From Pirellulales bacterium (GTDB lineage Bacteria > Planctomycetota > Planctomycetia > Pirellulales > JAICIG01), in the NCBI GenBank assembly GCA_035533075.1, contig DATLUO010000055.1, positions 1 through 64,000 of the forward strand: DNA of 64,000 bases, given 5' to 3'. Numbering within the stretch: the stretch's first letter is position 1; each line of letters starts with the position of its first letter. The position numbers were made by a program, and so were the translations under genes. The notes beneath the pieces are model-generated. The model was not told the origin of the DNA. It made no database searches and worked only from the letters and a program-made list of their open reading frames with translations. Positions 1 through 64,000 of the stretch are shown one piece after another.

Positions 1-142
1 CCGGTGCGTCCAACCGGGGCATCGCTTGGCCGCCGCGCTCTTGAAGGGCGCCAGCCGCTATCGGGCCAAGCTCTGCCCCAGCCACCGCCTAACGGACTTT
101 CCTTGCGGCAAAACGTCTCGATCTCGGCCGAGTGCAGTATAA
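1..142. repeat. MITE-like palindromic repeat, copy A (cut by window edge)
   Basis: This is the right part of a dispersed palindromic element also present near 16.7-16.9 kb and 55.7-55.9 kb. It shares with copy C (55,743-55,902) the arm GGGGCATCGCTTGGCCGCC, the segment CCAAGCTCTGCCCCAGCCAC, and a conserved tail ending in GCAGTATAA that it shares with copy B. The left arm lies outside the window. No coding frame is supported here. Confidence 0.7.
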
Positions 143-253
143 CCGCGACAAACGGAAGAAGCGGATCCAGGCGGCGTCTCTTGCCATACCTACTCGATTC
201 CGTGCTATCTTTCGATAAAGGCCATCAAACCCCAAAACGAAGGTGAGCCACCC

Positions 254-739
254 ATGCGTTGGTTTCAGCACCGTGACAAACATTTCGACTTGAATCGCAT
301 CATCCGCCGGCTGATCAATGCCTCGACGCCGAACCGAATTCCGTTGCAAGGCGAATCGCGTTGGGAGTTGCGTGCCAACCGGACGATGCCGGTGCTGCTG
401 GTGCCGTACGACGCAAACGAGCTTTCGATCGGCGAGCAGGCCTACGCGCTGACCAAAAACCTGTCAGGCCAGGGGCTGGCCTTGGTGCTGCACCAGCCGT
501 TGCGCGCCGAACAACTGGTCGTCGCCTTCTGGTCGAACGACGAGCCGCACTTTTTCGCGGGCACCGTTCGGCAAAGCGTGCCGCTGGGGGGCGGTTTCTG
601 GCAAATCGGGGTCGAAACCAGCAAACTCCTCTCGATGTCCGACTGCCCCGATTTGCAGCGACTCGTGCCTTGGGCGGCGCGCCTCGATCCGAGCGTACAC
701 TGGGACGCGCCGGTCTGTGCGGGGGGTGCCCCGCAATAG
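254..739 (+). CDS. PilZ-like domain protein (hypothetical)
   Basis: A 161-residue soluble protein with no signal peptide or membrane segment. Residues of about 35-110 read like a PilZ-type beta-barrel: an Arg-rich stretch (SRWELRANR) is followed about 35 residues later by KNLSGQGLALVL, which resembles the second PilZ signature (D/N-x-S-x-x-G). PilZ domains bind cyclic di-GMP, so a role as a cyclic di-GMP receptor is an inference from these motifs. The match is partial, because the canonical RxxxR spacing is only approximate. It stands alone, with a repeat element upstream and a secreted DNRLRE protein downstream. The ATG at 254 follows AAGGTGAG, a usable ribosome-binding site. Confidence 0.55.
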   Translation: MRWFQHRDKHFDLNRIIRRLINASTPNRIPLQGESRWELRANRTMPVLLVPYDANELSIGEQAYALTKNLSGQGLALVLHQPLRAEQLVVAFWSNDEPHFFAGTVRQSVPLGGGFWQIGVETSKLLSMSDCPDLQRLVPWAARLDPSVHWDAPVCAGGAPQ

Positions 740-884
740 CCATCCCTACCGCGGCTCCTGGGATAAGGCCGGGTGGCCCTGGGCGGTTGCTGTGCAGAGG
801 AGGTTCGGCGCGGTAAACTCTTTCCACATGCGACGGTGCGGCTTTCGTCGGCCGTCGCCGACCACTCCAGGAAGGAGACCATCC

Positions 885-2042
885 ATGCAACCTTTTGCCG
901 CCGTGGGGCAAATGGCGCTGTTGAGCGCCCTGACTCTCTTCGCCACGCAAACCGCCGTGGCCGCCGGACCGTTAAATCTGCTGTCGAACGCTGGGGCGGA
1001 AGAACCTGCCGATCGTCAGAGCATGCCGCCCGGCTGGTTTCCCGCCTCGGTTCCCGCGCCGGAGCTGCGAATGTTCATCGACGACCGCCATTCGCGGGCA
1101 GGCAACGCCTCGCTGGCCATAACCAACCAGCACCAGTACGACCAAACAGTGTGCAACAACTGGGCGCAGGATGTCCGTTCCATTCCCACCGGAAAGACGG
1201 TGCGTCTCACCGGCTATCTGCGCACCGACGACGCCGAGTCGGCCAATCTCTGCGTGCAATGCTGGGCCGACAACGGAGAACGGATGGTGGCCTTCGCCAG
1301 CACGCCGATTTTTCGCGGCACACAAGGCTGGACGCTGGTCCAGGCCGCAGACCTGGCCGTGCCCCGCGAGACCACGCGCATGATCGTGCGCGCCGTGCTG
1401 ACCGGCAAAGGAAGCGTCTTTTTCGACGACGTGTCGTTGGAGGTCGTCGACCGTCCCGAGGCGGGAATCTCCGATCCCAACGATCCGCAGATCGCCCACC
1501 GCATCGTCCGTCGATTGCCAGTGACCAAAGACTGCATGGTGCTTGCCTACATGCTCAACTGGGACCGCGGCGACGTCGACAACCTCGCCGTCAGCAACAA
1601 CGACGGCGGAGTGCGCACCCTGCTGGCCTGGGAACCGCCGTCGCAGGAGGAGACCGAACAAGCGCAGTTGCGATTTTTCCTGGCGATGTACGCTAGAAAG
1701 ACGATCGTGCGCGACGAGCCAGGCCCGCTTGAGATTCACAAACTGCTTGGCGACTGGGGGGAGCGAGTTTCATGGAGCAATCAGCCTGACCTTGCACCCG
1801 AGGCTGCCGCCGCCGCCGAGGTAGAGTCGGGCGAGGGCTGGCGCATGTTCGACGTAACCGATCTAGTGCGCGAACAAGCTCGCTCGCCGCAGAACAATCA
1901 TGGCGTTGCCCTTTGTCTACCGGCGAAGAAGACAGGACAAGATACGGTGATTGAGTTCGTCAGCCGGCATGCGCCTGACGAGTCGCGGAACCTGCGGCCG
2001 ATGTTGCTCGTCGTCAAGCCCGATTCGCCGCCGGGAACGTAA
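885..2042 (+). CDS. Secreted DNRLRE-domain protein
   Basis: A 385-residue exported protein. Residues 1-27 form a signal peptide (hydrophobic core ALLSALTLFA, Ala-rich cleavage region). Residues of about 30-190 look like a carbohydrate-binding-type beta-sandwich (NLLSNAGAEE at the start is typical of such modules in planctomycetes). Residues of about 215-383 match the DNRLRE pattern: DCMVLAYMLN, an Asn/Asp-rich turn, LRFFLAMYARKT, and near the end VTDLVREQA and RPMLLVV. DNRLRE domains are structural modules of large surface or extracellular proteins, and no catalytic residues are evident. The frame is open further upstream, but the ATG at 885 is preceded by GAAGGAGA and starts the signal peptide, so it is the likely start. 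Confidence 0.75.
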   Translation: MQPFAAVGQMALLSALTLFATQTAVAAGPLNLLSNAGAEEPADRQSMPPGWFPASVPAPELRMFIDDRHSRAGNASLAITNQHQYDQTVCNNWAQDVRSIPTGKTVRLTGYLRTDDAESANLCVQCWADNGERMVAFASTPIFRGTQGWTLVQAADLAVPRETTRMIVRAVLTGKGSVFFDDVSLEVVDRPEAGISDPNDPQIAHRIVRRLPVTKDCMVLAYMLNWDRGDVDNLAVSNNDGGVRTLLAWEPPSQEETEQAQLRFFLAMYARKTIVRDEPGPLEIHKLLGDWGERVSWSNQPDLAPEAAAAAEVESGEGWRMFDVTDLVREQARSPQNNHGVALCLPAKKTGQDTVIEFVSRHAPDESRNLRPMLLVVKPDSPPGT

Positions 2043-2106
2043 GGAGAATCGTGTCCGCCGGCAAATGAGACGATAGAATTAGGGAGCGCTACCGAACCGG
2101 AGGCCA

Positions 2107-2370
2107 ATGACAATGACGAGAATCCTGCACGGCGTTGTTCGAGGAAGGACCATCGAGCTCGATGAGGACGCCGGACTGCAAGAAGGCCGTAAAGTTGAGG
2201 TAATCTTGCGCGCCAAAGGCTTGCCAGGGCCTCCGCCGGGATGGAGACCAGGAAGTCGCGAAACTGCGGCGGGCATGATGGCTCCCTTTTGGACGGAAGA
2301 GGACGACCTGATATTCGAGGAGATCTATCGGGACCGCAAAAAGGAAAGCCGCAACCGAGCCGTCGAATGA
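2107..2370 (+). CDS. Antitoxin of a PIN-toxin pair (DUF104/AF2212-like)
   Basis: An 87-residue protein whose first 40 residues (VVRGRTIELDEDAGLQEG and then VEVIL) match the AF2212/DUF104-type antitoxin fold, a short beta-rich DNA-binding module. The second half is charged and helical and is the likely toxin-binding tail. Its stop codon overlaps the start of the PIN-domain toxin (ATGA at 2367-2370), the usual arrangement of type II toxin-antitoxin pairs with translational coupling. Such antitoxins neutralise the nuclease and repress their own operon. The assignment rests on the N-terminal motif and the gene pairing. Confidence 0.7.
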   Translation: MTMTRILHGVVRGRTIELDEDAGLQEGRKVEVILRAKGLPGPPPGWRPGSRETAAGMMAPFWTEEDDLIFEEIYRDRKKESRNRAVE

Positions 2371-2768
2371 GCTTTCTTCTTGATACCGATCACCTGTCCG
2401 CTCATGTACGTCGCCCTGCGGGCCTGATGCATCGATTCGTTCAGCATTCGGGGCGACTGTATACGTCAACCATCGCCTTGGCCGAATTGTACGTGTGGGC
2501 CTATGGCCGCCCCGACCCCGCTCCTGCTTTGGCGTCGGTCGAGAAGATGTTGTTCCATGAAGTGAGTCTCGTCGAATACGACAACGACTGCGGCAAAGAA
2601 TTCGGTCGAGTGCGGGTAGAAATGCGGCGCCAAGGCCTGGAAGTTCCTTCGCTTGACCTTTTGATTGCCTCGGTCGCACTCGTCTACGATTTAACCCTTG
2701 TGACGCACAATACGGTGGACTTCCAAAACATCCCCGGCCTGGGTTTGGACGACTGGCTCGCCCCATGA
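2367..2768 (+). CDS. PIN-domain ribonuclease toxin (VapC-like)
   Basis: A 133-residue PIN-domain protein. The first acidic residue is in FLLDTDHLSAH (Asp6), the conserved Glu is in TIALAELYVWA, and further acidic residues occur in SLDLLIASVAL and near the C-terminus in THNTVDFQNIPGL. These make up the usual metal-binding acidic cluster of VapC-type RNases. The length is typical of VapC. It overlaps the upstream antitoxin by 4 bp and is followed by a convergent acyltransferase gene. The frame is intact and all key acidic positions are present, so it looks functional. VapC toxins cleave tRNA or rRNA; the substrate here cannot be told from sequence. Confidence 0.85.
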   Translation: MSFLLDTDHLSAHVRRPAGLMHRFVQHSGRLYTSTIALAELYVWAYGRPDPAPALASVEKMLFHEVSLVEYDNDCGKEFGRVRVEMRRQGLEVPSLDLLIASVALVYDLTLVTHNTVDFQNIPGLGLDDWLAP

Positions 2769-2790
2769 GGCGGCGTATCTGTTATTCCGT

Positions 2791-3705
2791 TCAGGCCGCC
2801 TGCTTTTGCCGCTTCTTGGCGGGGCGAGTGTCTTTCCAACGGCGATGGATCCACCAATACTGGTCCGGCGCCGCGCGGATGACGCGCTCCAGTTCGCGGG
2901 TATACCACTGCGTGAGACCGGGTACGCTCGACACGTGCTCTTCGCCGCTGCGCGGATCGGCGATCGATTCGATGACCAGGTCATAGTGCAGCGGCCGCTT
3001 TTGCCGCCGCGCATAGCCCACAACCAACGGCGCGTCGTTGGCCAAAGCGAACAGCGCGATCGCTTTGTGCGTCGATGCCGGCCGGCCGAAAAACTCGACG
3101 AAGCACCCCTTGCTGCCGGCGTATTGGTCCGCAAGGAAGGTCATGATCTGGCCACGGGCGAGCACCTCCACAATCTGATCGTAGCCGCCCCGCTTGGGAA
3201 TCATGTGCTGCCCGGTACGGCTGCGAAAGCGGTTCAAAAACGCGTCGATGTAGGGATTGTCGAGCGTCCGCGCGACGGTGTAGGTGGGAAACCCGAGAAT
3301 GGCCAACAGGTAGCCGGCCATCTCGAAGTTGCCGAAGTGCGCCGAGACGATGACGATCGGCCGGTCGCCCAGGCCGAGCCGGGTCAGCGTGTCGGCGTTG
3401 TGCAACACCAGAAAGTCGCGCCAGTTGGTGTCGTGAATCTTCCGCGGCGCGTGGGCGATCTCCACGATCAACGTGAACAGATGATTCCACATCCGCCAGA
3501 CCACTTGCCGCCGCTCGCGCTCCGGCATTTCCGGAAAGGCATGGCGCAGGTTATCGTCGATGACGGCCCGGCGGATTTTGAAGACGTCGGCGAACAGCGT
3601 CGCCAGGCCCGCCGTCACGACCTGGCAGGTCTCCGTCCGCAATGCTTGCAGCAGGCAGACGAAACTGCGGACGACGAGATAGGCCGCATAATGAACAACT
3701 CGCAC
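2791..3705 (-). CDS. Lysophospholipid/lipid A acyltransferase (LpxL/HtrB-like)
   Basis: A 304-residue protein with an N-terminal hydrophobic anchor (VVHYAAYLVVRSFVCLL) and an LPLAT-type acyltransferase domain. The catalytic motif is SAHFGNFE, which gives the HX4E pattern used by LpxL/LpxM enzymes to move an acyl chain from acyl-ACP to the lipid A precursor at the inner membrane. The C-terminal DQYWWIHRRWK is another family signature. The frame is open further upstream to 3861, but that part has no family similarity and would overlap the divergent oxidoreductase gene, so the GTG at 3705 is chosen. It supports an outer membrane with lipid A-like glycolipid in this organism. Confidence 0.85.
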   Translation of the reverse strand: MRVVHYAAYLVVRSFVCLLQALRTETCQVVTAGLATLFADVFKIRRAVIDDNLRHAFPEMPERERRQVVWRMWNHLFTLIVEIAHAPRKIHDTNWRDFLVLHNADTLTRLGLGDRPIVIVSAHFGNFEMAGYLLAILGFPTYTVARTLDNPYIDAFLNRFRSRTGQHMIPKRGGYDQIVEVLARGQIMTFLADQYAGSKGCFVEFFGRPASTHKAIALFALANDAPLVVGYARRQKRPLHYDLVIESIADPRSGEEHVSSVPGLTQWYTRELERVIRAAPDQYWWIHRRWKDTRPAKKRQKQAA

Positions 3706-3848
3706 CGTGGCGTTCCTTCGCTGGGGCTTCGTTCCAGACCGGGAGGCATTTTGCCACGGACGGCATCGTTGCACCAGAGCGGTTCCGGGTTTACAACAAG
3801 ACGAGAGAAGCAACCCAGGCCCGTTCAACACCCCAAGGAGCGTTTGCC

Positions 3849-5132
3849 ATGCCCTCGACACGCCGAAAGTTTATGGTCCAGGCCGCCGCCAGCGGCGCGG
3901 CCCTGGCCGTTTGGAGCGAGACGCAAGCCGACGAGGCGACGAGATCGGCCAACGAGCAATTCGTGGTGGCGGTTGTGGGCACGAACGGGCGCGGGCGGGA
4001 TCTCGCCCGTGCGTTCGCCGCCCAGCCCAATTGCCGCGTGGCCTACATCTGCGACGTCGACCAGCGGGCCATTGTCAAAGGGCTGGAGGCGGTGGGCAAA
4101 GAACGCGCGGCCACGCCGGTCGGCGTGCAAGATTTTCGCCGGGCACTCGACGACCGGGCCGTCGATGCCGTGGCGATCGCCACGCCCGACCACTGGCACG
4201 CGCCGGCGGCAATCCTGGCCTGTTCGGCGGGCAAACACGTGTACGTCGAAAAGCCCGCGTCGCACAACGGCCGCGAAGGCGAGCTGCTGGTGGCCGCCGC
4301 CCGAAAGCACCAGCGCGTGGTGCAACTCGGCACGCAGCGGCGCAGCTCGGCCGGCACGATCGAAGCGGTGGCCCGCGTACACAAGGGCGAGTTGGGCCGC
4401 GTGTTGTTCGCCCGCGGCTGGATCAACAGCACGCGTCCCAGCATCGGGCACGGGAAACAAGTGCCGCCGCCGTCGCAACTCGATTACGACCTCTGGCAAG
4501 GCCCTGCGCCCGAACGGCCCTATCGCGACAACTTGATCCACTATAACTGGCACTGGTTTTGGAACTGGGGCACCGGAGAGCTGGGCAACAACGGCATCCA
4601 CGCGCTCGACGTTTGCCGCTGGGGCTTGCAGGTCGATTATCCGCAAAGCGTTGTTTGCGGCGGCGGCCGGTTCCATTTCGACGACGATCAGGAGACGCCC
4701 GACACGCAGATCGTGACGCTCAACTTCGGCGACAAGGCGATCAACTGGGAGCATCGCACTTGGAGCCGGCGCGGGTTCGAGGGCGAGTCGTTCGGGGTCG
4801 TGTTTTACGGCGAAGCAGGCTCGTTGGTTTTTACCAGCAACGGCTACCAGGTGTACGACATGGCCGGCAAGAGCGTGGCCGAGGGCACGGTGCGCACCGA
4901 CGACGCCAGCCACGTCGGCAATTTCTTATCGTGCATTCGCGAAGGGAAGCGGCCGAACGCCGAAATTGAAGAAGGCGTGAAGAGCACGGCCCTGTGCCAC
5001 CTGGGCAACATCGCCTATCGCACCGGCCGCACCGTCCGGTTCGACCCGCAAGCGAAGCGGATCGTCGGCGATGAGGAGCAGACCGCGCTTTGGTCGCGCG
5101 AATACCGGCCCGGATGGGAACCGGTGGTGTGA
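3849..5132 (+). CDS. Tat-exported Gfo/Idh/MocA family oxidoreductase
   Basis: A 427-residue NAD(P)-dependent oxidoreductase. Residues 1-27 are a twin-arginine signal (TRRKFMVQAAASGAALAVW), so the folded enzyme is exported to the periplasm. The Rossmann motif is VVGTNGRGRDLA (about 42-53). The family motif VYVEKPAS follows near residue 135, with the GIHALD segment, typical of the C-terminal alpha/beta domain, near residue 255. Enzymes of this family oxidise or reduce sugars, and planctomycetes carry many exported copies thought to work in polysaccharide breakdown; the substrate is unknown. The ATG at 3849 follows AAGGAG and begins the Tat signal. It diverges from the acyltransferase gene. Confidence 0.9.
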   Translation: MPSTRRKFMVQAAASGAALAVWSETQADEATRSANEQFVVAVVGTNGRGRDLARAFAAQPNCRVAYICDVDQRAIVKGLEAVGKERAATPVGVQDFRRALDDRAVDAVAIATPDHWHAPAAILACSAGKHVYVEKPASHNGREGELLVAAARKHQRVVQLGTQRRSSAGTIEAVARVHKGELGRVLFARGWINSTRPSIGHGKQVPPPSQLDYDLWQGPAPERPYRDNLIHYNWHWFWNWGTGELGNNGIHALDVCRWGLQVDYPQSVVCGGGRFHFDDDQETPDTQIVTLNFGDKAINWEHRTWSRRGFEGESFGVVFYGEAGSLVFTSNGYQVYDMAGKSVAEGTVRTDDASHVGNFLSCIREGKRPNAEIEEGVKSTALCHLGNIAYRTGRTVRFDPQAKRIVGDEEQTALWSREYRPGWEPVV

Positions 5133-5171
5133 GCTCTGTGCAAACGTCCATGAACGCGGTACAATCCTGGC

Positions 5172-6254
5172 ATGCCACCGCATCGACCGCACATCGCTGG
5201 ACGCGCCGCACAGCAACATCCGCCGAACCGCTATCTGCCGACGCGCGTCGAAGAAACCTTCGACGACCGCGAGTACGACGAAGAGCTGCTCGCCGACGGG
5301 CGAAAAGTGCCGACGCAGTTTCTGGCCGACGCCTCGCAGTCGATCATCACCGAGAACAACAGCCCCGATGTCCCTTTTCGCTGGAGCATCAACGCCTATC
5401 GCGGCTGCGAACACGGCTGCGCCTATTGCTACGCCCGGCCCACGCACGAGGTGTTCGGCCTCAGCGCGGGACTCGACTTCGAAACGAAGATCCTGGTCAA
5501 ACACGAGGCGCCGGCCCTCTTGCGGAGTGAGTTGGCCAGGCCGTCGTGGCGGGGCGAAGCGATTACCATGTCGGGCGTGACCGATTGTTATCAGCCGGCC
5601 GAGCGACGTTTTTGTTTGACGCGGGGACTCTTGGAAGTCATGAACGAGGCGAGCCAAGCCCTCGGCATCATCACCAAGAACGCGCTGGTGACGCGCGATC
5701 TCGACCTGCTGGCGGCGATGGCCGGGCGGCGGCTGGTTCACGTCTTTTTGAGCGTCACCACGCTCGACGCCGAGCTGGCCCGCACGATGGAGCCGCGCAC
5801 CAGCCCGCCGGCCAAGAAGCTGGCCGCCGTCAAGGCCCTGAGCGAGGCGGGCGTGCCCGTGGGCGTGATGGTGGCGCCGGTCGTTCCGGGCCTGACCGAC
5901 CACGAGATGCCCGGCATTCTCGAAGCCGCCCGTGAGGCCGGCGCCCGCTCGGCGGGCTACGTGCTGCTGCGGCTGCCGCTTACCGTGGTGCCGGTGTTTC
6001 AGGCCTGGCTGGCGGAGAACTATCCCGACAAGCAAGAGAAGGTCGAGTCGTTGATCCGCTCGACGCGCGGCGGCGGTCTATATCAAGCGCAGTTCGGGCT
6101 GCGTCAGCGCGGCGCCGGAGAGTATGCCGTGCAGATCGGCCGCAATTTCAAGGTCTTCAAACATAAATTCGGCCTCGACGGTCCGTTGCCGGAACTCGAC
6201 AGCTCGCAGTTTCGCCCGCCGCGGTCGGCAGCGGGGCAGATGTCGCTGTTCTAA
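5172..6254 (+). CDS. Radical SAM protein, PA0069/SPL-like family
   Basis: A 360-residue protein with the radical SAM iron-sulfur motif CEHGCAYCYARP (Cys79, Cys83, Cys86). Upstream are NRYLPTRVE and the SIITENNSPDVPF segment that typify PA0069-family proteins. The TIM-barrel continues with ITKNALVTRDLDLL and ends in a short C-terminal tail. The family is related to spore photoproduct lyase-type enzymes, but its reaction is not established. It lies 39 bp after the oxidoreductase on the same strand; no functional link is evident. All three cluster cysteines are present and the length is normal. Confidence 0.85.
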   Translation: MPPHRPHIAGRAAQQHPPNRYLPTRVEETFDDREYDEELLADGRKVPTQFLADASQSIITENNSPDVPFRWSINAYRGCEHGCAYCYARPTHEVFGLSAGLDFETKILVKHEAPALLRSELARPSWRGEAITMSGVTDCYQPAERRFCLTRGLLEVMNEASQALGIITKNALVTRDLDLLAAMAGRRLVHVFLSVTTLDAELARTMEPRTSPPAKKLAAVKALSEAGVPVGVMVAPVVPGLTDHEMPGILEAAREAGARSAGYVLLRLPLTVVPVFQAWLAENYPDKQEKVESLIRSTRGGGLYQAQFGLRQRGAGEYAVQIGRNFKVFKHKFGLDGPLPELDSSQFRPPRSAAGQMSLF

Positions 6255-6265
6255 TCGCATGGGCA

Positions 6266-6387
6266 TCAGGCGGTAGGGGCGAGGCGTCAGGCGTCAGGTT
6301 TGTTCTTTATGCCTGACGCTGACGCCTGAAACCTGACGCCTTTGCCTCGGTGGGCCGGCGCTCGCAAGCTCGCTGGTCCCACCCTAC
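6266..6387. repeat. Intergenic repeats: GGCGTCAGG direct/inverted copies plus 39-bp palindromic repeat
   Basis: Positions 6271-6343 hold several direct and inverted copies of GGCGTCAGG / CCTGACGCC. Positions 6349-6387 hold one copy of the dispersed palindrome that recurs near 33.6, 58.9, 60.2, 60.4 and 63.1 kb. Read on the minus strand, the palindrome begins GTAGGGTGGGACCAGCGAGC, and its TAG is the stop codon of the patatin gene (6384-6386). Confidence 0.85.
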
Positions 6388-8183
6388 TTCGACGCCGGCG
6401 TGGCGTCCGCCTCCAGCTCGGCCAGAAGTTGTTTGAGCTGCGGCAACACTTCCTGGGCCGCCTTCTCGCCGGCCTCGGCAAGCTCCTTGGCCCGGCTGAA
6501 GTCGGCAAACTGATAGTCCGACGTGTCGGGCGCAATCAGCAAGTCGATCGAGCCGGCCCGCAACGCCGATGTGCCAAACGCCTGCACGTCGGTGACTCGC
6601 ATCAGCGTCTCCAAAATGCGCGGCCGCTTGCGACGGCCAAAGTCGGCCGGCAGCTTGGCCACCACGTCGATGGCCACGACAAAATCGGCGCCGCGTTCGG
6701 GCAGCACGTCGCCGGGCAAGTTGTTCAGCACGCCGCCGTCGACCAGCGCCATGCCGTCGCGCATGATGGGCCGCGAAAGATACGGCAGATTGATGCTCTC
6801 CATCACGGCGTTGATGGCGTCGCCGCGGTCGCGCACCACTTGCACGCCCTGCACCAGGTCGACGGCCAGCACCGAGAGCGGAACCGCGAGTTGCTCCAGC
6901 CGCGCATCGCCGAGGTAGGGCCGCAACATGCGTTCCCAGGCTGCGCGACGGAAGTTCGACCACAAGTACCATTGCAAGCCGCCCGGCAAGGCGCGAAACA
7001 GCCTGGCGGGCGTGAGCGCCCGCTTCAGTTCTTCCAGGGCCACGTCGGGCCGCCAGCCGCCGCAATAGGCCAGCCCCATCAGAGCGCCCGAGCTGGTGCC
7101 GGCCACCAGGTCGAAGTGAATCCCCTCGCGGTCGAGCACGCGCAGCGCGCCCAGATGGGCCAGGCCACGGGCGGCGCCGCCGCCCAGCGCGACTCCCAGC
7201 CGCGTGCCGCGCAGGTGCCTCACCAGCCGGTCCAGCGAATGCCGCTGTCGCCGCGACGTGCGCTGCGGATCGTCGTCGAGCGTCACCTTGAAGTCGGGCC
7301 GGGCGATCGGCAGCTCGAACGGCAAGGTCGGCGAAAAACGTTCGTCCTTCCGCAGAATCCAGATCCAATGCGTGCGCGCGGCCAAATCGGCGGCGGCGCC
7401 GGCGAGTTCTCGCAGCCGGTTTGCCGCCCCCTCGGCATACCGCGATTCGCTGAGCCACCAAACTTCCTCACAAGGCGCCAGCAACTCGGCCAGCTCCGCG
7501 GGCGTGCCGGCCTGAGTCACGTCGAGCAACACGCGATGGTGGTGCTGCGCCACCTGCTGGATGCGCTCGCGCACGGTCCGTGCCCGCTCGTCAAGAGGCA
7601 GGCCGGCGGGAATGCGTTCGACGAGGCACCTCTGCGGCGTCAGTTCGTCCTCGCGGTCCGTCAACACTTCGACCGCCTCTCCTTTGGCAAGGAGCGCGCC
7701 GGCCAGGTGGCCGGCAATTGCCCGTGTGCGTGCGGAGGTGTTGACCAGACCAATGACGGTGGGCCGCTCGCGGCGCCGCCGGCGGGTCATCTCTTGACGC
7801 AGCCGGCTGACGAGCGTGCGGCCCAGATTGGCCGAGAACTCCGGCACGGTCAGCAGAAGCTGGTTGAATTGTTCCTGGTTGAGCTCCAGCAGCTCCGTAT
7901 CGACCACGGCCGTGACGGTGGCCGAGCGTACGCCGTCGCCCAACAGCACCATGTCTCCGAAGTGCTCGCCGGGGCCGAGGTAGGCCAGCAGGCGCGGCGG
8001 CCGGCGGTCGCGTTCAATGGTGATCCGCACGCGGCCGTGCAGTACGATGAACATGCTGCGGCCGGCGTCGCCCTGCTTCATGACAACCTGGCCGGGCGCG
8101 AATTTCACGGTGCGCAGGCTCTCGGCGACCAGCCGCAGTTCGGCTTGATCGAGTCCGCGGCAGAGCATGCTGCGCCGCAGCAC
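6384..8183 (-). CDS. Patatin-like phospholipase with cyclic nucleotide-binding domain (NTE-type)
   Basis: A 599-residue protein. Residues of about 1-125 form a cyclic nucleotide-binding domain (EHFGDMVLL at about 73-81 is the phosphate-binding cassette region). Residues of about 140-300 are an alpha/beta linker domain that starts PTVIGLVNTS. Residues of about 328-520 are a patatin domain with the oxyanion loop GGGAARG (334-340), the nucleophile elbow GTSSG (Ser364) and the catalytic Asp in DGG (482-484). The family hydrolyses phospholipids or lysophospholipids and is related to neuropathy target esterase. A GTG at 8183 is the first in-frame start after a stop; an ATG five codons later is an alternative. 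The stop codon is supplied by a dispersed palindromic repeat. Confidence 0.9.
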   Translation of the reverse strand: MLRRSMLCRGLDQAELRLVAESLRTVKFAPGQVVMKQGDAGRSMFIVLHGRVRITIERDRRPPRLLAYLGPGEHFGDMVLLGDGVRSATVTAVVDTELLELNQEQFNQLLLTVPEFSANLGRTLVSRLRQEMTRRRRRERPTVIGLVNTSARTRAIAGHLAGALLAKGEAVEVLTDREDELTPQRCLVERIPAGLPLDERARTVRERIQQVAQHHHRVLLDVTQAGTPAELAELLAPCEEVWWLSESRYAEGAANRLRELAGAAADLAARTHWIWILRKDERFSPTLPFELPIARPDFKVTLDDDPQRTSRRQRHSLDRLVRHLRGTRLGVALGGGAARGLAHLGALRVLDREGIHFDLVAGTSSGALMGLAYCGGWRPDVALEELKRALTPARLFRALPGGLQWYLWSNFRRAAWERMLRPYLGDARLEQLAVPLSVLAVDLVQGVQVVRDRGDAINAVMESINLPYLSRPIMRDGMALVDGGVLNNLPGDVLPERGADFVVAIDVVAKLPADFGRRKRPRILETLMRVTDVQAFGTSALRAGSIDLLIAPDTSDYQFADFSRAKELAEAGEKAAQEVLPQLKQLLAELEADATPASK

Positions 8184-8218
8184 CTGCGCGATCGTCTGCG
8201 GGTCGATAGGTCACGCTC

Positions 8219-8890
8219 CTATCTCTCAATCGGCAATGAGCGCAGCCAGGCCGCCAGCGAGAGAACGAGCCCCAGCGGATTGGGCGTGCCGACGCCAAGC
8301 CGAAGTTCGCCGAGGGAGTGTTCGATCCGGTCGTCGATCGGCGCATTCGGCACAAAGGCCGGGGCATTGATGTGAAGGTGCGATGCCGAGTGGGCGGGAT
8401 TGAAACCGACATATCGTTTCCACTCGCCGAGCCACTCTTCGCTTGGATCGCTGCGCGCGTATTGAGAATCGAGCTCCCATCGTAGGCTGCGCACTCGTCG
8501 GTCTGGATCCGTGATGTCCCAGCAGCGAAGGAAACTTCCATCGCGGATCCGCACGAATGGGATTCCGCGTGCTGGTGCAAATGTTGCCACGTTTTCCGCA
8601 TCCTGCGTCAGCTCATCGGTGGTGATAGGCCGAGCGACGATCAGCATGCTCAATTGCCCGCTTGGAAGGATCCTGACTGGTTCACCCGCACGTTCCGCCC
8701 GCTTAGGATGATCGGGGAAGAACGTATACGCCTCGTCGAAGTCGACGCCGGCGGCAACGACCGCCCATTTTTTCCCCTCCTTTCTGAGGACGTCGGTTTC
8801 GACGACGGCACCGCCCACTGATCGTTCAAACACGGCGGCATCGCGGAAACATTCCTCAAAGATGGCGGCGATTTGCTCTAACTGTATCAC
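8219..8890 (-). CDS. Hypothetical protein, third gene of ATPase operon
   Basis: A 223-residue soluble protein that I do not recognise. It has no signal peptide or membrane segment. Visible features are an acidic, aromatic segment (DFDEAYTFFPDHPKRAE), a central WELDSQYARS region and a conserved-looking SASHLHINAP motif near residue 175 that could bind metal. It lies 9 bp after the second gene of a compact minus-strand operon headed by a P-loop ATPase, so the three products probably act together. The following gene (patatin) starts 35 bp further on, also on the minus strand, and could be co-transcribed. The length and intact frame argue for a real gene. Confidence 0.7.
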   Translation of the reverse strand: MIQLEQIAAIFEECFRDAAVFERSVGGAVVETDVLRKEGKKWAVVAAGVDFDEAYTFFPDHPKRAERAGEPVRILPSGQLSMLIVARPITTDELTQDAENVATFAPARGIPFVRIRDGSFLRCWDITDPDRRVRSLRWELDSQYARSDPSEEWLGEWKRYVGFNPAHSASHLHINAPAFVPNAPIDDRIEHSLGELRLGVGTPNPLGLVLSLAAWLRSLPIER

Positions 8891-8899
8891 GGCGAGCGC

Positions 8900-9499
8900 T
8901 CAGTCGCTATCGGGGCTGCATGCGGCGATCCATCCTCGCAGCTCCTGCTCAGTTGGCGCTTTTCCAGGCAGCGCAGCCACAATCCTCGCCGAAGTCTCAG
9001 GAAGCGTCGGTCGAAGCTCTTGATAGGTCTTTGCGGACACCAGCGAGACCATGTTTGACGAGTTGTAGATGCGTGGGCCGATGAACGATGCCAGGTCAGG
9101 AGCACAACGTTGAAACCGCTCGAAATCGGCGTGTCGAATCACGAGAACCGTTCCAGGTGGCTGCGAGAGCGGAGTTCTCCACCCATTGAGTCGAGGACCT
9201 ACAATTTCGCTGGCTGCTTGTTCCAGGAAAAGCAGCCACAATGCGCCGGGCGCCGGGACAGCGGCCTGCGATTCAGTGTCGCCCGCGGCGATCGTCACGC
9301 GCGAATCAATCATCTTGCGGAGGGCCAAGAGCGAGTCCGGAGTCGGCGCAAGCAAAAGCGTTTCCATCGGCACGTCGTCGAGCGCCGCGAACAGAATCAG
9401 CAACGCCCGCGTCAAATCCTCCTTTGCATCCCAAAGAAGGGTAAAGATGCCTTGGCCTTCAAGGCGAATGGAATCGGCCATGAGTTCTGCGGTTGACAT
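8900..9499 (-). CDS. Hypothetical protein, second gene of ATPase operon
   Basis: A 199-residue protein of unknown function. The ATG at 9499 is separated by a single base from the TAA stop of the upstream ATPase gene (9503-9501), implying translational coupling. The N-terminal half is helical (TRALLILFAALDDVP, PDSLLALRKMIDSR). The middle contains GTVLVIRHADFERFQ, a strand-helix pattern, and the C-terminus is SARIVAALPGKAPTEQEL. No catalytic signature is recognised. Its tight fit between the ATPase and the third gene suggests a partner or effector of the ATPase, by analogy with ATPase-effector operons; this is inference only. Confidence 0.7.
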   Translation of the reverse strand: MSTAELMADSIRLEGQGIFTLLWDAKEDLTRALLILFAALDDVPMETLLLAPTPDSLLALRKMIDSRVTIAAGDTESQAAVPAPGALWLLFLEQAASEIVGPRLNGWRTPLSQPPGTVLVIRHADFERFQRCAPDLASFIGPRIYNSSNMVSLVSAKTYQELRPTLPETSARIVAALPGKAPTEQELRGWIAACSPDSD

Positions 9500-9500
9500 T

Positions 9501-10838
9501 TTACGCGACTGCCCCGGCCTTGCGCTGATACCGTTCGAGCGCCCTGCGGGCGAGCGGATGGACTTCCAATTGCTGTTCACCGTCGTGGCCCTGTCGCACA
9601 ATCAACCCGATCGGCGAACGGAGCAGCGTCACGGCGCTGCGCAGGCCCGTGCCGCTACTGGTGACTTCCTCGAGCAAACTAAAGTCTGCCATGCTGTAGT
9701 CTTGATAGGCACGTTCCAGGGCGTGAATGGCCGACAGCGCGTCGGTCGGTTCAATAACGTCGTGGCCCAAAAAATGAGCTTCTTTCGCGGATTCGATGAG
9801 CAACTGGACATAGGGTCGAAGGATTCCACCGCTGTAGTGCGCCGTCAGGCGCAAGCTGTCGATCGGGACCAAATTGCCGAGTCCGGCGCTCTTGGCGATG
9901 TTCTTAAAAATCGGCAATACTGCTCCCCTATCGGATTCAGGAATATCCAATGGGTACAGAATGCGCGAAGGCCCCCACCGCGACTCGACCGAGTTTCGCA
10001 GCTCACCCAGCGTGAATTCATAAGGGGCCGTCATCACGATGGATGCCTCGATCCGCTCCCAATGCGTAAACGCGCGGACGAGCACGTCCTCCGCGGCGCT
10101 CGAGTCGCGAATCTTGTCGACGTGATCCACCAGCAAAGTCGGCGGGCGATATCCAAACCTTTTTCGCATCCAACGCAGCATCTGGTTTAGCAGGATCACG
10201 AGCGTATCCGGCGCCACGCCAAACCTCTCCGCGGGCTCGGAAACAGCTTCATGCTGCGATGCTTTGCCCAGAATTAACGCCAATGCCGCACTCTTTCGAT
10301 GCTCCAACAACGAAACAACGAAGTCCATACCACCGAAACGAAAGACCACCTCGTCGCCGTGGGGAGTTTTCCGTCCGGAGAAATGGTCGATCAGCCGTGA
10401 AAGGATTTCGTCGCGAATCGAAATCAGTTCCGGGACCAAGCCCCGATTGGCCGGATGATCGGGATCTCGAAGATTGAAATCTAGTGCCGCCCAGCAGTCA
10501 CGCAACATGGTGAGCAGTACGCCCGTCGCGTTGCAGCGTTCAGGGGACTCTTGCTTTTCGAGGTCGCAATAGACTGGAAAGCCGATCGTGCGATTGGTCT
10601 TGCCGATGGAAAAACAGTGTCCCAGCTCGGATGATTTCCCGACGCCGATCTGCCCGGTCACCAGAACGCGCGCTTTTCCTTGGCGAGTGCGAAGGTCCAA
10701 ATCGAGGCGTTTGAGAAAGTCATCGCCGCGCACCTCGTAGAGGGTTCGGCCCAACTCGGCGCGTTGAACGGCCGGTCGCTCGGCGTTAAGCCGACCGAGT
10801 ACGGAACGCAAATCATCAAGGTTCGCTAGGGACGGCAT
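9501..10838 (-). CDS. P-loop ATPase (AAA/STAND-like), first gene of three-gene operon
   Basis: A 445-residue ATPase. The Walker A motif is GQIGVGKSS (62-70) and the Walker B is TLLVDHVDKI (234-243), preceded by an alpha-helical region that includes RWMRKRFGYRPP. A sensor-like arginine segment (VMTAPYEFTLGELRNSVESR) follows, and the C-terminus (LLRSPIGLIVRQ, EVHPLARRALERY) looks like a winged-helix module. The layout fits a regulatory AAA or STAND-class NTPase rather than a motor helicase. It is followed without spacing by two unrecognised genes, and preceded 38 bp upstream by an addiction-module antitoxin where a toxin gene would normally be. The function is unknown; ATPase-plus-effector operons of this kind are common in defence and conflict systems. 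Confidence 0.8.
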   Translation of the reverse strand: MPSLANLDDLRSVLGRLNAERPAVQRAELGRTLYEVRGDDFLKRLDLDLRTRQGKARVLVTGQIGVGKSSELGHCFSIGKTNRTIGFPVYCDLEKQESPERCNATGVLLTMLRDCWAALDFNLRDPDHPANRGLVPELISIRDEILSRLIDHFSGRKTPHGDEVVFRFGGMDFVVSLLEHRKSAALALILGKASQHEAVSEPAERFGVAPDTLVILLNQMLRWMRKRFGYRPPTLLVDHVDKIRDSSAAEDVLVRAFTHWERIEASIVMTAPYEFTLGELRNSVESRWGPSRILYPLDIPESDRGAVLPIFKNIAKSAGLGNLVPIDSLRLTAHYSGGILRPYVQLLIESAKEAHFLGHDVIEPTDALSAIHALERAYQDYSMADFSLLEEVTSSGTGLRSAVTLLRSPIGLIVRQGHDGEQQLEVHPLARRALERYQRKAGAVA

Positions 10839-10876
10839 CTCGCGATTCTACGGCATGAGGCCACTCGTCGTGAATC

Positions 10877-11143
10877 CTAAACTTTTCGCGGGGCATGGCG
10901 AGCTTCCTGCATGATCTTTTGCAGTTCATCCCAGGTATGGAGCTTTGCCGTACCCTCCTCCACTTCGGCGACCCGGCGGGCGATCTCCGGACCCCAGGCC
11001 GCTTGCCACACAGGATCCGCCATCGGATCGAGCGTCGCCGATAGCTTATCCGCCAGCTTCGCGCGTTCGGCGTCGGGCAATCGCATGGCCGCCTCGAACA
11101 CGTGCTGCGCGTCGCTGCTGAGTGCCATCGAATCAGTGGACAT
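10877..11143 (-). CDS. Addiction module component (orphan antitoxin)
   Basis: An 88-residue helical protein of the putative addiction module family (TIGR02574-like). It has a long N-terminal helix (FEAAMRLPDAERAKLADKL) and the typical C-terminal part with RRVAEVEEGTAKLHTWDE, ending near the WDEL motif. In other bacteria such proteins are the antitoxins of RelE/ParE-family toxins encoded directly downstream. Here the downstream gene is instead a P-loop ATPase 38 bp away, and no RelE-like frame was found on either side. It may be a lone antitoxin left after loss of its toxin, or may have been recruited into the ATPase operon. Confidence 0.8.
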   Translation of the reverse strand: MSTDSMALSSDAQHVFEAAMRLPDAERAKLADKLSATLDPMADPVWQAAWGPEIARRVAEVEEGTAKLHTWDELQKIMQEARHAPRKV

Positions 11144-11217
11144 CGCTTTTCCTCCTTACCCCACCATAAAAACGCTCGCCATGTTCATTGTACTTCCTCA
11201 TGGCTGCCCGTGCCAAA

Positions 11218-12633
<1,416 letters not shown>

Positions 12634-12983
12634 CAGGAGATCGGAAGGAATTGTGTGGGTGTTTTGCGGACTCGTTTCGATTATAGAGCGTGTGAGCAAC
12701 GGGCATAGCCGTAGCCCGCTTGCTCCGCAAGCGGAGCGGCTTTGCAGGCCGGTCAGGCTCCACCTGACGGAAGGCGTTGCGGCGATCTCGCGCCGTTCCG
12801 CTTGCGGAGCAAGCGGGCTACGTATCAAAGCAAACTGCTTGCCGGTCGGTTAAAAAACCGTTAGACTGCCCGCATCGGATCGAGACCAGGCGGCACCGGC
12901 CAAATCTTCCAGGTCGGTGTCTGGTTTGCCAAGCACGTTGGTTTTTTGCGCCGCCACTGCCGTTTTTACAAGGAGCCTGTTTC
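12634..12983. repeat. Intergenic region with composite palindromic repeat (12,710-12,822)
   Basis: A 350-bp spacer between divergent genes. It holds two inverted copies of a palindrome built around GCTTGCTCCGCAAGCGGAGC (12,718-12,737 and, inverted, 12,795-12,820), together forming a composite of about 113 bp. The same arrangement recurs at 33,680-33,787. A ribosome-binding site AAGGAG at 12,970 serves the downstream DUF1559 gene. Nothing else is recognisable. Confidence 0.75.
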
Positions 12984-14078
12984 ATGGTTCGTCGCCGCCT
13001 CGGATTCACCTTGGTCGAGTTGCTGGTCGTGATCGCCATTATCGGCATCCTGGTGGCGTTGCTGCTGCCGGCGGTGCAGGCGGCCCGGGAGTCGTCCCGC
13101 CGCTCGAAGTGCAGCAACAATCTGAAACAGATCGGCATTGCCGCACAGCACTACCATGACGCCATCGGATACTTTCCGCCCGCCGGCCTGAACTATGGCG
13201 CCGTCTATGGGGCGCCCGTCGTCGCCTACAAGAATATCATGAACACCAGCGGCTTCGTGCTGCTGCTGCCCTACATGGAGTTATTGACGTACTACGATCG
13301 ATTCAACAAGAACGTGGCGGCCTGTTCGAGCACGTACACCGGCGGCGGCCCTGGCACCCCCGGCCCCTACACAATCGCCGGCGCGCCGGCGCTCAACCCA
13401 ACCACGTCGGGCAACGACCTGATCATGTCGAGCTTGATCGCGGTGCTGATGTGCCCCAGCGACGACGGCGTCAAGCAGGTGGCGACCGGGGCGGCGTACG
13501 GCATCACCAGCAGCGACACGCTTCAAGGAGCGAAGACCTCCTACGAGTTCAGCACCAAGCCGTCCGACGAATACAATTATCCCAACTGCTGGCAGACCTG
13601 GTACAACACCCAGACGACCGCCAATGGGCAGCCCTACCTGATCTACCGTGCCCTGTTTGGCATGAACAGCAACAGCAGCACCGCACACGTTCTCGACGGA
13701 ACGACCAGCACTGTGGCCTTCATCGAGAGCCCCTTCGATGTCTATAACGGCGGCGGAAACGCCTGGGGCTATCGCGCCTGGGTGATGTACGGCGTCACGC
13801 TTTACGACAACCGCAACAACTTTCCCATGCAGGCGCTATGCAGCAGCCCGATCAATTGCTGGACGTACTCAAATACAATTAGCGCAGTAGTAACACCTAC
13901 TGCACCCTATCAATTCGGCCGTGTTGCTTCCTGGGGCATGGCGGGCAGCCTGCACCCGGGCGGCTGTCACATCGGCCTGACCGATGGCAGCGTTCGGTTC
14001 CTCTCGGAATCGACCGACATCAAAATTTTGGGGCCCCTCTGCAACATCGCCGATGGAACGGCGATTGGCGATTACTGA
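12984..14078 (+). CDS. DUF1559 domain protein with type IV pilin-like N-terminus
   Basis: A 364-residue protein of the planctomycete DUF1559 family. The N-terminus is a prepilin signal: after MVRRRLG comes the cleaved site and the hydrophobic helix FTLVELLVVIAIIGILVALL. The conserved AARESSRRSKCSNNLKQIG and HDAIGYFPPAG follow. The C-terminus carries the family hallmark SLHPGGCHIGLTDGSVRFLS. These proteins are thought to be exported and assembled like pseudopilins, and most planctomycete genomes contain dozens; the role is unproven. The start at 12,984 has AAGGAG ten bases upstream. A small lipoprotein gene follows after 36 bp, a common pairing in planctomycetes. Confidence 0.95.
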   Translation: MVRRRLGFTLVELLVVIAIIGILVALLLPAVQAARESSRRSKCSNNLKQIGIAAQHYHDAIGYFPPAGLNYGAVYGAPVVAYKNIMNTSGFVLLLPYMELLTYYDRFNKNVAACSSTYTGGGPGTPGPYTIAGAPALNPTTSGNDLIMSSLIAVLMCPSDDGVKQVATGAAYGITSSDTLQGAKTSYEFSTKPSDEYNYPNCWQTWYNTQTTANGQPYLIYRALFGMNSNSSTAHVLDGTTSTVAFIESPFDVYNGGGNAWGYRAWVMYGVTLYDNRNNFPMQALCSSPINCWTYSNTISAVVTPTAPYQFGRVASWGMAGSLHPGGCHIGLTDGSVRFLSESTDIKILGPLCNIADGTAIGDY

Positions 14079-14114
14079 AATCAGGCCCCAACCCGGATGA
14101 AGGATTTTGACGCG

Positions 14115-14549
14115 ATGAAACTAGGATGGCCGGCGGCGCTGGTTCTTGCGGCGGTATGCGGCTGCTCGAGGTCGAGCGGTCCACCGAAGGTGCAGGCCAT
14201 GCCTGTCAAGGGCACGGTGACGCTCGACGGCAAACCGTTGGCGGGCGCCGACGTCGTATTTTCGGTGGCCGATCCCCCGGCGGTGTTTGCCGGGCGAACG
14301 AAAGACGACGGCGGCTACGAGCTGCACGGGCTTGCCGGACGCGAATCGGCTCTGAAAGGTGCTTGCAAGGTGACGATCAGCCGCCTGGTCAAGCCCGACG
14401 GCTCGCCGCTTGCCCCCGACGAAGCACCGGCGAATGCGAGCGCAACCGAGCAATTACCTCCGCGCTATTCGCAATTCGGTGCCACGAAACTGTCGGCGAC
14501 GGTCGGTGCGGAAGGCGGGACGTTCGATTTTCCGTTGACGACCAAGTGA
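14115..14549 (+). CDS. Small lipoprotein with carboxypeptidase regulatory-like fold
   Basis: A 144-residue predicted lipoprotein. The signal peptide MKLGWPAALVLAAVCGC ends in a lipobox-like VCGC. A beta-sandwich then begins VKGTVTLDGKPLAGADVVF and contains GRTKDDGGYELHG, the pattern of carboxypeptidase regulatory-like (transthyretin-type) domains. It lies 36 bp downstream of a DUF1559 gene, and pairs like this are very frequent in planctomycetes, which suggests a joint surface role. An ATG at 14,097 is possible, but the ATG at 14,115 has AAGGA at proper distance and gives a compact signal peptide. Confidence 0.85.
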   Translation: MKLGWPAALVLAAVCGCSRSSGPPKVQAMPVKGTVTLDGKPLAGADVVFSVADPPAVFAGRTKDDGGYELHGLAGRESALKGACKVTISRLVKPDGSPLAPDEAPANASATEQLPPRYSQFGATKLSATVGAEGGTFDFPLTTK

Positions 14550-14566
14550 TTCGGTCGCCGCTCAAG

Positions 14567-16615
14567 CTAACGCCACATGGCCCGTACCTCGTCGCGGATG
14601 CTTCGGCCAACGGCCGCCGATGCCAATTCGCCGTCCGGTTCGTCGGAGGCGACCGTCGCGGCGTTCCGGCACTCGAAATAGCGCTCGAATGCCGCCGGCA
14701 AGAAGCGGGTCCGTTGCGCATAGCCGTATCGATCGCTGACGGGACCGCGGTAGGCGTGGTAGTAACGCTGCGGATGACAGACGTAGAGCCAGTCTTTGGC
14801 CCGCGTCAAAGCGACGTAAAGCAGCCGCCGCTCTTCGTCGATCTGCTCCGGCGAGCGCGTCGCCATGTCGGAGGGAATGTTGCCGTCGGAGGCGTGGATC
14901 ACATAGACCGCGTCCCACTCCAGACCTTTCGCCGAATGGATGGTGCTCAGCACCAGATAGTCTTCGTCCAGCGTCGGGTCGCCGGCAAAGTCCTCCGCCG
15001 TGGTCGGCGGATCGAGCGCGATCTCGGCCAGCATCGAAGCCCGATCGGCAAACCGCCCGGCAAGCTGTTCGAGCTGCTCCAGATCGCGCAGCCGGGCGGA
15101 GGCGTGGTCGTACTTTTCTTCCACGATCGGCCCATAAAACCTGCCGGCGAGCTGAAGCTGCAGGGCCACTTCCGTGGGGGCCGTTTGCGCCAGCCGCAGC
15201 ATCAGCTTGACGAAGCCGGTCCAACGTTCGGCCGCCGACGTGGGGGTCTTGATCTCTTGCCACACGCGAAAGTCGCCGCCGCGCGTGACGAGCAGGTCCA
15301 TCAACTGCCGGGCCTTCTTGGGACCGACGCCGGCCAACAGCATCAGCACCCGCGCGCCGGCCACCACGTCGCGCGGGTTCTCGGCCAGACGCAGAAAGGC
15401 CAGCAGGTCTTTCACGTGCGCCGTTTCGACGAATTTCAGTCCGCCGTATTTGACGAACGGAATGTTCGAGCGGGCCAGCTCGGCCTCGAGCACCATGCTG
15501 TGGTGCGATGCCCGAAACAGCACGGCCTGACGGCGCAGATCAACGCCGGCTTCACGGTGCTCCAGGATCCGCCGCACCAGGAACTCGGCCTGCTCGTTTT
15601 CGTCGTCGCAGGTCACCAGCCAGGGGCGTTGCTCGGAGCTTCGCATCGACCAAAGCCGCTTCGCGTAGCGTTGCCGCGACTGCTCGATGACCCAGTTCGA
15701 GGCTTCCAGAATCGGCGGCACGCTGCGATAGTTTTGTTCCAGCTTGACGATCGTCGTGCCGGCGAACTGCTGGGGAAAATCGAGGATGTTTCGCACCGTC
15801 GCGGCGCGAAACGAATAGATCGACTGGGCGTCGTCGCCCACGACGGTTAGACCCTTGCCGTCGGGGCAAAGCAGCTTGAGAATCTCAGCCTGCAAGAGGT
15901 TCGTGTCTTGATATTCATCGACCAGCACGCACTCGAACCGCGAACGCACCTTGGGGCCCGCCGTATCGTCGGCCAGCAGCCCGCGCCAGAAGAGCAGCAG
16001 GTCGTCGTAGTCGAGCACGGCCGCGGCTTCCTTGCGGTCGATGTAAGCCTGAAACAACGGCTTCAGCTTCTCCGCATAATCCTGGCACCAAGGCCAGGCG
16101 TCGGCCAGCACGTCTTCCAACGGGCGACGCGAGTTGACGCAGTTGCTGTAGATGGCCAGGCACGTCCCCTTTTTCGGGAACCGCTTGTCGCTTTTGGTCA
16201 GGCCCATCTCGGTGCGGACCACGTCGAGCAGGTCTTCGGAGTCGCCTCGGTCGTGGATGGTGAAGCCCGGTTCCAGGCCGACCTGCTTGCCGTGTGCCCG
16301 CAGCAGCCGCGTGGCGATGGAGTGAAACGTGCCGCCCCACAGCCGTTTGCTGGCCGCGGGCAGCTTGCCGCGGAGCACGCCTTCGACGCGCCGCAGCATC
16401 TCGGCGGCGGCGCGACGGGTGAAGGTGAGCAGCATGATGCGGCCGGGATCGGTCCCTTGCTCGATCAAGTGGGCCACGCGATGCACGAGGGTGCGCGTTT
16501 TGCCGGTGCCCGCCCCGGCGACGATCAACAGCGGCCCGTCGCCCTGCGCGGCGGCCGCGGCCTGTTGGGGATTGAGTCCGTCGAGAATCGAGCGAGCGGT
16601 CGCCGCTTCGGTCAT
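14567..16615 (-). CDS. UvrD/PcrA-type ATP-dependent DNA helicase
   Basis: A 682-residue superfamily 1A helicase. Motif Q is GLNPQQAAA (13-21), motif I is AGAGTGKT (33-40), motif Ia is LLTFTRRAAAEM, motif II is LVDEYQDTN (231-239), motif III is VVGDDAQSIYSFRAA, motif IV is LEQNYRS, motif V includes STIHSAKGLEWDAVYV and motif VI is LLYVALTRAKDWLYV. All core motifs are intact. Such helicases unwind DNA 3' to 5' in repair and replication restart. It stands alone, convergent with the lipoprotein gene. A decayed copy of its 5' end and leader lies at 26.8-27.1 kb. Confidence 0.93.
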   Translation of the reverse strand: MTEAATARSILDGLNPQQAAAAAQGDGPLLIVAGAGTGKTRTLVHRVAHLIEQGTDPGRIMLLTFTRRAAAEMLRRVEGVLRGKLPAASKRLWGGTFHSIATRLLRAHGKQVGLEPGFTIHDRGDSEDLLDVVRTEMGLTKSDKRFPKKGTCLAIYSNCVNSRRPLEDVLADAWPWCQDYAEKLKPLFQAYIDRKEAAAVLDYDDLLLFWRGLLADDTAGPKVRSRFECVLVDEYQDTNLLQAEILKLLCPDGKGLTVVGDDAQSIYSFRAATVRNILDFPQQFAGTTIVKLEQNYRSVPPILEASNWVIEQSRQRYAKRLWSMRSSEQRPWLVTCDDENEQAEFLVRRILEHREAGVDLRRQAVLFRASHHSMVLEAELARSNIPFVKYGGLKFVETAHVKDLLAFLRLAENPRDVVAGARVLMLLAGVGPKKARQLMDLLVTRGGDFRVWQEIKTPTSAAERWTGFVKLMLRLAQTAPTEVALQLQLAGRFYGPIVEEKYDHASARLRDLEQLEQLAGRFADRASMLAEIALDPPTTAEDFAGDPTLDEDYLVLSTIHSAKGLEWDAVYVIHASDGNIPSDMATRSPEQIDEERRLLYVALTRAKDWLYVCHPQRYYHAYRGPVSDRYGYAQRTRFLPAAFERYFECRNAATVASDEPDGELASAAVGRSIRDEVRAMWR

Positions 16616-16687
16616 GGCGTTGGTCCTCCTGACCCTGTGGTCCGGTCAAAGAGCGGCATTGTAACAGTCGATGCCGAACAGGCACAG

Positions 16688-16940
16688 TTATACTTCGCGC
16701 GGCCGAGAATGAGACCTTTTTCCGCGAGCAAAAGCGGTGGCTGGGGCAGAAGCTGGCCGAGTTCGACTTGGGAATCATGAACACGCCCTACCGGCCAGCG
16801 ATGCCCCGGTGGGTCGCGCTACCGGGGCATCGGCCGGCCGCAGTGCTTTTGGGCACCCCCAACCGCAACGTGGCCAGCCTCTGCCCCGGCCACCATCCGT
16901 TGTCGCCCCAATGTCTCATTTCTGACCGCATGCAGTATAA
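16688..16940. repeat. MITE-like palindromic element, copy B (complete)
   Basis: A non-coding element of about 250 bp with imperfect terminal inverted repeats: GTTATAC near the left end mirrors GTATAA at the right, and AGCGGTGGCTGGGGCAGA (16,733-16,750) mirrors CTGCCCCGGCCACC at about 16,880-16,893. Its centre is a strong hairpin with arms GATGCCCCGGT / ACCGGGGCATC (16,800-16,831). Related copies lie at 1-142 and 55,743-55,928. It contains no transposase and looks like a non-autonomous mobile repeat. Confidence 0.75.
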
Positions 16941-16946
16941 ACACCC

Positions 16947-17035
16947 GCGCCGCGCGCGGCGGACGGTTTTGAAAACAGGCGACGCGCGCGGCGGACGGTT
17001 TTCGAATCCTCCGCCGCGCGCGGCGAAGGGTTCGT
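16947..17035. repeat. GC-rich tandem/inverted repeats beside MITE copy B
   Basis: Two direct copies of CGCGCGCGGCGGACGGTTTT and one inverted-like copy (CCGCCGCGCGCGGCGAAGGG) lie directly after the MITE-like element and before the stop of the DUF3102-like gene. No coding potential is seen. This accounts for the remainder of the spacer between 16,616 and 17,045. Confidence 0.7.
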
Positions 17036-17045
17036 AAAACGTGGC

Positions 17046-17786
17046 TCAACCCCCCTCCGTTGGAAACGGCGCAACCTGTTGTGTAGACGCCACTTCCGTC
17101 GTTTTGTCCGGCGCGGCCGAGAGCGCCGAACGCGAAAAAAGCCTTTGACCGGCCTGCTCAAAGTGCAGGCGGGCGCGGCGGATGGCGTCCTGCGCGTGTC
17201 GCACCTGGTAGTTGGGCGGCGTCGGTGAAGCCAATTCTTCGCTGAGTTGAATCAAGACCCGCTGCATGCCGCGAAACATCCGCTCGAGCCCGGTCCGCTC
17301 GGCCGCGACTGCTTCTGCCGACGCCACGGGCGGCTCCGCCGTCGGCTGGCCGGCGGAGGCGTTGGGCGAGTCGGGCGCCGGAAGCTGCAGTGTGGGGCGT
17401 GCCCGTTTTTTGCGCCGCCGCTTTGTGACGCCCGCCGCATCGTCGCCGAGCAGCAACGATTCGAGCAGTTGCGTCGCCTTGCGGAGCGAGGTGAGCGCTT
17501 CGGGCGGCGCGATCGCTTGCAGCCGCGTCCAATGTTTGGCGATATGCATGTAGCGATAGGCCGTGCGCTCGGAAGCCTTGAATTTATTGAGCAAAAAGTC
17601 ATCCCAGGCGTCGGTGTCGCACAGGTCGCGCGCCTTCAAGAGGAACTGGCCTGAGCGGGCCGCGTTCTCGACCAGCTTGGCCGCGCAATGCTTGGCACGT
17701 TCGTGCGCGCGCAGCGCCGCCTGGGCCAGCCGATCGAGCTTGGCGTTCAAGGCCATTTGTTGTTGAACCGTCACGTCTTTTCTCAT
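17046..17786 (-). CDS. DUF3102-like protein with HTH-type segment
   Basis: A 246-residue soluble protein. The N-terminal half resembles DUF3102: a long helix (ALRAHERAKHCAAKLVENAA), then FLLKARDLCDTDAWDDFL and a helix-turn-helix-like KASERTAYRYMHIAKHW (about 69-85). The middle is a proline/alanine-rich linker after a basic patch (KRRRKKRARP), and the C-terminus is another helical region. DUF3102 proteins are found mostly on phages, plasmids and genomic islands. Its neighbour upstream on the same strand is an AAA ATPase of the same accessory patch, and repeats flank both genes. A role in replication or gene regulation of a mobile element is possible but unproven. Confidence 0.65.
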   Translation of the reverse strand: MRKDVTVQQQMALNAKLDRLAQAALRAHERAKHCAAKLVENAARSGQFLLKARDLCDTDAWDDFLLNKFKASERTAYRYMHIAKHWTRLQAIAPPEALTSLRKATQLLESLLLGDDAAGVTKRRRKKRARPTLQLPAPDSPNASAGQPTAEPPVASAEAVAAERTGLERMFRGMQRVLIQLSEELASPTPPNYQVRHAQDAIRRARLHFEQAGQRLFSRSALSAAPDKTTEVASTQQVAPFPTEGG

Positions 17787-17801
17787 GATGGGGTCCTTTC
17801 G

Positions 17802-17850
17802 TTCAGGGTTCGGGATTCAGGGTTCAGGGTTCGGGTTCAGGGTTCAGGGA
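17802..17850. repeat. Tandem GGTTCAGG-type repeats
   Basis: Seven-base units GGGTTCA / GGGTTCG are repeated about six times between the DUF3102-like gene and the AAA ATPase gene. A second short run occurs at 19,552-19,580, on the other side of the ATPase gene, so the same repeat brackets that gene. Confidence 0.85.
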
Positions 17851-17921
17851 GTGATCGAGGCAGAATTGCTCTCTGCATCGCTCTTTCACTCCTTCACTCC
17901 CTCTCTCCATCGCTCCCTTAG

Positions 17922-19505
17922 CTACGGCGGCTGCGGACGCGCCGCGGCATCAACGGCCGACACCTCTGCGCCGGGCGCGCTGGGGTGCAAGACGACGATC
18001 GTGATTTTGTCGTCCTCCGTCAGGCCCACGTCGGTCTCGTCGAAATCATCGTCCTCGGGATTTTGGATTTTGGATTTTCGATTTTGGATTGGCGTTTCCG
18101 CCTCTTCCCGATTGCCAATTTGCATTTCGCAATTTGTAACCAGTTGGCCATCTTCGGCGCGGCCCTCTTCCACCGGCTCATCGTTCGCGACGAACATCAG
18201 CGCCATGCGGCCGTCGTCGTCGCACGTTGCCTCGACGACGCGCCCCATTAAATGAGCACGCGGCGCGCTCTCCGGCGCGAGTTGGCCATCTTCGAACGGC
18301 GTCTCCGGAGGATGGCCTTCCCAGGCCGTCCCGTGATTTTGGATTGAGTCAGAGGTCTTGGGGCTTTGGTCTTGGGTCTTGGTTGATTCCACCTCTCCGG
18401 TCTGAACCCTCTCGAGCCCCCACAGCCACGGTCCATCATTCCCGCACTTCGCCGGCTTCAGCCCCAACTCGCCCAGCGCCCGGCGCAGCGTCCGGTCGCG
18501 GAAGCCGAACGCCGAAGCGTCGTCGAACAGCACCCGCGCTTCGACCGGCCCTTCGGCCAGACGCGCCAGCGCCCACTTGCCCGCCTGCTCGCGTTCCAGC
18601 CGGCGATCGCTCTTCCGCAGAAAGGCCGCCGTCACGTCGGCCGGCAGCACGTCGGGTGGACGCTGCCAGACGACGTTGTTGCGTTCGATGCGAAACGCCA
18701 TCGGTCCGGGCAGCGGCCCAAAATGGTTCTTCAGCGGCACGGCCCACCGCAGGCCGTCGCGATACGGATCGCTGCCGACGAGCCAAGCCATGGCCGACGC
18801 CGGCAAGAACGTTTCCAGGTACTTGGCCGTCGCGCGGCCCGTTCGCTCCAGCCGCCAGACGACGACCATGGCCACGTGGCATTCGCCGGCGATGCACTTC
18901 AGGCTATCGAGGGCCAACAGCAGATCGGCCCGGTTGATTTTGCCCGAACCCGTGCGGACGAAGCGGGCCAGGTCGTCTACGATCACCAGCCGGCAATCGC
19001 CCGCTTCTTTGACGGCGGCCTTGAGTGCTTGCAGTCGGTCGGTGACGGGTCCGACCGAGTGAATCTGCGAGAAGCGGCTACCCGGCGGCAGGCGGCGCAT
19101 CAGGCCGACGTTGGGCATGTTCGCCTGCGCGGCGGCCAGTCGCGGTTGCTGCACGTCGACGAAGCCGTCGTCGGAATTGACGACGATCACGGAGCCATTT
19201 TCGATTTTGGATTTTGGGTCTTGGCTGGCCGAGGCAGCGTCGCGTTCGCGGTCGGCGTAGGGCCAGGGGCGGACGAAGCTGACACGGGCGGCGAGGTCGG
19301 CCATCCAGAAGCTTTTGCCGCCGCCCGGCTCGCCGGCGACGAGCGTCAGGTGCCCGACGGGAATGGTGTCCGGCCACAGCCATTCGACCGTGGTATTGGG
19401 CACCTCGTCGGCCGGCATCAGGGCCACTTCGGCGATGCGTTCGGCTTCGCGATAGCCGTCGTGTTGCGGCCAGCGCTGGCAGGGATTTCGGTAGCGGTAG
19501 TTCAT
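17922..19505 (-). CDS. AAA-family ATPase (RepA/AAA_25-like) with repeat-derived inserts
   Basis: A 527-residue RecA-fold ATPase. The Walker A motif is AGEPGGGKSFW (57-67) and the Walker B is CRLVIVDDLARF (171-182); a helicase-like segment with VVVWRLERTGR follows. The layout matches AAA_25/RepA-type proteins that load onto or regulate replication in plasmids and islands. Three stretches differ from the rest: SQDPKSKIEN (about 94-103), STKTQDQSPKTSDSIQN (about 400-416) and IQNRKSKIQNPE (about 478-489). They are translated from ATTTTGGATTTTGG-type and GTCTTGGG-type intergenic repeats, so short repeats have inserted in frame. The ATG at 19,505 has AAGGTG upstream. It is probably co-transcribed with the DUF3102-like gene. 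Confidence 0.75.
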   Translation of the reverse strand: MNYRYRNPCQRWPQHDGYREAERIAEVALMPADEVPNTTVEWLWPDTIPVGHLTLVAGEPGGGKSFWMADLAARVSFVRPWPYADRERDAASASQDPKSKIENGSVIVVNSDDGFVDVQQPRLAAAQANMPNVGLMRRLPPGSRFSQIHSVGPVTDRLQALKAAVKEAGDCRLVIVDDLARFVRTGSGKINRADLLLALDSLKCIAGECHVAMVVVWRLERTGRATAKYLETFLPASAMAWLVGSDPYRDGLRWAVPLKNHFGPLPGPMAFRIERNNVVWQRPPDVLPADVTAAFLRKSDRRLEREQAGKWALARLAEGPVEARVLFDDASAFGFRDRTLRRALGELGLKPAKCGNDGPWLWGLERVQTGEVESTKTQDQSPKTSDSIQNHGTAWEGHPPETPFEDGQLAPESAPRAHLMGRVVEATCDDDGRMALMFVANDEPVEEGRAEDGQLVTNCEMQIGNREEAETPIQNRKSKIQNPEDDDFDETDVGLTEDDKITIVVLHPSAPGAEVSAVDAAARPQPP

Positions 19506-20343
19506 GGGTTCACCTTTTTCCAGGCGTTTTGGCGGGAGGAGTCGCATCGAGGGTTCGGGGTTCAGGGTTCAGGGTTCATCGCATCCGAGTCGCATCCGTG
19601 CGCGCAGCGGCGTCCGCGGCGCGCTGGGCGTCCATCATTTGCAGGATCCGAGCTAGAGAGCTTCGTCTATGCGTCGCTCGACGGCGTGACGCGACCGGCA
19701 GGCGCCTGCCTGACTGGGCGGTAAAGGGCCTGTCCGCGGACCGGCGTTGTAACGCAGGCGTCCCGCCTGCATTGTGGTGTAGGCGTCCCGCCTGCCTGCC
19801 GGTTCTCCGGATCGGTCCCAAAGCGTGGACTGCGGTATCCGCGGTCCACCAGCGATAAGTGTACTCATGGTCGGTTTAATGTCAAGCTTTTCACAACCAC
19901 AAAATGTAGTGGTCGGTGTTACTGCGACCACAAGGGATTGTGGGAAGCCTGATCAACACGTTAATGGCCCAACTCGTCGGCGATCGCCGGGTCGGTGTGA
20001 TCAATGCCGGCGCGAATCATAACGGCCATATTTGGGACAATCGAGACCAAGTTGGAAAACCGATCTGGGGAGAACGGTTCGGCGTTAGCTTGATTCGACT
20101 CCGGCAGATAGAAGAGCTGCGGAAAGTGTCGGCGTACCTAAATTGGGAGCGGAGGAATCGCCGCTTGTGGGAGCACCTTATTGATTGGGCGTTCGCGGAG
20201 CGGGAGATTCCGGCCCTAGGTGGCTAGCCGGCGGTTGCGGATTAGCCCTTGGGTGCTAATGTCGCCAGCACCGCCTCCCCGACCCGAGATGGCGAATAAA
20301 CGCGTGAGCCAATGTTGACACTGAAGCGGATCCACCACGTGGT
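19506..20343. other. Repeat-rich spacer with possible operator palindromes
   Basis: An 838-bp spacer. It contains GGTTCAGG repeats (19,552-19,580), two copies of AGGCGTCCCGCCTGC (19,756-19,770 and 19,781-19,795) and two short inverted repeats: ACCAC-8 bp-GTGGT (19,896-19,913) and CCACAA-GGGA-TTGTGG (19,928-19,943). The last two could be operator sites. Apart from one weak open frame (19,916-20,227), nothing coding is seen. Confidence 0.6.
19916..20227 (+). CDS. Weakly supported small ORF
   Basis: An open frame of 103 codons from a GTG (or 87 codons from an ATG at 19,964). The C-terminal part, EELRKVSAYLNWERRNRRLW, has a plausible helical composition, but there is no ribosome-binding site, no recognisable family, and the 5' part lies in palindromic DNA. 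It may be the remnant of a gene in an accessory patch, and could be chance. Confidence 0.2.
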   Translation: MLLRPQGIVGSLINTLMAQLVGDRRVGVINAGANHNGHIWDNRDQVGKPIWGERFGVSLIRLRQIEELRKVSAYLNWERRNRRLWEHLIDWAFAEREIPALGG

Positions 20344-21936
20344 TTATTCAATCGACTTGATGCGGATGTTGCGAAATTCAACCGCCGTGCTCTGGTTCCG
20401 CAAGCAAATCTTGCCCGCGACGACCTTCGCCCCGGTTCCCTCGTTCACGACCTCGTCATTGACCTTCACCGTGATCCGATCGTCGTCGCATTCGATCTCC
20501 AGCTTATTCCACTCGCCGGTCGGCTTCTGAACGAACCTGAACGGCACGAGCTTGGCAATGGGTTGACCGGGTTTGCACTCTTCGGTCTTGGTCTTTAGCG
20601 GGCTCTCATAACAAACATACGTCCCCGTCCCTTGCTCGAGTACTTTTGCGTGCAGCTCGATTTCAATGCCGCGAGGATTATGGCCGCGGCCATCCAGGCT
20701 GCCGGCGCGAACCACGACGCCGCTGCCGTTGCCGCCTTGCTGGCCACCGGGCGGAAAGCGATATTCGAGCGACAGCAGAAAGTTCTTGTAGCGCTTTTCG
20801 CTCTCCAGCCAATTCGAGCCGTTGCCACCGGGGCTGATCAGCACTTTTCGCTCGCGATCAACAAACCATTGGTTGTCGATGCCGATCTCTCTGGGTTTCT
20901 TAAGCGACCAGCCCGTTAGGTCTTTGCCGTTGAAAAGTTCGCTGGCGTTTCCGTCTGCGTCAGCGGCGCTCACATCGTTTTCAGCCCCGCCGCGCACAAG
21001 TTCGCGGAGATAGATATTCTTGAAGTAAAGCCGGCTGCCGTGCTTTTGCAACTCAATGGGGCCGGTTGAGTAAGCCGGTTTCTTTGGCTCCCAGAAGTTT
21101 TCCAGCACCACGTTGTCGACGACAACGACGTCATTCAGTGTGACGTTCACGCGCTCGCCGACCATCGTGATTTTGAACGTGTTCCATTCCCCGACCGGCT
21201 TGTCGGCGACGACCTGCGGCCGGCTCGGATGGTTCTGGTTGTTGAACAGCCCGCCGGAGCCGACGCCTTTGGCCGCATTGTTGGCCGTGTCCCAGATTTG
21301 GACCTGCGGCATGCCATGCAGGTAAATGCCGCTGTCGCCGCGCGGCTCGATCTTCCAGTCCACCCACAATTCAAAATCGCCGTAATCCTTGACGGTGGCG
21401 AGACTGCTGCCTTGCCCGTCGAAAACGAGCACACCGTCGCGCACGCTCCAGTGTTTGCGCATCTCGATGTCTGCTTCTCGTTGCGCTTTGGCCAGTTGGC
21501 CAGGCGACGCCTTCGCGCGCTTCGCGGCATTATCGAGCGGCGGGGCGAGCACGCCCTTCCAACCAGTCAGGTCTTTGCCGTTGAAGAGAGCCACAAAGCC
21601 GTCGGGCGGAACATTGTCTGCGGCAGGGGAATCGGGCCACGCTTCAAGCTTCGTTACCTGTTTCGCCTTGGTGTCATAGGTGACCTCCACCTTTTGCCCG
21701 GCCTCGAAGCGATGCAGGCCCGAGACTTGGCCATCGAAGAGAATCTTGGTGGCGCCGCCGAGTTTGAACTTGGCGGTCTTTTCGCCTGTCGCGGTTTTTC
21801 GGCGAACGGTAATTGTGTCCGAGGACCGATCGACCGCGTCAATGACGCCCGTGGCCGTCACCGTTTCCGCGGAGAGCGACTTGCTGAAGGAAAAAAGCAG
21901 CGATGCTGCGACGGCGATTCGGACGATTTTCGGCAT
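20344..21936 (-). CDS. Secreted double DUF1080 protein with shared N-terminal domain
   Basis: A 530-residue exported protein. Residues 1-23 are a signal peptide. Residues of about 24-100 form the shared domain of this operon ([39 protein letters not shown]). Two DUF1080 (3-keto-disaccharide hydrolase-type, LamG-like) domains follow, each opening with LFNGKDLTGW (about 117-126 and 337-346). DUF1080 proteins bind or cleave glycans in planctomycetes and Bacteroidetes. It is the last gene of a four-gene operon; its ATG (21,936) directly abuts the stop of the preceding gene (21,937). The start, signal peptide and coupling agree well. Confidence 0.9.
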   Translation of the reverse strand: MPKIVRIAVAASLLFSFSKSLSAETVTATGVIDAVDRSSDTITVRRKTATGEKTAKFKLGGATKILFDGQVSGLHRFEAGQKVEVTYDTKAKQVTKLEAWPDSPAADNVPPDGFVALFNGKDLTGWKGVLAPPLDNAAKRAKASPGQLAKAQREADIEMRKHWSVRDGVLVFDGQGSSLATVKDYGDFELWVDWKIEPRGDSGIYLHGMPQVQIWDTANNAAKGVGSGGLFNNQNHPSRPQVVADKPVGEWNTFKITMVGERVNVTLNDVVVVDNVVLENFWEPKKPAYSTGPIELQKHGSRLYFKNIYLRELVRGGAENDVSAADADGNASELFNGKDLTGWSLKKPREIGIDNQWFVDRERKVLISPGGNGSNWLESEKRYKNFLLSLEYRFPPGGQQGGNGSGVVVRAGSLDGRGHNPRGIEIELHAKVLEQGTGTYVCYESPLKTKTEECKPGQPIAKLVPFRFVQKPTGEWNKLEIECDDDRITVKVNDEVVNEGTGAKVVAGKICLRNQSTAVEFRNIRIKSIE

Positions 21937-23454
21937 TTAACGTGGCGTGACGGTAATGTTCCTAAACTTTGCTCCGGTGACTCCGTGCGACTGCAGGGCG
22001 ATCGGCCCTCGGTTCGGCTCATCTTTGAACGGGGCACCCTGGGTGACACCTTTGAGCTTCGCCTCTCGGATTACGGTCACCTCGTTCATACGGACCGTCA
22101 CGGTCTTGCCCTCGATCCGCACGTCGAGCGTGTTCCACTGGTTCGGTCCTTTGTAGACGTCGCGCGAAGGAGCGGTTTGCCCGTAGATCGCCCCACAGCG
22201 CTGCACGGGCTTGGGTGGACGGCCCTGCACCCTGGCGGCCGAGTCGATGAGCTGAATCTCGTACCGGCCGCGCAAATAAATGCCGGAGTTGCACTCGGGC
22301 GGCAGCGAAAACTCCAGGTGCAGGTCGAAATCGCCAAACTCTTCTTTCGTCGCCAACCACGGCCCCTGAGCATAGTTGACCAGCACACCGTCTTCGACCA
22401 GCCACTTTGGCGTATCGTTCGATCCGTATGCCCGCCAGCCATCGAGCGAATCGCCCACGAGCGAGCGTGCAGCGGCGGCGGCACTCACGCCGACATTAAT
22501 GGGCGTAAGCCGAACGTTACGGTATTCGATCGCCGACGATTGACTGCGCAGGCAGATCGCGCCTTGCTTTGCACGAGCGCCGCTACCCTCGTTGACCTGT
22601 TTGCCATTGACGCTCACGGTGATACGGTCGCTTTGGCAACGGATCGTGATACTGTTCCATTCACCGTGTTGATTCAGCTCCGGCTCACGCATTACATCGA
22701 GCAGTTGTGTACCTTCGCCGACTGCTCGCTTCTTGCCGTTTGCCAGCGGTGTTCCATAGCAAATAAAAGCTCCAGTGTGTTCTTCGGAAAGGTCGACCTC
22801 GATTCCGCGCGGGTCGATGCCCCAGGAATGGATGCCCGAGGCACGAATGACGACACCGCCGCCGTTTGGGTCGCGCTGCGCGCCGGGCACGAACCGCCAC
22901 TCCAGCGAGAGAACGAAATCGTCATATTTCCCGGCGCTTTCCAACCAGGTATGTCCTTTTCCGGTGGCAAAGAGCACATGGCGCTGGGCGTCTGCGCCCC
23001 AGCACTCGTCAAAGCGAAGGTCCGCATTGATTCGCTTCAGCTTCGGCGCCGTCACAAAACTCCATCCCTCCAGGTCGTCGCCGTTGAAGAGCGGCACACC
23101 GCCGGCGGCAGCCGCACTGTCTCGCCCTTGCGCGGCGCGCCGGACGATTCGGATTCTTGTAATCGCCTTCGATTCCGTGTCGTAGGCGAGCTCGACATGA
23201 TCTCCCTTCGCCAGAGATCCAAGCTCGGTGGGCTGCGCCGTCTCGTCGACAATTCGGGCCGCCGTCCCGACAGTCAGCGTGGCCGTCTTTTCGCCGTTCA
23301 CCGTTTTGCGGCGCACCGTCACCGTTCCCCGCGCGGCGTCGACCGCTTCAACGGTGCCGGTCGCGGAAACAGTCTCGGCAATCGCCGATGGACCCGAAGA
23401 AAAAATCGCAACGGTGGCAATCAGGCAGACCCATCGCTTAGTGGCATACATCAT
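21937..23454 (-). CDS. Secreted double DUF1080 protein with shared N-terminal domain
   Basis: A 505-residue exported protein. Residues 1-26 are a signal peptide. Residues of about 27-105 are the operon's shared N-terminal domain ([25 protein letters not shown]). A first DUF1080-like domain begins [13 protein letters not shown] (about residue 121), and a second begins near [13 protein letters not shown] (about 325) and contains [16 protein letters not shown], a typical DUF1080 signature. Its ATG overlaps the stop of the upstream esterase gene by four bases. A glycan-related periplasmic role is inferred from the family. The duplicated domain organisation mirrors that of the next gene. Confidence 0.9.
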
Positions 23455-24611
23455 TTGGTCACTCTTAATGTCGGCCGATTCATCAGAAATTGAAAAACGG
23501 CCTCGGTCGAAGGATCGTTTGCCAGCCCGAGATTAGCGTCGATACGACGATGGTCGGTAGCTTTGGCTCCGAAGACTTGCACAAACGCGCCGGCGTTGGT
23601 CAACGCCGAGGCGAGACGCCCCGCTTGGGCCGTTGTATCGACGTTGTCGGCCACGTGCAGCAGCAGAAAGGGCGGGATTCCCTTGTCGCGGGCGACATGG
23701 TTGACGGCCGAGAAATCGCGGTGCTTCGCTGGATTGCCGCCGAACTTTTGGTCGTGGCCAAAGATCGGTTCGGGTTGGCCGAGCGCCCTGCGACGCCTGG
23801 CGGCAGTCTCGATGATGAGCGGTACGTCGTAGGTATCGCCGTCGACCGGCACGCAACCTTTGATGATGGCCAGGGAAAGCCCTTCGGCTTTGAGGTAACG
23901 TTCATCGGTGCAGACCAGCGCCGCAAGCTGGGCGCCGGCAGAATGGCCCATCACGAAGAGGCGCTCGGGGGCGCCGCCATACTGCGCAACGTGGTCATGC
24001 ACCCAGCGGATCGACTTGGCAACGTCGCCGACGATTGCGGCCATCTCGACTGCCGGCATAAGCCGATAGTTCATGGAAACGAAGATGAACCGCTTTTCGT
24101 TGAAGGCCCCCGGTTTGCCGTTCACCTCCGATTTGTCACCCGTTTGCCAACCGCCGCCGTGTATCCAGAGAATCACGGGCAATTTGTCCGCGTTTGGCGG
24201 AGCGTAGATATCGAGCGTCTGGAGCTGGTCGGAAGGTTCCGCGTAGGGCAGATCGCGGTTGAACTGCGGAACTGCTTGTCCAGCAGTGGAAGGGCTGCCG
24301 GCGTTCCACGACCATGCTTCCAGCTTGGTGACCTGCTTCGCCTTCGTGTCGTAAACGATGGAGACTTTCTGGCCCACCGCGAATTGGTGTAGTCCGGATA
24401 CGGCGCCATCGAAAAGAACCTTCGTAGCACGCGTGATTTTGAACTGCGCCGATTTTTCGCCCGTGGCAGTCTTGCGGCGAACGGTGATGGTGCCCGCCGT
24501 GGCATCGACGGATTCCATGATGCCGGTGGCCGATACAGTTTCGGCGCGGAGCGGGGCTGCAAAGGAAAGCAGCACGAGGGTGCCGGATAGAATCCGTATC
24601 GTGTCAGACAT
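23451..24611 (-). CDS. Secreted alpha/beta hydrolase (esterase/lipase type) with shared N-terminal domain
   Basis: A 386-residue exported protein. Residues 1-23 are a signal peptide. Residues of about 24-100 are the same N-terminal domain as in the DUF1080 proteins of this operon. Residues of about 120-375 are an alpha/beta hydrolase of the BD-FAE/hormone-sensitive-lipase type, with the oxyanion HGGGW (151-155), the nucleophile in GHSAG (Ser224), and a candidate histidine in ATDHRRI near residue 360. The family removes acyl groups from glycans or other esters. It lies between DUF1080 genes, 16 bp after the first and overlapping the next by 4 bp, which points to joint action on an esterified polysaccharide. 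Confidence 0.9.
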
Positions 24612-24627
24612 GGCCGTTCTCCGTTTT

Positions 24628-25611
24628 TCAGTGCGGCGGCGCGAAATTCTTGCCGACCGTTCGTTTCAAGCGAATGTTCTTGAACTGGACCGTCATCGGC
24701 GGACCAGCGTGAAGCTGCAAGGCGACCACGCCGCTCATCTTCCGCCGCTGGCGATCGTTGTCGGTCACGTCGATCATCTGTTTGCCATTGATGAAGTGCT
24801 GCAAACGGTTGCCTTGGGCGACGATCGTGCAGTCGTTCCAGCCTTCTTTCTTGATCGCCCTTTGTAGCTCGGCCGAGTCGCCGACAGCCCCGGTCACTTG
24901 CGGCTGATGGTTATCTCCAACGGTTGTATTTTGTCCTCGCTGGGCCAGAATTCCGCGGCCCCCCTCCTCGAACAGAACGCCCGAATACTTGTCGCCGACT
25001 TCAATATCGCACTGGTAACCCGTAACGACGTGATCACCTAGATCGCTACTGCGATATTGGACGCCCGAATTCCCGGCCAGAATGCGATAGGAGAGCCGTA
25101 GCTCGAAATCGCCGACGTTGCCCTGCCGCCAGATGATGAAGGTATTTCGGTTGGCTAGGTTTCCGGGTGTCGTCTGACCCGTGATGGCACCGTTCTTGAC
25201 CGTCCAGAACTTCGGATCGCCGTCCCAGCCGTCGAGGTCATTGCCGTTGAAGATCGGCTCGAAGTCGGCCTCGTCGTCGGCCACGGACGAATCGCCGGAC
25301 GGCTTCGCAGGCGAGACGGTGATGGAGATCACTTGCTTCGCGGCGGTATCGTAGTTAACTGTGATCGTCTGGCCGGCCTTCAACCAGGATAAGTCGTTGC
25401 GGCGGCCGTCGACGAGCACCTCCACTTGGGGAGCGACTGTGAGCGTGGCGGTTTTCTCGCCTTTGGCGGTCTTTCGGCGGACCGTTATTGTGCGCGCCTT
25501 GGCATCGACTCCTTCGATGATGCCGGTAGCGGTGGCCGTCTCGGCGAAGAGCGGAGCACCCAGGAAAAGGACGATGCAAGCGATGGCGATTAGTCGAATT
25601 CGCATAATCAT
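24628..25611 (-). CDS. Secreted DUF1080 protein with shared N-terminal domain
   Basis: A 327-residue exported protein and first gene of the four-gene operon. The signal peptide ([19 protein letters not shown]) is followed by the shared domain ([40 protein letters not shown]). One DUF1080 domain starts at [12 protein letters not shown] (about residue 128) and includes [20 protein letters not shown]. Three closely spaced ATGs (25,626, 25,611, 25,605) could serve as the start; 25,611 gives a compact signal peptide, and none has a strong ribosome-binding site. Its promoter probably lies in the repeat-containing spacer 25,627-25,795. Confidence 0.87.
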
Positions 25612-25644
25612 GGTTCGTTCATCCATTGCCGAGCGTCGTTCGCC

Positions 25645-25775
25645 GGGGAGTAACGCCCTTTCAGGGCTACGGCGGTTTTGGTTGTCCGATTACCCAGGGT
25701 TCCGCTGCGCTGCACCCTGGGCTATCGAATGACGCACCTTCGGTGCTCCACGATCCGTGGCCAACCGCGTTATCC
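25645..25775. repeat. Planctomycete-type intergenic repeat (ACCCAGGGT motif)
   Basis: The spacer contains an inverted pair CCCAGGGT / ACCCTGGG around GCTGCGCTGC (25,694-25,722), plus GCCCTTTCAGGGCT and CACCTTCGGTGC mini-hairpins. Together they form a structured non-coding repeat directly upstream of the DUF1080 operon. Confidence 0.6.
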
Positions 25776-25795
25776 GTGGTTGGATCATTCGTCAT

Positions 25796-26674
25796 TCACC
25801 AAAAAAAATCGTCGGTCGCTGATTTGCCGTCGCCGTCAGGAGCGAAAAAGTCGTCGATGGCGGCGTCGGCGGCGGTCGAACCCATCGCAGCCGGAGGCGC
25901 TTGGTCCCCATCGGCAAAAAAATCCGCGGGGTCGTCGCTGGAAATTTTCGGCGGCGGCGAGGACTTCGCATCGCCCGCAAAGAAATCGTCCATTGATGTG
26001 CCAGATGCCTCGCTGACGCTTTTCGCGCGGGCTGAACCATCGTTGTCCGCCGCCTCGCGCGCTTCGAAAATCGCGCGGGCCTTTTCGGCGTCGTCCTTGA
26101 CCAGTTTATTTGCCGATGCCGCTTTTTCTGGCGTTATTTCTAATCGAGTCGACGAGTGGTCGCGGGTCTTGTAGAAGACAAAACCGGCGACGGCGATGCC
26201 GGCAATGCCAGCGGCGAAGAGCAAAGTCCTGTGCGCGTCGGACGGCGTCGGCACGACGTCGGGCAACACGATCTTGGGCCGGCGACGCTTGGCCGGCGGC
26301 GCGACTTCGATCGGCGCAGGATCGACTGCCTTTGGGATGATGACCGGCCACTTCGCTTGCGGCGCCACCAGCGGCGAACGCTGCTTCGACATGAGCTCCG
26401 TGTCGTAGGCGTATTTGCGTTCGGCGTTGAGCAGGCACAGCTTGGCCACGGCCAATTCGTTCAGCAGCCGCTGCGATTGGGCGGAATGCACGCTCGACTG
26501 AAACGTGCGGACGTGGGCCATCCGCTGATCGGCCGCCGACTCGATCACATCGGGATCCGATTCGAAGTTCGTCAGCCCGAGCAGGCGATAGTGGTTCGGC
26601 GGCTGTTCCCACGCCGGAATGCCGAGCCACTTGTGATAGGAATCGAAGCCGGTTTCTCGCGAGTGTTGCGGCAC
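25796..26674 (-). CDS. J-domain-like membrane protein with DDFF repeats
   Basis: A 292-residue protein. The N-terminus (about 10-95) looks like a degenerate J-domain of a type seen in planctomycetes: YHKWLGIPAWEQPPNHYRLL, then helices ending KLCLLNAERKYAYD. The HPD tripeptide of true DnaJ proteins is not visible. A basic, proline-rich linker leads to a single transmembrane helix (TLLFAAGIAGIAVAGFVFY, about 149-167). The C-terminal 90 residues are acidic and carry four spaced D-D/A-x-FF units (MDDFFAGD, PADFFADGD, IDDFFAPDG and a terminal TDDFFW). These look like short linear docking motifs. The function is unknown; a membrane-tethered scaffold is a possible reading. Confidence 0.75.
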   Translation of the reverse strand: MPQHSRETGFDSYHKWLGIPAWEQPPNHYRLLGLTNFESDPDVIESAADQRMAHVRTFQSSVHSAQSQRLLNELAVAKLCLLNAERKYAYDTELMSKQRSPLVAPQAKWPVIIPKAVDPAPIEVAPPAKRRRPKIVLPDVVPTPSDAHRTLLFAAGIAGIAVAGFVFYKTRDHSSTRLEITPEKAASANKLVKDDAEKARAIFEAREAADNDGSARAKSVSEASGTSMDDFFAGDAKSSPPPKISSDDPADFFADGDQAPPAAMGSTAADAAIDDFFAPDGDGKSATDDFFW

Positions 26675-26819
26675 AGCTCAAGCCTCGTGCATCTACTGAC
26701 GCTTCCCAAAACCACCAAGGCGGAAGGACGCGAACCGCCGGCCATCGTACCCGCCCCTACGGGCTAAAGCAAGCGGCCCCGGCGGCGATTTGTTTGAAAG
26801 GCGTTAGGCGATGGGCGAT

Positions 26820-27139
26820 TGGAAACCGCTTATCGCTTTTGGTCACAGCACGCCGTCCATCGCCGCAGCATCTCGGCGGCGGCGCGACGGGTGAAGGTGA
26901 GCAGGATGATGCGGCTGGGATCGGTCCCTTGCTCGATCAAGTGGGCCACGCGATGCACGAGGGTGCGTGTCTTGCCGGTGCCCGCCCCGGCGACGATCAA
27001 CAGCGGCCCATCGCCCTGCGCGGCGGCCGCGGGCTATTGGGGATCGAGTCCGTCGAGAATCGAGCAAGCGGTCGTGCCGTCGGCCATGGAGTTGGTCCTC
27101 CTGACCCAGTGGTCAAGTCAAAGAGCGGCATTGTAGCAG
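26820..27139 (-). pseudogene. Decayed duplicate of the UvrD helicase 5' end
   Basis: About 320 bp closely match the 5' end and leader of the helicase gene at 14,567-16,615. The segment 26,845-27,139 matches about 16,373-16,667, and 26,822-26,844 matches 16,178-16,200, so roughly 170 bp between them have been deleted. The start codon survives (ATG at 27,087), but codon 18 is TAG where the intact gene has CAG, so no protein is made. The copied leader upstream of the start codon is also recognisable. Only the first portion of the helicase is present. Confidence 0.9.
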
Positions 27140-27173
27140 GCGGAGCGGCAAAAGCACACGCTACCGCCGCACT

Positions 27174-27686
27174 TCATACGGATTTCAGCATTTGTGCGCT
27201 GCCTCGCCCCTTGGCTTGCGCGGTCAAGAACGGGATCGCGCGCATCGCCGCCGTCCGTAACAGCTCGGCACCCGAGCTACGAGACTCATCAACAAATGCC
27301 ACAAGCTCCGCCGTTGGCCCAACACCGAAATCGTAATCGTCACCGCTTCCGCCGAAGAAGACCGGGAGGACAGCGACGAATTCGGCTTGTAATACCACGG
27401 GCATCGTCCGCATAAAGGCGACGATCCTGCCTGGATTGTACCGCGACCCAATAACCGCGTATGCGCCAAGCACGTAGTCTAATCCAAGGAATTCATCAGA
27501 GACGTGTGAAGCGGACGGCGGTGCCACGAGACCGCGTAAAACCAGCTCAATACGTTCCAGCGCCGATGAGTCACACCGTAGCAGTTCCATTCCTGCGAGG
27601 TTTGAGACGAAGCAGGAGTCACCAGGCGTCGGCCGCCGATAGTACAACGTATCGACAATTAAGCGATCAGTCGCTTGTTCATTCAT
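27174..27686 (-). CDS. Hypothetical protein, putative immunity partner of adjacent toxin domain
   Basis: A 170-residue soluble protein without recognised family. It has a mixed alpha/beta composition with a hydrophobic centre (LDYVLGAYAVIG, VVLQAEFVAVLPVFFGG) and an acidic DDYDFGVGPTAELVAFVDE segment. It starts 5 bp after the stop of a small toxin-like gene on the same strand, the usual place for an immunity gene in polymorphic toxin systems. The immunity role is inferred from this position and size only. Confidence 0.55.
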   Translation of the reverse strand: MNEQATDRLIVDTLYYRRPTPGDSCFVSNLAGMELLRCDSSALERIELVLRGLVAPPSASHVSDEFLGLDYVLGAYAVIGSRYNPGRIVAFMRTMPVVLQAEFVAVLPVFFGGSGDDYDFGVGPTAELVAFVDESRSSGAELLRTAAMRAIPFLTAQAKGRGSAQMLKSV

Positions 27687-27691
27687 TTGTA

Positions 27692-28066
27692 TTATCTCTT
27701 CGCAAAAGGGTCGAATGCTTTGAATCCATTCTGCGTCATAAGCCCTTCGATTTCATTTTCCATTGCGCGTTCTTGGGCACCTGCAATCGGTTTCCCAAGC
27801 AATTGCTGCTTTGAAAGCTGCTTGAAATGGAGTAGCTCCTCCACTTCGACGCCGTCGGCGAGCTGGGGAAATCGGTTTCGTATATCGTTGTTGAGCAGTA
27901 TCTCACCCGTCACCGTGTCGATCATCCCGTTTCGATTTCCAGGAACATTGTCTACCCATCGGATGCTCGGTCGTTTCGCGGTCTTGTTGTAAAACTCCAA
28001 AAGGGATTGCTTAAATGCGGACGCCTTGACTGGGTCCACCACCATATACTCGAAATTGCCAAACAC
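27692..28066 (-). CDS. Orphan toxin-domain protein (zincin-like, tentative)
   Basis: A 124-residue protein with the look of a polymorphic toxin tip: KASAFKQSLLEFYNKT, GMIDTVTGEILLNNDIRN, VEVEELLHFKQLSKQQ and a trailing EIEGLMTQNGF. The EELLHFKQ segment recalls zincin-like toxin domains in which a Glu-x-x-x-His-x-x-Gln pattern binds metal, but the match is only suggestive. No signal, linker or repeat region precedes it, so if it is a toxin it has been cut loose from its carrier, as in orphan cassettes. The start is a GTG; an ATG seven codons later is an alternative. A putative immunity gene follows after 5 bp. Confidence 0.5.
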   Translation of the reverse strand: MFGNFEYMVVDPVKASAFKQSLLEFYNKTAKRPSIRWVDNVPGNRNGMIDTVTGEILLNNDIRNRFPQLADGVEVEELLHFKQLSKQQLLGKPIAGAQERAMENEIEGLMTQNGFKAFDPFAKR

Positions 28067-28220
28067 TGTCGCTGAAGAAAACAGCCGTTGTCAAACTGCA
28101 CGGAGATCATTCTGCCTTGACGATGACCGTTGCAGGTTATTGACGTAATCATAGGCGCCTGATAGACTTGTGTCAATGTTTCGTGTTTGAGATCCGACGC
28201 ACCTACCCTAACGCACACTT

Positions 28221-29582
28221 ATGTCCACCCTGCGCTCCGCCCTCCTTTTTCTGCTAAGTCTTTGCTGCGACCCCGTGACCGCCGCGGCGCCGCTGCGCGT
28301 GGCGGCGTTCAAGGTCGATGTTACGCCGCCGCTGGGCACGCCGCTGTGCGACGCCCTTTGCCCGCCCGCCAGCGAGATCGTCGATCCGCTCTCGGCGCGG
28401 GGAATTGTTTTGGTGGCCGACGACCAGCCCATCGTGCTCTGCGCCGTCGATTGGGTCGGCATCGGCAACGGCGGCTATGACGCCTGGCGCAGCGCGATCG
28501 CCAAAGCGGCCGGCACGGACCCCAGCCGCGTGGCCGTTCACTGCTTGCATCAGCACGATGCGCCCGGTTGCGATTTCGAGGCCGAAGAGCTGCTCGCCCA
28601 ACAGGGACTCTCCGGCGCCTGCTTCCACGTGGCGTTCGCGCACCAGGCCATCGACCGCGTGGCCACCGCGGTGCGCGAAGCGCGCGACCGGCTTCAGCTC
28701 GTCACGCACGTCGGCGTCGGCGTCGGCCGCGTGGAAGGCGTGGCCTCGAATCGCCGGGTGATGGGACCCGACGGCAAAGTGAAGTTCGTCCGCTATAGCT
28801 CGTGCAAGGATGAAAAAATCCGCGCCGAGCCGGAAGGCGTGATCGACCCCGATTGCCGGCTGATCAGCTTCTGGGACGGCGATCGGGCGATCGCCTCGGT
28901 GACCTATTATACCACGCACCCGCAAAGCTATTACGGCGCCGGCGGCGTGAGCGCCGATTTTGTCGGCATGGCCCGCTCGCTGCGCGAGAAGGCTTTGCCC
29001 GACGCGATGCACGTGCATTTCAACGGGGCCAGCGGCAACGTGACGGCGGGCAAGTACAACGACGGCTCCCGCGAAATGCGGCCGGTGCTGGCCGAGCGAC
29101 TCGCGGCGGGCATGCAGAAAGCCTGGGAGAACACCAAAAAGTTCCCCATTGCGGCCACGGACATCGGCTGGCGGACGGTCGCCGTCGCCCTGCCGCCGCG
29201 CGACACGCTCGACGAGGGGGAGCTTAAAGCGGTGCTGACCGACTCCAAGGCCGTCGTGCGCGACCGCGTGCGTGCGGCCCGCGACCTGGCGTGGCTGCGG
29301 CGCTGCCGTGCCGGGCACAAGATCGAGTTGAGCTGCTTGAAACTCGGCCCCACCTACGTAGTACACATGCCGGGCGAGTTGTTCGTCGAGTATCAGCTTG
29401 CCGCCGAGAAGCTGAAGCCCGACACCATTGTCTGTATGGCGGCCTATGGCGATTACGGCCCCGGCTACATCGGCACCTCGATCGCCTACGGCCAAGGCGG
29501 CTACGAGACGTCTCGCGTATCGCGAGTTGCTCCCGAGGTCGAAGCCGTGTTGCTCGGCGGGCTGGCGGAGCTGCTCCAGTAA
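28221..29582 (+). CDS. Secreted neutral/alkaline ceramidase-like protein
   Basis: A 453-residue exported protein. Residues 1-22 are a signal peptide. The mature N-terminus (LRVAAFKVDVTPPLGTPLCD) is the hallmark opening of neutral/alkaline non-lysosomal ceramidase-like proteins. The metal-binding region includes VAVHCLHQHDAPGCDFE (about 93-109) and YYTTHPQSYYGAGG (about 232-245), and the C-terminus includes MAAYGDYGPGYIGT. Ceramidases cleave the amide bond of ceramide, but many planctomycete paralogues have unknown substrates. All candidate metal ligands appear intact. It is a single gene, with a cytochrome c gene 209 bp downstream. Confidence 0.82.
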   Translation: MSTLRSALLFLLSLCCDPVTAAAPLRVAAFKVDVTPPLGTPLCDALCPPASEIVDPLSARGIVLVADDQPIVLCAVDWVGIGNGGYDAWRSAIAKAAGTDPSRVAVHCLHQHDAPGCDFEAEELLAQQGLSGACFHVAFAHQAIDRVATAVREARDRLQLVTHVGVGVGRVEGVASNRRVMGPDGKVKFVRYSSCKDEKIRAEPEGVIDPDCRLISFWDGDRAIASVTYYTTHPQSYYGAGGVSADFVGMARSLREKALPDAMHVHFNGASGNVTAGKYNDGSREMRPVLAERLAAGMQKAWENTKKFPIAATDIGWRTVAVALPPRDTLDEGELKAVLTDSKAVVRDRVRAARDLAWLRRCRAGHKIELSCLKLGPTYVVHMPGELFVEYQLAAEKLKPDTIVCMAAYGDYGPGYIGTSIAYGQGGYETSRVSRVAPEVEAVLLGGLAELLQ

Positions 29583-29791
29583 ATCGGTTCAAGGCGCGTT
29601 TTTCGGCAGTCTTTTCCATCCTCACGGCCGACGTGCGAAACGGCGCGCAGCGTGCGGCTTGTGCCTTGCCCATTGCGGCGGACGGCCCGAAAACCGCACG
29701 AATTCGTCGAGATCCGGCTTGGCCCCGCACTTGCGTATCCCAAAGGTGTGCGTTGCGCGGGAGCGAGATTCTGATTAACAAGGAGAGAACC

Positions 29792-30256
29792 ATGCGAGCG
29801 ATTGTGGCCGTTCCGTTGATGATCGTCACCGTGGCCGTGCTGAGTGCCGGCGCGCGTGAGAGCGCGGCCAGGCGAGAGGGCCAAAGCCCGCGCCGGGCCG
29901 CCGCCAATGCAACGGCGGCGGATAAGGATAACGGCGCCGATGCCGCCGCCGAGGTCGATACCTTCATGCGGCTCAAGCTGGAACATTCGCAGAAACTGCT
30001 CGAAGGCGTGGCGCTGGCCGATTTCGGGCTGATCAAGAAGCACGCTCAAAAGCTGGGAGCGCTCAGCCAGGACGAGAATTGGCGGGTGCCGCAGACGCGC
30101 GAGTATCGCGACTACGGCACCGACTTCCAACAGATCACCGGGCGGCTATCGAAGGCGGCTGACGAGCGGAACCTGGACGGGGCCGCCTTGGCTTACGTGC
30201 AACTCACGCTCAATTGCGTCGATTGCCACAAGCACGTCCGCGATGAAGCGAAATGA
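29792..30256 (+). CDS. Cytochrome c (class II/c'-like, C-terminal CXXCH)
   Basis: A 154-residue exported protein. A signal peptide (AIVAVPLMIVTVAVLSAGA) is followed by a low-complexity Ala/Arg-rich region and then a four-helix-type domain (about 55-150). The heme motif CVDCHKHV stands nine residues from the C-terminus, as in cytochrome c'-type proteins, and FMRLKLEHSQKLLEGVAL opens the bundle. Planctomycetes carry many such small periplasmic cytochromes. The partner is unknown. The ATG at 29,792 follows AAGGAG; the frame is open further upstream into the ceramidase-like gene, but that part is not coding in this frame. Confidence 0.85.
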   Translation: MRAIVAVPLMIVTVAVLSAGARESAARREGQSPRRAAANATAADKDNGADAAAEVDTFMRLKLEHSQKLLEGVALADFGLIKKHAQKLGALSQDENWRVPQTREYRDYGTDFQQITGRLSKAADERNLDGAALAYVQLTLNCVDCHKHVRDEAK

Positions 30257-30481
30257 CCCCAGCCATGACGCTGAATGCTTTTATTCTTCACAAGTGTTTT
30301 AGATCGCGACGATCTTTCGCTTGGCTTGCCGGCGAGACGTCGGAACACCCGATCAACTGACAGAATCTGCCAGTTAGCCAATGGTGGGGGTTACCTCATG
30401 ACCTGACCCGGATAGCGAGCAGCCAAGCCAATTGGAAGGCTGCCACGGTTTGCACCATTCGCTCGCTTCGAGTTGCATGCG

Positions 30482-31906
30482 CTAGTGCGGCTCAGTCATG
30501 TTCCAGGGATCGAGCGCCTTTTCGAGCTGGTCCGGCGACAAGATGCTCTGCTCCTGGCATAGCTCGCGGATTGTTTTGCCGGTCTTGAACGCCTCCTTGG
30601 CCAGCGCGGCGGACTTCTCGTAACCGATCAAGGGGTTGAGGCTCGTCACCATCGAGAGGCTCTTTTCGACCGACGCCTCGCACGCCTCCTTGTTGGCCTC
30701 CATCTCCACGGCGCAAAAATCGACGAAGGCGTTCGTCGCGCCGCTCAAAAGCGAAATGCTCTCCAGCGTTAAGTGGCCCATCACGGGCATCATGATGTTG
30801 AGCTGAAACTGCCCGCCGCCGGCGCCGCTGATCGCCACCGCCTGATCGTTGCCCATCACGCGGGCCGCCACCTGCATCATGCTCTCGCACATCACGGGAT
30901 TGACCTTGCCGGGCATGATCGAGCTGCCCGGCTGGCGGTCGGGAAGCTTCACTTCGTAAAACCCGCAACGCGGCCCCGAACCGAGCCAGCGGATGTTGTT
31001 GGCCACGTTGAATAAGGTCACGGCGACTGCCCGCAACTGACCGTGGCATTCGACCAAGCCGTCGCGTTGGGCGCTGGCCTCGAAGTGGTTCGCCGCCTCG
31101 ATGAAGTCGATCTGCGTCTCCTTGGCCAGCACGGCGGCCACGCGGCGGCCGAACTCCGGGTGGGTGTTGATGCCCGTTCCCACCGCGGTGCCGCCCACCG
31201 GCAGTTCAAGCACGGCCTGCTCGGCCCGCTTGGCCCGTTCGATCGACAGCTCGATCTGCCGGGCAAAGCCGCCGACCTCCTGGCCCAGCCGCAACGGCGT
31301 GGCGTCGGCCAGATGCGTGCGGCCGATCTTGATGATCTTGTCCCACTGGCGGGCCTTGTCGGCCAGCGTCGCGTGCAACCGCTGTAGGGCCGGAAGCAGC
31401 CGCTCGCGGATGCCGATCGCCACCGCCACGTGGATCGACGTGGGAAACGTGTCGTTCGTGCTTTGCCCCATGTTGACGTGATCGTTGGGGTGTACCGGCT
31501 TGGTCGTCTGCGTGCGGTCGCCGCCGAGCAGCTCGATGGCCCGATTGCTGATGACCTCGTTGGCGTTCATGTTGCTCGACGTGCCGGAACCGGTTTGATA
31601 AACGTCGATGGGAAACTGATCGTCGAACTTGCCGGCGGCCACTTCGCGGCACGCGTCGAGCATGGCCTGCGTCTGCTGGTCGTCGAGCCGGTTCTTTCCG
31701 GTTCGCGTGAGCTTGCCCAGATCGCGGTTCGCCACGCCGCAGGCAAACTTCACCAGGCCCATGGCGTGGACCAGTTCTTTGGGCAACGGCTGGCCGGAGA
31801 TGGGAAAGTTTTCCACGGCACGCTGGGTCTGTGCGCCGTAGTAGGCCTGGGCGGGCACGCGCACGTCGCCCATCGAGTCGTGTTCGGTTCGGTAGTCAAG
31901 GGACAT
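30482..31906 (-). CDS. fumC: Fumarate hydratase, class II
   Basis: A 474-residue iron-independent fumarase, which converts fumarate and water to malate in the citric acid cycle. The substrate-binding motifs are TGSGTSSNMNANEV (about 105-118), the HPNDHVNMGQSTND segment (139-152), GRTHLADATPLRLGQE (195-210) and the superfamily signature GSSIMPGKVNP (327-337). Class II fumarases are about 460-470 residues, so the length is normal. The frame is open upstream to 32,026, but similarity starts at the ATG at 31,906. It is a single gene. Confidence 0.95.
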   Translation of the reverse strand: MSLDYRTEHDSMGDVRVPAQAYYGAQTQRAVENFPISGQPLPKELVHAMGLVKFACGVANRDLGKLTRTGKNRLDDQQTQAMLDACREVAAGKFDDQFPIDVYQTGSGTSSNMNANEVISNRAIELLGGDRTQTTKPVHPNDHVNMGQSTNDTFPTSIHVAVAIGIRERLLPALQRLHATLADKARQWDKIIKIGRTHLADATPLRLGQEVGGFARQIELSIERAKRAEQAVLELPVGGTAVGTGINTHPEFGRRVAAVLAKETQIDFIEAANHFEASAQRDGLVECHGQLRAVAVTLFNVANNIRWLGSGPRCGFYEVKLPDRQPGSSIMPGKVNPVMCESMMQVAARVMGNDQAVAISGAGGGQFQLNIMMPVMGHLTLESISLLSGATNAFVDFCAVEMEANKEACEASVEKSLSMVTSLNPLIGYEKSAALAKEAFKTGKTIRELCQEQSILSPDQLEKALDPWNMTEPH

Positions 31907-32041
31907 AGTTGTGTTCCTCGGTTGATTCATGGCAAGGGCTCGTGCAAGATTTCCGTTATGGTAGCAAGTCGAATCGTAACGAATCAGGCCCAGCGTGCAT
32001 AATCCTCGCATGTGGAATGCGGCCACGCCGCTGAGGAATAA

Positions 32042-32307
32042 ATGAACATCATTTGGGACCTACCGGACGACCCCAAAGGAAACGTGCAGCACCTCGCCGA
32101 GCACGGAGTGACCGAGGAAGAGGCCGAGGAGGTTCTGTTGAACCGTCGAAATCCGCAGACGATAAGCCGCACAAGCGGCAATCGACTGACTTTCGGCTAT
32201 ACTTCACTTCGACTGGACGCCATTTGGCGGTATTATGGGAGAAGGTACTCGACGATCCGCTGACCATTTATCCGCTCACGGCCTACGATGCCCCTGAGCC
32301 TACGTGA
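32042..32307 (+). pseudogene. BrnT-like/DUF4258 toxin gene broken by a 5-bp duplication
   Basis: The first frame encodes MNIIWDLPDDPKGNVQHLAE and on to RLTFGYT, typical of BrnT-like ribonuclease toxins. The reading then shifts. The rest of the protein (STGRHLAVLWEKVLDDP, TIYPLTAYDAPEPT) continues in another frame and stops at 32,307. The shift point is a tandem ACTTCACTTC (32,201-32,210); removing one ACTTC joins the two halves in frame as FGYTSTGRHLAV. As it stands, translation ends at 32,263 after 73 codons. A short frame follows directly and may encode the antitoxin. Confidence 0.85.
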
Positions 32308-32309
32308 TT

Positions 32310-32408
32310 ATGATGCAATCCAGCCACCGATATGTGAAGATTGATCGCTCGCCCGAAGAACAGGCACGCATTGACGCCGCGAGTTCCGAAAGCGTTCGCC
32401 TTGCTTAG
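32310..32408 (+). CDS. Short ORF downstream of broken BrnT-like gene (possible antitoxin)
   Basis: A 32-residue frame, beginning with two Met codons and containing HRYVKIDRSPEEQARIDAAS, two bases after the end of the restored BrnT-like frame. It is charged and helical, as expected for a small antitoxin or antitoxin fragment. It is too short for a complete BrnA. It overlaps the 3' end of the convergent esterase gene by 4 bp. The start has no clear ribosome-binding site, so expression would depend on coupling. Confidence 0.4.
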   Translation: MMQSSHRYVKIDRSPEEQARIDAASSESVRLA

Positions 32409-33634
32409 CGTTTCTCGGCCCCGTCCGCCACGCGTTTCGGTTGTCCACCCGTGAGCCAAAACTCCAGGAACGTCAGCTCAATGGCGAGCGCCTCCGGCGT
32501 GGGGACGTGAGTCGGTCGGGCCGTCATGGCCACGCGGTGCTCGTAGCCCAGGACCTGATTCACCGCGATCAGGTGATTGAGCGCCGGCCAGTTTCGCGGC
32601 GGATCTTCCGTGCCGCCCGAAACCAACAGGGGCCGCGGCGCCATCAGCGCGTGCAGATCGACGAGGTCGTCGCCGGCCTCGATCAGCTCCTTGTAGAGGC
32701 CGGTGCGCGGATTGTCCGGAGAAGGGATGCCGGGCGTGCGCCGCACCTGCGGATCGTAGCCGAGATACCACGGCTCCCAATAGTTGACGCTGGCGTTCTG
32801 CTCGTTGAAGACGATGCCCGGATCCGACCAGACGGCGCAGGCGAACTTGTCGTATAGGCACGAGGCGAACATCGTCCACTTGCCGCCATACGATAACCCG
32901 ATGATGCCGATCCGCTGGGCATCGACCTTGGGCCTTTGTGCCAGCACCGTGTGGCAATTTGCGGCGACGTAGGCCAAGAACGTCAACGGTTGAATTCCCT
33001 CGCCTTCGGCGGCCTCGACCAGCAGCTTCCGTGTTTCGCCGCCAAGCTCGTTGGGCGTGCCCGGCGTGCCGATCGAGAGCGTCACGAAGCCGCGTTTCAC
33101 GAGTTGCAGTCCATAGTCGTGGCTCCCGTGGCCTTTCGCTCCGCGACCGATGCTGGTCAACGGCTCGTAGAAGGGAACCAGCACAGCGGGAAACGGCCCG
33201 TCGCCGGGCGGCACAAGGAGATAACCGTCGACCACCGTTCCGGAAGGCGAAACCTGGATGCGGATGTGTTCTTCCACGAAACCGTCACGCTGGACGGTTT
33301 CGATCGGCGTCACCTCGGGCCGCTCTGGCAACGGCGGCCAGGCTCCCAAGCGGCGCTGCCAGCGGTGCAGTATTTCCTGGCGGCGACACGGCCAGTCGTC
33401 GGCGGATTGCACGCGGCTGCCGTCGAAGAAGTTCAACGGCGAACGATACGGGCCGAACTTTCCGGCGAACTCCGCGGGCGGCACCGTGAAGGGCTCGATT
33501 CGCCGCCAGGTTTCTGTGAGTGGCTGCGGCTCCTCTGCCTGGAGAGGTACCTCGAAGCATATCAATAGTGCCGCCGTGAACACGATCAAGCGACGCACCA
33601 GGGAACGGCGATGGCTCATCATCATCTTCATCAT
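32405..33634 (-). CDS. Secreted alpha/beta hydrolase (acetyl xylan esterase-type)
   Basis: A 409-residue exported hydrolase. A signal peptide (SLVRRLIVFTAALLICFEV) follows a run of Met/Lys codons, so the exact start among several ATGs (33,634 to 33,619) is uncertain. The catalytic domain has the nucleophile elbow GLSYGG, an upstream strand LVPPGDGPFPAVLVPFYEP, and a late Asp/His region with PRPLLVSGGTEDP and RPTHVPTP. It resembles Abhydrolase_7 and acetyl xylan esterase-like proteins, which deacylate plant or algal polysaccharides; the substrate is unproven. The promoter region lies in dispersed palindromic repeats. Confidence 0.82.
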   Translation of the reverse strand: MMKMMMSHRRSLVRRLIVFTAALLICFEVPLQAEEPQPLTETWRRIEPFTVPPAEFAGKFGPYRSPLNFFDGSRVQSADDWPCRRQEILHRWQRRLGAWPPLPERPEVTPIETVQRDGFVEEHIRIQVSPSGTVVDGYLLVPPGDGPFPAVLVPFYEPLTSIGRGAKGHGSHDYGLQLVKRGFVTLSIGTPGTPNELGGETRKLLVEAAEGEGIQPLTFLAYVAANCHTVLAQRPKVDAQRIGIIGLSYGGKWTMFASCLYDKFACAVWSDPGIVFNEQNASVNYWEPWYLGYDPQVRRTPGIPSPDNPRTGLYKELIEAGDDLVDLHALMAPRPLLVSGGTEDPPRNWPALNHLIAVNQVLGYEHRVAMTARPTHVPTPEALAIELTFLEFWLTGGQPKRVADGAEKR

Positions 33635-33642
33635 TGTGTGTA

Positions 33643-33787
33643 AGGTGGGGCCAGCGAGCTTGCGAGCGCCGGCCCACCACGTAGCCCGCTCACTCCGTGA
33701 GCGGATGGGCTTTGCAGTGGCTGCGCTCCTCCCCACTGAAGACGCCTTGGCCCTGGATTGCCGTTCCGCTTGCGGAGCAAGCGGGCG
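33643..33787. repeat. 39-bp palindromic repeat plus composite palindrome
   Basis: Positions 33,643-33,678 are one copy of the dispersed GGGGCCAGCGAGCTTGCGAG palindrome. Positions 33,680-33,787 are a composite made of two inverted palindromes (GTAGCCCGCT... at the left, GCTTGCGGAGCAAGCGGGC at the right), matching the layout at 12,710-12,822. Both sit between the divergent esterase and acetyltransferase genes. Confidence 0.8.
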
Positions 33788-33824
33788 ATTGCCAGTCACG
33801 GCCGGATTCCGCTATCGTATCAAC

Positions 33825-34331
33825 ATGATGAGCAAAAGCGAGATTCCTTCCAGCGGCCAGCAGACGATTTGTATCCGCGATGCCGCACCTGCCGATGCTG
33901 CGATCATCGCCGACTTCAATTGCCGCCTGGCCTGGGAATCGGAAGGCAAGCGGCTCGAGCCGGGCGTGGTCGACCGTGGAGTCCGGCTGGCGCTGCAAAG
34001 GCCGGAGCTGTGCCGCTACTTTTTAGCTGAAATCGAGCGCCGTGTCGTCGGGCAGACCATGCTCACGTACGAGTGGAGCGATTGGCGGGCCGGCCTGTTC
34101 TGGTGGATTCAAAGCGTGTACGTCGTGCCCGACGCCCGGCAGCGCGGCGTATTTCGGGCGTTGTTCCAGCACATCCAAGAGCTGGCGAAAGCCACTCCTG
34201 AAGTTTGCGGCCTGCGCCTCTATGTGGAAGAACACAACGCGGCCGCACTGGCAACCTATCGCCGGCTGGGCATGGCGCCCAGCGGGCACCTGCTCTACGA
34301 ACTCGACTGGTCGGCCGCACCCTTTCGCTGA
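33825..34331 (+). CDS. GNAT-family N-acetyltransferase
   Basis: A 168-residue cytoplasmic acetyltransferase. The N-terminus (ICIRDAAPADAAIIADFNCR) is the usual first strand and helix of a GNAT fold. QSVYVVPDARQRGVFRALFQ (about 96-115) is motif A, which binds the pyrophosphate of acetyl-CoA through the RQRGVF loop. LRLYVEEHNAAALATYRRLG is motif B. The substrate is unknown. Two ATGs (33,825 and 33,828) are equivalent candidates. Its 3' end overlaps the convergent Uma2 gene by 37 bp. Confidence 0.88.
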   Translation: MMSKSEIPSSGQQTICIRDAAPADAAIIADFNCRLAWESEGKRLEPGVVDRGVRLALQRPELCRYFLAEIERRVVGQTMLTYEWSDWRAGLFWWIQSVYVVPDARQRGVFRALFQHIQELAKATPEVCGLRLYVEEHNAAALATYRRLGMAPSGHLLYELDWSAAPFR

Positions 34332-34951
34332 CGCACCAATTTGCGAAACGCACGCATGATTTGGCCATCATCGCTTCCCCACTTGTCGCGAAGAATCTCG
34401 GCGGCGGCTGCGACCGGAAAACCGTTCAGCGCTTCGCTGGCGTCGCGGCGCTGGTAGCGGCTGCGGCGGCCAAGGCGATAGACTTCGATACCGTCATTCC
34501 ACCAACGCCAGACTTCTGGAACGCCCAACGACGCATAGATCGGCAAGCGGCCGCGCGATCCGCTTTTCACATCGACCTCGATCGCCAGATCGGGCGGCGG
34601 ATCGCAGGCCAGGTCGATCTCTTCGCGATCGAGCACCTGCTCGACGCGCTCCAAGTAATAGCAGTTGTCGGGTTCCAGGCCGCGCTCTTCGTCCTGGCGA
34701 TGAAACGTCATCGAACGGCAAGCCTGCACCCGAATGGAGAACGCGTCCGTCCACTCATCGATGAATCGGCCCAGCAAATAGCCAACACGTTCATGCCGCT
34801 TCGAGGGAGACATGATTTCCAGGATTCCTCGATCGTAGGTCATTCGCACGTTTCGGTTGTCATCGTTGTCGCGCAAAGTAAGGTACGTCTGCCAGTCGAT
34901 ATTGCTCAACCGGACTCGGGCCTCACGCAAAAGTGGTTCAACGGTCGCCAT
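34295..34951 (-). CDS. Uma2-family (DUF820) nuclease-fold protein
   Basis: A 218-residue protein of the Uma2/DUF820 family, which has a PD-(D/E)XK restriction-endonuclease fold. Visible family motifs are VRMTYDRGILEIMSPSKRHE (about 36-55) and the catalytic-type stretch DPPPDLAIEVDVKSGSR (about 116-132) with the Asp-ExD arrangement. LGVPEVWRW follows as the other conserved motif. The family is very expanded in cyanobacteria and planctomycetes; its role is not established. It is the second of two tandem paralogues, 6 bp after the first. Confidence 0.88.
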   Translation of the reverse strand: MATVEPLLREARVRLSNIDWQTYLTLRDNDDNRNVRMTYDRGILEIMSPSKRHERVGYLLGRFIDEWTDAFSIRVQACRSMTFHRQDEERGLEPDNCYYLERVEQVLDREEIDLACDPPPDLAIEVDVKSGSRGRLPIYASLGVPEVWRWWNDGIEVYRLGRRSRYQRRDASEALNGFPVAAAAEILRDKWGSDDGQIMRAFRKLVRQRKGAADQSSS

Positions 34952-34957
34952 GCCGGC

Positions 34958-35593
34958 TTATTTCTTGTTCCTGAACAGCGAATTACGAAACGCCCGGACC
35001 AGCGCGTGATCGCCGAGCGAACGCCTGCGGGCCAACGTGCGCTCGGCCTCGGTGAAGGGAAAGCCGGGCAATGCCAGACTTCCCTCGCGCCGGCGATAGC
35101 GGCCGCGGCGGTCCAGGCGATAAACCTCGATGCCGCCGTCTTTCCAGCGCCAGACTTCCGGCACTCCAACGGCCGCATAGATTTCCATCCGCCCGACCGA
35201 GCTCGATGCAACGTCGATTTCGACGGCCAAATCGGGCGGCGGATCGCGCTCCAGGTCGAGCTCGTCGCGGCCGCGCACCGCTGGCTCATGCTCGATGTAG
35301 AAGCAATTGTCGGGTTCCAGGCCGCGTTCCTGCTCCAGGCGGCGAAGCGTCATGCACCGACAATTCTGCACCTCGATGCCGGCCTGCTCGGTCCAGGCTT
35401 CGATCAGCCTGCCAAGCAGGTTGCCCAGACGCTCGTGCAATTTCGACGGACACATAAGCTGCAACCATCCCCTGTCGTACGTCATGCGCACGTTGCGGTT
35501 TTCGAGTTCGTCGCGCAGCGCCTCGTACATTTTCCATGGAACGTTGTGAAGACAGACCAAGGCTTCGGCGCTCGGTTGTGCGGCAATCGACAT
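34958..35593 (-). CDS. Uma2-family (DUF820) nuclease-fold protein, tandem paralogue
   Basis: A 211-residue Uma2/DUF820 protein, clearly related to its downstream neighbour along the whole length. Shared segments include ENRNVRMTYDRGWLQLM, ERGLEPDNCFYIE and DPPPDLAVEIDVASSS, which keeps the Asp-ExD nuclease pattern. VGVPEVWRWKDGGIEVYRLD follows. The basic lysine of the usual PD-(D/E)XK is not obvious after the ExD, as in many Uma2 proteins. The two genes lie 6 bp apart and probably arose by tandem duplication followed by substantial divergence. Confidence 0.88.
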   Translation of the reverse strand: MSIAAQPSAEALVCLHNVPWKMYEALRDELENRNVRMTYDRGWLQLMCPSKLHERLGNLLGRLIEAWTEQAGIEVQNCRCMTLRRLEQERGLEPDNCFYIEHEPAVRGRDELDLERDPPPDLAVEIDVASSSVGRMEIYAAVGVPEVWRWKDGGIEVYRLDRRGRYRRREGSLALPGFPFTEAERTLARRRSLGDHALVRAFRNSLFRNKK

Positions 35594-35635
35594 CGCATTC
35601 TCACAGCTTGAACCAGTGCGGTTTGCCCTATTGTA

Positions 35636-36208
35636 TCATGCCTTCGGCAACGAACGAACCGCACTGCCGCGGCTTACGAACGCGCTGCCGCGCTCGCAGA
35701 ATCGCCATTCCAGTTCTGTGGCCTGGGTGATGCCGATGCGCGGACCCGCTAGAATGGACGGGGTGAAGTCGGCCGCCATCAGCCTGATCTCGCGTCCCAG
35801 CGGCCGCGCGTTCCAGCTTGTGTCGATGCCCAACGACTGGCACAGCCTGCCGGGACCGTTGAGCAACTTCTTGACGTCACTTGTTCCGCGTCGCTTGGCC
35901 ATCTGGTCGATGCCCGCCAGCGGTTCGGCCGCGCGGACCAGCACGGCCCCCACTCCCTCGCGCTCGGTGGTGAAATTCAGGCAGAAGTGGACGCCGTAGA
36001 TCTTGTAGACATAAATGTGGGCGAAGGTGTCGCGCATGATCGTGGCCTTGTGACGCCGCGTGACCGAGTGCGAAGCCGCGTCCGTCGTGTAGGCCTCGGT
36101 CTCGACGATCCGGCAGCGGCAGCGGCCCACGATCATGGTCGCCCCGATCAGGTCGCGGGCCACCGTGACGGTGTCGCGGGCAAAAAAGTCAGGCTCGAGT
36201 GGCGGCAT
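35636..36208 (-). CDS. DNA-3-methyladenine glycosylase (MPG/AAG type)
   Basis: A 190-residue base-excision repair enzyme. The N-terminal FFARDTVTVARDLIGATMIV, the catalytic VETEAYTTDAASHS (the Glu activates water), the intercalating-region motif YVYKIYGVHFCLNF and the closing PGRLCQSLGI all match Mpg/Aag enzymes, which remove 3-methyladenine, hypoxanthine and related damaged bases. The length fits bacterial family members. The frame is open upstream to 36,310, but family similarity begins at the ATG at 36,208. It lies downstream of two small, poorly understood frames on the same strand and may share their transcript. Confidence 0.93.
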   Translation of the reverse strand: MPPLEPDFFARDTVTVARDLIGATMIVGRCRCRIVETEAYTTDAASHSVTRRHKATIMRDTFAHIYVYKIYGVHFCLNFTTEREGVGAVLVRAAEPLAGIDQMAKRRGTSDVKKLLNGPGRLCQSLGIDTSWNARPLGREIRLMAADFTPSILAGPRIGITQATELEWRFCERGSAFVSRGSAVRSLPKA

Positions 36209-36227
36209 TGTGCAAGAAGCGGAGAAA

Positions 36228-36539
36228 TCAAACCCGATCAATCCTCGGAAGTCGAATTGCCGGCAACAATTCGACGTGAGCGCGTTCAACCAGAATTTCA
36301 TCTTGCTCAATATACGCGGCGGTTTTGAGCAGGGACTTCAAGTATCCGAAGAAGAGATCGGCCGGGTTGCCGACGCCCTCGGTTTCGACCCGCGCATAGA
36401 CTTGAATCCAGATATTTCGATCGACAACCGGAGCACCATGCTGATCGGGGAGCCGTGTAGCGATACGCCGGACCGTGAAGCAGTTCTTGTTCCAAGCTCG
36501 GAAGCCGCAGCGATTCCGGCGGGATACTATTGAGAATGG
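36228..36539 (-). pseudogene. Coding-like frame without a start codon (RusA-like?, probably frameshifted)
   Basis: The frame encodes about 103 codons with protein-like composition: WNKNCFTVRRIATRLPDQ, APVVDRNIWIQVYARVETE, GNPADLFFGYLKSLLK and YIEQDEILVERAHVELLP. The last two pieces loosely recall RusA-type Holliday junction resolvases, where a D-x-x-N...K pattern precedes DD-x-x-I/V. There is no ATG, GTG or TTG at its 5' end, since a TAG at 36,542-36,540 opens it. It overlaps the end of the small upstream gene, so the two may once have been one protein separated by a frameshift. Confidence 0.4.
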
Positions 36540-36748
36540 CTAGATCGAGAACGCGCCTTCTTTTTGCCATTCGCCGGACTCTTCTCCTCATTTTCTGACA
36601 CAATCCCCGCTTTCTCGAGGACGGCCTGTTGGTATGGGCTAACGACCAACACCCCGACTCCCCATGTTTCAAACGTGCCCCCAAGCCTCACCAGGACTTC
36701 GGCCGCATGGTTAAACGTGTCAGGATCGGTAAGTCGAACAGTTGGCAC
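36527..36748 (-). CDS. Small hypothetical protein upstream of MPG cluster
   Basis: A 73-residue frame from a GTG. It encodes VPTVRLTDPDTFNHAAEVLV, then RLGGTFETWGVGVLVVSPYQ and a Lys/Ser-rich tail (GKKKARSRSSHS). The balanced hydrophobic pattern of the first 50 residues and its high, even codon use suggest a real gene, but I do not recognise a family. It overlaps the 5' end of the next frame by about 13 bases. The open frame continues far upstream as an antisense shadow of the radical SAM gene; that part is not coding. Confidence 0.45.
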   Translation of the reverse strand: MPTVRLTDPDTFNHAAEVLVRLGGTFETWGVGVLVVSPYQQAVLEKAGIVSENEEKSPANGKKKARSRSSHSQ

Positions 36749-36835
36749 AGGAAACCTCTTTCTGGATTGGCTCGCACTACAGCGCACGCCTCGTTTCTGG
36801 CATAATTGTAGCGTCGGACCAACCAGGAAGCCAAT

Positions 36836-38635
36836 ATGCTTAACCAACGCCTCAAAGATTACGTCGTCAGCCGCCTGCTGCCCAAGGTGCAGATGCCCGC
36901 CCAGTATCTGGGCGGCGAGTTGAACATCGTCCGCAAAGACCACCGCCAGATTCAGGGCAAGCTCTGCCTGGCGTTCCCCGACGCCTACACCATCGGCATG
37001 AGCCACCACGGCTTGCAGGTGCTCTATTCGCTGATGAATGCCCGTGACGAGTGGGCCTGCGAGCGGGCCTTCACGCCTTGGCCCGACATGGAAGAGCAGC
37101 TTCGCAAACACGAGGTGCCGCTGTATAGCCTGGAGACGTTTACGCCGCTGGCCGAGTTCGACGTGCTCGGTTTCACGTTGCAGTACGAGATTTCGTTCGT
37201 CAACGTGCTCACGATGCTCGATCTGGCCAAGATCCCTTTGCGCTCGGTCGAGCGGACGATGGACCAGCCGCTGATCATCGCCGGCGGACCGTGCGCCCAG
37301 AACCCCGAGCCGCTGGCCCCCTTCGTCGATCTGTTCGTCACGGGCGACGGCGAGCCGAGCTTGCCGGCGATCTGCGATTTGTGGTTGACGCTCAAGCAGG
37401 CCCACGTCGATCGTGAGGAAGCCCTGGCCGAACTGGCCCGCACGCTGCCTTACGCCTACGTGCCGCGATTTTATGAGCCGGAGTATGACGACACCGGCCG
37501 GCAGATCGCCCTGCGCCGCACGCGCGACGATGTGCCGGCGACGATCGAGCCGTCGGTGATCGACGATCTGGATGCCATCCCGCTGCCCACTTCGCCGATC
37601 GTGCCGTTCGTGGAATGCGTTCACGATCGGATCGCGATCGAGATCATGCGCGGCTGCCCGTGGCAGTGCCGGTTTTGCCAAAGCACCGTCATCAAGCGTC
37701 CGTTGCGGATCCGTTCGGTGGAGACGATCGTGCGGGCGGCGCTCGAAACCTACCGCAACACCGGGCAATCGGAGATTTCGCTGTTGTCGCTCTCGACCAG
37801 CGACTACCCGCACTTCGAAGAACTGGTCAAGCGGATGCAGGAGACGTTTCAGCCATTGGGCGTGAAGATTTGTCTGCCAAGTCTCCGCGTCAACGAGCAG
37901 CTTAAGGGCGTGGCCACGCTGATGTCGATGTTCGGCGACTTGTCGGGCCTGACGCTGGCCCCCGAAGTGGCCCGCGACGACATGCGCGAGCAGATTCGCA
38001 AGAAGATCACGAACGAAGACCTGTACGCGGGCTGCCGCCAGGCGTTTCATCTCGGTTGGCGGCAGGTGAAGCTCTATTTTCTCTGCGGCCTGCCCGGCGA
38101 GCGGCCGGCCGATCTCGACGGCATCGTGGAAATGGCCGAAACGATCTCACGGATCGGCAAGGAAGAGACGGGGCATTTTGTGAAGGTGACGGCCAGCGTG
38201 TCGAATTTCGTGCCCAAGGCCCACACGCCGTATCAATGGAACGGCATGCAGACGCGCGACTATTTTCATTGGGCGCACCAGTATCTCAAGCAGAAGCGGC
38301 GGCTACGTTCAGTGTGGATCAAGTGCCACGACGTGGAAACGAGCCTGCTGGAAGGCGTGCTCAGCCGCGGCGACCGCCGCGTGGCTGAGGCCTTGGAGCT
38401 GGCGTGGCGGCGTGGTGCCCGGCTTGATAGTTGGCGCGAGCATTTCAATGGTGAGCGGTGGTGGCAGGCCATGGGCGACGCCGGGGTCGATGTAGAGTCG
38501 GCGCTTCATCGCCCGTTCGCGCTCGACGCCCGGCTTCCCTGGGACCATTTGAACGTGAAGAAAGGCCGCGCGTATTTGGAGAAAGAGCAGAACCGGTCGG
38601 TGGTGCAGTTGGCGGCGATGGCGGGAGTGACGTGA
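36836..38635 (+). CDS. TIGR03960-family B12-binding-type radical SAM protein
   Basis: A 599-residue radical SAM enzyme. Residues of about 40-230 form a B12-binding-like domain (GKLCLAFPDAYTIGMSHHGL, GGPCAQNPEPLAPFVD). The iron-sulfur motif is MRGCPWQCRFC (Cys274, Cys278, Cys281), followed by SEISLLSLSTSDYPHFEEL and LAPEVARDDMREQIRKKIT. The order and length fit TIGR03960. In many bacteria this gene is followed by a DUF2344 (TIGR03936) partner, but that gene is missing here, where a small membrane protein follows instead. The reaction is not established. Confidence 0.93.
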   Translation: MLNQRLKDYVVSRLLPKVQMPAQYLGGELNIVRKDHRQIQGKLCLAFPDAYTIGMSHHGLQVLYSLMNARDEWACERAFTPWPDMEEQLRKHEVPLYSLETFTPLAEFDVLGFTLQYEISFVNVLTMLDLAKIPLRSVERTMDQPLIIAGGPCAQNPEPLAPFVDLFVTGDGEPSLPAICDLWLTLKQAHVDREEALAELARTLPYAYVPRFYEPEYDDTGRQIALRRTRDDVPATIEPSVIDDLDAIPLPTSPIVPFVECVHDRIAIEIMRGCPWQCRFCQSTVIKRPLRIRSVETIVRAALETYRNTGQSEISLLSLSTSDYPHFEELVKRMQETFQPLGVKICLPSLRVNEQLKGVATLMSMFGDLSGLTLAPEVARDDMREQIRKKITNEDLYAGCRQAFHLGWRQVKLYFLCGLPGERPADLDGIVEMAETISRIGKEETGHFVKVTASVSNFVPKAHTPYQWNGMQTRDYFHWAHQYLKQKRRLRSVWIKCHDVETSLLEGVLSRGDRRVAEALELAWRRGARLDSWREHFNGERWWQAMGDAGVDVESALHRPFALDARLPWDHLNVKKGRAYLEKEQNRSVVQLAAMAGVT

Positions 38636-38669
38636 AGACCTCTTACAACCACTTAAAAATCGCGCGCGA

Positions 38670-39026
38670 ATGCGACTTGCTATGTCACTGCAGCAGTTCG
38701 AACAGCCAACATCTCAGGGTTCACGCAGCAAGCTCTCCTCACCCCGAAAATATGCAGCGGTTCTCTTCGCGAGCGGAATGGTCCTGGCTGGTTTAAATGT
38801 CGCCACAATGCTGTCAAATCGACAGTACTATCCGTCGTTGCTATTCGTTACCCCGCCTCTTTTGCTGGTGGGCTTCGCAGGGATTGTCGAGCCGCGGCTC
38901 TGTCGGGGCGTGTTTCACCAGCTTGGTGGACCGCCGGCGCCGACATGGGCGCGCTTGGTGGGTTGGACGCTATGGATCGTTGGGCTTGCAATCGGTGGCT
39001 ACGTCTCGTTTGTCGCACTGGTCTAG
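38670..39026 (+). CDS. Small membrane protein
   Basis: A 118-residue protein with three predicted membrane helices: YAAVLFASGMVLAGLNVAT (about 28-46), SLLFVTPPLLLVGFAGIV (about 56-73) and LVGWTLWIVGLAIGGYVSFVA (about 95-115). A short cytoplasmic N-terminus and a basic loop (RLCRGVFHQ) are consistent with an inner membrane protein. No family is recognised. An ATG four codons downstream is an equally good start. It follows the radical SAM gene after 34 bp, but no functional link is evident. Confidence 0.6.
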   Translation: MRLAMSLQQFEQPTSQGSRSKLSSPRKYAAVLFASGMVLAGLNVATMLSNRQYYPSLLFVTPPLLLVGFAGIVEPRLCRGVFHQLGGPPAPTWARLVGWTLWIVGLAIGGYVSFVALV

Positions 39027-39147
39027 CCGCCTTCGAACGTTTCCGCGTTGTAGCAGCGTCCGCAGCAGCCAACAGTGCAGACCCAGCGCGATTGCTGCTT
39101 CCACAGTCCTGCGCTACAATTGAAGGCTGATGCCAAGGAGAAAACGC

Positions 39148-39579
39148 ATGGGCGAAGAAATGATCCATAACCGCGGCCGAGGACCGGAAATTCTGGGCAC
39201 GCGAACTACCGTCTACCAACTACTCCCGTACTTTCTCGACGCCACCGTGACCGAGGAGTATATCGCCACGCTCTACGATCTGAGCATTGAACAGATCGCC
39301 GCCGCTCGTGCTTATGTCTTGAACAATGCCGACACGGTCTTAGCGAACCACATGAAGATCGAGGAACGCATCGCCGCTGGCAATCCCCCGGAGGTCATCG
39401 AACAGGCGAAACGCACGCGCGAGCGATTCCTTCAATTTAAGGAGTGGCTCGAAAAGCGCAAGGCTGACCGAGAAGCCCTCGAAAACGCAGCGGGGCCGGG
39501 TGCCGACAAGCCCGGTGGCGCCGCGTTGCCTAGCTTTCAAGAATGGTTGTCGGCACATCGGTCGCCGGAGCATTCTTGA
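39148..39579 (+). CDS. DUF433-type antitoxin
   Basis: A 143-residue protein. The N-terminal 75 residues match DUF433: PEILGTRTTVYQLLPYFLDA and LYDLSIEQIAAARAYVLNN, a helical DNA-binding domain found in antitoxins. A long charged helix (RTRERFLQFKEWLEKRKADR) and a flexible tail follow. DUF433 genes are regularly paired with DUF5615-type PIN-like toxins, as here. The ATG at 39,148 follows AAGGAG at good distance, so it is preferred over the ATG at 39,130. Confidence 0.85.
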   Translation: MGEEMIHNRGRGPEILGTRTTVYQLLPYFLDATVTEEYIATLYDLSIEQIAAARAYVLNNADTVLANHMKIEERIAAGNPPEVIEQAKRTRERFLQFKEWLEKRKADREALENAAGPGADKPGGAALPSFQEWLSAHRSPEHS

Positions 39580-39580
39580 A

Positions 39581-39997
39581 GTGCGTGGGTTGCTGGCGGA
39601 CAACAACGTTCAACGGCACATGCTCCATTTGCGCGACCTGCTGGACGGGATGGGCCTTTTAGGCATCCTTGACACGGTCGGAGTCAAGTTCCTGACGCTC
39701 AGCGACGTCGGCTTGCCTTTCGACATTGACGACCGCATGCTTTGGAAGCGATGCCAGGAAGGCCGCTTGGTCTTGTTTACGGATAATCGCAATGCGGAAA
39801 ACGACGTTTCTCTACAAGCCACGCTGACAGCGATGTGGAAACCTGGCGACCTTCCCATTATTACCCCAACTAGCAAGAGCAAGTTAGAGCAGGACGCCGG
39901 CTATCGCGAGCGCGTCGCGGCGGACGTTGCCGAGATCCTCTTCGGACTCGTGGAACGGAAGTACCGTGACCGTGACCGCATCTACGTGCCGCTCTGA
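39581..39997 (+). CDS. DUF5615-type PIN-like toxin
   Basis: A 138-residue protein beginning VRGLLADNNVQRHMLHLRDL, in which LLADNN carries the first acidic pair of PIN-like DUF5615 nucleases. A second acidic motif lies in LVLFTDNRNAENDVS, and LPIITPTSKSK forms the next strand. The start is a GTG one base after the stop of the DUF433 antitoxin, so the pair is translationally coupled. The frame is intact, which suggests a working toxin-antitoxin module. The cellular target is unknown. Confidence 0.78.
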   Translation: MRGLLADNNVQRHMLHLRDLLDGMGLLGILDTVGVKFLTLSDVGLPFDIDDRMLWKRCQEGRLVLFTDNRNAENDVSLQATLTAMWKPGDLPIITPTSKSKLEQDAGYRERVAADVAEILFGLVERKYRDRDRIYVPL

Positions 39998-40029
39998 TTA
40001 CGGCGGCGAACTCCTGTCGCTTATTCTCC

Positions 40030-40908
40030 GTGCCAAGCTCACATTCCACCATCCGCCTTCTCGCCATCGACATCGACGGCACGCTCGTCAACAGCCGCGA
40101 CGAGCTGACGGAAACGACGCGGCAAGCGTTGCACCGCGCATGCGCGGCCGGCCTGAAGATCGTGTTGGCCACGGGCCGACGTTACAGTCGCGCCTTGCCG
40201 CTGGTCGGGCCGCTGGCAATCGACGCCCCGCTGGTGACGGCCAGCGGAGCGCTCATCAAGCACCCGCTCGACCACCGCACGCTGTTTCGCGCCACGTTCG
40301 AGCGACAGTTGCTGTGCGATCTGCTCACCGTCGTCGAGCGGCGCGGCTTCGAAGCGGTGCTCTACGCCGACTCGTATCACGACGGATTCGACTTCTACTG
40401 TGAGCGGCTCGAAGTCGAGCGGGCGGAGCTGGCCGACTACCTGGCGCTCAATCCGGGCTGCCATCGGCTTTGGCCGGCCTTGATGCGCGATCCGCCCGAA
40501 GGGGTCTTTGCGGGCTTTTCGACCGGCACGCGCGACGAAATGCTCGAACTGCACGAAGAGCTGCAACGCGAGTTGCCAGGGCTGCTCTATACGCACGTGC
40601 TCCGCAGTCCGCGATATATCGGCCACATGTGCGAGATCGCGCCCTTTGGCGTGACCAAATGGTCGGGCATCCAGCATGTGGCGGCCGAGTGGGGCATCTT
40701 GCCCGAAGAGATGTGCGCCGTGGGCGACGACGTGAACGACATCCCGATGATCGAAGCGGCCGGCATCGGCATCGCGATGGGTAACGCCCAGCCGGAGGTG
40801 AAGGCCGCCGCTGACCTGATCGCGCCCACGCACGACGAAGACGGCCTGGCGGCGGTGGTCGATTTCCTGCTGGATGGCATAGTTCCTTACCGCGGCCGGG
40901 GGCGTTAA
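40030..40908 (+). CDS. Cof-type HAD-IIB phosphatase
   Basis: A 292-residue haloacid dehalogenase-type hydrolase. Motif I is LLAIDIDGTLVNS (Asp14 nucleophile, Asp16 acid/base), motif II is IVLATGRRY, motif III is the lysine in FGVTKWSGI, and motif IV is CAVGDDVNDIPMIEAAG. The C2B cap lies between motifs II and III, which places it in the Cof/HAD-IIB group. Such enzymes dephosphorylate sugar phosphates, flavin or pyridoxal phosphates; the substrate is unknown. It is a single gene 32 bp after the PIN-like toxin. Confidence 0.93.
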   Translation: MPSSHSTIRLLAIDIDGTLVNSRDELTETTRQALHRACAAGLKIVLATGRRYSRALPLVGPLAIDAPLVTASGALIKHPLDHRTLFRATFERQLLCDLLTVVERRGFEAVLYADSYHDGFDFYCERLEVERAELADYLALNPGCHRLWPALMRDPPEGVFAGFSTGTRDEMLELHEELQRELPGLLYTHVLRSPRYIGHMCEIAPFGVTKWSGIQHVAAEWGILPEEMCAVGDDVNDIPMIEAAGIGIAMGNAQPEVKAAADLIAPTHDEDGLAAVVDFLLDGIVPYRGRGR

Positions 40909-41117
40909 ACTATTTGTCCGGGCACAAACCGGACGCATCGGCGGTGGGGGCCGCGTTACCACTTCACCAAAGTCGAATTGCTGGCCATCCGCTCGCAAGC
41001 GGCCCCGCGATAAAACCCGTCAGGCGGAAAACATTTGCCAGTCGCCGGGGTGATTTGGTACGATACCGGGCACTCGTGCTGGAGCAACGATCGCGTCTTT
41101 GAATCGGAGTACGGGCG

Positions 41118-43106
41118 ATGGAACAACAATTCGCTTGCCCCCATTGCAGTCAGATCCTGGCGTCGCCGCCCTTCGCGACGACCCAGCAAGTGCAGTGTCC
41201 CCATTGCGGCGGTTTGTTCGCGGTGGCGGCCTCGACGGCGGCCGAGCCCACGGCTATCTCGCAATCCGGCGCGGCGGCTTACGGACAAAGGCCGGCGAAC
41301 GCATCGAACCTCAAGTTTCTGGTTGCCGGGGCGGTGATGCTGGCCACGGCGGCCGTGCCTCTGCTGGGTTATGGCCTGATGCGATTGTTCGCGGCGCCAC
41401 AGAAGCCGGTGGCCGTCGCTGCCGCTGACGCCGCCCAACCACGCGCGTCGCAGCAACCTGCGGAGGTGGTGCTGACGGGAAGGTTCATCAAGAACGATGC
41501 CGCCGCAAGCAATCGACCTGCGTTTGGGGCCCGCGACGAAAACGGCCCGCAATCAAGGCAGGCGTCGTCGGGTCCGGCCCGCACGCCGGTAGCTCCGACC
41601 CCACCGACCGCTTTGCCGCCGAGCAAGGGCGCGCCGGTTTCGCGACCCTCGCCCTCCACGGGCAGAACGGCGACGGCTTCGGCCGAAGTTGCCCAGGCCG
41701 CCCCAGCCGACACCGCGGCGCTGGTCCAGCGGATCGAACCCTCGGTAATGGTGATCCAAGTCACTCGTGACAAAAGCTCCGGCATCGGCAGCGGCTTTCC
41801 TTTGGACAACCAGGGCACGATCGTGACCAACTACCACGTGATCGAAGGCGCCACGTCGGTGACGGTCAAGTACGGCGATAAAACCGCCGACGCTCAGGGC
41901 TTTTTGGTGTTTTCGCCCGGCAAAGACATCGCCATCCTGAAGGCCAATTTGGGCGCCGCGCGCGTGGCGCCCCTCAAGCTCGCGGTCGACAAGCCCGTCA
42001 AGGGCGAAACGGTGCTCACCTTCGGCGCGCCGCTGGGTTTCGACAGCACGGTGAGCAACGGCATCGTCAGCTCGGTGCGAAAAGGGAGCGATCTGCGCGA
42101 GATCTTCAAGCGCACGTTCGGATCCGACGTTTATATCGAGGAGCAGCATTACGATCTGGATGCCGTTTGGGTGCAGACGACGGCGCCCATTTCAGGCGGC
42201 AACAGCGGTGGACCGTTGGTGAACTTGCGGGGCGAGGTGGTCGGATTGAACACCTGGCACCTGGTGGCCGGACAGAACATGAACTTTGCCATCTCGGCCG
42301 AGCATATCAACGACATGATGAAGTCGGCCCAAAGCGGGGTACACCCCTTCTCGGAGCTGCCCCCGCCGCGCGAGCACGCCGTGGCGGCCGGCAGCGGCAA
42401 ACGCACCTTGGAATACTGGGAGGAAGTCTCGCGGATCAACCGCGGACTTGCCACTCGGTTGAAAAGCCTCCGGCAGCCGCCGATCCCCAATACGAAGCAG
42501 CAACTGATTGCGATGTTCCCCAAATTGGCGGGCATCTACAAAAAGCTCGGCGATTTGTTGCCCGAAACCGCGGGCAAGCTGAAGGGCCTGAAGATCGACG
42601 ACGTGGATGCAGAGTTGGTGGCTTTGGTTACGGTCGACGCCATCGTGCTGGAGAAGATCGGCGAAGACGCCCGCGACATGTCGGCCGACGCCAAGCGGAT
42701 GCGCGCCGACAAATTGGCGATTTACGACTATGAAAAGCTGAGCAAGAAATCGTACGGCGAATTCGACAAGCTCGAATTGGGGCAGGCTTACGACGTGATC
42801 CGGATCAAGCTTACCCGCCGCTATGGTCTGACGTTTGCCAACATTTTCGAAGCGCCCAAGGGTAAGTCGGCTGCGAAGTCCGGCGACGACGACAAGAGCG
42901 ACACGGACCAAAAAGCCGAGACGGCCGACGGCGGCGACCCGCAGCGCGAGAAGCAGGCCGCCGGCAAGCTGAGGCTGGCCAAGCAGCTCCAGCAAGCCGG
43001 CAAGCACGACGCCGCCAAGCAGCGGTTGCAGCAGATTATGGACGACTATCCCGGCACGAAGGCTGCCGAGGAAGCGCAGACGCTGCTCGAGGAGTTCGGC
43101 GAGTAA
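41118..43106 (+). CDS. Membrane-anchored HtrA/Deg-type serine protease with zinc ribbon
   Basis: A 662-residue protein. The N-terminus is a zinc ribbon (CPHC at 7-10 and CPHC at 27-30), followed by a membrane helix (FLVAGAVMLATAAVPLLGYG, about 67-86) and a proline/alanine-rich spacer. The trypsin-like domain (about 200-390) has His240 in VTNYHVIEG, Asp270 in GKDIAIL and Ser363 in ISGGNSGGPL, so the triad is complete. No PDZ domain follows; the rest is helical, ending in a TPR-like repeat (LAKQLQQAGKHDAAKQRLQQ). It probably acts in the periplasm in protein quality control or signalling. Confidence 0.9.
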   Translation: MEQQFACPHCSQILASPPFATTQQVQCPHCGGLFAVAASTAAEPTAISQSGAAAYGQRPANASNLKFLVAGAVMLATAAVPLLGYGLMRLFAAPQKPVAVAAADAAQPRASQQPAEVVLTGRFIKNDAAASNRPAFGARDENGPQSRQASSGPARTPVAPTPPTALPPSKGAPVSRPSPSTGRTATASAEVAQAAPADTAALVQRIEPSVMVIQVTRDKSSGIGSGFPLDNQGTIVTNYHVIEGATSVTVKYGDKTADAQGFLVFSPGKDIAILKANLGAARVAPLKLAVDKPVKGETVLTFGAPLGFDSTVSNGIVSSVRKGSDLREIFKRTFGSDVYIEEQHYDLDAVWVQTTAPISGGNSGGPLVNLRGEVVGLNTWHLVAGQNMNFAISAEHINDMMKSAQSGVHPFSELPPPREHAVAAGSGKRTLEYWEEVSRINRGLATRLKSLRQPPIPNTKQQLIAMFPKLAGIYKKLGDLLPETAGKLKGLKIDDVDAELVALVTVDAIVLEKIGEDARDMSADAKRMRADKLAIYDYEKLSKKSYGEFDKLELGQAYDVIRIKLTRRYGLTFANIFEAPKGKSAAKSGDDDKSDTDQKAETADGGDPQREKQAAGKLRLAKQLQQAGKHDAAKQRLQQIMDDYPGTKAAEEAQTLLEEFGE

Positions 43107-43165
43107 ATGTAAGCTGGGGGCCAGACTGCGGAACGTGTTCATCAGTAAGTTGTCAAAGACACGCG

Positions 43166-43183
43166 GCGACGCTTGAGCGTCGC
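43166..43183 (+). terminator. Hairpin downstream of HtrA-like gene
   Basis: An 8-bp perfect stem GCGACGCT-TG-AGCGTCGC, 60 bp after the protease stop codon. It lacks a T-run, so it is a weak or Rho-assisted terminator at best, or a simple repeat. Confidence 0.4.
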
Positions 43184-43273
43184 GCTGCCCAACACGTCAC
43201 GAATGGGCGGCGATGGACCGCCGCTCGCGTGCTCCTCTTAGCCAGGCGATCTGTTCTCAGCAGCCGAACGGGC

Positions 43274-43325
43274 AGTGGAGACGAGCGGGATCGAACCGCC
43301 AACCCCCGGCTTGCAAAGCCGGTGC
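43274..43325 (-). other. attL: 3' fragment of tRNA-Ala (52-bp direct repeat)
   Basis: Identical over 52 bp to 53,173-53,224. It contains the anticodon stem, variable region, T arm and acceptor 3' strand of tRNA-Ala, but not the D arm or 5' acceptor strand. It is the piece of the original tRNA gene displaced by integration. A GTG within it (43,275) opens the first frame of the element. Confidence 0.93.
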
Positions 43326-43637
43326 CCCACCGACACAAGTGGTAATCAGCAACAACTTACGGCGAGCACTTCGCCAGCTTGCACCGCTGCTTGCACCAGA
43401 AAGCCGGAAATCGCTCACGAAACGACCGGCGAAGGGGACGTCGACCAGGCCACAAACGACGCCGAGCCGACCACAGGCGAAGGGGCTGATACGCTCGCCG
43501 TGCTGGCCGCCGCTCTGGTCGGATTGTCGGCCGCCGATCGTGCCAAGCTGGCCGCCATGCTGCTTGCCGGCAACGATTCAACGGGCGACGGCAAGACCTC
43601 GACCGGCAAGCGCGGCACCAGGAACAAGAAAGGGTAG
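43275..43637 (+). CDS. Element ORF opening inside attL; potential integrase tail in the excised form
   Basis: A 120-codon frame whose only early start is a GTG inside attL; the next in-frame start is a GTG at 43,500 (about 45 residues). The first 17 residues are translated from the tRNA repeat. The rest has a helical core (LAVLAAALVGLSAADRAKLA) and a basic tail (KTSTGKRGTRNKKG). In the excised circle this frame would be joined, in phase, to the integrase gene and would form a 104-residue alternative C-terminus. Whether it is expressed on its own in the integrated state is unclear. It is followed after 8 bp by the next element gene. Confidence 0.5.
   Translation: METSGIEPPTPGLQSRCPTDTSGNQQQLTASTSPACTAACTRKPEIAHETTGEGDVDQATNDAEPTTGEGADTLAVLAAALVGLSAADRAKLAAMLLAGNDSTGDGKTSTGKRGTRNKKG
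43377..43397. promoter_or_regulatory. Candidate integrase arm-type sites, left end
   Basis: Two direct copies of GCTTGCACC, 12 bp apart, lie 52 bp inside attL. The 22-bp block GCTTGCACCGCTGCTTGCAC plus CA recurs at the right end (53,002-53,023). Matching repeats at both ends of an integrating element are the usual sign of integrase arm-binding sites. The alternative is a remnant of a second integrase 3' end. Confidence 0.6.
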
Positions 43638-43645
43638 GGCGACGA

Positions 43646-44161
43646 ATGGCAGAAAATGGCGAACCAGGACCGGGGGCCGACGATGACGTGGCGCCCGGCG
43701 AACCAGGACCGGGGGGCGATGACGCGCTGCCACACGGCGAAGTGGGACCGGGGGGCGATGACGCTCTGGTGCTCGCACTGGCGACCGGGGCGACGCTTGA
43801 TGAAGCCGCCGCGCGGGCCGGCTGTTCCGCTCGGACGGTAAGCCGCCGGCTCGCCAACGCTCAATTTGCCCGGCGCGTGTCCGTGCTCCGCGGGCAACTG
43901 TTTTCTGCCGCGACGGGCCGGCTGGTGAACAACGCCGCTCTGGCCGCCGACAAGCTCGTGGCGTTGCTCGACTGCCCACAAGACCACGTGGCCTACGCCG
44001 CCGCCCGGACGATTCTTGAACTCGGCACGAAGCTACGCGAAGCCGGCGAACTGGAACAACGCATCGCCGCCCTTGAAGGCGGGGCACCAGAACAAGACGA
44101 AGGGGAAACCGACGATGAGCATAAAGAGCCGGCTGACGAAGCTGGAAAAGACGCGGCGTGA
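43646..44161 (+). CDS. Small-terminase-like HTH protein with N-terminal tandem repeats
   Basis: A 171-residue protein. The first 43 residues are encoded by three 39-bp tandem repeats (43,658-43,774) that give GEPGPGADDD-type units, so this part is probably disordered. Residues of about 49-70 are a helix-turn-helix (ATLDEAAARAGCSARTVSRR) like that of phage small terminase subunits and transposase-type regulators. Helices including NAALAADKLVALLDCPQDHV follow. The acidic C-terminal tail ends in EPADEAGKDAA. No large terminase gene is present in the element, so DNA packaging by this protein alone is unlikely; a satellite using a helper phage is one possibility. Confidence 0.6.
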   Translation: MAENGEPGPGADDDVAPGEPGPGGDDALPHGEVGPGGDDALVLALATGATLDEAAARAGCSARTVSRRLANAQFARRVSVLRGQLFSAATGRLVNNAALAADKLVALLDCPQDHVAYAAARTILELGTKLREAGELEQRIAALEGGAPEQDEGETDDEHKEPADEAGKDAA

Positions 44162-44531
44162 GAACGACGCCTATGCTGATGACCCCAACCGTCCGCCCGA
44201 CTTCGCCGAATTGTGCGGCTATCCGCGTGGCACGTGTCTATCAACGATCTTTCAGCTTGAAGACGAGCGAATGGCAAGGGAAATCGCCGCCGGCACGTAC
44301 AAACCGCCAGAGCCGCCCGACCCGGATTACATGCCCGAAAACGTCATCGACGTGGAAAGTGAACTGCTGAAAATCCAAGGCAACCGCGACGGCTGGCGAG
44401 CGCGGCAACTTTTTTTGAAACGCGACTTGGCGGAAATGATTCGCCGAGAATGGCCGGACATTGACGCCGAGCCGGCCGCCACCAGTAGCGTGGCGAGCAA
44501 AGCGCACCACGATGAACACTGTGCAGAATGA
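44115..44531 (+). CDS. Small element protein, RLxxLExxR family, member 1
   Basis: A 138-residue charged protein of unknown function. It opens MSIKSRLTKLEKTRREN, a short helix shared with the next two genes, and ends its conserved part with PENVIDVESELLKIQ, also shared. Between them lies a proline-rich stretch (TYKPPEPPDPDYMPE). It overlaps the preceding gene by 47 bp and the following by 4 bp. The three adjacent paralogues look like a duplicated family. No catalytic residues are evident. Confidence 0.65.
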   Translation: MSIKSRLTKLEKTRRENDAYADDPNRPPDFAELCGYPRGTCLSTIFQLEDERMAREIAAGTYKPPEPPDPDYMPENVIDVESELLKIQGNRDGWRARQLFLKRDLAEMIRREWPDIDAEPAATSSVASKAHHDEHCAE

Positions 44532-44752
44532 ACGCTCGAATTCAAAGCCGGCTCGCAAAACTCGAAAGGCATCGTGGCGACCAGGGCAGGCCCGACCGAT
44601 CTTTGACCTTCACCGAAGCGTTTGGTTTGCCGCTCTGTAGGTTGCTCGAAATCTCCGATCGAATTCCGGCATCGCCGCCACCGACCGGGCCGCCGCCCAA
44701 CTTGTGCGACGTCGACGCCTACCTTGCTCAACTCGAAAGGGATGGGGAATGA
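44528..44752 (+). CDS. Small element protein, RLxxLExxR family, member 2
   Basis: A 74-residue protein, the shortest of three tandem relatives. It opens MNARIQSRLAKLERHRG and closes NLCDVDAYLAQLERD, matching the ends of its neighbours, with only a short SPPPTGPPP linker between. It overlaps the preceding and following genes by four bases each (ATGA), so the three are translationally coupled. The function is unknown; small coiled or helical proteins of this sort can be regulators or adaptors. Confidence 0.65.
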   Translation: MNARIQSRLAKLERHRGDQGRPDRSLTFTEAFGLPLCRLLEISDRIPASPPPTGPPPNLCDVDAYLAQLERDGE

Positions 44753-45012
44753 CCGCTCGCACACTGAGGGGCCGGCTCGACCGATTGGAAGCAAGGCGAG
44801 AGAACGATCACACGCCGCCAGATCCGTTCGCGTTTTTCTTGGGACTCGACCGCCCGGTAACGCTGGCCGAATTGCTCGACGCCGCCAGCGGCACCGTGGC
44901 GCCGCCGCACGACCCTACCGAACCATTGCCCAACGTCATTGACCTTGCCGCCGAGCTGGCGAAGCTCGACGCCGAAGCCGGCTACACGCGCAAAGAATCG
45001 CCGTTAGAATGA
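44749..45012 (+). CDS. Small element protein, RLxxLExxR family, member 3
   Basis: An 87-residue protein opening MTARTLRGRLDRLEARREN and closing PNVIDLAAELAKLDAEAG, the same N- and C-terminal signatures as the two genes before it. The middle contains FAFFLGLDRPVTLAELLDAA. It starts within the stop of the previous gene (ATGA). It is the last of the coupled trio and is followed by a spacer with a strong nested hairpin. Confidence 0.65.
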   Translation: MTARTLRGRLDRLEARRENDHTPPDPFAFFLGLDRPVTLAELLDAASGTVAPPHDPTEPLPNVIDLAAELAKLDAEAGYTRKESPLE

Positions 45013-45079
45013 CGGCACCAGGCGACCGTGCGTGAGTAGCTACACCGCGGTCAAAGATCACTTCCGGCTCGACGCCTTC

Positions 45080-45129
45080 TGCCTTTCGTTTCGGTGTCGG
45101 GCCGGGAGTGGCCCGCTTAACGAAAGGCA
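45080..45129 (+). promoter_or_regulatory. Nested hairpin in the leader of the following gene
   Basis: Outer arms TGCCTTTCGTT (45,080-45,090) and AACGAAAGGCA (45,119-45,129) are perfectly complementary over 11 bp. Inside, CGGGCC and GGCCCG (45,098-45,103 and 45,110-45,115) form a second stem. The structure ends three bases before the start codon at 45,133 and could hide the ribosome-binding site (GAAAGG lies in the outer arm). Confidence 0.6.
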
Positions 45130-45132
45130 TCT

Positions 45133-46503
45133 ATGGCAGACGATCATTGGCAAGGCGACCGCGACGCGCCAAAGCTCGACACACTGGCCGCCGTGAAGGT
45201 TTGGTTGGACCATGCCGTTGCGTGGGTGCGCTCGTTAAAAGGGACTCGCAGCGAAACGGCTGCAATGCCGCTCGCCGCGCGTACCATTCGCAACTTCTAT
45301 CGCGCTCTCGACCGCTTAGGCGTTTGTGACCGTCCACCGTGGCCAAGCGACCCGGCCGACGTTGAACAAGCCGAAGCCGCTCTAAGCGACTTGCTCGTAT
45401 GGGTGCGCCGACATTTGCCCAAACCCAGCCCCTACAGCGGTTGCACGCTGTTTGCCGGCGAAGGTATTCGCACCTTGGGAAATCTGCGCACTGCCCTGTT
45501 ATCTGAACAGCAAAGATCGCTGCCGGCTGACATGTTTCAACAATGCTCTGGCGACCAGGAACGTGCATTACAAGCGTTGAAAGCTCACCAGGAACTTACG
45601 GGCGACTTTCGCTCGTTTCCTATCGTGCAACGGGCCGACGCAATTTGTCGGCAGCGCTACGGCCAACAGTTGACGCAAGAATCATTGGACCGCATTCGTT
45701 TGGAATACCATGAAAAGACCGGTGAGCCGTTCGGCGCCGTCAACAACGAGCGGTTGAGAGACGTCCTCGACCTGGTGGAACAGATACCGCTTCGCACCTA
45801 TCCGGTATGCTTTGCTGGGCTACCCGAACTACAACCGCCGTCCGAAACGGACAAAGGACCGCCGGCGACCTCAGTGCCAGCAACCAGCCAAGCGACCGAC
45901 CAGGAACCGACGGCGACGGGGGCCGGCGAACAAGGCGAAGGGACCGGCGAGCAATTCATCTTCGCACGGGACGGGGACGGGTATTTCGTGAAGGGCTTTG
46001 GCGAATCGGGGCACGTCAAGGGCATGGTCGGGTTCAACCATGTCGCCAAGCTGATAGCGCAGCCTGGCACGCCGATCTTGATGACGGAGCTACTGGGCGC
46101 CGGCGATGCCGCGGCCGATCAACGTAGCCGTCAACCGGCGATGGACGCCCAAGCTAAACGGCAAGCAAATGAACGGCTGCAAGAGCTAGAACGGGAAATC
46201 GACGATGCCAAAGCCTGTAATGACGCTGCACGGCAAGAGCGGGCGATGGAAGAAAAAGAGCGGTATGTCGAGCAACTGAAAGCCGCTGCGGGGGTGCTAG
46301 GCAAAGATCGTGACATAAACAGCCAAGTGGACAAACACCGGCCGCGTATTCTAGGCGCCGTCAAGCGTGCTTGTGACGCACTTCGCAAATCGACGCCGCC
46401 AATGATCGAACTGGCCAACCATTTCCAGGCCGGCATTTCCACTGAAGGCGACACCGTCGTTTATCGTGCAGGGGCTTCATTAAGCTGGCGTGACCGCCAG
46501 TAA
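45133..46503 (+). CDS. Hypothetical coiled-coil regulator-like protein
   Basis: A 456-residue soluble protein and the second largest of the element. The N-terminal part is helical (LAAVKVWLDHAVAWVRSLK) and gives no clear family. The C-terminal half begins FIFARDGDGYFVKGFGESGH, a small beta unit, continues with a segment that resembles ones I recall from planctomycete and actinobacterial regulatory proteins, then a coiled coil (RLQELEREIDDAKACNDAAR), and ends with helices including RILGAVKRACDALRK. The GTGEQ-rich region around residue 265 is a linker. It lies after a hairpin-containing leader that may regulate translation. Confidence 0.6.
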   Translation: MADDHWQGDRDAPKLDTLAAVKVWLDHAVAWVRSLKGTRSETAAMPLAARTIRNFYRALDRLGVCDRPPWPSDPADVEQAEAALSDLLVWVRRHLPKPSPYSGCTLFAGEGIRTLGNLRTALLSEQQRSLPADMFQQCSGDQERALQALKAHQELTGDFRSFPIVQRADAICRQRYGQQLTQESLDRIRLEYHEKTGEPFGAVNNERLRDVLDLVEQIPLRTYPVCFAGLPELQPPSETDKGPPATSVPATSQATDQEPTATGAGEQGEGTGEQFIFARDGDGYFVKGFGESGHVKGMVGFNHVAKLIAQPGTPILMTELLGAGDAAADQRSRQPAMDAQAKRQANERLQELEREIDDAKACNDAARQERAMEEKERYVEQLKAAAGVLGKDRDINSQVDKHRPRILGAVKRACDALRKSTPPMIELANHFQAGISTEGDTVVYRAGASLSWRDRQ

Positions 46504-46510
46504 CGAAAAT

Positions 46511-46616
46511 AGTAACGCGCCGCGTTACTCAGTAACGCGATTCGTTACGCCATAGTCTTCAAAGAGCGGTAGGTCACAGTGACCGCCGCCAACTGACACC
46601 ACTTGGAGACTATGGT
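46511..46616 (+). promoter_or_regulatory. Palindrome cluster upstream of AlpA/Xis-like gene
   Basis: Four inverted repeats lie in 105 bp: AGTAACGCG-C-CGCGTTACT (46,511-46,529), GTAACG-5 bp-CGTTAC (46,532-46,548), CCATAGTCT (46,550-46,558) pairing with AGACTATGG (46,607-46,615), and GGTCAC-A-GTGACC (46,572-46,584) inside the latter. The outer arm ends one base before the start codon at 46,617. They could be operators for the encoded HTH protein. Confidence 0.65.
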
Positions 46617-46853
46617 ATGAAATCGGCAACGATTGCACGGGATGCTACGCCCGTGGCCATGCTTGACGTGACGCAAGTAGCGGCACTGCTTGGCTGTAGC
46701 CCGCGACACGTCTACCGCCTTTCTGACGCTGGGCGAATGCCGCGCCCCGTTCGCTTGGGTTCGTTAGTTCGCTGGTCGAAAACTTCTCTCGACCAGTGGA
46801 TTGCCCAAGGCTGCCCGAATTGCCGCACTGCCGGCAAGGGGGCAGGCCAATGA
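46617..46853 (+). CDS. AlpA/excisionase-type HTH protein
   Basis: A 78-residue protein with a MerR-like winged helix-turn-helix: MLDVTQVAALLGCSPRHVYR is the recognition unit, and MPRPVRLGSLVRWSKTSLDQ forms the wing and following helix. This is the AlpA/Xis/helix_turn_helix_17 pattern used by excisionases and prophage activators. It is preceded by a cluster of palindromes and overlaps the next gene by four bases. It is the best candidate for the recombination directionality factor of the element or for its transcriptional switch. Confidence 0.85.
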   Translation: MKSATIARDATPVAMLDVTQVAALLGCSPRHVYRLSDAGRMPRPVRLGSLVRWSKTSLDQWIAQGCPNCRTAGKGAGQ

Positions 46854-47251
46854 ACGACAATTTCGATGTAACGGAAGGCGCACGCCGCAAAGACGACGAG
46901 CTACAACGGCTCGCCAAACTCCGCGCGTTGCATGTTAACCGTGGCAGACGCGCACTACTGACGGCGCTGCTGGCGCACGGGACCGGGACGGCTGATGACG
47001 TGCGGGCCGCGCTCGACTTACCTGCCGCCGTCAACCCGGTTTGCCTTGGGGCAGTGGCGCCGCCGCTGGCCAAGGCCGGAATTATCACGCTGGCGGGCTT
47101 CGCTCAAACGCGCCGCCCGAAAGCGCACGCCCGCCCGCTATCAGTCTGGGCACTGAGCGACCGGGCCGCGGCGGAGCAATGGCTGGCCGATCACCCCGAC
47201 CAGTCTGATGATGATGACCAGGGCGCCGTACAAACGACGCTCTGGGTCTGA
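46850..47251 (+). CDS. Winged-helix-like hypothetical protein
   Basis: A 133-residue protein. RALLTALLAHGTGTADDVRA (about 33-52) and LGAVAPPLAKAGIITLAGFA (about 64-83) fit a winged helix such as those of phage replication or regulatory proteins, with KAHARPLSVWALSD forming the wing. The tail is acidic (HPDQSDDDDQGA). It starts in the stop codon of the AlpA-like gene. No exact family is recognised, and a role in gene control or replication initiation is inferred from the fold. Confidence 0.6.
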   Translation: MNDNFDVTEGARRKDDELQRLAKLRALHVNRGRRALLTALLAHGTGTADDVRAALDLPAAVNPVCLGAVAPPLAKAGIITLAGFAQTRRPKAHARPLSVWALSDRAAAEQWLADHPDQSDDDDQGAVQTTLWV

Positions 47252-47332
47252 CGACGTGCCGAGCGCGACGGGTGACGCCGCCGCGCTCGACTTCTCCTTT
47301 TCTCGACAACCCTTTTCCTCGAAAGGCAAAAC

Positions 47333-47854
47333 ATGCCAAGAAAATCTCTGTCAGACATTCTACAAGGCGATGCACGGGCACGCCTACAGCAAGCATGGGA
47401 TTCGGCCAAACCTGCCGACGAATTCACGCCGTTACCCAAGGGCGAATACGTGTCCATGCTGGAATCGACCGAATCGTTTCAGGCCAAGACGGGAACCGCG
47501 GGATTTAAACTGACGTTCCGTATCACCGAAGGCGAGTATGCCGGCCGACGATGCTGGTACGATGTTTGGCTGACGGAAGCCGCGGCGAGCATGGCGAAAA
47601 CCGATCTCGGCAAACTCGGCATTCATCGCGTCGAACAACTTGACCAGCCAACGCCGCAAGGCATCGTATGCCGCATCAAGGTTGTCGTGCGCGAAAGCGA
47701 TGACGGCGACCAGTACAACCGCGTGAAGTGGTTCGACGTGGACCATATCGAGCCGCCGGCGCCCGACCCGTTTGCGCCGAGCTCCGCCGGCGAGCACCGG
47801 GCCGACGCCGAGCACCAGGACGGCGACGAAAGCGAAGGGGGCAATCCGCAATGA
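47333..47854 (+). CDS. DUF669-family phage protein
   Basis: A 173-residue protein matching DUF669, a family found in phages near replication and recombination genes. The family core is LPKGEYVSMLESTESFQAKT (about 34-53), FRITEGEYAGRRCWYDVWLT (about 61-80) and VVVRESDDGDQYNRVKWF (about 116-133), followed by an acidic tail. In other phages it lies beside RecA-like or single-strand annealing genes and may bind single-stranded DNA. Here it directly precedes the primase gene, overlapping it by four bases, which supports a DNA-replication role. Confidence 0.82.
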   Translation: MPRKSLSDILQGDARARLQQAWDSAKPADEFTPLPKGEYVSMLESTESFQAKTGTAGFKLTFRITEGEYAGRRCWYDVWLTEAAASMAKTDLGKLGIHRVEQLDQPTPQGIVCRIKVVVRESDDGDQYNRVKWFDVDHIEPPAPDPFAPSSAGEHRADAEHQDGDESEGGNPQ

Positions 47855-48822
47855 CGACGCTTCCCTACGGCTTTCGCGTCGTGGGGAGCACGTGGGAAGT
47901 GCGGCGGCTGGTCGATGCCGCCACCGCACTTTCCGCGCATTGCTCTTGCGACCCCAAGGCCGAACTACACCGCGAATGCTACTTGTCGGCGTTTCAGTAC
48001 GGCGATGATTTTCGTCGGCACTTGGAAGTGACCGGCTCGACGGCGGAGTTTACCGGCGAATGCTGGGCACCGTGGCTGTGGTTCGACGTTGATCGTGCCG
48101 ACTTGACGGTTGCCTTGACCGACGCCCGCCGGCTCGCCGTGACGATCGACGAGCGCTATCGCTTGGGCGACGGCGACTTGCTCGCCTTCTATTCGGGCAG
48201 CAAGGGGTTTCATATCGGGCTGCCGACTTCGCTCTGGTTGCCGAAGCCGGCCGCGACGTTCCATAAGATCGCACGGCGGTTTGCCGAACGGCTCGCCGAG
48301 CTGGCCGGCGTGACGATCGACACCGGCGTGTACGACAAGGTGCGTTTGTTCCGCGCACCAAACTCTCGCCACCCCAAGACGGGTTTTCATAAGCGCCGGC
48401 TTTCGCTCGACGAACTGCTTGGGCTTTCGCTCGACGGCATTCAGGCGTTGGCCGCCGAGCCGTCGCCGTTCGATCTGCCAGAGCCGGCCGCGACGAACGA
48501 CCAGGCCGCTGCGGATTGGCTCGACGCCCAAGACCATGTAACGACGCAAGGCGAAGTGAACGCGGCAAGGCGAGCCGAACGAAATGGCTCGCCGACATTG
48601 AATCGCTCGACGCTCGAAATCATTTGCGACGGCGATGCGCTCGCCACCGGCGACCGACACCGAATGCTGTTCAGTGCAGCCGCAAACCTTGGCGAGTTTG
48701 GTTGCCCCGACGAACTGGCGCTGGCCTTGTTGCTCGACGCGGGGCTTGATTCGGGGCTGCCGCCGAAAGACGTGCGGCGGCAAATCGAATGCGGGTTGAC
48801 GCACGGAAGGGGGACGCGATGA
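47851..48822 (+). CDS. Archaeo-eukaryotic-type DNA primase
   Basis: A 323-residue primase. The metal-binding motif is WLWFDVDRAD (FDVD at 78-81), followed by FYSGSKGFHIGLP (about 113-125), whose SGSKGFH is the nucleotide-binding S-x-H motif, and YDKVRLFRAPNSRHPKTG with the third conserved region. Together they mark an AEP (PrimPol/small-subunit) fold. C-terminal helices with DRHRMLFSAAANLGEFG resemble the PriCT-type extension. It would make primers for replication of the element. It overlaps the helicase gene by four bases, and the pair forms a primase-helicase unit. Confidence 0.85.
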   Translation: MTTLPYGFRVVGSTWEVRRLVDAATALSAHCSCDPKAELHRECYLSAFQYGDDFRRHLEVTGSTAEFTGECWAPWLWFDVDRADLTVALTDARRLAVTIDERYRLGDGDLLAFYSGSKGFHIGLPTSLWLPKPAATFHKIARRFAERLAELAGVTIDTGVYDKVRLFRAPNSRHPKTGFHKRRLSLDELLGLSLDGIQALAAEPSPFDLPEPAATNDQAAADWLDAQDHVTTQGEVNAARRAERNGSPTLNRSTLEIICDGDALATGDRHRMLFSAAANLGEFGCPDELALALLLDAGLDSGLPPKDVRRQIECGLTHGRGTR

Positions 48823-49757
48823 CCGCGACGTTCCAAACCGCCGGTGACGTGTTCGACGGCTGGCGCGATGACGTGCTCACCGGCTCGCCGCCCGTGCTCT
48901 ATCCGATCGGCGCCGGCGACCTGGCACGCATTGAAACCGGGCCGGGGCTGGTGACGTTGATAGGCGGGGCACCGGGAGCGGGCAAGAGCGCATTCGTTAT
49001 GCAGGCCGTGACCGACGCCTTGCGGTTGACGCCTTCGCTTCGCGCTCTGGTTTGCTCTATCGAAATGCCGCCGCGTGTTTTGCTCGACCGCCAGCTTGCA
49101 CGGCTAAGCGGCATCGACCTTACCGCAATTCGCTACCGACGCTTTGACGCTTCGCACGCCGATCGGCTCGACCAGGCGATGCACACGTTGGAAGCCGTAG
49201 GCGAGCGGTTGGCATTTGTACGGCCGCCGTTCGACTTGGAAAACGTGGCCGCCAGTGCCGACGCATTCCATGCCGACTTGATCGTGCTCGACTACATCCA
49301 ACGCATCCCGCCGCCGGGAACGCACGGCGACCGCCGCGGGTCCGTTGACGCCAGCATGAATTACTTGCGGCAGTTTGCCGACGCGGGGGTGGCCGTTATC
49401 GTCGTGGCCGCCGTGGCACGGGCAAAAGACCATCAAGGCCGTTCGTCCTACGATGGCGACGGGTTGAACCTGGCATCGTTCCGCGAATCGAGCGAATTGG
49501 AATTCGGGGCGGACGATGCTTTCATTCTGGCGCCCGACGGCAAGCACGATGACCAGGTTGTGCTCCGCCACTTGAAGGCACGCCACACGGAACCGAAAGA
49601 CGTGGTGCTGCGGTTCGACCGCTCGCACCAGTCTTTTACGCCCGTGACCGCCGGCGAAGTCTGGACGCCCGAAAAAGGCCGGCTGCAAACGGCGTTGGCT
49701 TCGCTCTGGAATCGCACCGACGCGGCCGACGATGACCAGGGGGGCGACGATGAATGA
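48819..49757 (+). CDS. DnaB-like RecA-fold replicative helicase/ATPase
   Basis: A 312-residue P-loop ATPase of the DnaB/KaiC/RecA group. Walker A is GGAPGAGKSAF (49-59). Next comes LVCSIEMPPRVLLDRQLARL, a DnaB hallmark, then Walker B LIVLDYIQRI, and VVAAVARAKDHQG near the DnaB H3/H4 region, with VLRHLKARHTEPKDVVLRF as the final strand pair containing a likely arginine finger. The N-terminal DnaB domain is absent, as in many satellite and plasmid helicases. It follows the primase in an ATGA overlap. Confidence 0.85.
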   Translation: MTATFQTAGDVFDGWRDDVLTGSPPVLYPIGAGDLARIETGPGLVTLIGGAPGAGKSAFVMQAVTDALRLTPSLRALVCSIEMPPRVLLDRQLARLSGIDLTAIRYRRFDASHADRLDQAMHTLEAVGERLAFVRPPFDLENVAASADAFHADLIVLDYIQRIPPPGTHGDRRGSVDASMNYLRQFADAGVAVIVVAAVARAKDHQGRSSYDGDGLNLASFRESSELEFGADDAFILAPDGKHDDQVVLRHLKARHTEPKDVVLRFDRSHQSFTPVTAGEVWTPEKGRLQTALASLWNRTDAADDDQGGDDE

Positions 49758-50166
49758 GCCGCGAATACTACCCGGTTGCTCGACGCTGCCACCAATGAAG
49801 CCGGCGACCAACGGCAAGGCCGGCTCGATGACCGGCGACCAGAATGGCAGGGACAAGAAAACAGCGAAGCGAAAGACGGGCGACCGCTTCGCCATTCTCA
49901 ATGCCTTCATCGACTTCACGATGGGCGACCTCGATCGTGCTGAAATGGCTGTTTGGTTCGCCTTGTACCGCGACACCAAACCGGACGGGCTGGCCCGAAC
50001 GTCGCAAGCCGATCTTGCTCGCCGAGCCGGCACGACCGACCGCACGGTACGGCGAGCTATCGCCAGTTTGGAGCGACGGCGTTTGCTGAAAATCGTACAT
50101 CGGGGCGGTTTGCAAAAAGGGGCATCGACCTACCGGATTTTGCCATTGATGAAGCCGCCGCAATAG
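49750..50166 (+). CDS. Winged-helix replication/regulatory protein
   Basis: A 138-residue protein. A basic N-terminal region (NGRDKKTAKRKTGDRF) precedes a winged helix (about 55-125): LDRAEMAVWFALYRDTKPDG, ARTSQADLARRAGTTDRTVR and LLKIVHRGGLQKGASTYRIL as the wing. The fold is that of GntR/MarR-like or Rep-type DNA-binding proteins. It overlaps the helicase gene and is followed at once by a block of palindromes, which it may bind as repressor or as origin-binding protein. Confidence 0.65.
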   Translation: MNEPRILPGCSTLPPMKPATNGKAGSMTGDQNGRDKKTAKRKTGDRFAILNAFIDFTMGDLDRAEMAVWFALYRDTKPDGLARTSQADLARRAGTTDRTVRRAIASLERRRLLKIVHRGGLQKGASTYRILPLMKPPQ

Positions 50167-50278
50167 GACACCCATGTCCGGTTGTAATAGGACATTTGGC
50201 GTCATTTACTGCGGACACCCATGTCCTATATCCCATAAGGGACCATAAGAGCGTCCCCTTAATGGTCGCTACGCGACC
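50166..50278 (+). promoter_or_regulatory. Palindrome array: candidate operator or origin
   Basis: Two identical copies of GGACACCCATGTCC (50,166-50,179 and 50,213-50,226), each with arms GGACA/TGTCC, and a half-site GGACATTTGG between them. These are followed by a CATAAG-GGAC-CATAAG direct repeat and a GGTCGC-TAC-GCGACC hairpin (50,264-50,278). The array sits directly after a winged-helix gene and the primase-helicase pair. Confidence 0.6.
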
Positions 50279-50366
50279 GGGGCCGCTGAAACAGAAAATC
50301 AACGCGCCGCCGACGCTGGTGTCCGCCGGCTGGTGCTTTTATGACCGACACCACGAAAGGGTTTGC

Positions 50367-50738
50367 ATGACTGAGAAGAAAACCTTGATCGAACAAGCCG
50401 AAGCGTTGTGGGCCAAGTGGTATGGCAACGGGGAGGAAGCAGAATGGACGTGGCAGGCCCGCATTCAAGACATTCTTGAGCGGAATGTCATCGACGCCGA
50501 GCATATTCGCGTGCTGCTCACCGCTGCCGTCGAAACCGCGAATGCGGACCCCGACACCAAAGAGCATTGGATGGTCGACGAGGATTACGCTTCGGACTGT
50601 ATGGATGCGCTCGCCAGTGCGGAATGGAAGGCGTTCACGGACAAGCACCCGTCCCTGATGTTCGATCTTTTTCTGCTTGCATCGCTGGCGGACAAAGCCG
50701 TAATCGCTGGGCAGTGCGCCGGCGCGGCCGGGGAGTAA
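50367..50738 (+). CDS. Hypothetical element protein
   Basis: A 123-residue acidic, mainly helical protein: TLIEQAEALWAKWYGNGEEA, RIQDILERNVIDAEHIRVLL and FDLFLLASLADKAVIAGQC. There is no catalytic motif, signal or membrane segment, and I do not recognise a family. It follows a 200-bp palindrome-containing spacer, so it may start a new transcript. The next gene follows after 5 bp. Confidence 0.6.
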   Translation: MTEKKTLIEQAEALWAKWYGNGEEAEWTWQARIQDILERNVIDAEHIRVLLTAAVETANADPDTKEHWMVDEDYASDCMDALASAEWKAFTDKHPSLMFDLFLLASLADKAVIAGQCAGAAGE

Positions 50739-50743
50739 TCAAC

Positions 50744-51247
50744 ATGCCCACCGACGCCGCCTTGCTGGCCCAACTGCAAACGCTCTGGCAGGCCGCTACG
50801 CCGCCGATCGTGCCGCCGGCCGTCTGTAGCGACCGACCGCCGGCAAATCCGCCACACGTGCCGCATTTGCCGCCCGTAGACGAGCAAGACGAAGTGCTCG
50901 ACGTGGGCGACCAGGCCGCCCGCGTTTGCTTGTGGCCGGACGAACCGACCGCCGCCGATCTAGGGCCGTTCGCCATGCTCGACGATACCGACCGCGATTA
51001 TTTGCTAGGCCGGCATCGCTACCCGGAACCGTGCGGATTCTGTGAGGGCCGTTATCGCCACAACCCGCAATGCGTGGCCTTGTGCCCTGAGTGGCAGATT
51101 GCCATGCCCTTTGGCAAGCATAAGGGTAAGCCGGTTGCCAGTCTCGACCACGATTATCTGGCATGGCTGCTGAAATGCGGGATGGAACTGAACGCCGAGC
51201 TACGCCGCGAAATCGAGCGGGTTTTGGACATCCCGAATGACACTTGA
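50744..51247 (+). CDS. Zinc-ribbon protein with GKHKG (DUF3820-like) domain
   Basis: A 167-residue protein. After a proline-rich N-terminus comes a Cys-rich stretch (EPCGFCEGRYRHNPQCVALC, about 104-123) that could bind zinc. The C-terminus (IAMPFGKHKGKPVASLDHDY and LAWLLK) matches DUF3820, a small domain often fused to 3'-5' exonucleases or found in phage DNA-handling proteins. The nuclease domain itself is absent. A role in DNA handling during element replication is a cautious inference from these motifs. Confidence 0.68.
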   Translation: MPTDAALLAQLQTLWQAATPPIVPPAVCSDRPPANPPHVPHLPPVDEQDEVLDVGDQAARVCLWPDEPTAADLGPFAMLDDTDRDYLLGRHRYPEPCGFCEGRYRHNPQCVALCPEWQIAMPFGKHKGKPVASLDHDYLAWLLKCGMELNAELRREIERVLDIPNDT

Positions 51248-51277
51248 CAATAATCACGCAACGCCGATAATAGCATC

Positions 51278-51523
51278 ATGGCGAAACAACGCACCGGAGC
51301 AATAACCGACGCCGAGCCGATCACAACGGCCGTGCGGCGGGCGATTCAGGAAAGCGGCATGACCCGCTACCGCATTCACAAGGCGACCGGCATTGACCAG
51401 GCCGCCTTGACGCGGTTCATGCACGGAACGACCGGGCTGTCTACGGCAACGCTCGACAAACTGGCGCCAGTCTTGGGGCTGCAATTGATCGTGAAACCGC
51501 AATCCCAGCGAAAAGCGAAGTGA
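51278..51523 (+). CDS. XRE-type HTH regulator
   Basis: An 81-residue protein with a Cro/C1-type helix-turn-helix: RRAIQESGMTRYRIHKATGI, DQAALTRFMHGTTGLSTATL and KLAPVLGLQLIV. The fit to XRE regulators is good and the length is minimal. It lies directly upstream of the integrase (3-bp gap), so it may control integrase expression or the integrate/excise decision. A basic tail (KPQSQRKAK) ends the protein. Confidence 0.82.
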   Translation: MAKQRTGAITDAEPITTAVRRAIQESGMTRYRIHKATGIDQAALTRFMHGTTGLSTATLDKLAPVLGLQLIVKPQSQRKAK

Positions 51524-51526
51524 CCT

Positions 51527-53236
51527 ATGGGCACCGTTTACCGCAAGACATTTACTAAACCGCTGCCGGCTGGCGCAGAAATCATCGTGCGCAAAGGCGA
51601 GCGGTTGGCACGTTGGAAGGATAGCAAAGGCAAGGCCCGCATGGCGCCGGTTGCCGGCGACAAGGCCGCCGAGCCGAGCCGTATCAGTGTGACCGCCGGC
51701 ACCTACACGGCGAAGTACCGCGACGGCAACGGGCTTGTGGTGGAGGTCTCGACCGGCTGCCGCGACCAGGACGCCGCCCGCAAAGTGCTGGGCGAATTGG
51801 AGAGGCGGGCCGAACTGGTCAAGGCCGGCGTTGTGACCGCCGCCGAAAACGCCGTGGCCGATCACCAGGCAACGCCGCTGGTCAAGCACTTTGACGCCTA
51901 TGTCGGCTACCTGGTGGTGCAAGGTGTCAGCAAGCGGCATCCCCAAGACGTGCGACGCCAGCTTGATCGACTTGCCGGCGAATGCTTGTTTGCCAAGCTG
52001 GCCGATCTTGGCCGCGACGCGCTGGAAAGGTGGCTCGTTGCGCAGGCTCAAGCCGGCATGGGCGCCCGAACGCGAAACACGTACCGGGCTGCCGCCGTGG
52101 CTTTCGGCAACTGGTGCGTCGATTCCCGCCGGCTTGTGGCAAACCCGTTTGCCGGCGTACCGACCGCCGATGAAAAGGCCGACTGCCGGCGCAAGCGACG
52201 ATCGCTAACAGAAGCCGAGTTAGTGCGTTTGCTCGACGTGGCCCGCCGGCGACCGCTCGTTGATGCGATGATGATTCACCGCGGGAAGCGTAAGGGCCAG
52301 CTTGCCGCCAGAATCAGCGACGGCGCCCGCCAACGGCTCGAGTGGCTTGGCCGGGAACGGGCCCTGATCTACAAGACGCTGGTGCTCACCGGGCTACGCC
52401 GCGGCGAACTGGCCAGCTTGACGATCGGCCAGCTTGACCTCGACGGGCCGTTGCCGTCGATCGTGCTCGACGCGGCCGACGAGAAGAACCGGGCCGGCTC
52501 GACGTTGCCCCTCAGAAGCGACCTTGCCGCCGACTTGGCCTTGTGGGTCAAGGAACTGGAACAACGCCATAGCGGCGATTCTGGCGCTTCTGATGGGCCG
52601 TTGTGTCTGCCGATGACTGGCGTACCGCGTTGCGGCAAGCTGCCGGCCGACACCATGCTGTTCACCGTGCCGGAAAAGCTGGTCAAGATTCTCGACCGCG
52701 ACTTGCGAATGGCCGGCATTGCCAAGCGCGATGAGCGTGGCAGAACCGTAGACGTTCACGCCATGCGGCATACGTTCGGCACGTTGCTGTCAAAGGGCGG
52801 GGTTGCCCCTCGCACGGCGCAGGCCGCGATGCGTCATTCGACGATCGGCTTGACCATGAACACCTACACCGACCCGAAGTTGCTCGACATGGCCGGCGCG
52901 CTCGACGCTCTGCCGGCATTGCCCCTCGACGGAATGCCCGCCGATCGGCAAGAGCAACGGGCGACGGGGACCGATGACCTTCGTGTTTCGGGCTTGCACC
53001 CGCTTGCACCGCTGCTTGCACCAAAATCTGGCCAACGTGGTGCAAGCGGGGCATTCGCTGTCAAAATGGCAGCCGATGACGGCGACGACGCCGGGCCGGC
53101 GACTGACGCCGTAAACCCTTGGAATGTCAACGGAAACAACCCGCTGACATTTGCTGTCAACGGGTTGATGAAAGTGGAGACGAGCGGGATCGAACCGCCA
53201 ACCCCCGGCTTGCAAAGCCGGTGCTCTCCCAATTGA
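51527..53236 (+). CDS. Tyrosine-type site-specific integrase
   Basis: A 569-residue tyrosine recombinase that inserts the element into tRNA-Ala. Residues of about 110-205 are the core-binding domain (PLVKHFDAYVGYLVVQGVSK). The catalytic residues are Arg291 in TGLRRGELASL, His411/Arg414 in HAMRHTFGTLL, His437 in AAMRHSTIGLT and Tyr447 in MNTYTDP. The C-terminal 110 residues after the catalytic tyrosine are a variable tail. The last 20 residues are translated from the attR/tRNA sequence (TSGIEPPTPGLQSRC), and the stop at 53,234-53,236 lies within the tRNA gene on the opposite strand. In the excised circle the same frame would run on for 104 different residues. Confidence 0.93.
   Translation: MGTVYRKTFTKPLPAGAEIIVRKGERLARWKDSKGKARMAPVAGDKAAEPSRISVTAGTYTAKYRDGNGLVVEVSTGCRDQDAARKVLGELERRAELVKAGVVTAAENAVADHQATPLVKHFDAYVGYLVVQGVSKRHPQDVRRQLDRLAGECLFAKLADLGRDALERWLVAQAQAGMGARTRNTYRAAAVAFGNWCVDSRRLVANPFAGVPTADEKADCRRKRRSLTEAELVRLLDVARRRPLVDAMMIHRGKRKGQLAARISDGARQRLEWLGRERALIYKTLVLTGLRRGELASLTIGQLDLDGPLPSIVLDAADEKNRAGSTLPLRSDLAADLALWVKELEQRHSGDSGASDGPLCLPMTGVPRCGKLPADTMLFTVPEKLVKILDRDLRMAGIAKRDERGRTVDVHAMRHTFGTLLSKGGVAPRTAQAAMRHSTIGLTMNTYTDPKLLDMAGALDALPALPLDGMPADRQEQRATGTDDLRVSGLHPLAPLLAPKSGQRGASGAFAVKMAADDGDDAGPATDAVNPWNVNGNNPLTFAVNGLMKVETSGIEPPTPGLQSRCSPN
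52992..53047. promoter_or_regulatory. Candidate integrase arm-type sites, right end
   Basis: Three direct copies of GCTTGCACC (52,992-53,000, 53,002-53,010, 53,014-53,022) and one inverted copy GGTGCAAGC (53,039-53,047) lie inside the 3' part of the integrase gene. The second and third copies keep the same 12-bp spacing as the pair at the left end (43,377-43,397). Confidence 0.6.
53173..53224 (-). other. attR: 52-bp direct repeat within tRNA-Ala
   Basis: Identical to the left repeat at 43,274-43,325. It overlaps the 3' part of the intact tRNA-Ala gene, which the element restores on insertion. It is the right boundary of the element and also encodes the last residues of the integrase. Confidence 0.93.
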
Positions 53237-53247
53237 GCTACGTCCCC
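53175..53247 (-). tRNA. tRNA-Ala (anticodon TGC)
   Basis: A 73-base tRNA on the minus strand. The 5' acceptor strand GGGGACG pairs with CGTCTCC, the D arm contains AGCTCAATTGGGAGAGC, the anticodon loop is TTTGCAA with anticodon TGC, and the T loop is GGTTCGATCC. The discriminator is A; CCA is not encoded. It is the integration target of the neighbouring element and is intact. It lies 7 bp from tRNA-Ile, a tandem often found within rRNA operons but here on its own. Confidence 0.95.
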
Positions 53248-53254
53248 GCGGAAG

Positions 53255-53328
53255 TGGGCGCACCAAGATTCGAACTTGGGACCTCAGCCTTATCAGGGCT
53301 GCGCTCTAACCAACTGAGCTATGCGCCC
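53255..53328 (-). tRNA. tRNA-Ile (anticodon GAT)
   Basis: A 74-base tRNA on the minus strand. The acceptor GGGCGCA pairs with TGCGCCC, the D arm contains AGCTCAGTTGGTTAGAGC, the anticodon loop is CTGATAA with anticodon GAT, and the T arm contains AGTTCGAATCT. It lies upstream of tRNA-Ala and is probably co-transcribed with it. Confidence 0.95.
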
Positions 53329-53548
53329 GATCCACATAACCAATCCGCACCAAACCAATCCGTCCCTTCAAGCGTAAACAACGCATTCTAGGGAGACAAC
53401 CGGGCATGTCAAAGGGTTCAGGTCGAGGATTCAAGACCGCCCGTTGGGAAAAACCGTGCAACTCAATTCATGTTACCCCGCTCGCCCGGCCGAAAAAGAC
53501 GGACGTTGCTCGTCAACCGCCCACTCAGTCAGGAAAGGAACTGCTTCC

Positions 53549-55471
53549 ATGCGATTTGTGGACCACGGCGTTCGATGCGGTGGCAGCTTGGCACTCATGC
53601 TGGCGATTTCAAGCGGCCCGGCACTCGCCGCCAGCACGCCCAGCGCCGAACAGGCCCTGAAGCTGACGCCCGTGCAGGCCGACGTCGATTTTGAGCGACC
53701 GAAAGAGTCGGAAGCGGCGAAATGCACAATTAAGGCGGAAGCGATCGACGGCAAGACGGGTTGGGTGGTGCGCGGGTCGAACGGACAAGTGTTGCGGCAG
53801 TTCATCGACTCGAACAACGACAACGTCGTCGATCTCTGGTGCTACTACGCCGACGGCATCGAGGTTTACCGCGATATCGACTCGAATTTCAACGGCAAGG
53901 CCGACCAATACCGCTGGCTGAACACCGCCGGCACACGTTGGGGACTCGACGACAACGAAGACGGCAAAATCGACGTTTGGAAGCGAATTTCGGCCGAAGA
54001 AGCGAGCGCCGAAGCGGTGGCCGCCCTGGCCGCGCACGACCTCCGCCGGTTCGAATGTTTGCTGCCGACGGTGAGCGAAATCAAGTCGCTTGGCTTGGGA
54101 TCCGAGCGGCAAAAGTCGCTGAGCGAAAAGGTGGAGCAGGCGGCCGCGGCGTTCAAGTCGAACGCCCGAAAGCAGAAATCGCTCTCGGCCAAGTCGAGTT
54201 GGGTGCAGTTTGGCGGCACGCGGCCGGCGCTGGTTCCGGCCGGCACCGAGGGCGCCGCCAGCGACACCCTGGTCTACGAAAACGTGATTTCGATGGTCGA
54301 AACCGATGGCAAGCCGGTGCAAGTCGTGATCGGCACGTTGGTTCAAGTCGGCGACAACTGGCGATTGATCGACAGCCCGTCGCTCTTGGACAGCAAGGGC
54401 GAGCTGGCCGGAACTTCGCCGTTTTTCCAGCCGTATGCGCGAACTCGCGTCAGCGGCGGCGTGGGCGGCGACGAAAAAACTCAGGATCTGCTGCAGAAAC
54501 TGGAACAACTCGATGCCGAAGCCGCCCGTGCGTCCACGCCCCAGGCCCAGGCGGCGAATGCGTCGGAGCGGTGCGATCTGCTGGAAAAGATCGCCGAAGC
54601 CGCTGCCAGCCCCGAAGACCGCGCCCAGTGGCTACGCAGCCTGGCCGAGACGATCAGCGCCGCGGTGCAATCGGGAGCCATGCCCGACGGCATCGAGCGG
54701 TTGCAATCGCTGCACGACAAGCTCACTCAACAGGGCGACACCGAGCTGGCCGCGTATGCCCAGTTCCGTTATTTGACCGCGATTTACAACCGCGATCTGC
54801 AGGCTGAGGGGGCCGACTTCACAAAAATCCAAAAGCGTTGGCTGAACAACCTGCGAAAGTACGTCGCCGAATATCCGCGCAGCCCCGACGCGGCCGAGGC
54901 GATGCTGCAACTCGGCACGGCTGAAGAGTTTGCGGGCGAAGAAGAGGAAGCGAAGAAGTGGTACGGGCAGATCGTCGACCACTTTCCCAAGGCGAACTCG
55001 GCTGCCAAAGCCGCCGGCGCCGTCGCTCGAATCGACTCGGTGGGCAAAACTCTGAAGCTGCACGGGTCGGGCATCACCGGCAAGACGGTTGACCTCGGTC
55101 AGTTCCGCAAGAAGGTCGTGCTCATTCAGTATTGGGCCACGTGGTGCGAGCCGTGCAAGGCCGACCTGGAGCAGATCAAGGACGCGGTGGCCAAATATGG
55201 CAAAGACGGATTCACCGTCATCAGCATCAGCCTCGACAACAAGAAGGAAGACGTAGCGGCTTTTCTGAAGAGGCATTCGCTGCCGTGGACGCACATCTAC
55301 GAGCCGGGGGGGCTCGACAGCCGCCTGGCCAACGAATTGGGCGTGCTGACGTTGCCGACCATGCTGTTGATCGACCAGGACGGCAAGGTGGTCAACCGGG
55401 GCATCAACGCCGCCGAGATCGACCGCGAGGTACGAGCGCTCTTGCAGCAGACGGCCGACAAACGGAAGTAG
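53549..55471 (+). CDS. Exported TlpA/thioredoxin-fold protein with EF-hand-like loops
   Basis: A 640-residue exported protein. Residues 1-27 are a signal peptide (GGSLALMLAISSGPALA). Residues of about 80-140 contain three calcium-loop-like segments: DSNNDNVVD, DSNFNGKAD and DDNEDGKID. A helical TPR-like region follows (about 330-500), including AEAMLQLGTAEEF and AKKWYGQIVDHFPKA. Residues of about 495-630 are a thioredoxin domain with WATWCEPC (529-536) and the cis-proline LTLPTML. TlpA-like proteins reduce disulfides in the periplasm, for example in cytochrome c assembly. The start at 53,549 follows AGGAAAGGAA. A strong terminator lies downstream. Confidence 0.9.
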   Translation: MRFVDHGVRCGGSLALMLAISSGPALAASTPSAEQALKLTPVQADVDFERPKESEAAKCTIKAEAIDGKTGWVVRGSNGQVLRQFIDSNNDNVVDLWCYYADGIEVYRDIDSNFNGKADQYRWLNTAGTRWGLDDNEDGKIDVWKRISAEEASAEAVAALAAHDLRRFECLLPTVSEIKSLGLGSERQKSLSEKVEQAAAAFKSNARKQKSLSAKSSWVQFGGTRPALVPAGTEGAASDTLVYENVISMVETDGKPVQVVIGTLVQVGDNWRLIDSPSLLDSKGELAGTSPFFQPYARTRVSGGVGGDEKTQDLLQKLEQLDAEAARASTPQAQAANASERCDLLEKIAEAAASPEDRAQWLRSLAETISAAVQSGAMPDGIERLQSLHDKLTQQGDTELAAYAQFRYLTAIYNRDLQAEGADFTKIQKRWLNNLRKYVAEYPRSPDAAEAMLQLGTAEEFAGEEEEAKKWYGQIVDHFPKANSAAKAAGAVARIDSVGKTLKLHGSGITGKTVDLGQFRKKVVLIQYWATWCEPCKADLEQIKDAVAKYGKDGFTVISISLDNKKEDVAAFLKRHSLPWTHIYEPGGLDSRLANELGVLTLPTMLLIDQDGKVVNRGINAAEIDREVRALLQQTADKRK

Positions 55472-55560
55472 TCCTTGGTCCGCGGTTGGTGGCAGCAGAC
55501 GGCGGATGGGGTCGACTGAAGCGACGCGCTGATTGAATAACTGGGGGGTGATGGACGCGG

Positions 55561-55597
55561 CCCGGCACGGAGCATCGGCTCCTTGCCGGGCTTTTTG
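55561..55597 (+). terminator. Rho-independent terminator after TlpA-like gene
   Basis: A 13-bp stem with one mismatch, CCCGGCACGGAGC pairing with GCTCCTTGCCGGG, a four-base loop and then CTTTTTG. It lies 90 bp after the stop codon. Confidence 0.9.
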
Positions 55598-55742
55598 ATT
55601 GGTCCGCAGTCCGTGGTCCGTAGTCCGTCAGACCAGTGGCGATGGCTGGCCCCGCCTTACGGCGGCGATTGCGACGGGCGGATCATTGTAAAACTTTCAA
55701 TCCGCGGCGGCTATACGTCAGGCGGTGTTCGTTGAGATAAAT

Positions 55743-55928
55743 AGCGGTGGCTGGGGCGGAGCCCGGCCACCTGGAAGCTGGCACTTCGTTCATCTCGGCG
55801 GCCAGGCGATGCCCCGGTTGGACGCACCGGGGCATCGCTTGGCCGCCACGGTATTGAGGGGCGCTAGCCGCTATCTAGCCAAGCTCTGCCCCAGCCACCG
55901 CTTTTCGTGCGACAAAATGTCTCACTGC
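55743..55928. repeat. MITE-like palindromic element, copy C
   Basis: Inner terminal inverted repeats are AGCGGTGGCTGGGGC (55,743-55,757) and GCCCCAGCCACCGCT (55,888-55,902), perfectly complementary. The central hairpin has arms GGCGATGCCCCGG and CCGGGGCATCGC around TTGGACGCA. The right flank (GCGACAAAATGTCTCA) matches copies A and B. The spacer 55,472-56,096 holds only this element and the terminator. Confidence 0.8.
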
Positions 55929-56096
55929 CGACCGCGCGAACGATAACAGATACCGCCGCCACAGACAACGGGCCACGAATAACTCGCGTTGGCACGAGAG
56001 TCGCTGATCGGTTATTTTGCTGCGACCCAACAGGACGTTGGACGGTCGCGCCCGACCGTAAATTGGCCCAGAATGGATTCTTTGGAGCGGCCCGCA

Positions 56097-56363
56097 ATGC
56101 CCAGCCTCGACCCCGTCGTCACGTTTTGGTGTTTGGCAACCGTGCAGATATTGGCTTTGGCCAGTGCCTGCCTGGCTCGCATGGCGGAGGGTTCACTCCG
56201 CGAAGCACGCTTTCAGTGGTTTTGCCTGGGTTGCCTGTCGCTGGCGGGCCTGGCGACCATGGCCTCGCTGGTCGTGGGCCCGACGCCGTGTGTATTTAGC
56301 GGGGCGGTGCTGGCGGTGACGATTCTAACGGCCACCTGGGACGTGGGTGCGGCCGTCCTATAA
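56097..56363 (+). CDS. Small membrane protein
   Basis: An 88-residue protein with two or three membrane helices: VVTFWCLATVQILALASACLA, FQWFCLGCLSLAGLATMASL and VFSGAVLAVTILTATWDVG. It is Cys-rich for its size. The ATG at 56,097 has GGAG nine bases upstream and gives a compact protein. The same frame is open to 55,989, with an ATG at 56,073 as the alternative. I do not recognise a family. Confidence 0.6.
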   Translation: MPSLDPVVTFWCLATVQILALASACLARMAEGSLREARFQWFCLGCLSLAGLATMASLVVGPTPCVFSGAVLAVTILTATWDVGAAVL

Positions 56364-56682
56364 CGGTTTTCCGCGCCACGACGCGGCGTGCGCAAATTGC
56401 GAACTACCGGAGACTTGCGGATTGTCGCAACATCGCCGAGCTTCGCCAAGATTCCTAAAACCGAAAAAAAGCTTCCCCTCGGAACGCACGACAACCGAAA
56501 TCTATAGTCAGGCACGACGTATCGGGCACCAAAGTTGCGCGGGGGGGAAACCAACGCAACGAACGTGGACCAAGGCCCACACCTGCGCTCCACCCATCCC
56601 CTCCCGCTTCGGCTCGAAGCGAAGCGCGCCCACGTTTCGGTAAACAAGGCAGTGGCCTAATTCCATAGGAGGGAGGGGAAGC
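56364..56682. other. Spacer with no recognised feature
   Basis: 319 bp upstream of the BON-domain gene. No coding frame with a plausible product or known repeat is seen. An AGGAGGGAGG ribosome-binding site ends it (56,667-56,676). Confidence 0.6.
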
Positions 56683-58077
56683 ATGCGCCGCCTAATATTG
56701 GCATGGACGGTTCCCGCAATCGTCATGCTGTGGCCCATCTGCGCGTCCGCAGAGAGCCCAACCAACGACAAGGTAGCCCACCAAATTCATGACCGGCTCA
56801 AAGCCAGTGGGCAGATGTCCGGCTCGAGTTTTGTCATTAAGTTCCAGGACGGCACGGCCTGGCTGGAAGGGCGCGTCAGCAGCGAGGGGCAGAAACTGCT
56901 CGCCCTGAAGCTGACGGGCGAAGTGCCCGATGTCACCGACGTAGTCGATCATCTTCAGATCGACGAGCCCGCGAAGTCGGCGAACCCGGTGATGCGGCTG
57001 TTGCAAAAGCCGTTCGCGAAAGCGACGGCCAAACCCGTTGCCTCCGCACCGGCCGCCACTGAGAAGAAACGGACGATTAGTTCGTGGTTCAGCGGCCCGT
57101 CGGTGCATGCCGCGAAGGTTCCTCCACCGGAACTCGAGGATCTCGGCTCGGATTCCGGTGAAGAGCTTGCCCAGGACGGCGGCGAGAGCGAGGCCGAGGA
57201 TGTTGGCCCGGTTTATCCCGAATCGCTGACGGCGGCCAAGGAAACCGAGTCGAATCCGCTGGTACGTCAGGCCGCCAACTTGCGGGCTATCTTCCACAAG
57301 ACGCCCAAAGCGCCCCAGCGTTCGCCGGCAAACAAGGCGGTCGCGGCCAACGAGGTCAACCAGACGTCGGAGGCCGAAGAGGCAAACCAGTCTGAACCGC
57401 GACCGATGCCCCAAGCGATGCGGAAGTGTACCACCTGCACGCCCGCCGCAGCGCATCGGACAACGGCCCCAACCAGGGTCGTCAGCAACAAGAAGAGGTA
57501 TCGTTCGCCGGTGCCGGTTTATCAGGCGGCTTCGCAAGCCCAGCCCACAGCGGCGGGCCGAGTGCGAATGGTGCCGATGATGGAAATGCCCGATGGCCGA
57601 CTGGTGCCCGTCAATGAGGAGGACCGGCCAGCGATGAGCCAGCCGGTTCGCCAGGCGGTGGCGGTGAGCCGCGGCAAGACGGCCAAGCGGACCCGTCAGA
57701 CGGTGGCACGCAAACAGGATGTCATCGACGGGGGGTTGGAAGCTCCACCGCTACCGCCGTTCGGCGCCGCTCCCGTGGCGGGCCCGGCGGGCGGCGGTCC
57801 CTTGCCAGCCTACGTGCCCGGCGTTGCCGTCGGCACCGCGCCGGCCTACTACGATCAGCCGCACATGCCGAACTACGCCTGGCCCAGCTACGCGGCTCAT
57901 CCCAACTATGCCGGGCTTACCTATCCTCGGCAGTATTCGCCGACGGCTTGGCCCTACATCGGGCCTTTCTATCCCTATCCGCAAGTGCCGCTGGGGTGGC
58001 GCAAGGTGACCTTGGAGTGGGACGACGGCTGGTGGTTCCTCGATTTCGATGACTGCAACCGCTCGTACTCTTACTAA
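56683..58077 (+). CDS. Exported protein with BON-like domain and Pro/Tyr-rich tail
   Basis: A 464-residue protein. Residues 1-24 are a signal peptide (ILAWTVPAIVMLWPICASA). Residues of about 28-95 look like a BON domain: KVAHQIHDRLKASGQMSGSS, VIKFQDGTAWLEGRVSSEGQ and VPDVTDVVDHLQID. BON domains bind phospholipid or periplasmic partners. The central part is low-complexity and charged. The C-terminal 90 residues are Pro/Tyr/Trp-rich (PNYAWPSYAAHPNYAGLTYP) and end in LEWDDGWWFLDFDD. The organisation suggests an envelope-associated protein of the planctomycete type. A very strong AGGAGGGAGG lies before the start. Confidence 0.7.
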   Translation: MRRLILAWTVPAIVMLWPICASAESPTNDKVAHQIHDRLKASGQMSGSSFVIKFQDGTAWLEGRVSSEGQKLLALKLTGEVPDVTDVVDHLQIDEPAKSANPVMRLLQKPFAKATAKPVASAPAATEKKRTISSWFSGPSVHAAKVPPPELEDLGSDSGEELAQDGGESEAEDVGPVYPESLTAAKETESNPLVRQAANLRAIFHKTPKAPQRSPANKAVAANEVNQTSEAEEANQSEPRPMPQAMRKCTTCTPAAAHRTTAPTRVVSNKKRYRSPVPVYQAASQAQPTAAGRVRMVPMMEMPDGRLVPVNEEDRPAMSQPVRQAVAVSRGKTAKRTRQTVARKQDVIDGGLEAPPLPPFGAAPVAGPAGGGPLPAYVPGVAVGTAPAYYDQPHMPNYAWPSYAAHPNYAGLTYPRQYSPTAWPYIGPFYPYPQVPLGWRKVTLEWDDGWWFLDFDDCNRSYSY

Positions 58078-58308
58078 ACTGCGTCATTCGACTGCGATTT
58101 GCCCAAACCGCCCTCGCTGGATTCCCTCCCAGCGAGGGCGGCGGCGCAAAAATCCGAAAAACCCGCAAGTTCGACGCGGTTTATCACGATAACTACGGCT
58201 AGTTCTGGCGGACCATCGCCAGACAGCGGCAACTCCGCGCCGACCGCGCGCGGGCCGCGCCCACAGACCACTCGCAGCCTACGTGTCGTGAACGCGAGGG
58301 AATTTGAC

Positions 58309-58893
58309 ATGTCACGCCGGACCGTTTCAATTCTACTTCTCGTCTCGCTGGCCCTTCCGGTGCTGGCGTCGTCGGGCTGCACGTGGCCGCTCAATACGCA
58401 GTTCGCCCACCCGTTCGTGCATCTGCCGGTGCCGGTGCCCGTCAGCCCCTACTTCCAGAAAGAGCAGGAAACCAAGTTCTGGATGCGAGAGCGTTACCAA
58501 CGGGTGCCCATCCTGGGACCGGTCACGTCGGGCGGTCCGCCCGTGGCGCTCGACCCGCCGTCGCCGGACGAGGTCGTGCATGCGTTGGAGCGGGCACGCA
58601 ACGTCGAAGGCGGCGTTCCGCTGTTGCACGAAATCCAACGCAACAACGTCCGCATGGTCATCGAGCCCATCGCCGACTACGTCGATCCACCGCGCGTCTA
58701 CCCATTGATCGGCCCGGCCCAGCTCCACCACGCACACTACAAGTGCATCATCTACTTCACTGAAGTGACGCGCGTGGGCTGGCCGTTTCCCTACACGACG
58801 GTCGACGAAGACGCCCAGGAAGTGATCTACATCGACCACAACCACTTCCACATGGTGGGCAATGTGGACGACGGGCCGGGCGGAAATCTGTAG
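58309..58893 (+). CDS. Lipoprotein of unknown function
   Basis: A 194-residue predicted lipoprotein. The signal peptide ends in the lipobox ASSGC. The mature part contains HPFVHLPVPVPVSPYFQKEQ, NNVRMVIEPIADYVDPPRVY and a His/Tyr-rich stretch (LHHAHYKCIIYFTE). DHNHFHMVGNVDD closes the protein and could bind metal. No family is recognised. It lies after the BON-domain gene on the same strand and may share its envelope location. Confidence 0.75.
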   Translation: MSRRTVSILLLVSLALPVLASSGCTWPLNTQFAHPFVHLPVPVPVSPYFQKEQETKFWMRERYQRVPILGPVTSGGPPVALDPPSPDEVVHALERARNVEGGVPLLHEIQRNNVRMVIEPIADYVDPPRVYPLIGPAQLHHAHYKCIIYFTEVTRVGWPFPYTTVDEDAQEVIYIDHNHFHMVGNVDDGPGGNL

Positions 58894-58921
58894 GGCGTTT
58901 GGAGGCCGCGAACTGGCCGGC

Positions 58922-59012
58922 GTAGGGTGGCACCAGCGAGCTTGCGAGCGCCGGCCCACCGTCGTCGGGCGTCAGGCATCAGGCGTCAGGTTGTTTGTCC
59001 TGAAACCTGACG
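58922..59012. repeat. 39-bp palindromic repeat and GGCGTCAGG repeats
   Basis: Positions 58,922-58,960 are a copy of the dispersed palindrome (variant with GGTGGCACCAGCGAGC). Positions 58,971-59,012 hold GGCGTCAGG / CCTGACGCC direct and inverted copies, like those at 6,271-6,343. This is the same pairing of the two repeat types as downstream of the radical SAM gene. Confidence 0.85.
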
Positions 59013-59115
59013 CCTCATCCTTGACAGCCCATCGCCGCTTCCTTACCATCAACCGTTCCTTCCGGCAGACCACGCCGGTCGCGTGTGATCGACGCCGTAA
59101 TCCGCAGAGTTTCTC

Positions 59116-59295
59116 ATGGCCGTTCCAAAACGAAAACATTCGAATGCCCGTAGCGGCAGCCGCCGGGCACACGACCATAAAAAGCCGAAGCAGTTGTACT
59201 ACTGCCCGCAGTGCAGCACCGCCCTACCGTCGCATGTCGTTTGCCCGAATTGCGGCTATTACATGGGCCGGACCGTGGTTGAGACCAACGAATAG
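59116..59295 (+). CDS. rpmF: 50S ribosomal protein L32
   Basis: A 59-residue protein, MAVPKRKHSNARSGSRRAHD at the N-terminus, with the zinc-binding CPQC (30-33) and CPNC (43-46) pairs of the Cys4 form of L32. L32 is part of the large ribosomal subunit. Its gene commonly opens the plsX-fabH-fabD-fabG-acpP-fabF cluster; here plsX and fabH are missing and the fabD GTG overlaps its stop codon by one base (TAGTG at 59,293-59,297). Confidence 0.97.
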   Translation: MAVPKRKHSNARSGSRRAHDHKKPKQLYYCPQCSTALPSHVVCPNCGYYMGRTVVETNE

Positions 59296-60206
59296 TGGCA
59301 AAGATCGCTTTCTTGTTCCCCGGCCAAGGCGCTCAAAGCGTCGGCATGGGCCGCGAGTTCGTCGAGGCGTCGCCCCATGCCCGCCAGCGGTTCGAAGACG
59401 CCGGCAACATTTTGGGCTACGACCTGGCAGGGCTCTGCTTCGAGGGTCCGGCCGAGCAGCTCGATTCGACGGTACACAGTCAGCCCGCTCTGTTCGTCAC
59501 CAGCCTGGCTGCCCTGGACATGATGAACGACCGCTCACCGGACGTGGTGGCATGCTGCGGGGCGACGGCCGGTTTAAGCCTGGGAGAGTACACGGCGTTG
59601 GTTTTTGCCGGCGTTCTCGATTTCGAGTCGGGCCTGCGATTGGTCAACGAACGCGGCAAGGCGATGCAGGCCGCCGCCGATGCCCTGCCCGGCGGCATGG
59701 TCAGCATTCTGGGACTCGATCGCGATCGAATCAGCGCTCTCTGCCACGAGGCTGCCGAAGGAGACGTTTTGCAGATCGCGAACCTGCTTTGTCCCGGCAA
59801 CATCGCCGTTTCGGGCACGGAGGCCGCTTGCCAGCGGGTCAGCCAGAAAGCGGTAGCGGCCGGCGCCATGAAAGCGGTGCCGTTGGCCGTGGCCGGTGCG
59901 TTCCACACGCCGATCATGCAGTCCGCCGTCGAGAGGCTCGCCGCCGCGCTGGAAGGAGTTCAACTCAGGCGGCCGCGCATCCCGGTTGTGTCGAACGTCG
60001 ATGCCCGGCCGCACGACGCCCCGGAAGAAATCCGCGAGTTGCTGCCGCGGCAGATCGTGTCGCCCGTTTTGTGGGAAGACTCGGTCCGCTACCTGCTGAA
60101 CCAAGGCTTTGACGAGTTTTACGAAGTCGGCCCCGGCCGTGTGCTGCGAGGATTGTTGAAGCGTATTGACCGCAAGGTTGTTGCGAAAGGCGTCGACGAA
60201 GGATAG
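59295..60206 (+). CDS. fabD: Malonyl-CoA:ACP transacylase
   Basis: A 303-residue enzyme that moves malonyl groups from CoA to acyl carrier protein for fatty acid synthesis. FLFPGQGAQSVGMG (7-20) is the opening motif, the nucleophile is Ser95 in AGLSLGEYTAL, and the catalytic His204 lies in AVAGAFHTPIM. Most FabD proteins have GHSLGEY; here the His before the serine is Leu. The QPALFVTSLAALDM segment and the C-terminal VGPGRVLRGLLKRI are also typical. The start is a GTG overlapping the L32 stop codon, so translation is coupled. Confidence 0.95.
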   Translation: MAKIAFLFPGQGAQSVGMGREFVEASPHARQRFEDAGNILGYDLAGLCFEGPAEQLDSTVHSQPALFVTSLAALDMMNDRSPDVVACCGATAGLSLGEYTALVFAGVLDFESGLRLVNERGKAMQAAADALPGGMVSILGLDRDRISALCHEAAEGDVLQIANLLCPGNIAVSGTEAACQRVSQKAVAAGAMKAVPLAVAGAFHTPIMQSAVERLAAALEGVQLRRPRIPVVSNVDARPHDAPEEIRELLPRQIVSPVLWEDSVRYLLNQGFDEFYEVGPGRVLRGLLKRIDRKVVAKGVDEG

Positions 60207-60224
60207 AGCTTGGGAAACAATGCC

Positions 60225-60397
60225 GTAAGGTGGGGCCAGCGAGCTTGCGAGCGCCGGCCCACCGCGAGCGAGGCGTTAGGCGATGGGCGTTAGGCTTTAG
60301 GCGAGTTGCTCTACCGATGCCCTAACGCCCAACGCCTAACGCCCAACGCCTCAAACACGGTGGGCCGGCGCTCGCAAGCTCGCTGGTCCCACCCTAC
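60225..60397. repeat. Inverted pair of 39-bp palindromic repeats with GGCGTTAGGC-type repeats between
   Basis: Copies of the dispersed palindrome lie at 60,225-60,263 (plus orientation) and 60,359-60,397 (inverted), about 95 bp apart. Between them is a run of GGGCGTTAGGC / GCCTAACGCC units. They lie inside the fabD-fabG spacer of an otherwise tight gene cluster. A short GGCCAAAGACCCAAGACC repeat follows at 60,411-60,428. Confidence 0.9.
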
Positions 60398-60456
60398 GAT
60401 TACAAAGAGCCAAGGCCAAAGACCCAAGACCGTTGAAGTGAAAGGAGATCGCCAAC

Positions 60457-61227
60457 ATGGCCAACGAACCTATGGGCCGGCTCAAGGTTGACCTGAGCGG
60501 ACAAGTGGCCCTCGTTACCGGCGCGTCGCGCGGACTGGGCCAGGCGATCGCGGTCGCTCTGGCACATGCCGGCGCCAAGGTGGCTTGCGTGGCGCGAGAC
60601 CGTCAAAAGCTGGAGCAAACCGTCGCCGCCATCACCGCGGCGGGCGGCGCGGCGGACCTGTTCGAGTGCGACGTGACCAATTCCGCCAGCGTGCAGCAGG
60701 TGGTCGAGGCCGTGGCCGAGAAGTGGCAGCGGCTCGACATTCTGGTCAATAACGCCGGCATCACTCGCGATACGTTGATTCCACGCATGTCGGACGAGCA
60801 GTGGGACGAGGTGATCAACACGAATCTCCGTGGTGCGTTCTTGTTTACGCGGGCCGCCACGCGGGTCATGATGCAGCAACGTTACGGCCGCATTATCAAT
60901 GTGGCCAGCGTTTCGGGACTGATGGGCAATCCGGGCCAGGCCAACTACTCGGCGTCGAAAGCCGGGCTGATCGGCATGACCCGCACGGTGGCCCGAGAAT
61001 TGGCCAGCCGCAAAGTGACGGTCAACGCCGTTGCCCCCGGTTTCATCGAGAGCGACATGACCGCGGCCCTGGGCGACGCGCTGCTGAGCGAAGTCAAGCT
61101 GCGGGTGCCGGCCAAGCGGCTGGGCCGGGCCGAGGAAGTGGCCGACGCCGTGCTCTTTCTCGCCGCCCCCAGTTCCGCGTATATTACAGGGCAGGTCCTG
61201 ACGATCGACGGCGGATTGACGGCCTAA
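60457..61227 (+). CDS. fabG: 3-oxoacyl-ACP reductase
   Basis: A 256-residue short-chain dehydrogenase, the NADPH-dependent ketoreductase of fatty acid synthesis. TGASRGLG (21-28) binds the cofactor, NNAG lies at about 98-101, and the catalytic Ser151, Tyr164 and Lys168 sit in NVASVSG and NYSASKAG. The C-terminal ITGQVLTIDGGLTA is a FabG hallmark. It lies in the fab cluster, after a repeat-filled spacer. The stop codon overlaps the next small gene (TAATG). Confidence 0.95.
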   Translation: MANEPMGRLKVDLSGQVALVTGASRGLGQAIAVALAHAGAKVACVARDRQKLEQTVAAITAAGGAADLFECDVTNSASVQQVVEAVAEKWQRLDILVNNAGITRDTLIPRMSDEQWDEVINTNLRGAFLFTRAATRVMMQQRYGRIINVASVSGLMGNPGQANYSASKAGLIGMTRTVARELASRKVTVNAVAPGFIESDMTAALGDALLSEVKLRVPAKRLGRAEEVADAVLFLAAPSSAYITGQVLTIDGGLTA

Positions 61228-61400
61228 TGGCATCTTACGACGACATCGCCAGCCTGTACTTTTACAACGACCGCTGGAACGTCCATTACCTGTTTGAAGG
61301 GGCGCCTTCGGCAGGTGGCATGCGAGATGCCGAGGCAAAGCCCCTAACGAAAGCGACGCTACGTAAGGTGTTCGACCAGATGAAAGCCCATGCCGCATGA
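61227..61400 (+). CDS. Small protein between fabG and acpP
   Basis: A 57-residue protein (MASYDDIASLYFYNDRWNVH at the N-terminus), whose ATG overlaps the fabG stop by one base. The aromatic N-terminal half is followed by AEAKPLTKATLRKVFDQMKA, an amphipathic helix. I do not recognise a family. The coupling to fabG and the absence of stop codons suggest a real gene. It may be a small accessory protein of the cluster. Confidence 0.65.
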   Translation: MASYDDIASLYFYNDRWNVHYLFEGAPSAGGMRDAEAKPLTKATLRKVFDQMKAHAA

Positions 61401-61566
61401 GGGCTAGACAGCCGCCCAAAAAACCGTTATATCTTCCTCTCTTACGAGAACCGTCTATCTTCGTTGATTTACGTCCCCACCGGCGGATGCTATCTTGCTG
61501 GTCTGGGAATTGTTGTTTTTGCCGATCGGTAGTTTTTAATCTGCGGTTTGCAGGAGGACCGTCCAG

Positions 61567-61809
61567 GTGGCCTCAGTCAAAGAACGTGTTATCGACATCG
61601 TCGCCGAGCAATTGGGCGTCAGTAAAGATCAGGTGACCCCCGAAACGTCGTTTGTCAACGACCTGGGGGCCGATTCCCTCGACACCGTGGAGTTGGTGAT
61701 GGAACTGGAAGAAGAGTTCGACATCAACATTCCCGACGACGCCGCTGAAAAAATTCAGACGGTTGGTCAGGCGATCGAGTATATCGAGAAAACCCAGGCC
61801 GCGAGTTAA
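61567..61809 (+). CDS. acpP: Acyl carrier protein
   Basis: An 80-residue acidic four-helix protein. The phosphopantetheine attachment serine is in [20 protein letters not shown] (the DSL motif, about residues 36-38). The rest, [20 protein letters not shown] and [14 protein letters not shown], is typical of AcpP. It carries growing acyl chains between the Fab enzymes. The start is a GTG with AGGAGG upstream at proper distance. It precedes fabF by 34 bp. Confidence 0.97.
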
Positions 61810-61843
61810 TCCGAGATCACCCCGCTTGTCTATTCCGGCTGCT

Positions 61844-63091
61844 ATGAAGCGACGAGTCGTCGTAACCGGTCTCGGCGTCGTCACCTCGCTCAGCCGCCAG
61901 GTCGAAGACCTCTGGCAGCGGATCAACCGCGGTGAAAGCGGCATCCGCCCCGTCACGGCCTTCGACACCACCGAGTTCAAGGTGAAGTTTGGCGGCGAGA
62001 TCAGTGACTGGTCGACCGAGGGATATATCTCTCCGCGCGAGGTCAAGCGCATCGACCGCTTCACCCAGTTCGCGCTGGTGGCCGCCATCGAGGCGGTCAA
62101 AGACTCCGGCCTCGATTTTGCCAAGGAAGATCACTTCCGCTGCGGAGTCATCCTTGGTTCGGGCATCGGCGGACTGAACGAAATCGAAACCCAGCACTCG
62201 CGGCTGATCGAAAAGGGGCCCGACAAGGTCTCGGCCTTTACCATTCCCAAGTTGATGGTGAACGCGGCTGCCGGCCACGTTTCCATTCAATTCGGCCTGC
62301 GCGGCCCCAGTGCGGCGGTGGCCACGGCGTGCGCCAGTGCCGCGAACGCCATCGGCGACGCCTTCAAGGCCATTCAATACGACGACGCTGACATCATGGT
62401 CACCGGCGGCACCGAGGCGGCCCTGACGCCCATGGGCCTGAGCGGTTTCGCGAACATGCGGGCCTTGTCGGAGCGGAACGACGATCCGCAACACGCCAGC
62501 CGCCCCTTCGACAAGAACCGCGACGGCTTCGTGCTCAGCGAAGGGGCCGGCTTGCTGGTGATCGAGGAACTGGACCACGCCAAGGCCCGCGGCGCCAGGA
62601 TCTATGCCGAACTGCTCGGTTACGGCGTCAGTGCCGACGGCAGCCACATTACCCACCCCGACGAGCACGGCACCGGCGCAGCCAAGGCCATGTTGCGGGC
62701 GCTGGCGGACGGCGAAGTGAATCTCGACGAAATCGGCTACATCAACGCCCACGGCACCAGCACCCCGCTGGGCGATCAGGCGGAAACGCTCGCCGTGAAA
62801 ACGGTCTTTGGAGACGGCGCGCGCGACGTCAGCATTTCCAGCACCAAGAGCCAGCTTGGCCATTTGCTGGGGGCCAGCGGCGGCGTCGAGCTCGTGCTTT
62901 GTGTACTGGCGCTGCGAGATTCGCTCATTCCACCCACGATCAACTACGACGAGCCCGATCCCGCTTGCGATCTCGATTACACGCCGAACCAACCTCGCCA
63001 GCGCCGGCTGTCGGCGGCCATGTCGAACAGTTTTGGTTTCGGCGGTCACAACGCCTCGATCATCGTCGGGAAATTGCGAAATGGACGGTAG
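61844..63091 (+). CDS. fabF: 3-oxoacyl-ACP synthase II
   Basis: A 415-residue condensing enzyme that elongates acyl-ACP with malonyl-ACP. The catalytic triad is Cys163 in VATACASAANAIG, His303 in NAHGTSTPLGD and His340 in SQLGHLLGASG; MKRRVVVTGLGVVTS is the usual start. It ends SFGFGGHNASIIVGKLRNGR. The stop codon TAG (63,089-63,091) is part of a dispersed 39-bp palindromic repeat, the same arrangement as at the patatin gene. The length matches the family. Confidence 0.96.
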   Translation: MKRRVVVTGLGVVTSLSRQVEDLWQRINRGESGIRPVTAFDTTEFKVKFGGEISDWSTEGYISPREVKRIDRFTQFALVAAIEAVKDSGLDFAKEDHFRCGVILGSGIGGLNEIETQHSRLIEKGPDKVSAFTIPKLMVNAAAGHVSIQFGLRGPSAAVATACASAANAIGDAFKAIQYDDADIMVTGGTEAALTPMGLSGFANMRALSERNDDPQHASRPFDKNRDGFVLSEGAGLLVIEELDHAKARGARIYAELLGYGVSADGSHITHPDEHGTGAAKAMLRALADGEVNLDEIGYINAHGTSTPLGDQAETLAVKTVFGDGARDVSISSTKSQLGHLLGASGGVELVLCVLALRDSLIPPTINYDEPDPACDLDYTPNQPRQRRLSAAMSNSFGFGGHNASIIVGKLRNGR

Positions 63092-63130
63092 GGTGGGACC
63101 AGCGAGCTTGCGAGCGCCGGCCCACCCTAC
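63088..63130. repeat. 39-bp palindromic repeat on the fabF stop codon
   Basis: A full copy of the dispersed palindrome, beginning GTAGGGTGGGACCAGCGAGC and ending CGCCGGCCCACCCTAC, so both ends are complementary. Its TAG is the fabF stop codon. The next gene starts 13 bp after it. Confidence 0.9.
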
Positions 63131-63142
63131 ATCGGGTCGGTC

Positions 63143-64000
63143 ATGATCATACTCTTCGAAGACGAGCAAGTCGTCGATCTCTATCCGGTCACGATCGGCA
63201 AGCCGGCGTACACCATCGCCTGCGGCGCGTATCGCCTGCTGGACGTGGCCAACGATCTGGCGGCGAGCTGCGGAAAGACCGTGTGTGCGATCGTTCGGCC
63301 CCACCTGCGCGATTTTCGCGCGGCCGCGCCGATGTCGGCGGAATCAGCCGGAGGGAACGCAAGGCTCTTTATCAATGCTCGGCTGGTGCCCTCGATGCTG
63401 GCCCGCGAAACATTGGCAAAGATCATCGCGGCCGCCCGGCCGGGCACCGTTTCGATCAGCGACGAGTTTCGTCCCGGACGCGATGCCGCGATCGCGGCGG
63501 CGGGCCGTGCCGGAGCGAAGGGTTCCGAGACGGAGATCGCCGCCGCCTTGGTGCCGCACGATGCTCCGCTGCCGCCCGAAGACGCCACCGCCAAGGAACT
63601 GGCGGCCTGGTTCGCCAAGCTGCGGCTTCCGCGGCTCGATGCGCCCCGCCTGGCGTTGCTCGATTATCCCCACGACATCATCCGCCACCATCTGCTCACC
63701 TTCCCCGGCAACCTGGCGCATCGCCTGGCAAGCGGGCGATTCCAGGAAGTGACGGAGGGAGTGTTCTTGGCCAAGGACGCTCAACTGGCGAAACACGTGG
63801 TGACGAACACGGAGTCGGGGCCGATCGTGCTGGACGAGGGCGCCACCATCGGTCCCTTGTGTTATGTGAGCGGGCCGGCGTACCTCGGCCGCCATGCCCG
63901 TGTCATCGAGCAGTCGTCCCTGAAAGACGGCGTGGCCTTGGGTCATACGACCAAGGTCGGCGGCGAGGTGGAAGGCTCGGTCGTCGAACCTTATACCAAC
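63143..64000 (+). CDS. GlmU-like sugar nucleotidyltransferase (TIGR03991-type), partial
   Basis: The first 286 residues of a protein cut off by the window end. The N-terminus (MIILFEDEQVVDLYPVTIGK and TIACGAYRLLDVA) resembles the bacteroidete/planctomycete GlmU-like family, in which the pyrophosphorylase domain is divergent. From about residue 215 the hexapeptide beta-helix begins: FLAKDAQLAKHVVTNTESGP, IGPLCYVSGPAYLGRHARVI and KDGVALGHTTKVGGEVEGSV. The likely job is making UDP-N-acetylglucosamine or a related nucleotide sugar for the envelope. The 3' end is outside the window. Confidence 0.8.
   Translation, partial: MIILFEDEQVVDLYPVTIGKPAYTIACGAYRLLDVANDLAASCGKTVCAIVRPHLRDFRAAAPMSAESAGGNARLFINARLVPSMLARETLAKIIAAARPGTVSISDEFRPGRDAAIAAAGRAGAKGSETEIAAALVPHDAPLPPEDATAKELAAWFAKLRLPRLDAPRLALLDYPHDIIRHHLLTFPGNLAHRLASGRFQEVTEGVFLAKDAQLAKHVVTNTESGPIVLDEGATIGPLCYVSGPAYLGRHARVIEQSSLKDGVALGHTTKVGGEVEGSVVEPYTN

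Follow-up and report, generated by a model that had tools for sequence, protein, structure and literature searches.

Attachment sites inside the integrase gene have already been described for phages Mx8 and Mx9 and for archaeal SSV-type elements. In the two Myxococcus phages attP lies within int, and integration gives the gene a new 3' end and results in a changed enzyme (review PMC6070905). The archaeal 'suicidal' (SSV-type) integrases carry the recombination site inside the integrase gene, and integrases that disrupt their own gene are regarded as exclusively archaeal (review PMC8371274). In the integration-dependent immunity of mycobacteriophage BPs, attP is located in a coding sequence, and integration shortens the C-terminus of the product and thereby switches it (PMC4557955).

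The window analyzed in this work, a stretch of 64,000 nucleotides from a Pirellulales bacterium, contains an integrative element that encodes its own replication module and is inserted in a tRNA-Ala gene. The element resembles Mx8 in that attP is in int and integration replaces the C-terminus of the enzyme; in addition, an antisense-tRNA-like peptide (STGLEPVLLGSF) is present around 110 residues before the end of Mx8 Int. In contrast, Mx8 is a tailed phage, whereas here a whole class of elements spread over many tRNA genes is concerned; the integrases are only distantly related (BLASTP E 0.02, hhalign 70%), and by eye the tail of Mx8 Int lacks the planctomycete motif. As the integrase is not closely related to Mx8 Int, the element is considered Mx8-like by layout and is not placed in the Mx8 integrase group. 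Integration of the archaeal SSV-type elements parts an N-terminal portion from the catalytic domain, whereas here the catalytic residues from R291 to Y447 stay in one piece and the C-terminal tail alone is exchanged; the archaeal-type domain Phage_integr_3 (PF16795) was absent from the window integrase, where only PF00589 scored above the cut-off. BPs shares with the element the attP in a coding sequence and the C-terminal shortening on integration, but its gene encodes a repressor whose tail is an ssrA-like degradation tag, whereas here the gene is an integrase and no such tag was seen by eye at the tail ends.

Boundaries and gene content of the element

The element measures 9.9 kb and is delimited by an exact direct repeat of 52 bp (43274-43325 and 53173-53224), the flanks showing no further match. 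The left copy (attL) is a tRNA-Ala 3' fragment, whereas the right copy (attR core) is the 3' part of an intact tRNA-Ala(tgc) restored by the element (53174-53247, minus strand) and lies within int, the insertion target being the 3' half of the tRNA gene. The direct repeats, restored tRNA and terminal integrase that characterize tyrosine-recombinase integrative elements were thus all present. The genes are all on the plus strand and include AlpA-DUF669-primase-helicase-winged helix-XRE-integrase, in this order. The original prediction of an integrative element with a self-replication module in tRNA-Ala, having a perfect 52-bp repeat, an intact tRNA at one end, a 3' fragment at the other and genes on one strand, was supported by these repeats, the tRNA and the replication genes. 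A second copy was found in the same genome within another tRNA-Ala gene, and the primase was present in 40 of the 298 genomes of the class. In the relatives of the same order L200-L204 the gene order tRNA-Ala/tRNA-Ile/thioredoxin was kept; neither integrase nor primase matches adjoined the tRNA in L200, L201, L203 and L204, and a related integrase adjoined it in L202.

A gene for an HTH protein (43646-44161) starts 8 bp past the stop of the tail described below. It had been proposed as small-terminase-like: the HTH assignment stood, but the terminase resemblance was weak in the window (best PHROG match, sigma factor, 1e-4; terminase small subunit, 0.02). It is followed by three consecutive small ORFs with alike N-termini and no family (44115-44531, 44528-44752 and 44749-45012) and by a 456-aa protein of no known family (45133-46503), with relatives in L043 (33%) and L114. 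An AlpA/excisionase-like HTH (46617-46853; HTH_17 1.4e-11, Phage_AlpA, PHROG excisionase 2e-10) is, judging from these matches, a candidate directionality factor. The replication module comprises a conserved 135-aa protein without family (46844-47251), present in 10 of 21 delimited elements, a single-strand-binding-like DUF669 protein (47333-47854; PF05037 2e-7, PHROG SSB 1.6e-8), an AEP-type primase (47851-48822; PHROG primase 1e-19) with visible FDVD and GSKGFHIG motifs and weak Pfam AEP matches, a DnaB/RecA-fold helicase (48789-49757; DnaB_C 7e-17) and a winged-helix, replication-initiator-O-like protein (49732-50166; PHROG O-like 4e-6). Two small ORFs span 50367-51247, the first, without family, reaching 50738 and the second (about 50744-51247) resembling QSregVF_b and the exonuclease-X C-terminus; an XRE-type regulator (51278-51523; HTH_26 9e-8) lies immediately 5' of int. 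Pfam and PHROG matches, together with the visible motifs of the primase, agreed with the AEP primase, DnaB-like helicase, DUF669, AlpA-like, XRE and winged-helix genes of the original prediction, and no structural or conjugation genes were found, as it had stated. A relaxase, on which assignment to the ICEs or IMEs depends, was not found among the element ORFs with the same databases.

Genes of these types occur in phages and ICEs, and the element could be taken for a prophage or ICE that has lost all but its replication and integration genes. This is highly improbable, since the same compact gene order recurs across many genera, with repeats intact at both ends and conservation under divergence, and structural or conjugation genes were not seen in the recurring elements. 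The search of planctomycete genomes suggested with the prediction found the arrangement in many of them; absence elsewhere, named there as counter-evidence, therefore does not apply.

The original prediction had read the gene set as that of a self-replicating satellite or phage-plasmid remnant. A helper-dependent phage satellite of the PICI/P4 type, in which the integrase layout would be incidental, deserves more weight than a deleted prophage or ICE. Such satellites share with these elements the size (mostly 7-10 kb), integrase, AlpA-like regulator, primase-helicase and absence of structural genes, and some relatives of the window element carry terminase-small-like genes, which adjoin attL in L152 and L069 and are clearly similar to that subunit in the L152 group (phrog_4044, 5e-21); a terminase-large-like gene is present elsewhere in the genome of the window. 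Against this, the terminase-small similarity of the window element itself is weak, and beyond the integrase it has no sequence in common with PICI/P4 satellites. Several relatives reach 15-32 kb with restriction-modification or other cargo (PADLOC returned methyltransferase matches only, in L057) and no structural genes seen; neither a helper nor a cos/pac site nor induction is known; and neither primase nor helicase had relatives in viral contigs. The integrase had no relative in plasmids and, in phages, only distant satellite integrases, the best from Streptococcus satellites over 30% of the protein. On balance we view the satellite reading as possible but rather doubtful. It concerns movement between cells and is compatible, as to layout, with the explanation preferred below.

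The integrase gene running through the attachment site

The tyrosine integrase in its integrated form has 569 aa (51527-53236, plus strand; Phage_integrase 2.5e-12). Its ORF crosses the attachment site antisense to tRNA-Ala and overlaps the tRNA by 63 bp, so that its C-terminal residues (VETSGIEPPTPGLQSRCSPN) correspond to tRNA-Ala read antisense, and the core of attachment lies within the int frame, which is the Mx8-type layout. The integrase had been correctly placed next to the tRNA in the original prediction, but the overlap had been missed, and with it the unusual part, the attachment site inside the integrase gene. The catalytic residues R291, K320, H411-R414, H437 and Y447 are all upstream of the attR core.

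The detached 3' end of int, encoding the C-terminal tail, was located at attL (43326-43637, plus strand), in frame with int in the circle. An in-silico circle junction kept the int frame and extended the protein from 569 to 669 aa, the approximately 100 added codons covering two arm-like repeats and then a conserved C-terminal helical motif (ADTLAVLAAALVGLSAADRAKLAAMLL; 43476-43574, plus strand), defined by profile A3, built from 19 tails, and predicted by eye to form two short helices. The tail was 85% identical between the window element and the second copy, and these two tails were the only matches of the tail profile in the genome at E < 0.1; no PDB match fell below E 0.1. An assembled circle junction was not detected in the genome, where the junction query matched only its two halves and one attL (73% for the attL of the second element). 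As the attachment site is inside the integrase gene, insertion, judged by sequence, replaces the last ~100 aa of the enzyme (from 669 to 569 aa for the window element) and excision should restore them; integration should thus swap the C-terminus and leave the catalytic domain whole.

The explanation that we consider probable is that of a replication-module element in tRNA-Ala that exchanges the C-terminus of its integrase at each integration. After excision, in the circle, int would be complete (669 aa), ending in the conserved helical motif. Integration would cut int at the core, the catalytic part staying by attR with a stop codon inside the tRNA or shortly after it and the last ~100 codons being left at attL, 9.9 kb away; excision, which we infer to occur in vivo, would rejoin both parts. 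Most likely, full-length and truncated integrases would differ in activity, stability or direction, a difference that would favor the stably integrated state until excision is promoted by factors of the AlpA type, and circularization would in addition place the genes of the left end downstream of the int frame. The C-terminal exchange would accordingly regulate integrase activity, with a functional effect of the tail that, by analogy, may be as in Mx8.

Arm-like sites, selection and hairpin within int

A P'-arm-like site was found in the tail (43374-43401, plus strand), with two TTGCACC 12 bp apart that are encoded as ACTAACT; this 28-bp repeat was 93% identical to 52999-53026. The latter belongs to the P-arm-like sites within int (52994-53045, plus strand), comprising three copies of TTGCACC and a single GGTGCAA, some of which read as LAPLLAP in the protein. 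The density of arm-like repeats was 2.9 per kb vs. 0.13 per kb elsewhere, and the repeats sit at matching distances. In the single pair formed by the two copies of the genome, dN/dS was 0.24 for the catalytic part and 0.30 for the last 68 tail codons vs. around 1.1 for both arm stretches (the linker preceding the core and tail codons 1-35), where dS was low (0.18 and 0.10 vs. 0.51-0.62). The ratio near 1.1 with low dS in the arm stretches, and 0.30 in the motif, therefore indicated constraint on the DNA at the arms and on the protein in the motif. Directly 3' of the restored tRNA, and within the int coding sequence, there is a hairpin (53137-53167, minus strand) with a 13-bp stem followed by TTT (z -5.0), which is predicted to be terminator-like for the tRNA. 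Across 92 loci the hairpin had a median z of -4.1, with z < -2 in 83% of them vs. 5% of control stretches.

Conservation of the layout across Planctomycetota

In an integrase-based survey whose hits were ranked by a query containing the tail, 65 of 66 complete integrase ORFs with a convergent tRNA crossed into it; over the crossing stretch of these 66 loci the int frame was open in 65, the +1 frame in 13 and the +2 frame in 1. In 22 of the 27 loci of a primase-based survey, made without selection on the integrase, the chosen ORF reached past the 3' end of the tRNA. Crossing integrases covered 19 isoacceptors and all three phases (31/24/10), and a quick tree required at least 49 isoacceptor changes and at least 31 phase changes. 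Wherever attL was found the int frame was restored in register (19/19 elements; not 19 independent trials, as many tails are related), giving tails of 65-120 residues with the motif, and leave-family-out profiles ranked the int frame first in 18 of 19 elements. By these comparisons the layout occurs phylum-wide. The carriers include the cultured Aeoliella straminimaris ICT_H6.2 (locus L162, in tRNA-Gly). Family members L063, L065 and L066 (in tRNA-Gln), L073 and L174 did not cross, and the overlap is therefore not essential to all members. L161 was considered as an excised circle, with int, core and tail uninterrupted, and rejected; being non-circular, with a stop in the tail and kinase-like host sequence next, it is a decayed relic.

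The attL-side tail might instead be a separate small gene merely abutting the attachment site, as in the window a GTG at 43275 opens a frame of its own of 120 codons. We consider this very unlikely, given that the frame coincided with that of int in all 19 elements (a one-in-three chance for each) across differing tRNA phases and that the would-be start sits within the tRNA fragment. Somewhat less improbable, although still unlikely, is that the overlap is a by-product: arms are needed near int, tRNA read antisense often lacks stops, and the integrase would simply read on to a stop, with a functionless tail and no change of consequence on integration. The absence of protein-level constraint in the linker preceding the core and in tail codons 1-35, the possibility of antisense tRNA being open in all three frames and the family members without overlap agree with it, but it does not account for the frame-specific openness, the restoration in register while phases change or the conserved motif with constrained last codons. 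The phylum-wide recurrence suggests a built-in switch and not an accident. That the exchanging integrase acts as a phylum-wide switch, the full-length enzyme being confined to the circle and the truncated one to the inserted state, kept by frame re-adjustment through dozens of tRNA-target changes, is a tentative proposal to which we give slightly less than an even chance.

Here the layout is the rule for a large family of bacterial elements, with motif, arms, core and terminator-like hairpin of the tRNA in one frame. Annotation is also affected: C-termini such as GIEPPTPGLQSRC could pass for spurious peptides read antisense from a tRNA but are here part of the integrase, and at the opposite end the detached tail will usually be overlooked or labeled hypothetical. 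The many target changes constitute a natural series for testing how an integrase can change its site without loss of the coding frame, and whether integration vs. excision is governed by reversible exchange of the C-terminus.

Ends, Gene Set and Integrase Frame of the Element

The element (43274-53224, 9.9 kb) was bounded in the window by an exact 52-bp direct repeat (43274-43325 and 53173-53224), identity ending there, and its right end carried an intact tRNA-Ala(tgc) (53174-53247, minus strand), the left copy corresponding to the 3' part of the same tRNA. All genes lay on one strand and comprised, from left to right, HTH, small unknown ORFs, a 456-aa unknown, AlpA-like, a conserved 135-aa protein, DUF669, primase, DnaB-like helicase, winged helix, two small ORFs, XRE and integrase; no structural or conjugation genes were found among the ORFs between the repeats. 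The original prediction of repeat, tRNA and gene set was thus borne out. Three successive small ORFs of no known family (44115-45012) shared the N-terminal pattern RLxKLExxR and resembled tandem paralogues. A repeat of ~73 bp (43200-43272) adjoined attL on the left; about a dozen more copies, 74-88% identical, were present in the same genome, and no tRNA gene was found near the six of these checked.

The integrase ORF (51527-53236) entered the tRNA-Ala antisense by 63 bp, with the C-terminus VETSGIEPPTPGLQSRC-SPN. When the element ends were joined at the repeat to give the arrangement of the excised circle, the frame stayed open into the left end (669 vs. 569 residues). The catalytic residues R291, K320, H411-R414, H437, and Y447 (integrase alignment A1) were all upstream of the repeat core, and 48 of 65 loci had the integrated-state stop within the tRNA. 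Integration would thus truncate the integrase with its catalytic domain retained, so that inactivity need not follow; by analogy with phage Mx8, the likeliest outcome would be that the two forms differ in activity or direction. Since the next gene starts only 8 bp past the stop of the tail, the C-terminal stretch left at attL, integrase transcription may reach the left-end genes only once the element is excised.

On the tRNA strand, just 3' of the tRNA-Ala and within the integrase gene, a potential 13-bp hairpin was followed by TTT (z -5.0). Over 92 loci the median z was -4.1, with values < -2 in 83% vs. 5% of control integrase stretches, and a stricter hairpin-plus-T rule was satisfied in 69 of the 92 loci vs. 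24% of shuffles; stem sequences varied among loci. As judged from sequence, the element probably gives the restored tRNA a putative terminator.

Relatives and Continuation of the Frame

Of 298 genomes of the class, 40 held primase relatives; the element's own genome had a second copy, inserted in tRNA-Ala(cgc). The gene order at a tRNA recurred around related primases (AlpA-DUF669-primase-helicase-winged helix-integrase-convergent tRNA). In a primase-based survey, where the integrase played no part in selection, 22 of 27 loci had the ORF taken as integrase reaching past the 3' end of the tRNA. Scanning species genomes with an integrase profile gave 80 loci, with titles nearly all from Planctomycetota. 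Complete integrase ORFs with a convergent tRNA ran into it in 65 of 66 cases, involving 19 different isoacceptors and each of the three phases. Over the stretch between the end of the catalytic part and the tRNA, the integrase frame was open in 65/66, and the other two frames in 13/66 and 1/66. By comparison, 626 of the 3919 islands in the Islander database are listed as overlapping a RefSeq CDS of any kind. Three relatives in tRNA-Gln (L063, L065, and L066) had the integrase stop just upstream of the core and no tail motif, a state that may reflect secondary loss or an older condition.

The frame continued past the core in register in all 19 crossing elements with both ends found, and their tails ended in a similar motif (alignment A3). 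With profiles that left out the tested element and those closely related to it, the integrase frame scored best in 18/19; several scores were weak, which makes the motif evidence strong in certain lineages and suggestive in the rest. Tails related to one another stood in differing phases relative to the tRNA, and a quick tree of 92 integrases required at least 49 isoacceptor and at least 31 phase changes. At seven loci (L039, L053, L069, L099, L144, L155, and L173) attL/attR identity reached 50-245 bp past the tRNA on the integrase side, as expected of tandem insertion scars if an older related element had occupied the same tRNA. At another locus (L161, 88-2097) the integrase-core-tail frame was unbroken; an excised circle was ruled out there by a stop within the tail motif and kinase-like host sequence beyond, indicating a relic.

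The tRNA-Ala/tRNA-Ile/thioredoxin order was preserved at five loci of same-order genomes, four with no integrase or primase match beside the tRNA and the fifth with a related integrase; as these loci belong to other species, they represent synteny rather than a strain-level empty site.

Constraint on Protein and DNA

Comparison of a single pair, the two copies in the same genome, gave dN/dS of 0.24 for the catalytic part and 0.30 for the final 68 codons of the tail vs. about 1.1 in the pre-core linker and first 35 tail codons, where dS was low (0.18 and 0.10, respectively, vs. 0.51-0.62). Both low-dS stretches contained TTGCACC repeats with 12-bp spacing that lay at matching distances either side of the core, and close variants were visible in other elements. 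For this pair, the pattern fits protein-level selection on the motif and DNA-level selection on the repeat arms.

Element Type and Known Systems

Most of the 21 delimited elements measured 7-11 kb (largest, 32 kb). Their replication modules differed (AEP plus helicase, Prim-Pol, DnaB, and DUF3987), and cargo included methyltransferase and type I restriction genes. The cargo of three larger members (L048, L069, and L075; 17-32 kb) was named by eye: besides type I restriction genes it held one Fic-like and one Y-family-polymerase-like ORF and a repetitive ORF of 2145 aa. Some relatives have terminase-small-like genes close to attL, a hint of satellites; a terminase-large-like gene elsewhere in the same genome (L209, G000:C67:18187-19938) possibly belongs to a resident phage or helper.

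The integrase gene had the same layout as that of Mx8/Mx9, whose sequences are not closely related; in Mx8 the altered enzyme retains activity, though it is changed (PMC6070905). It is not of the SSV-type suicidal kind. In BPs attP lies within the repressor gene, demonstrating that a site inside a gene can work as a switch through C-terminal truncation (PMC4557955). Taken together, these comparisons indicate a variant of known systems: attP within the integrase gene was already known from Mx8/Mx9, and what is notable here is its spread and the number of target changes.
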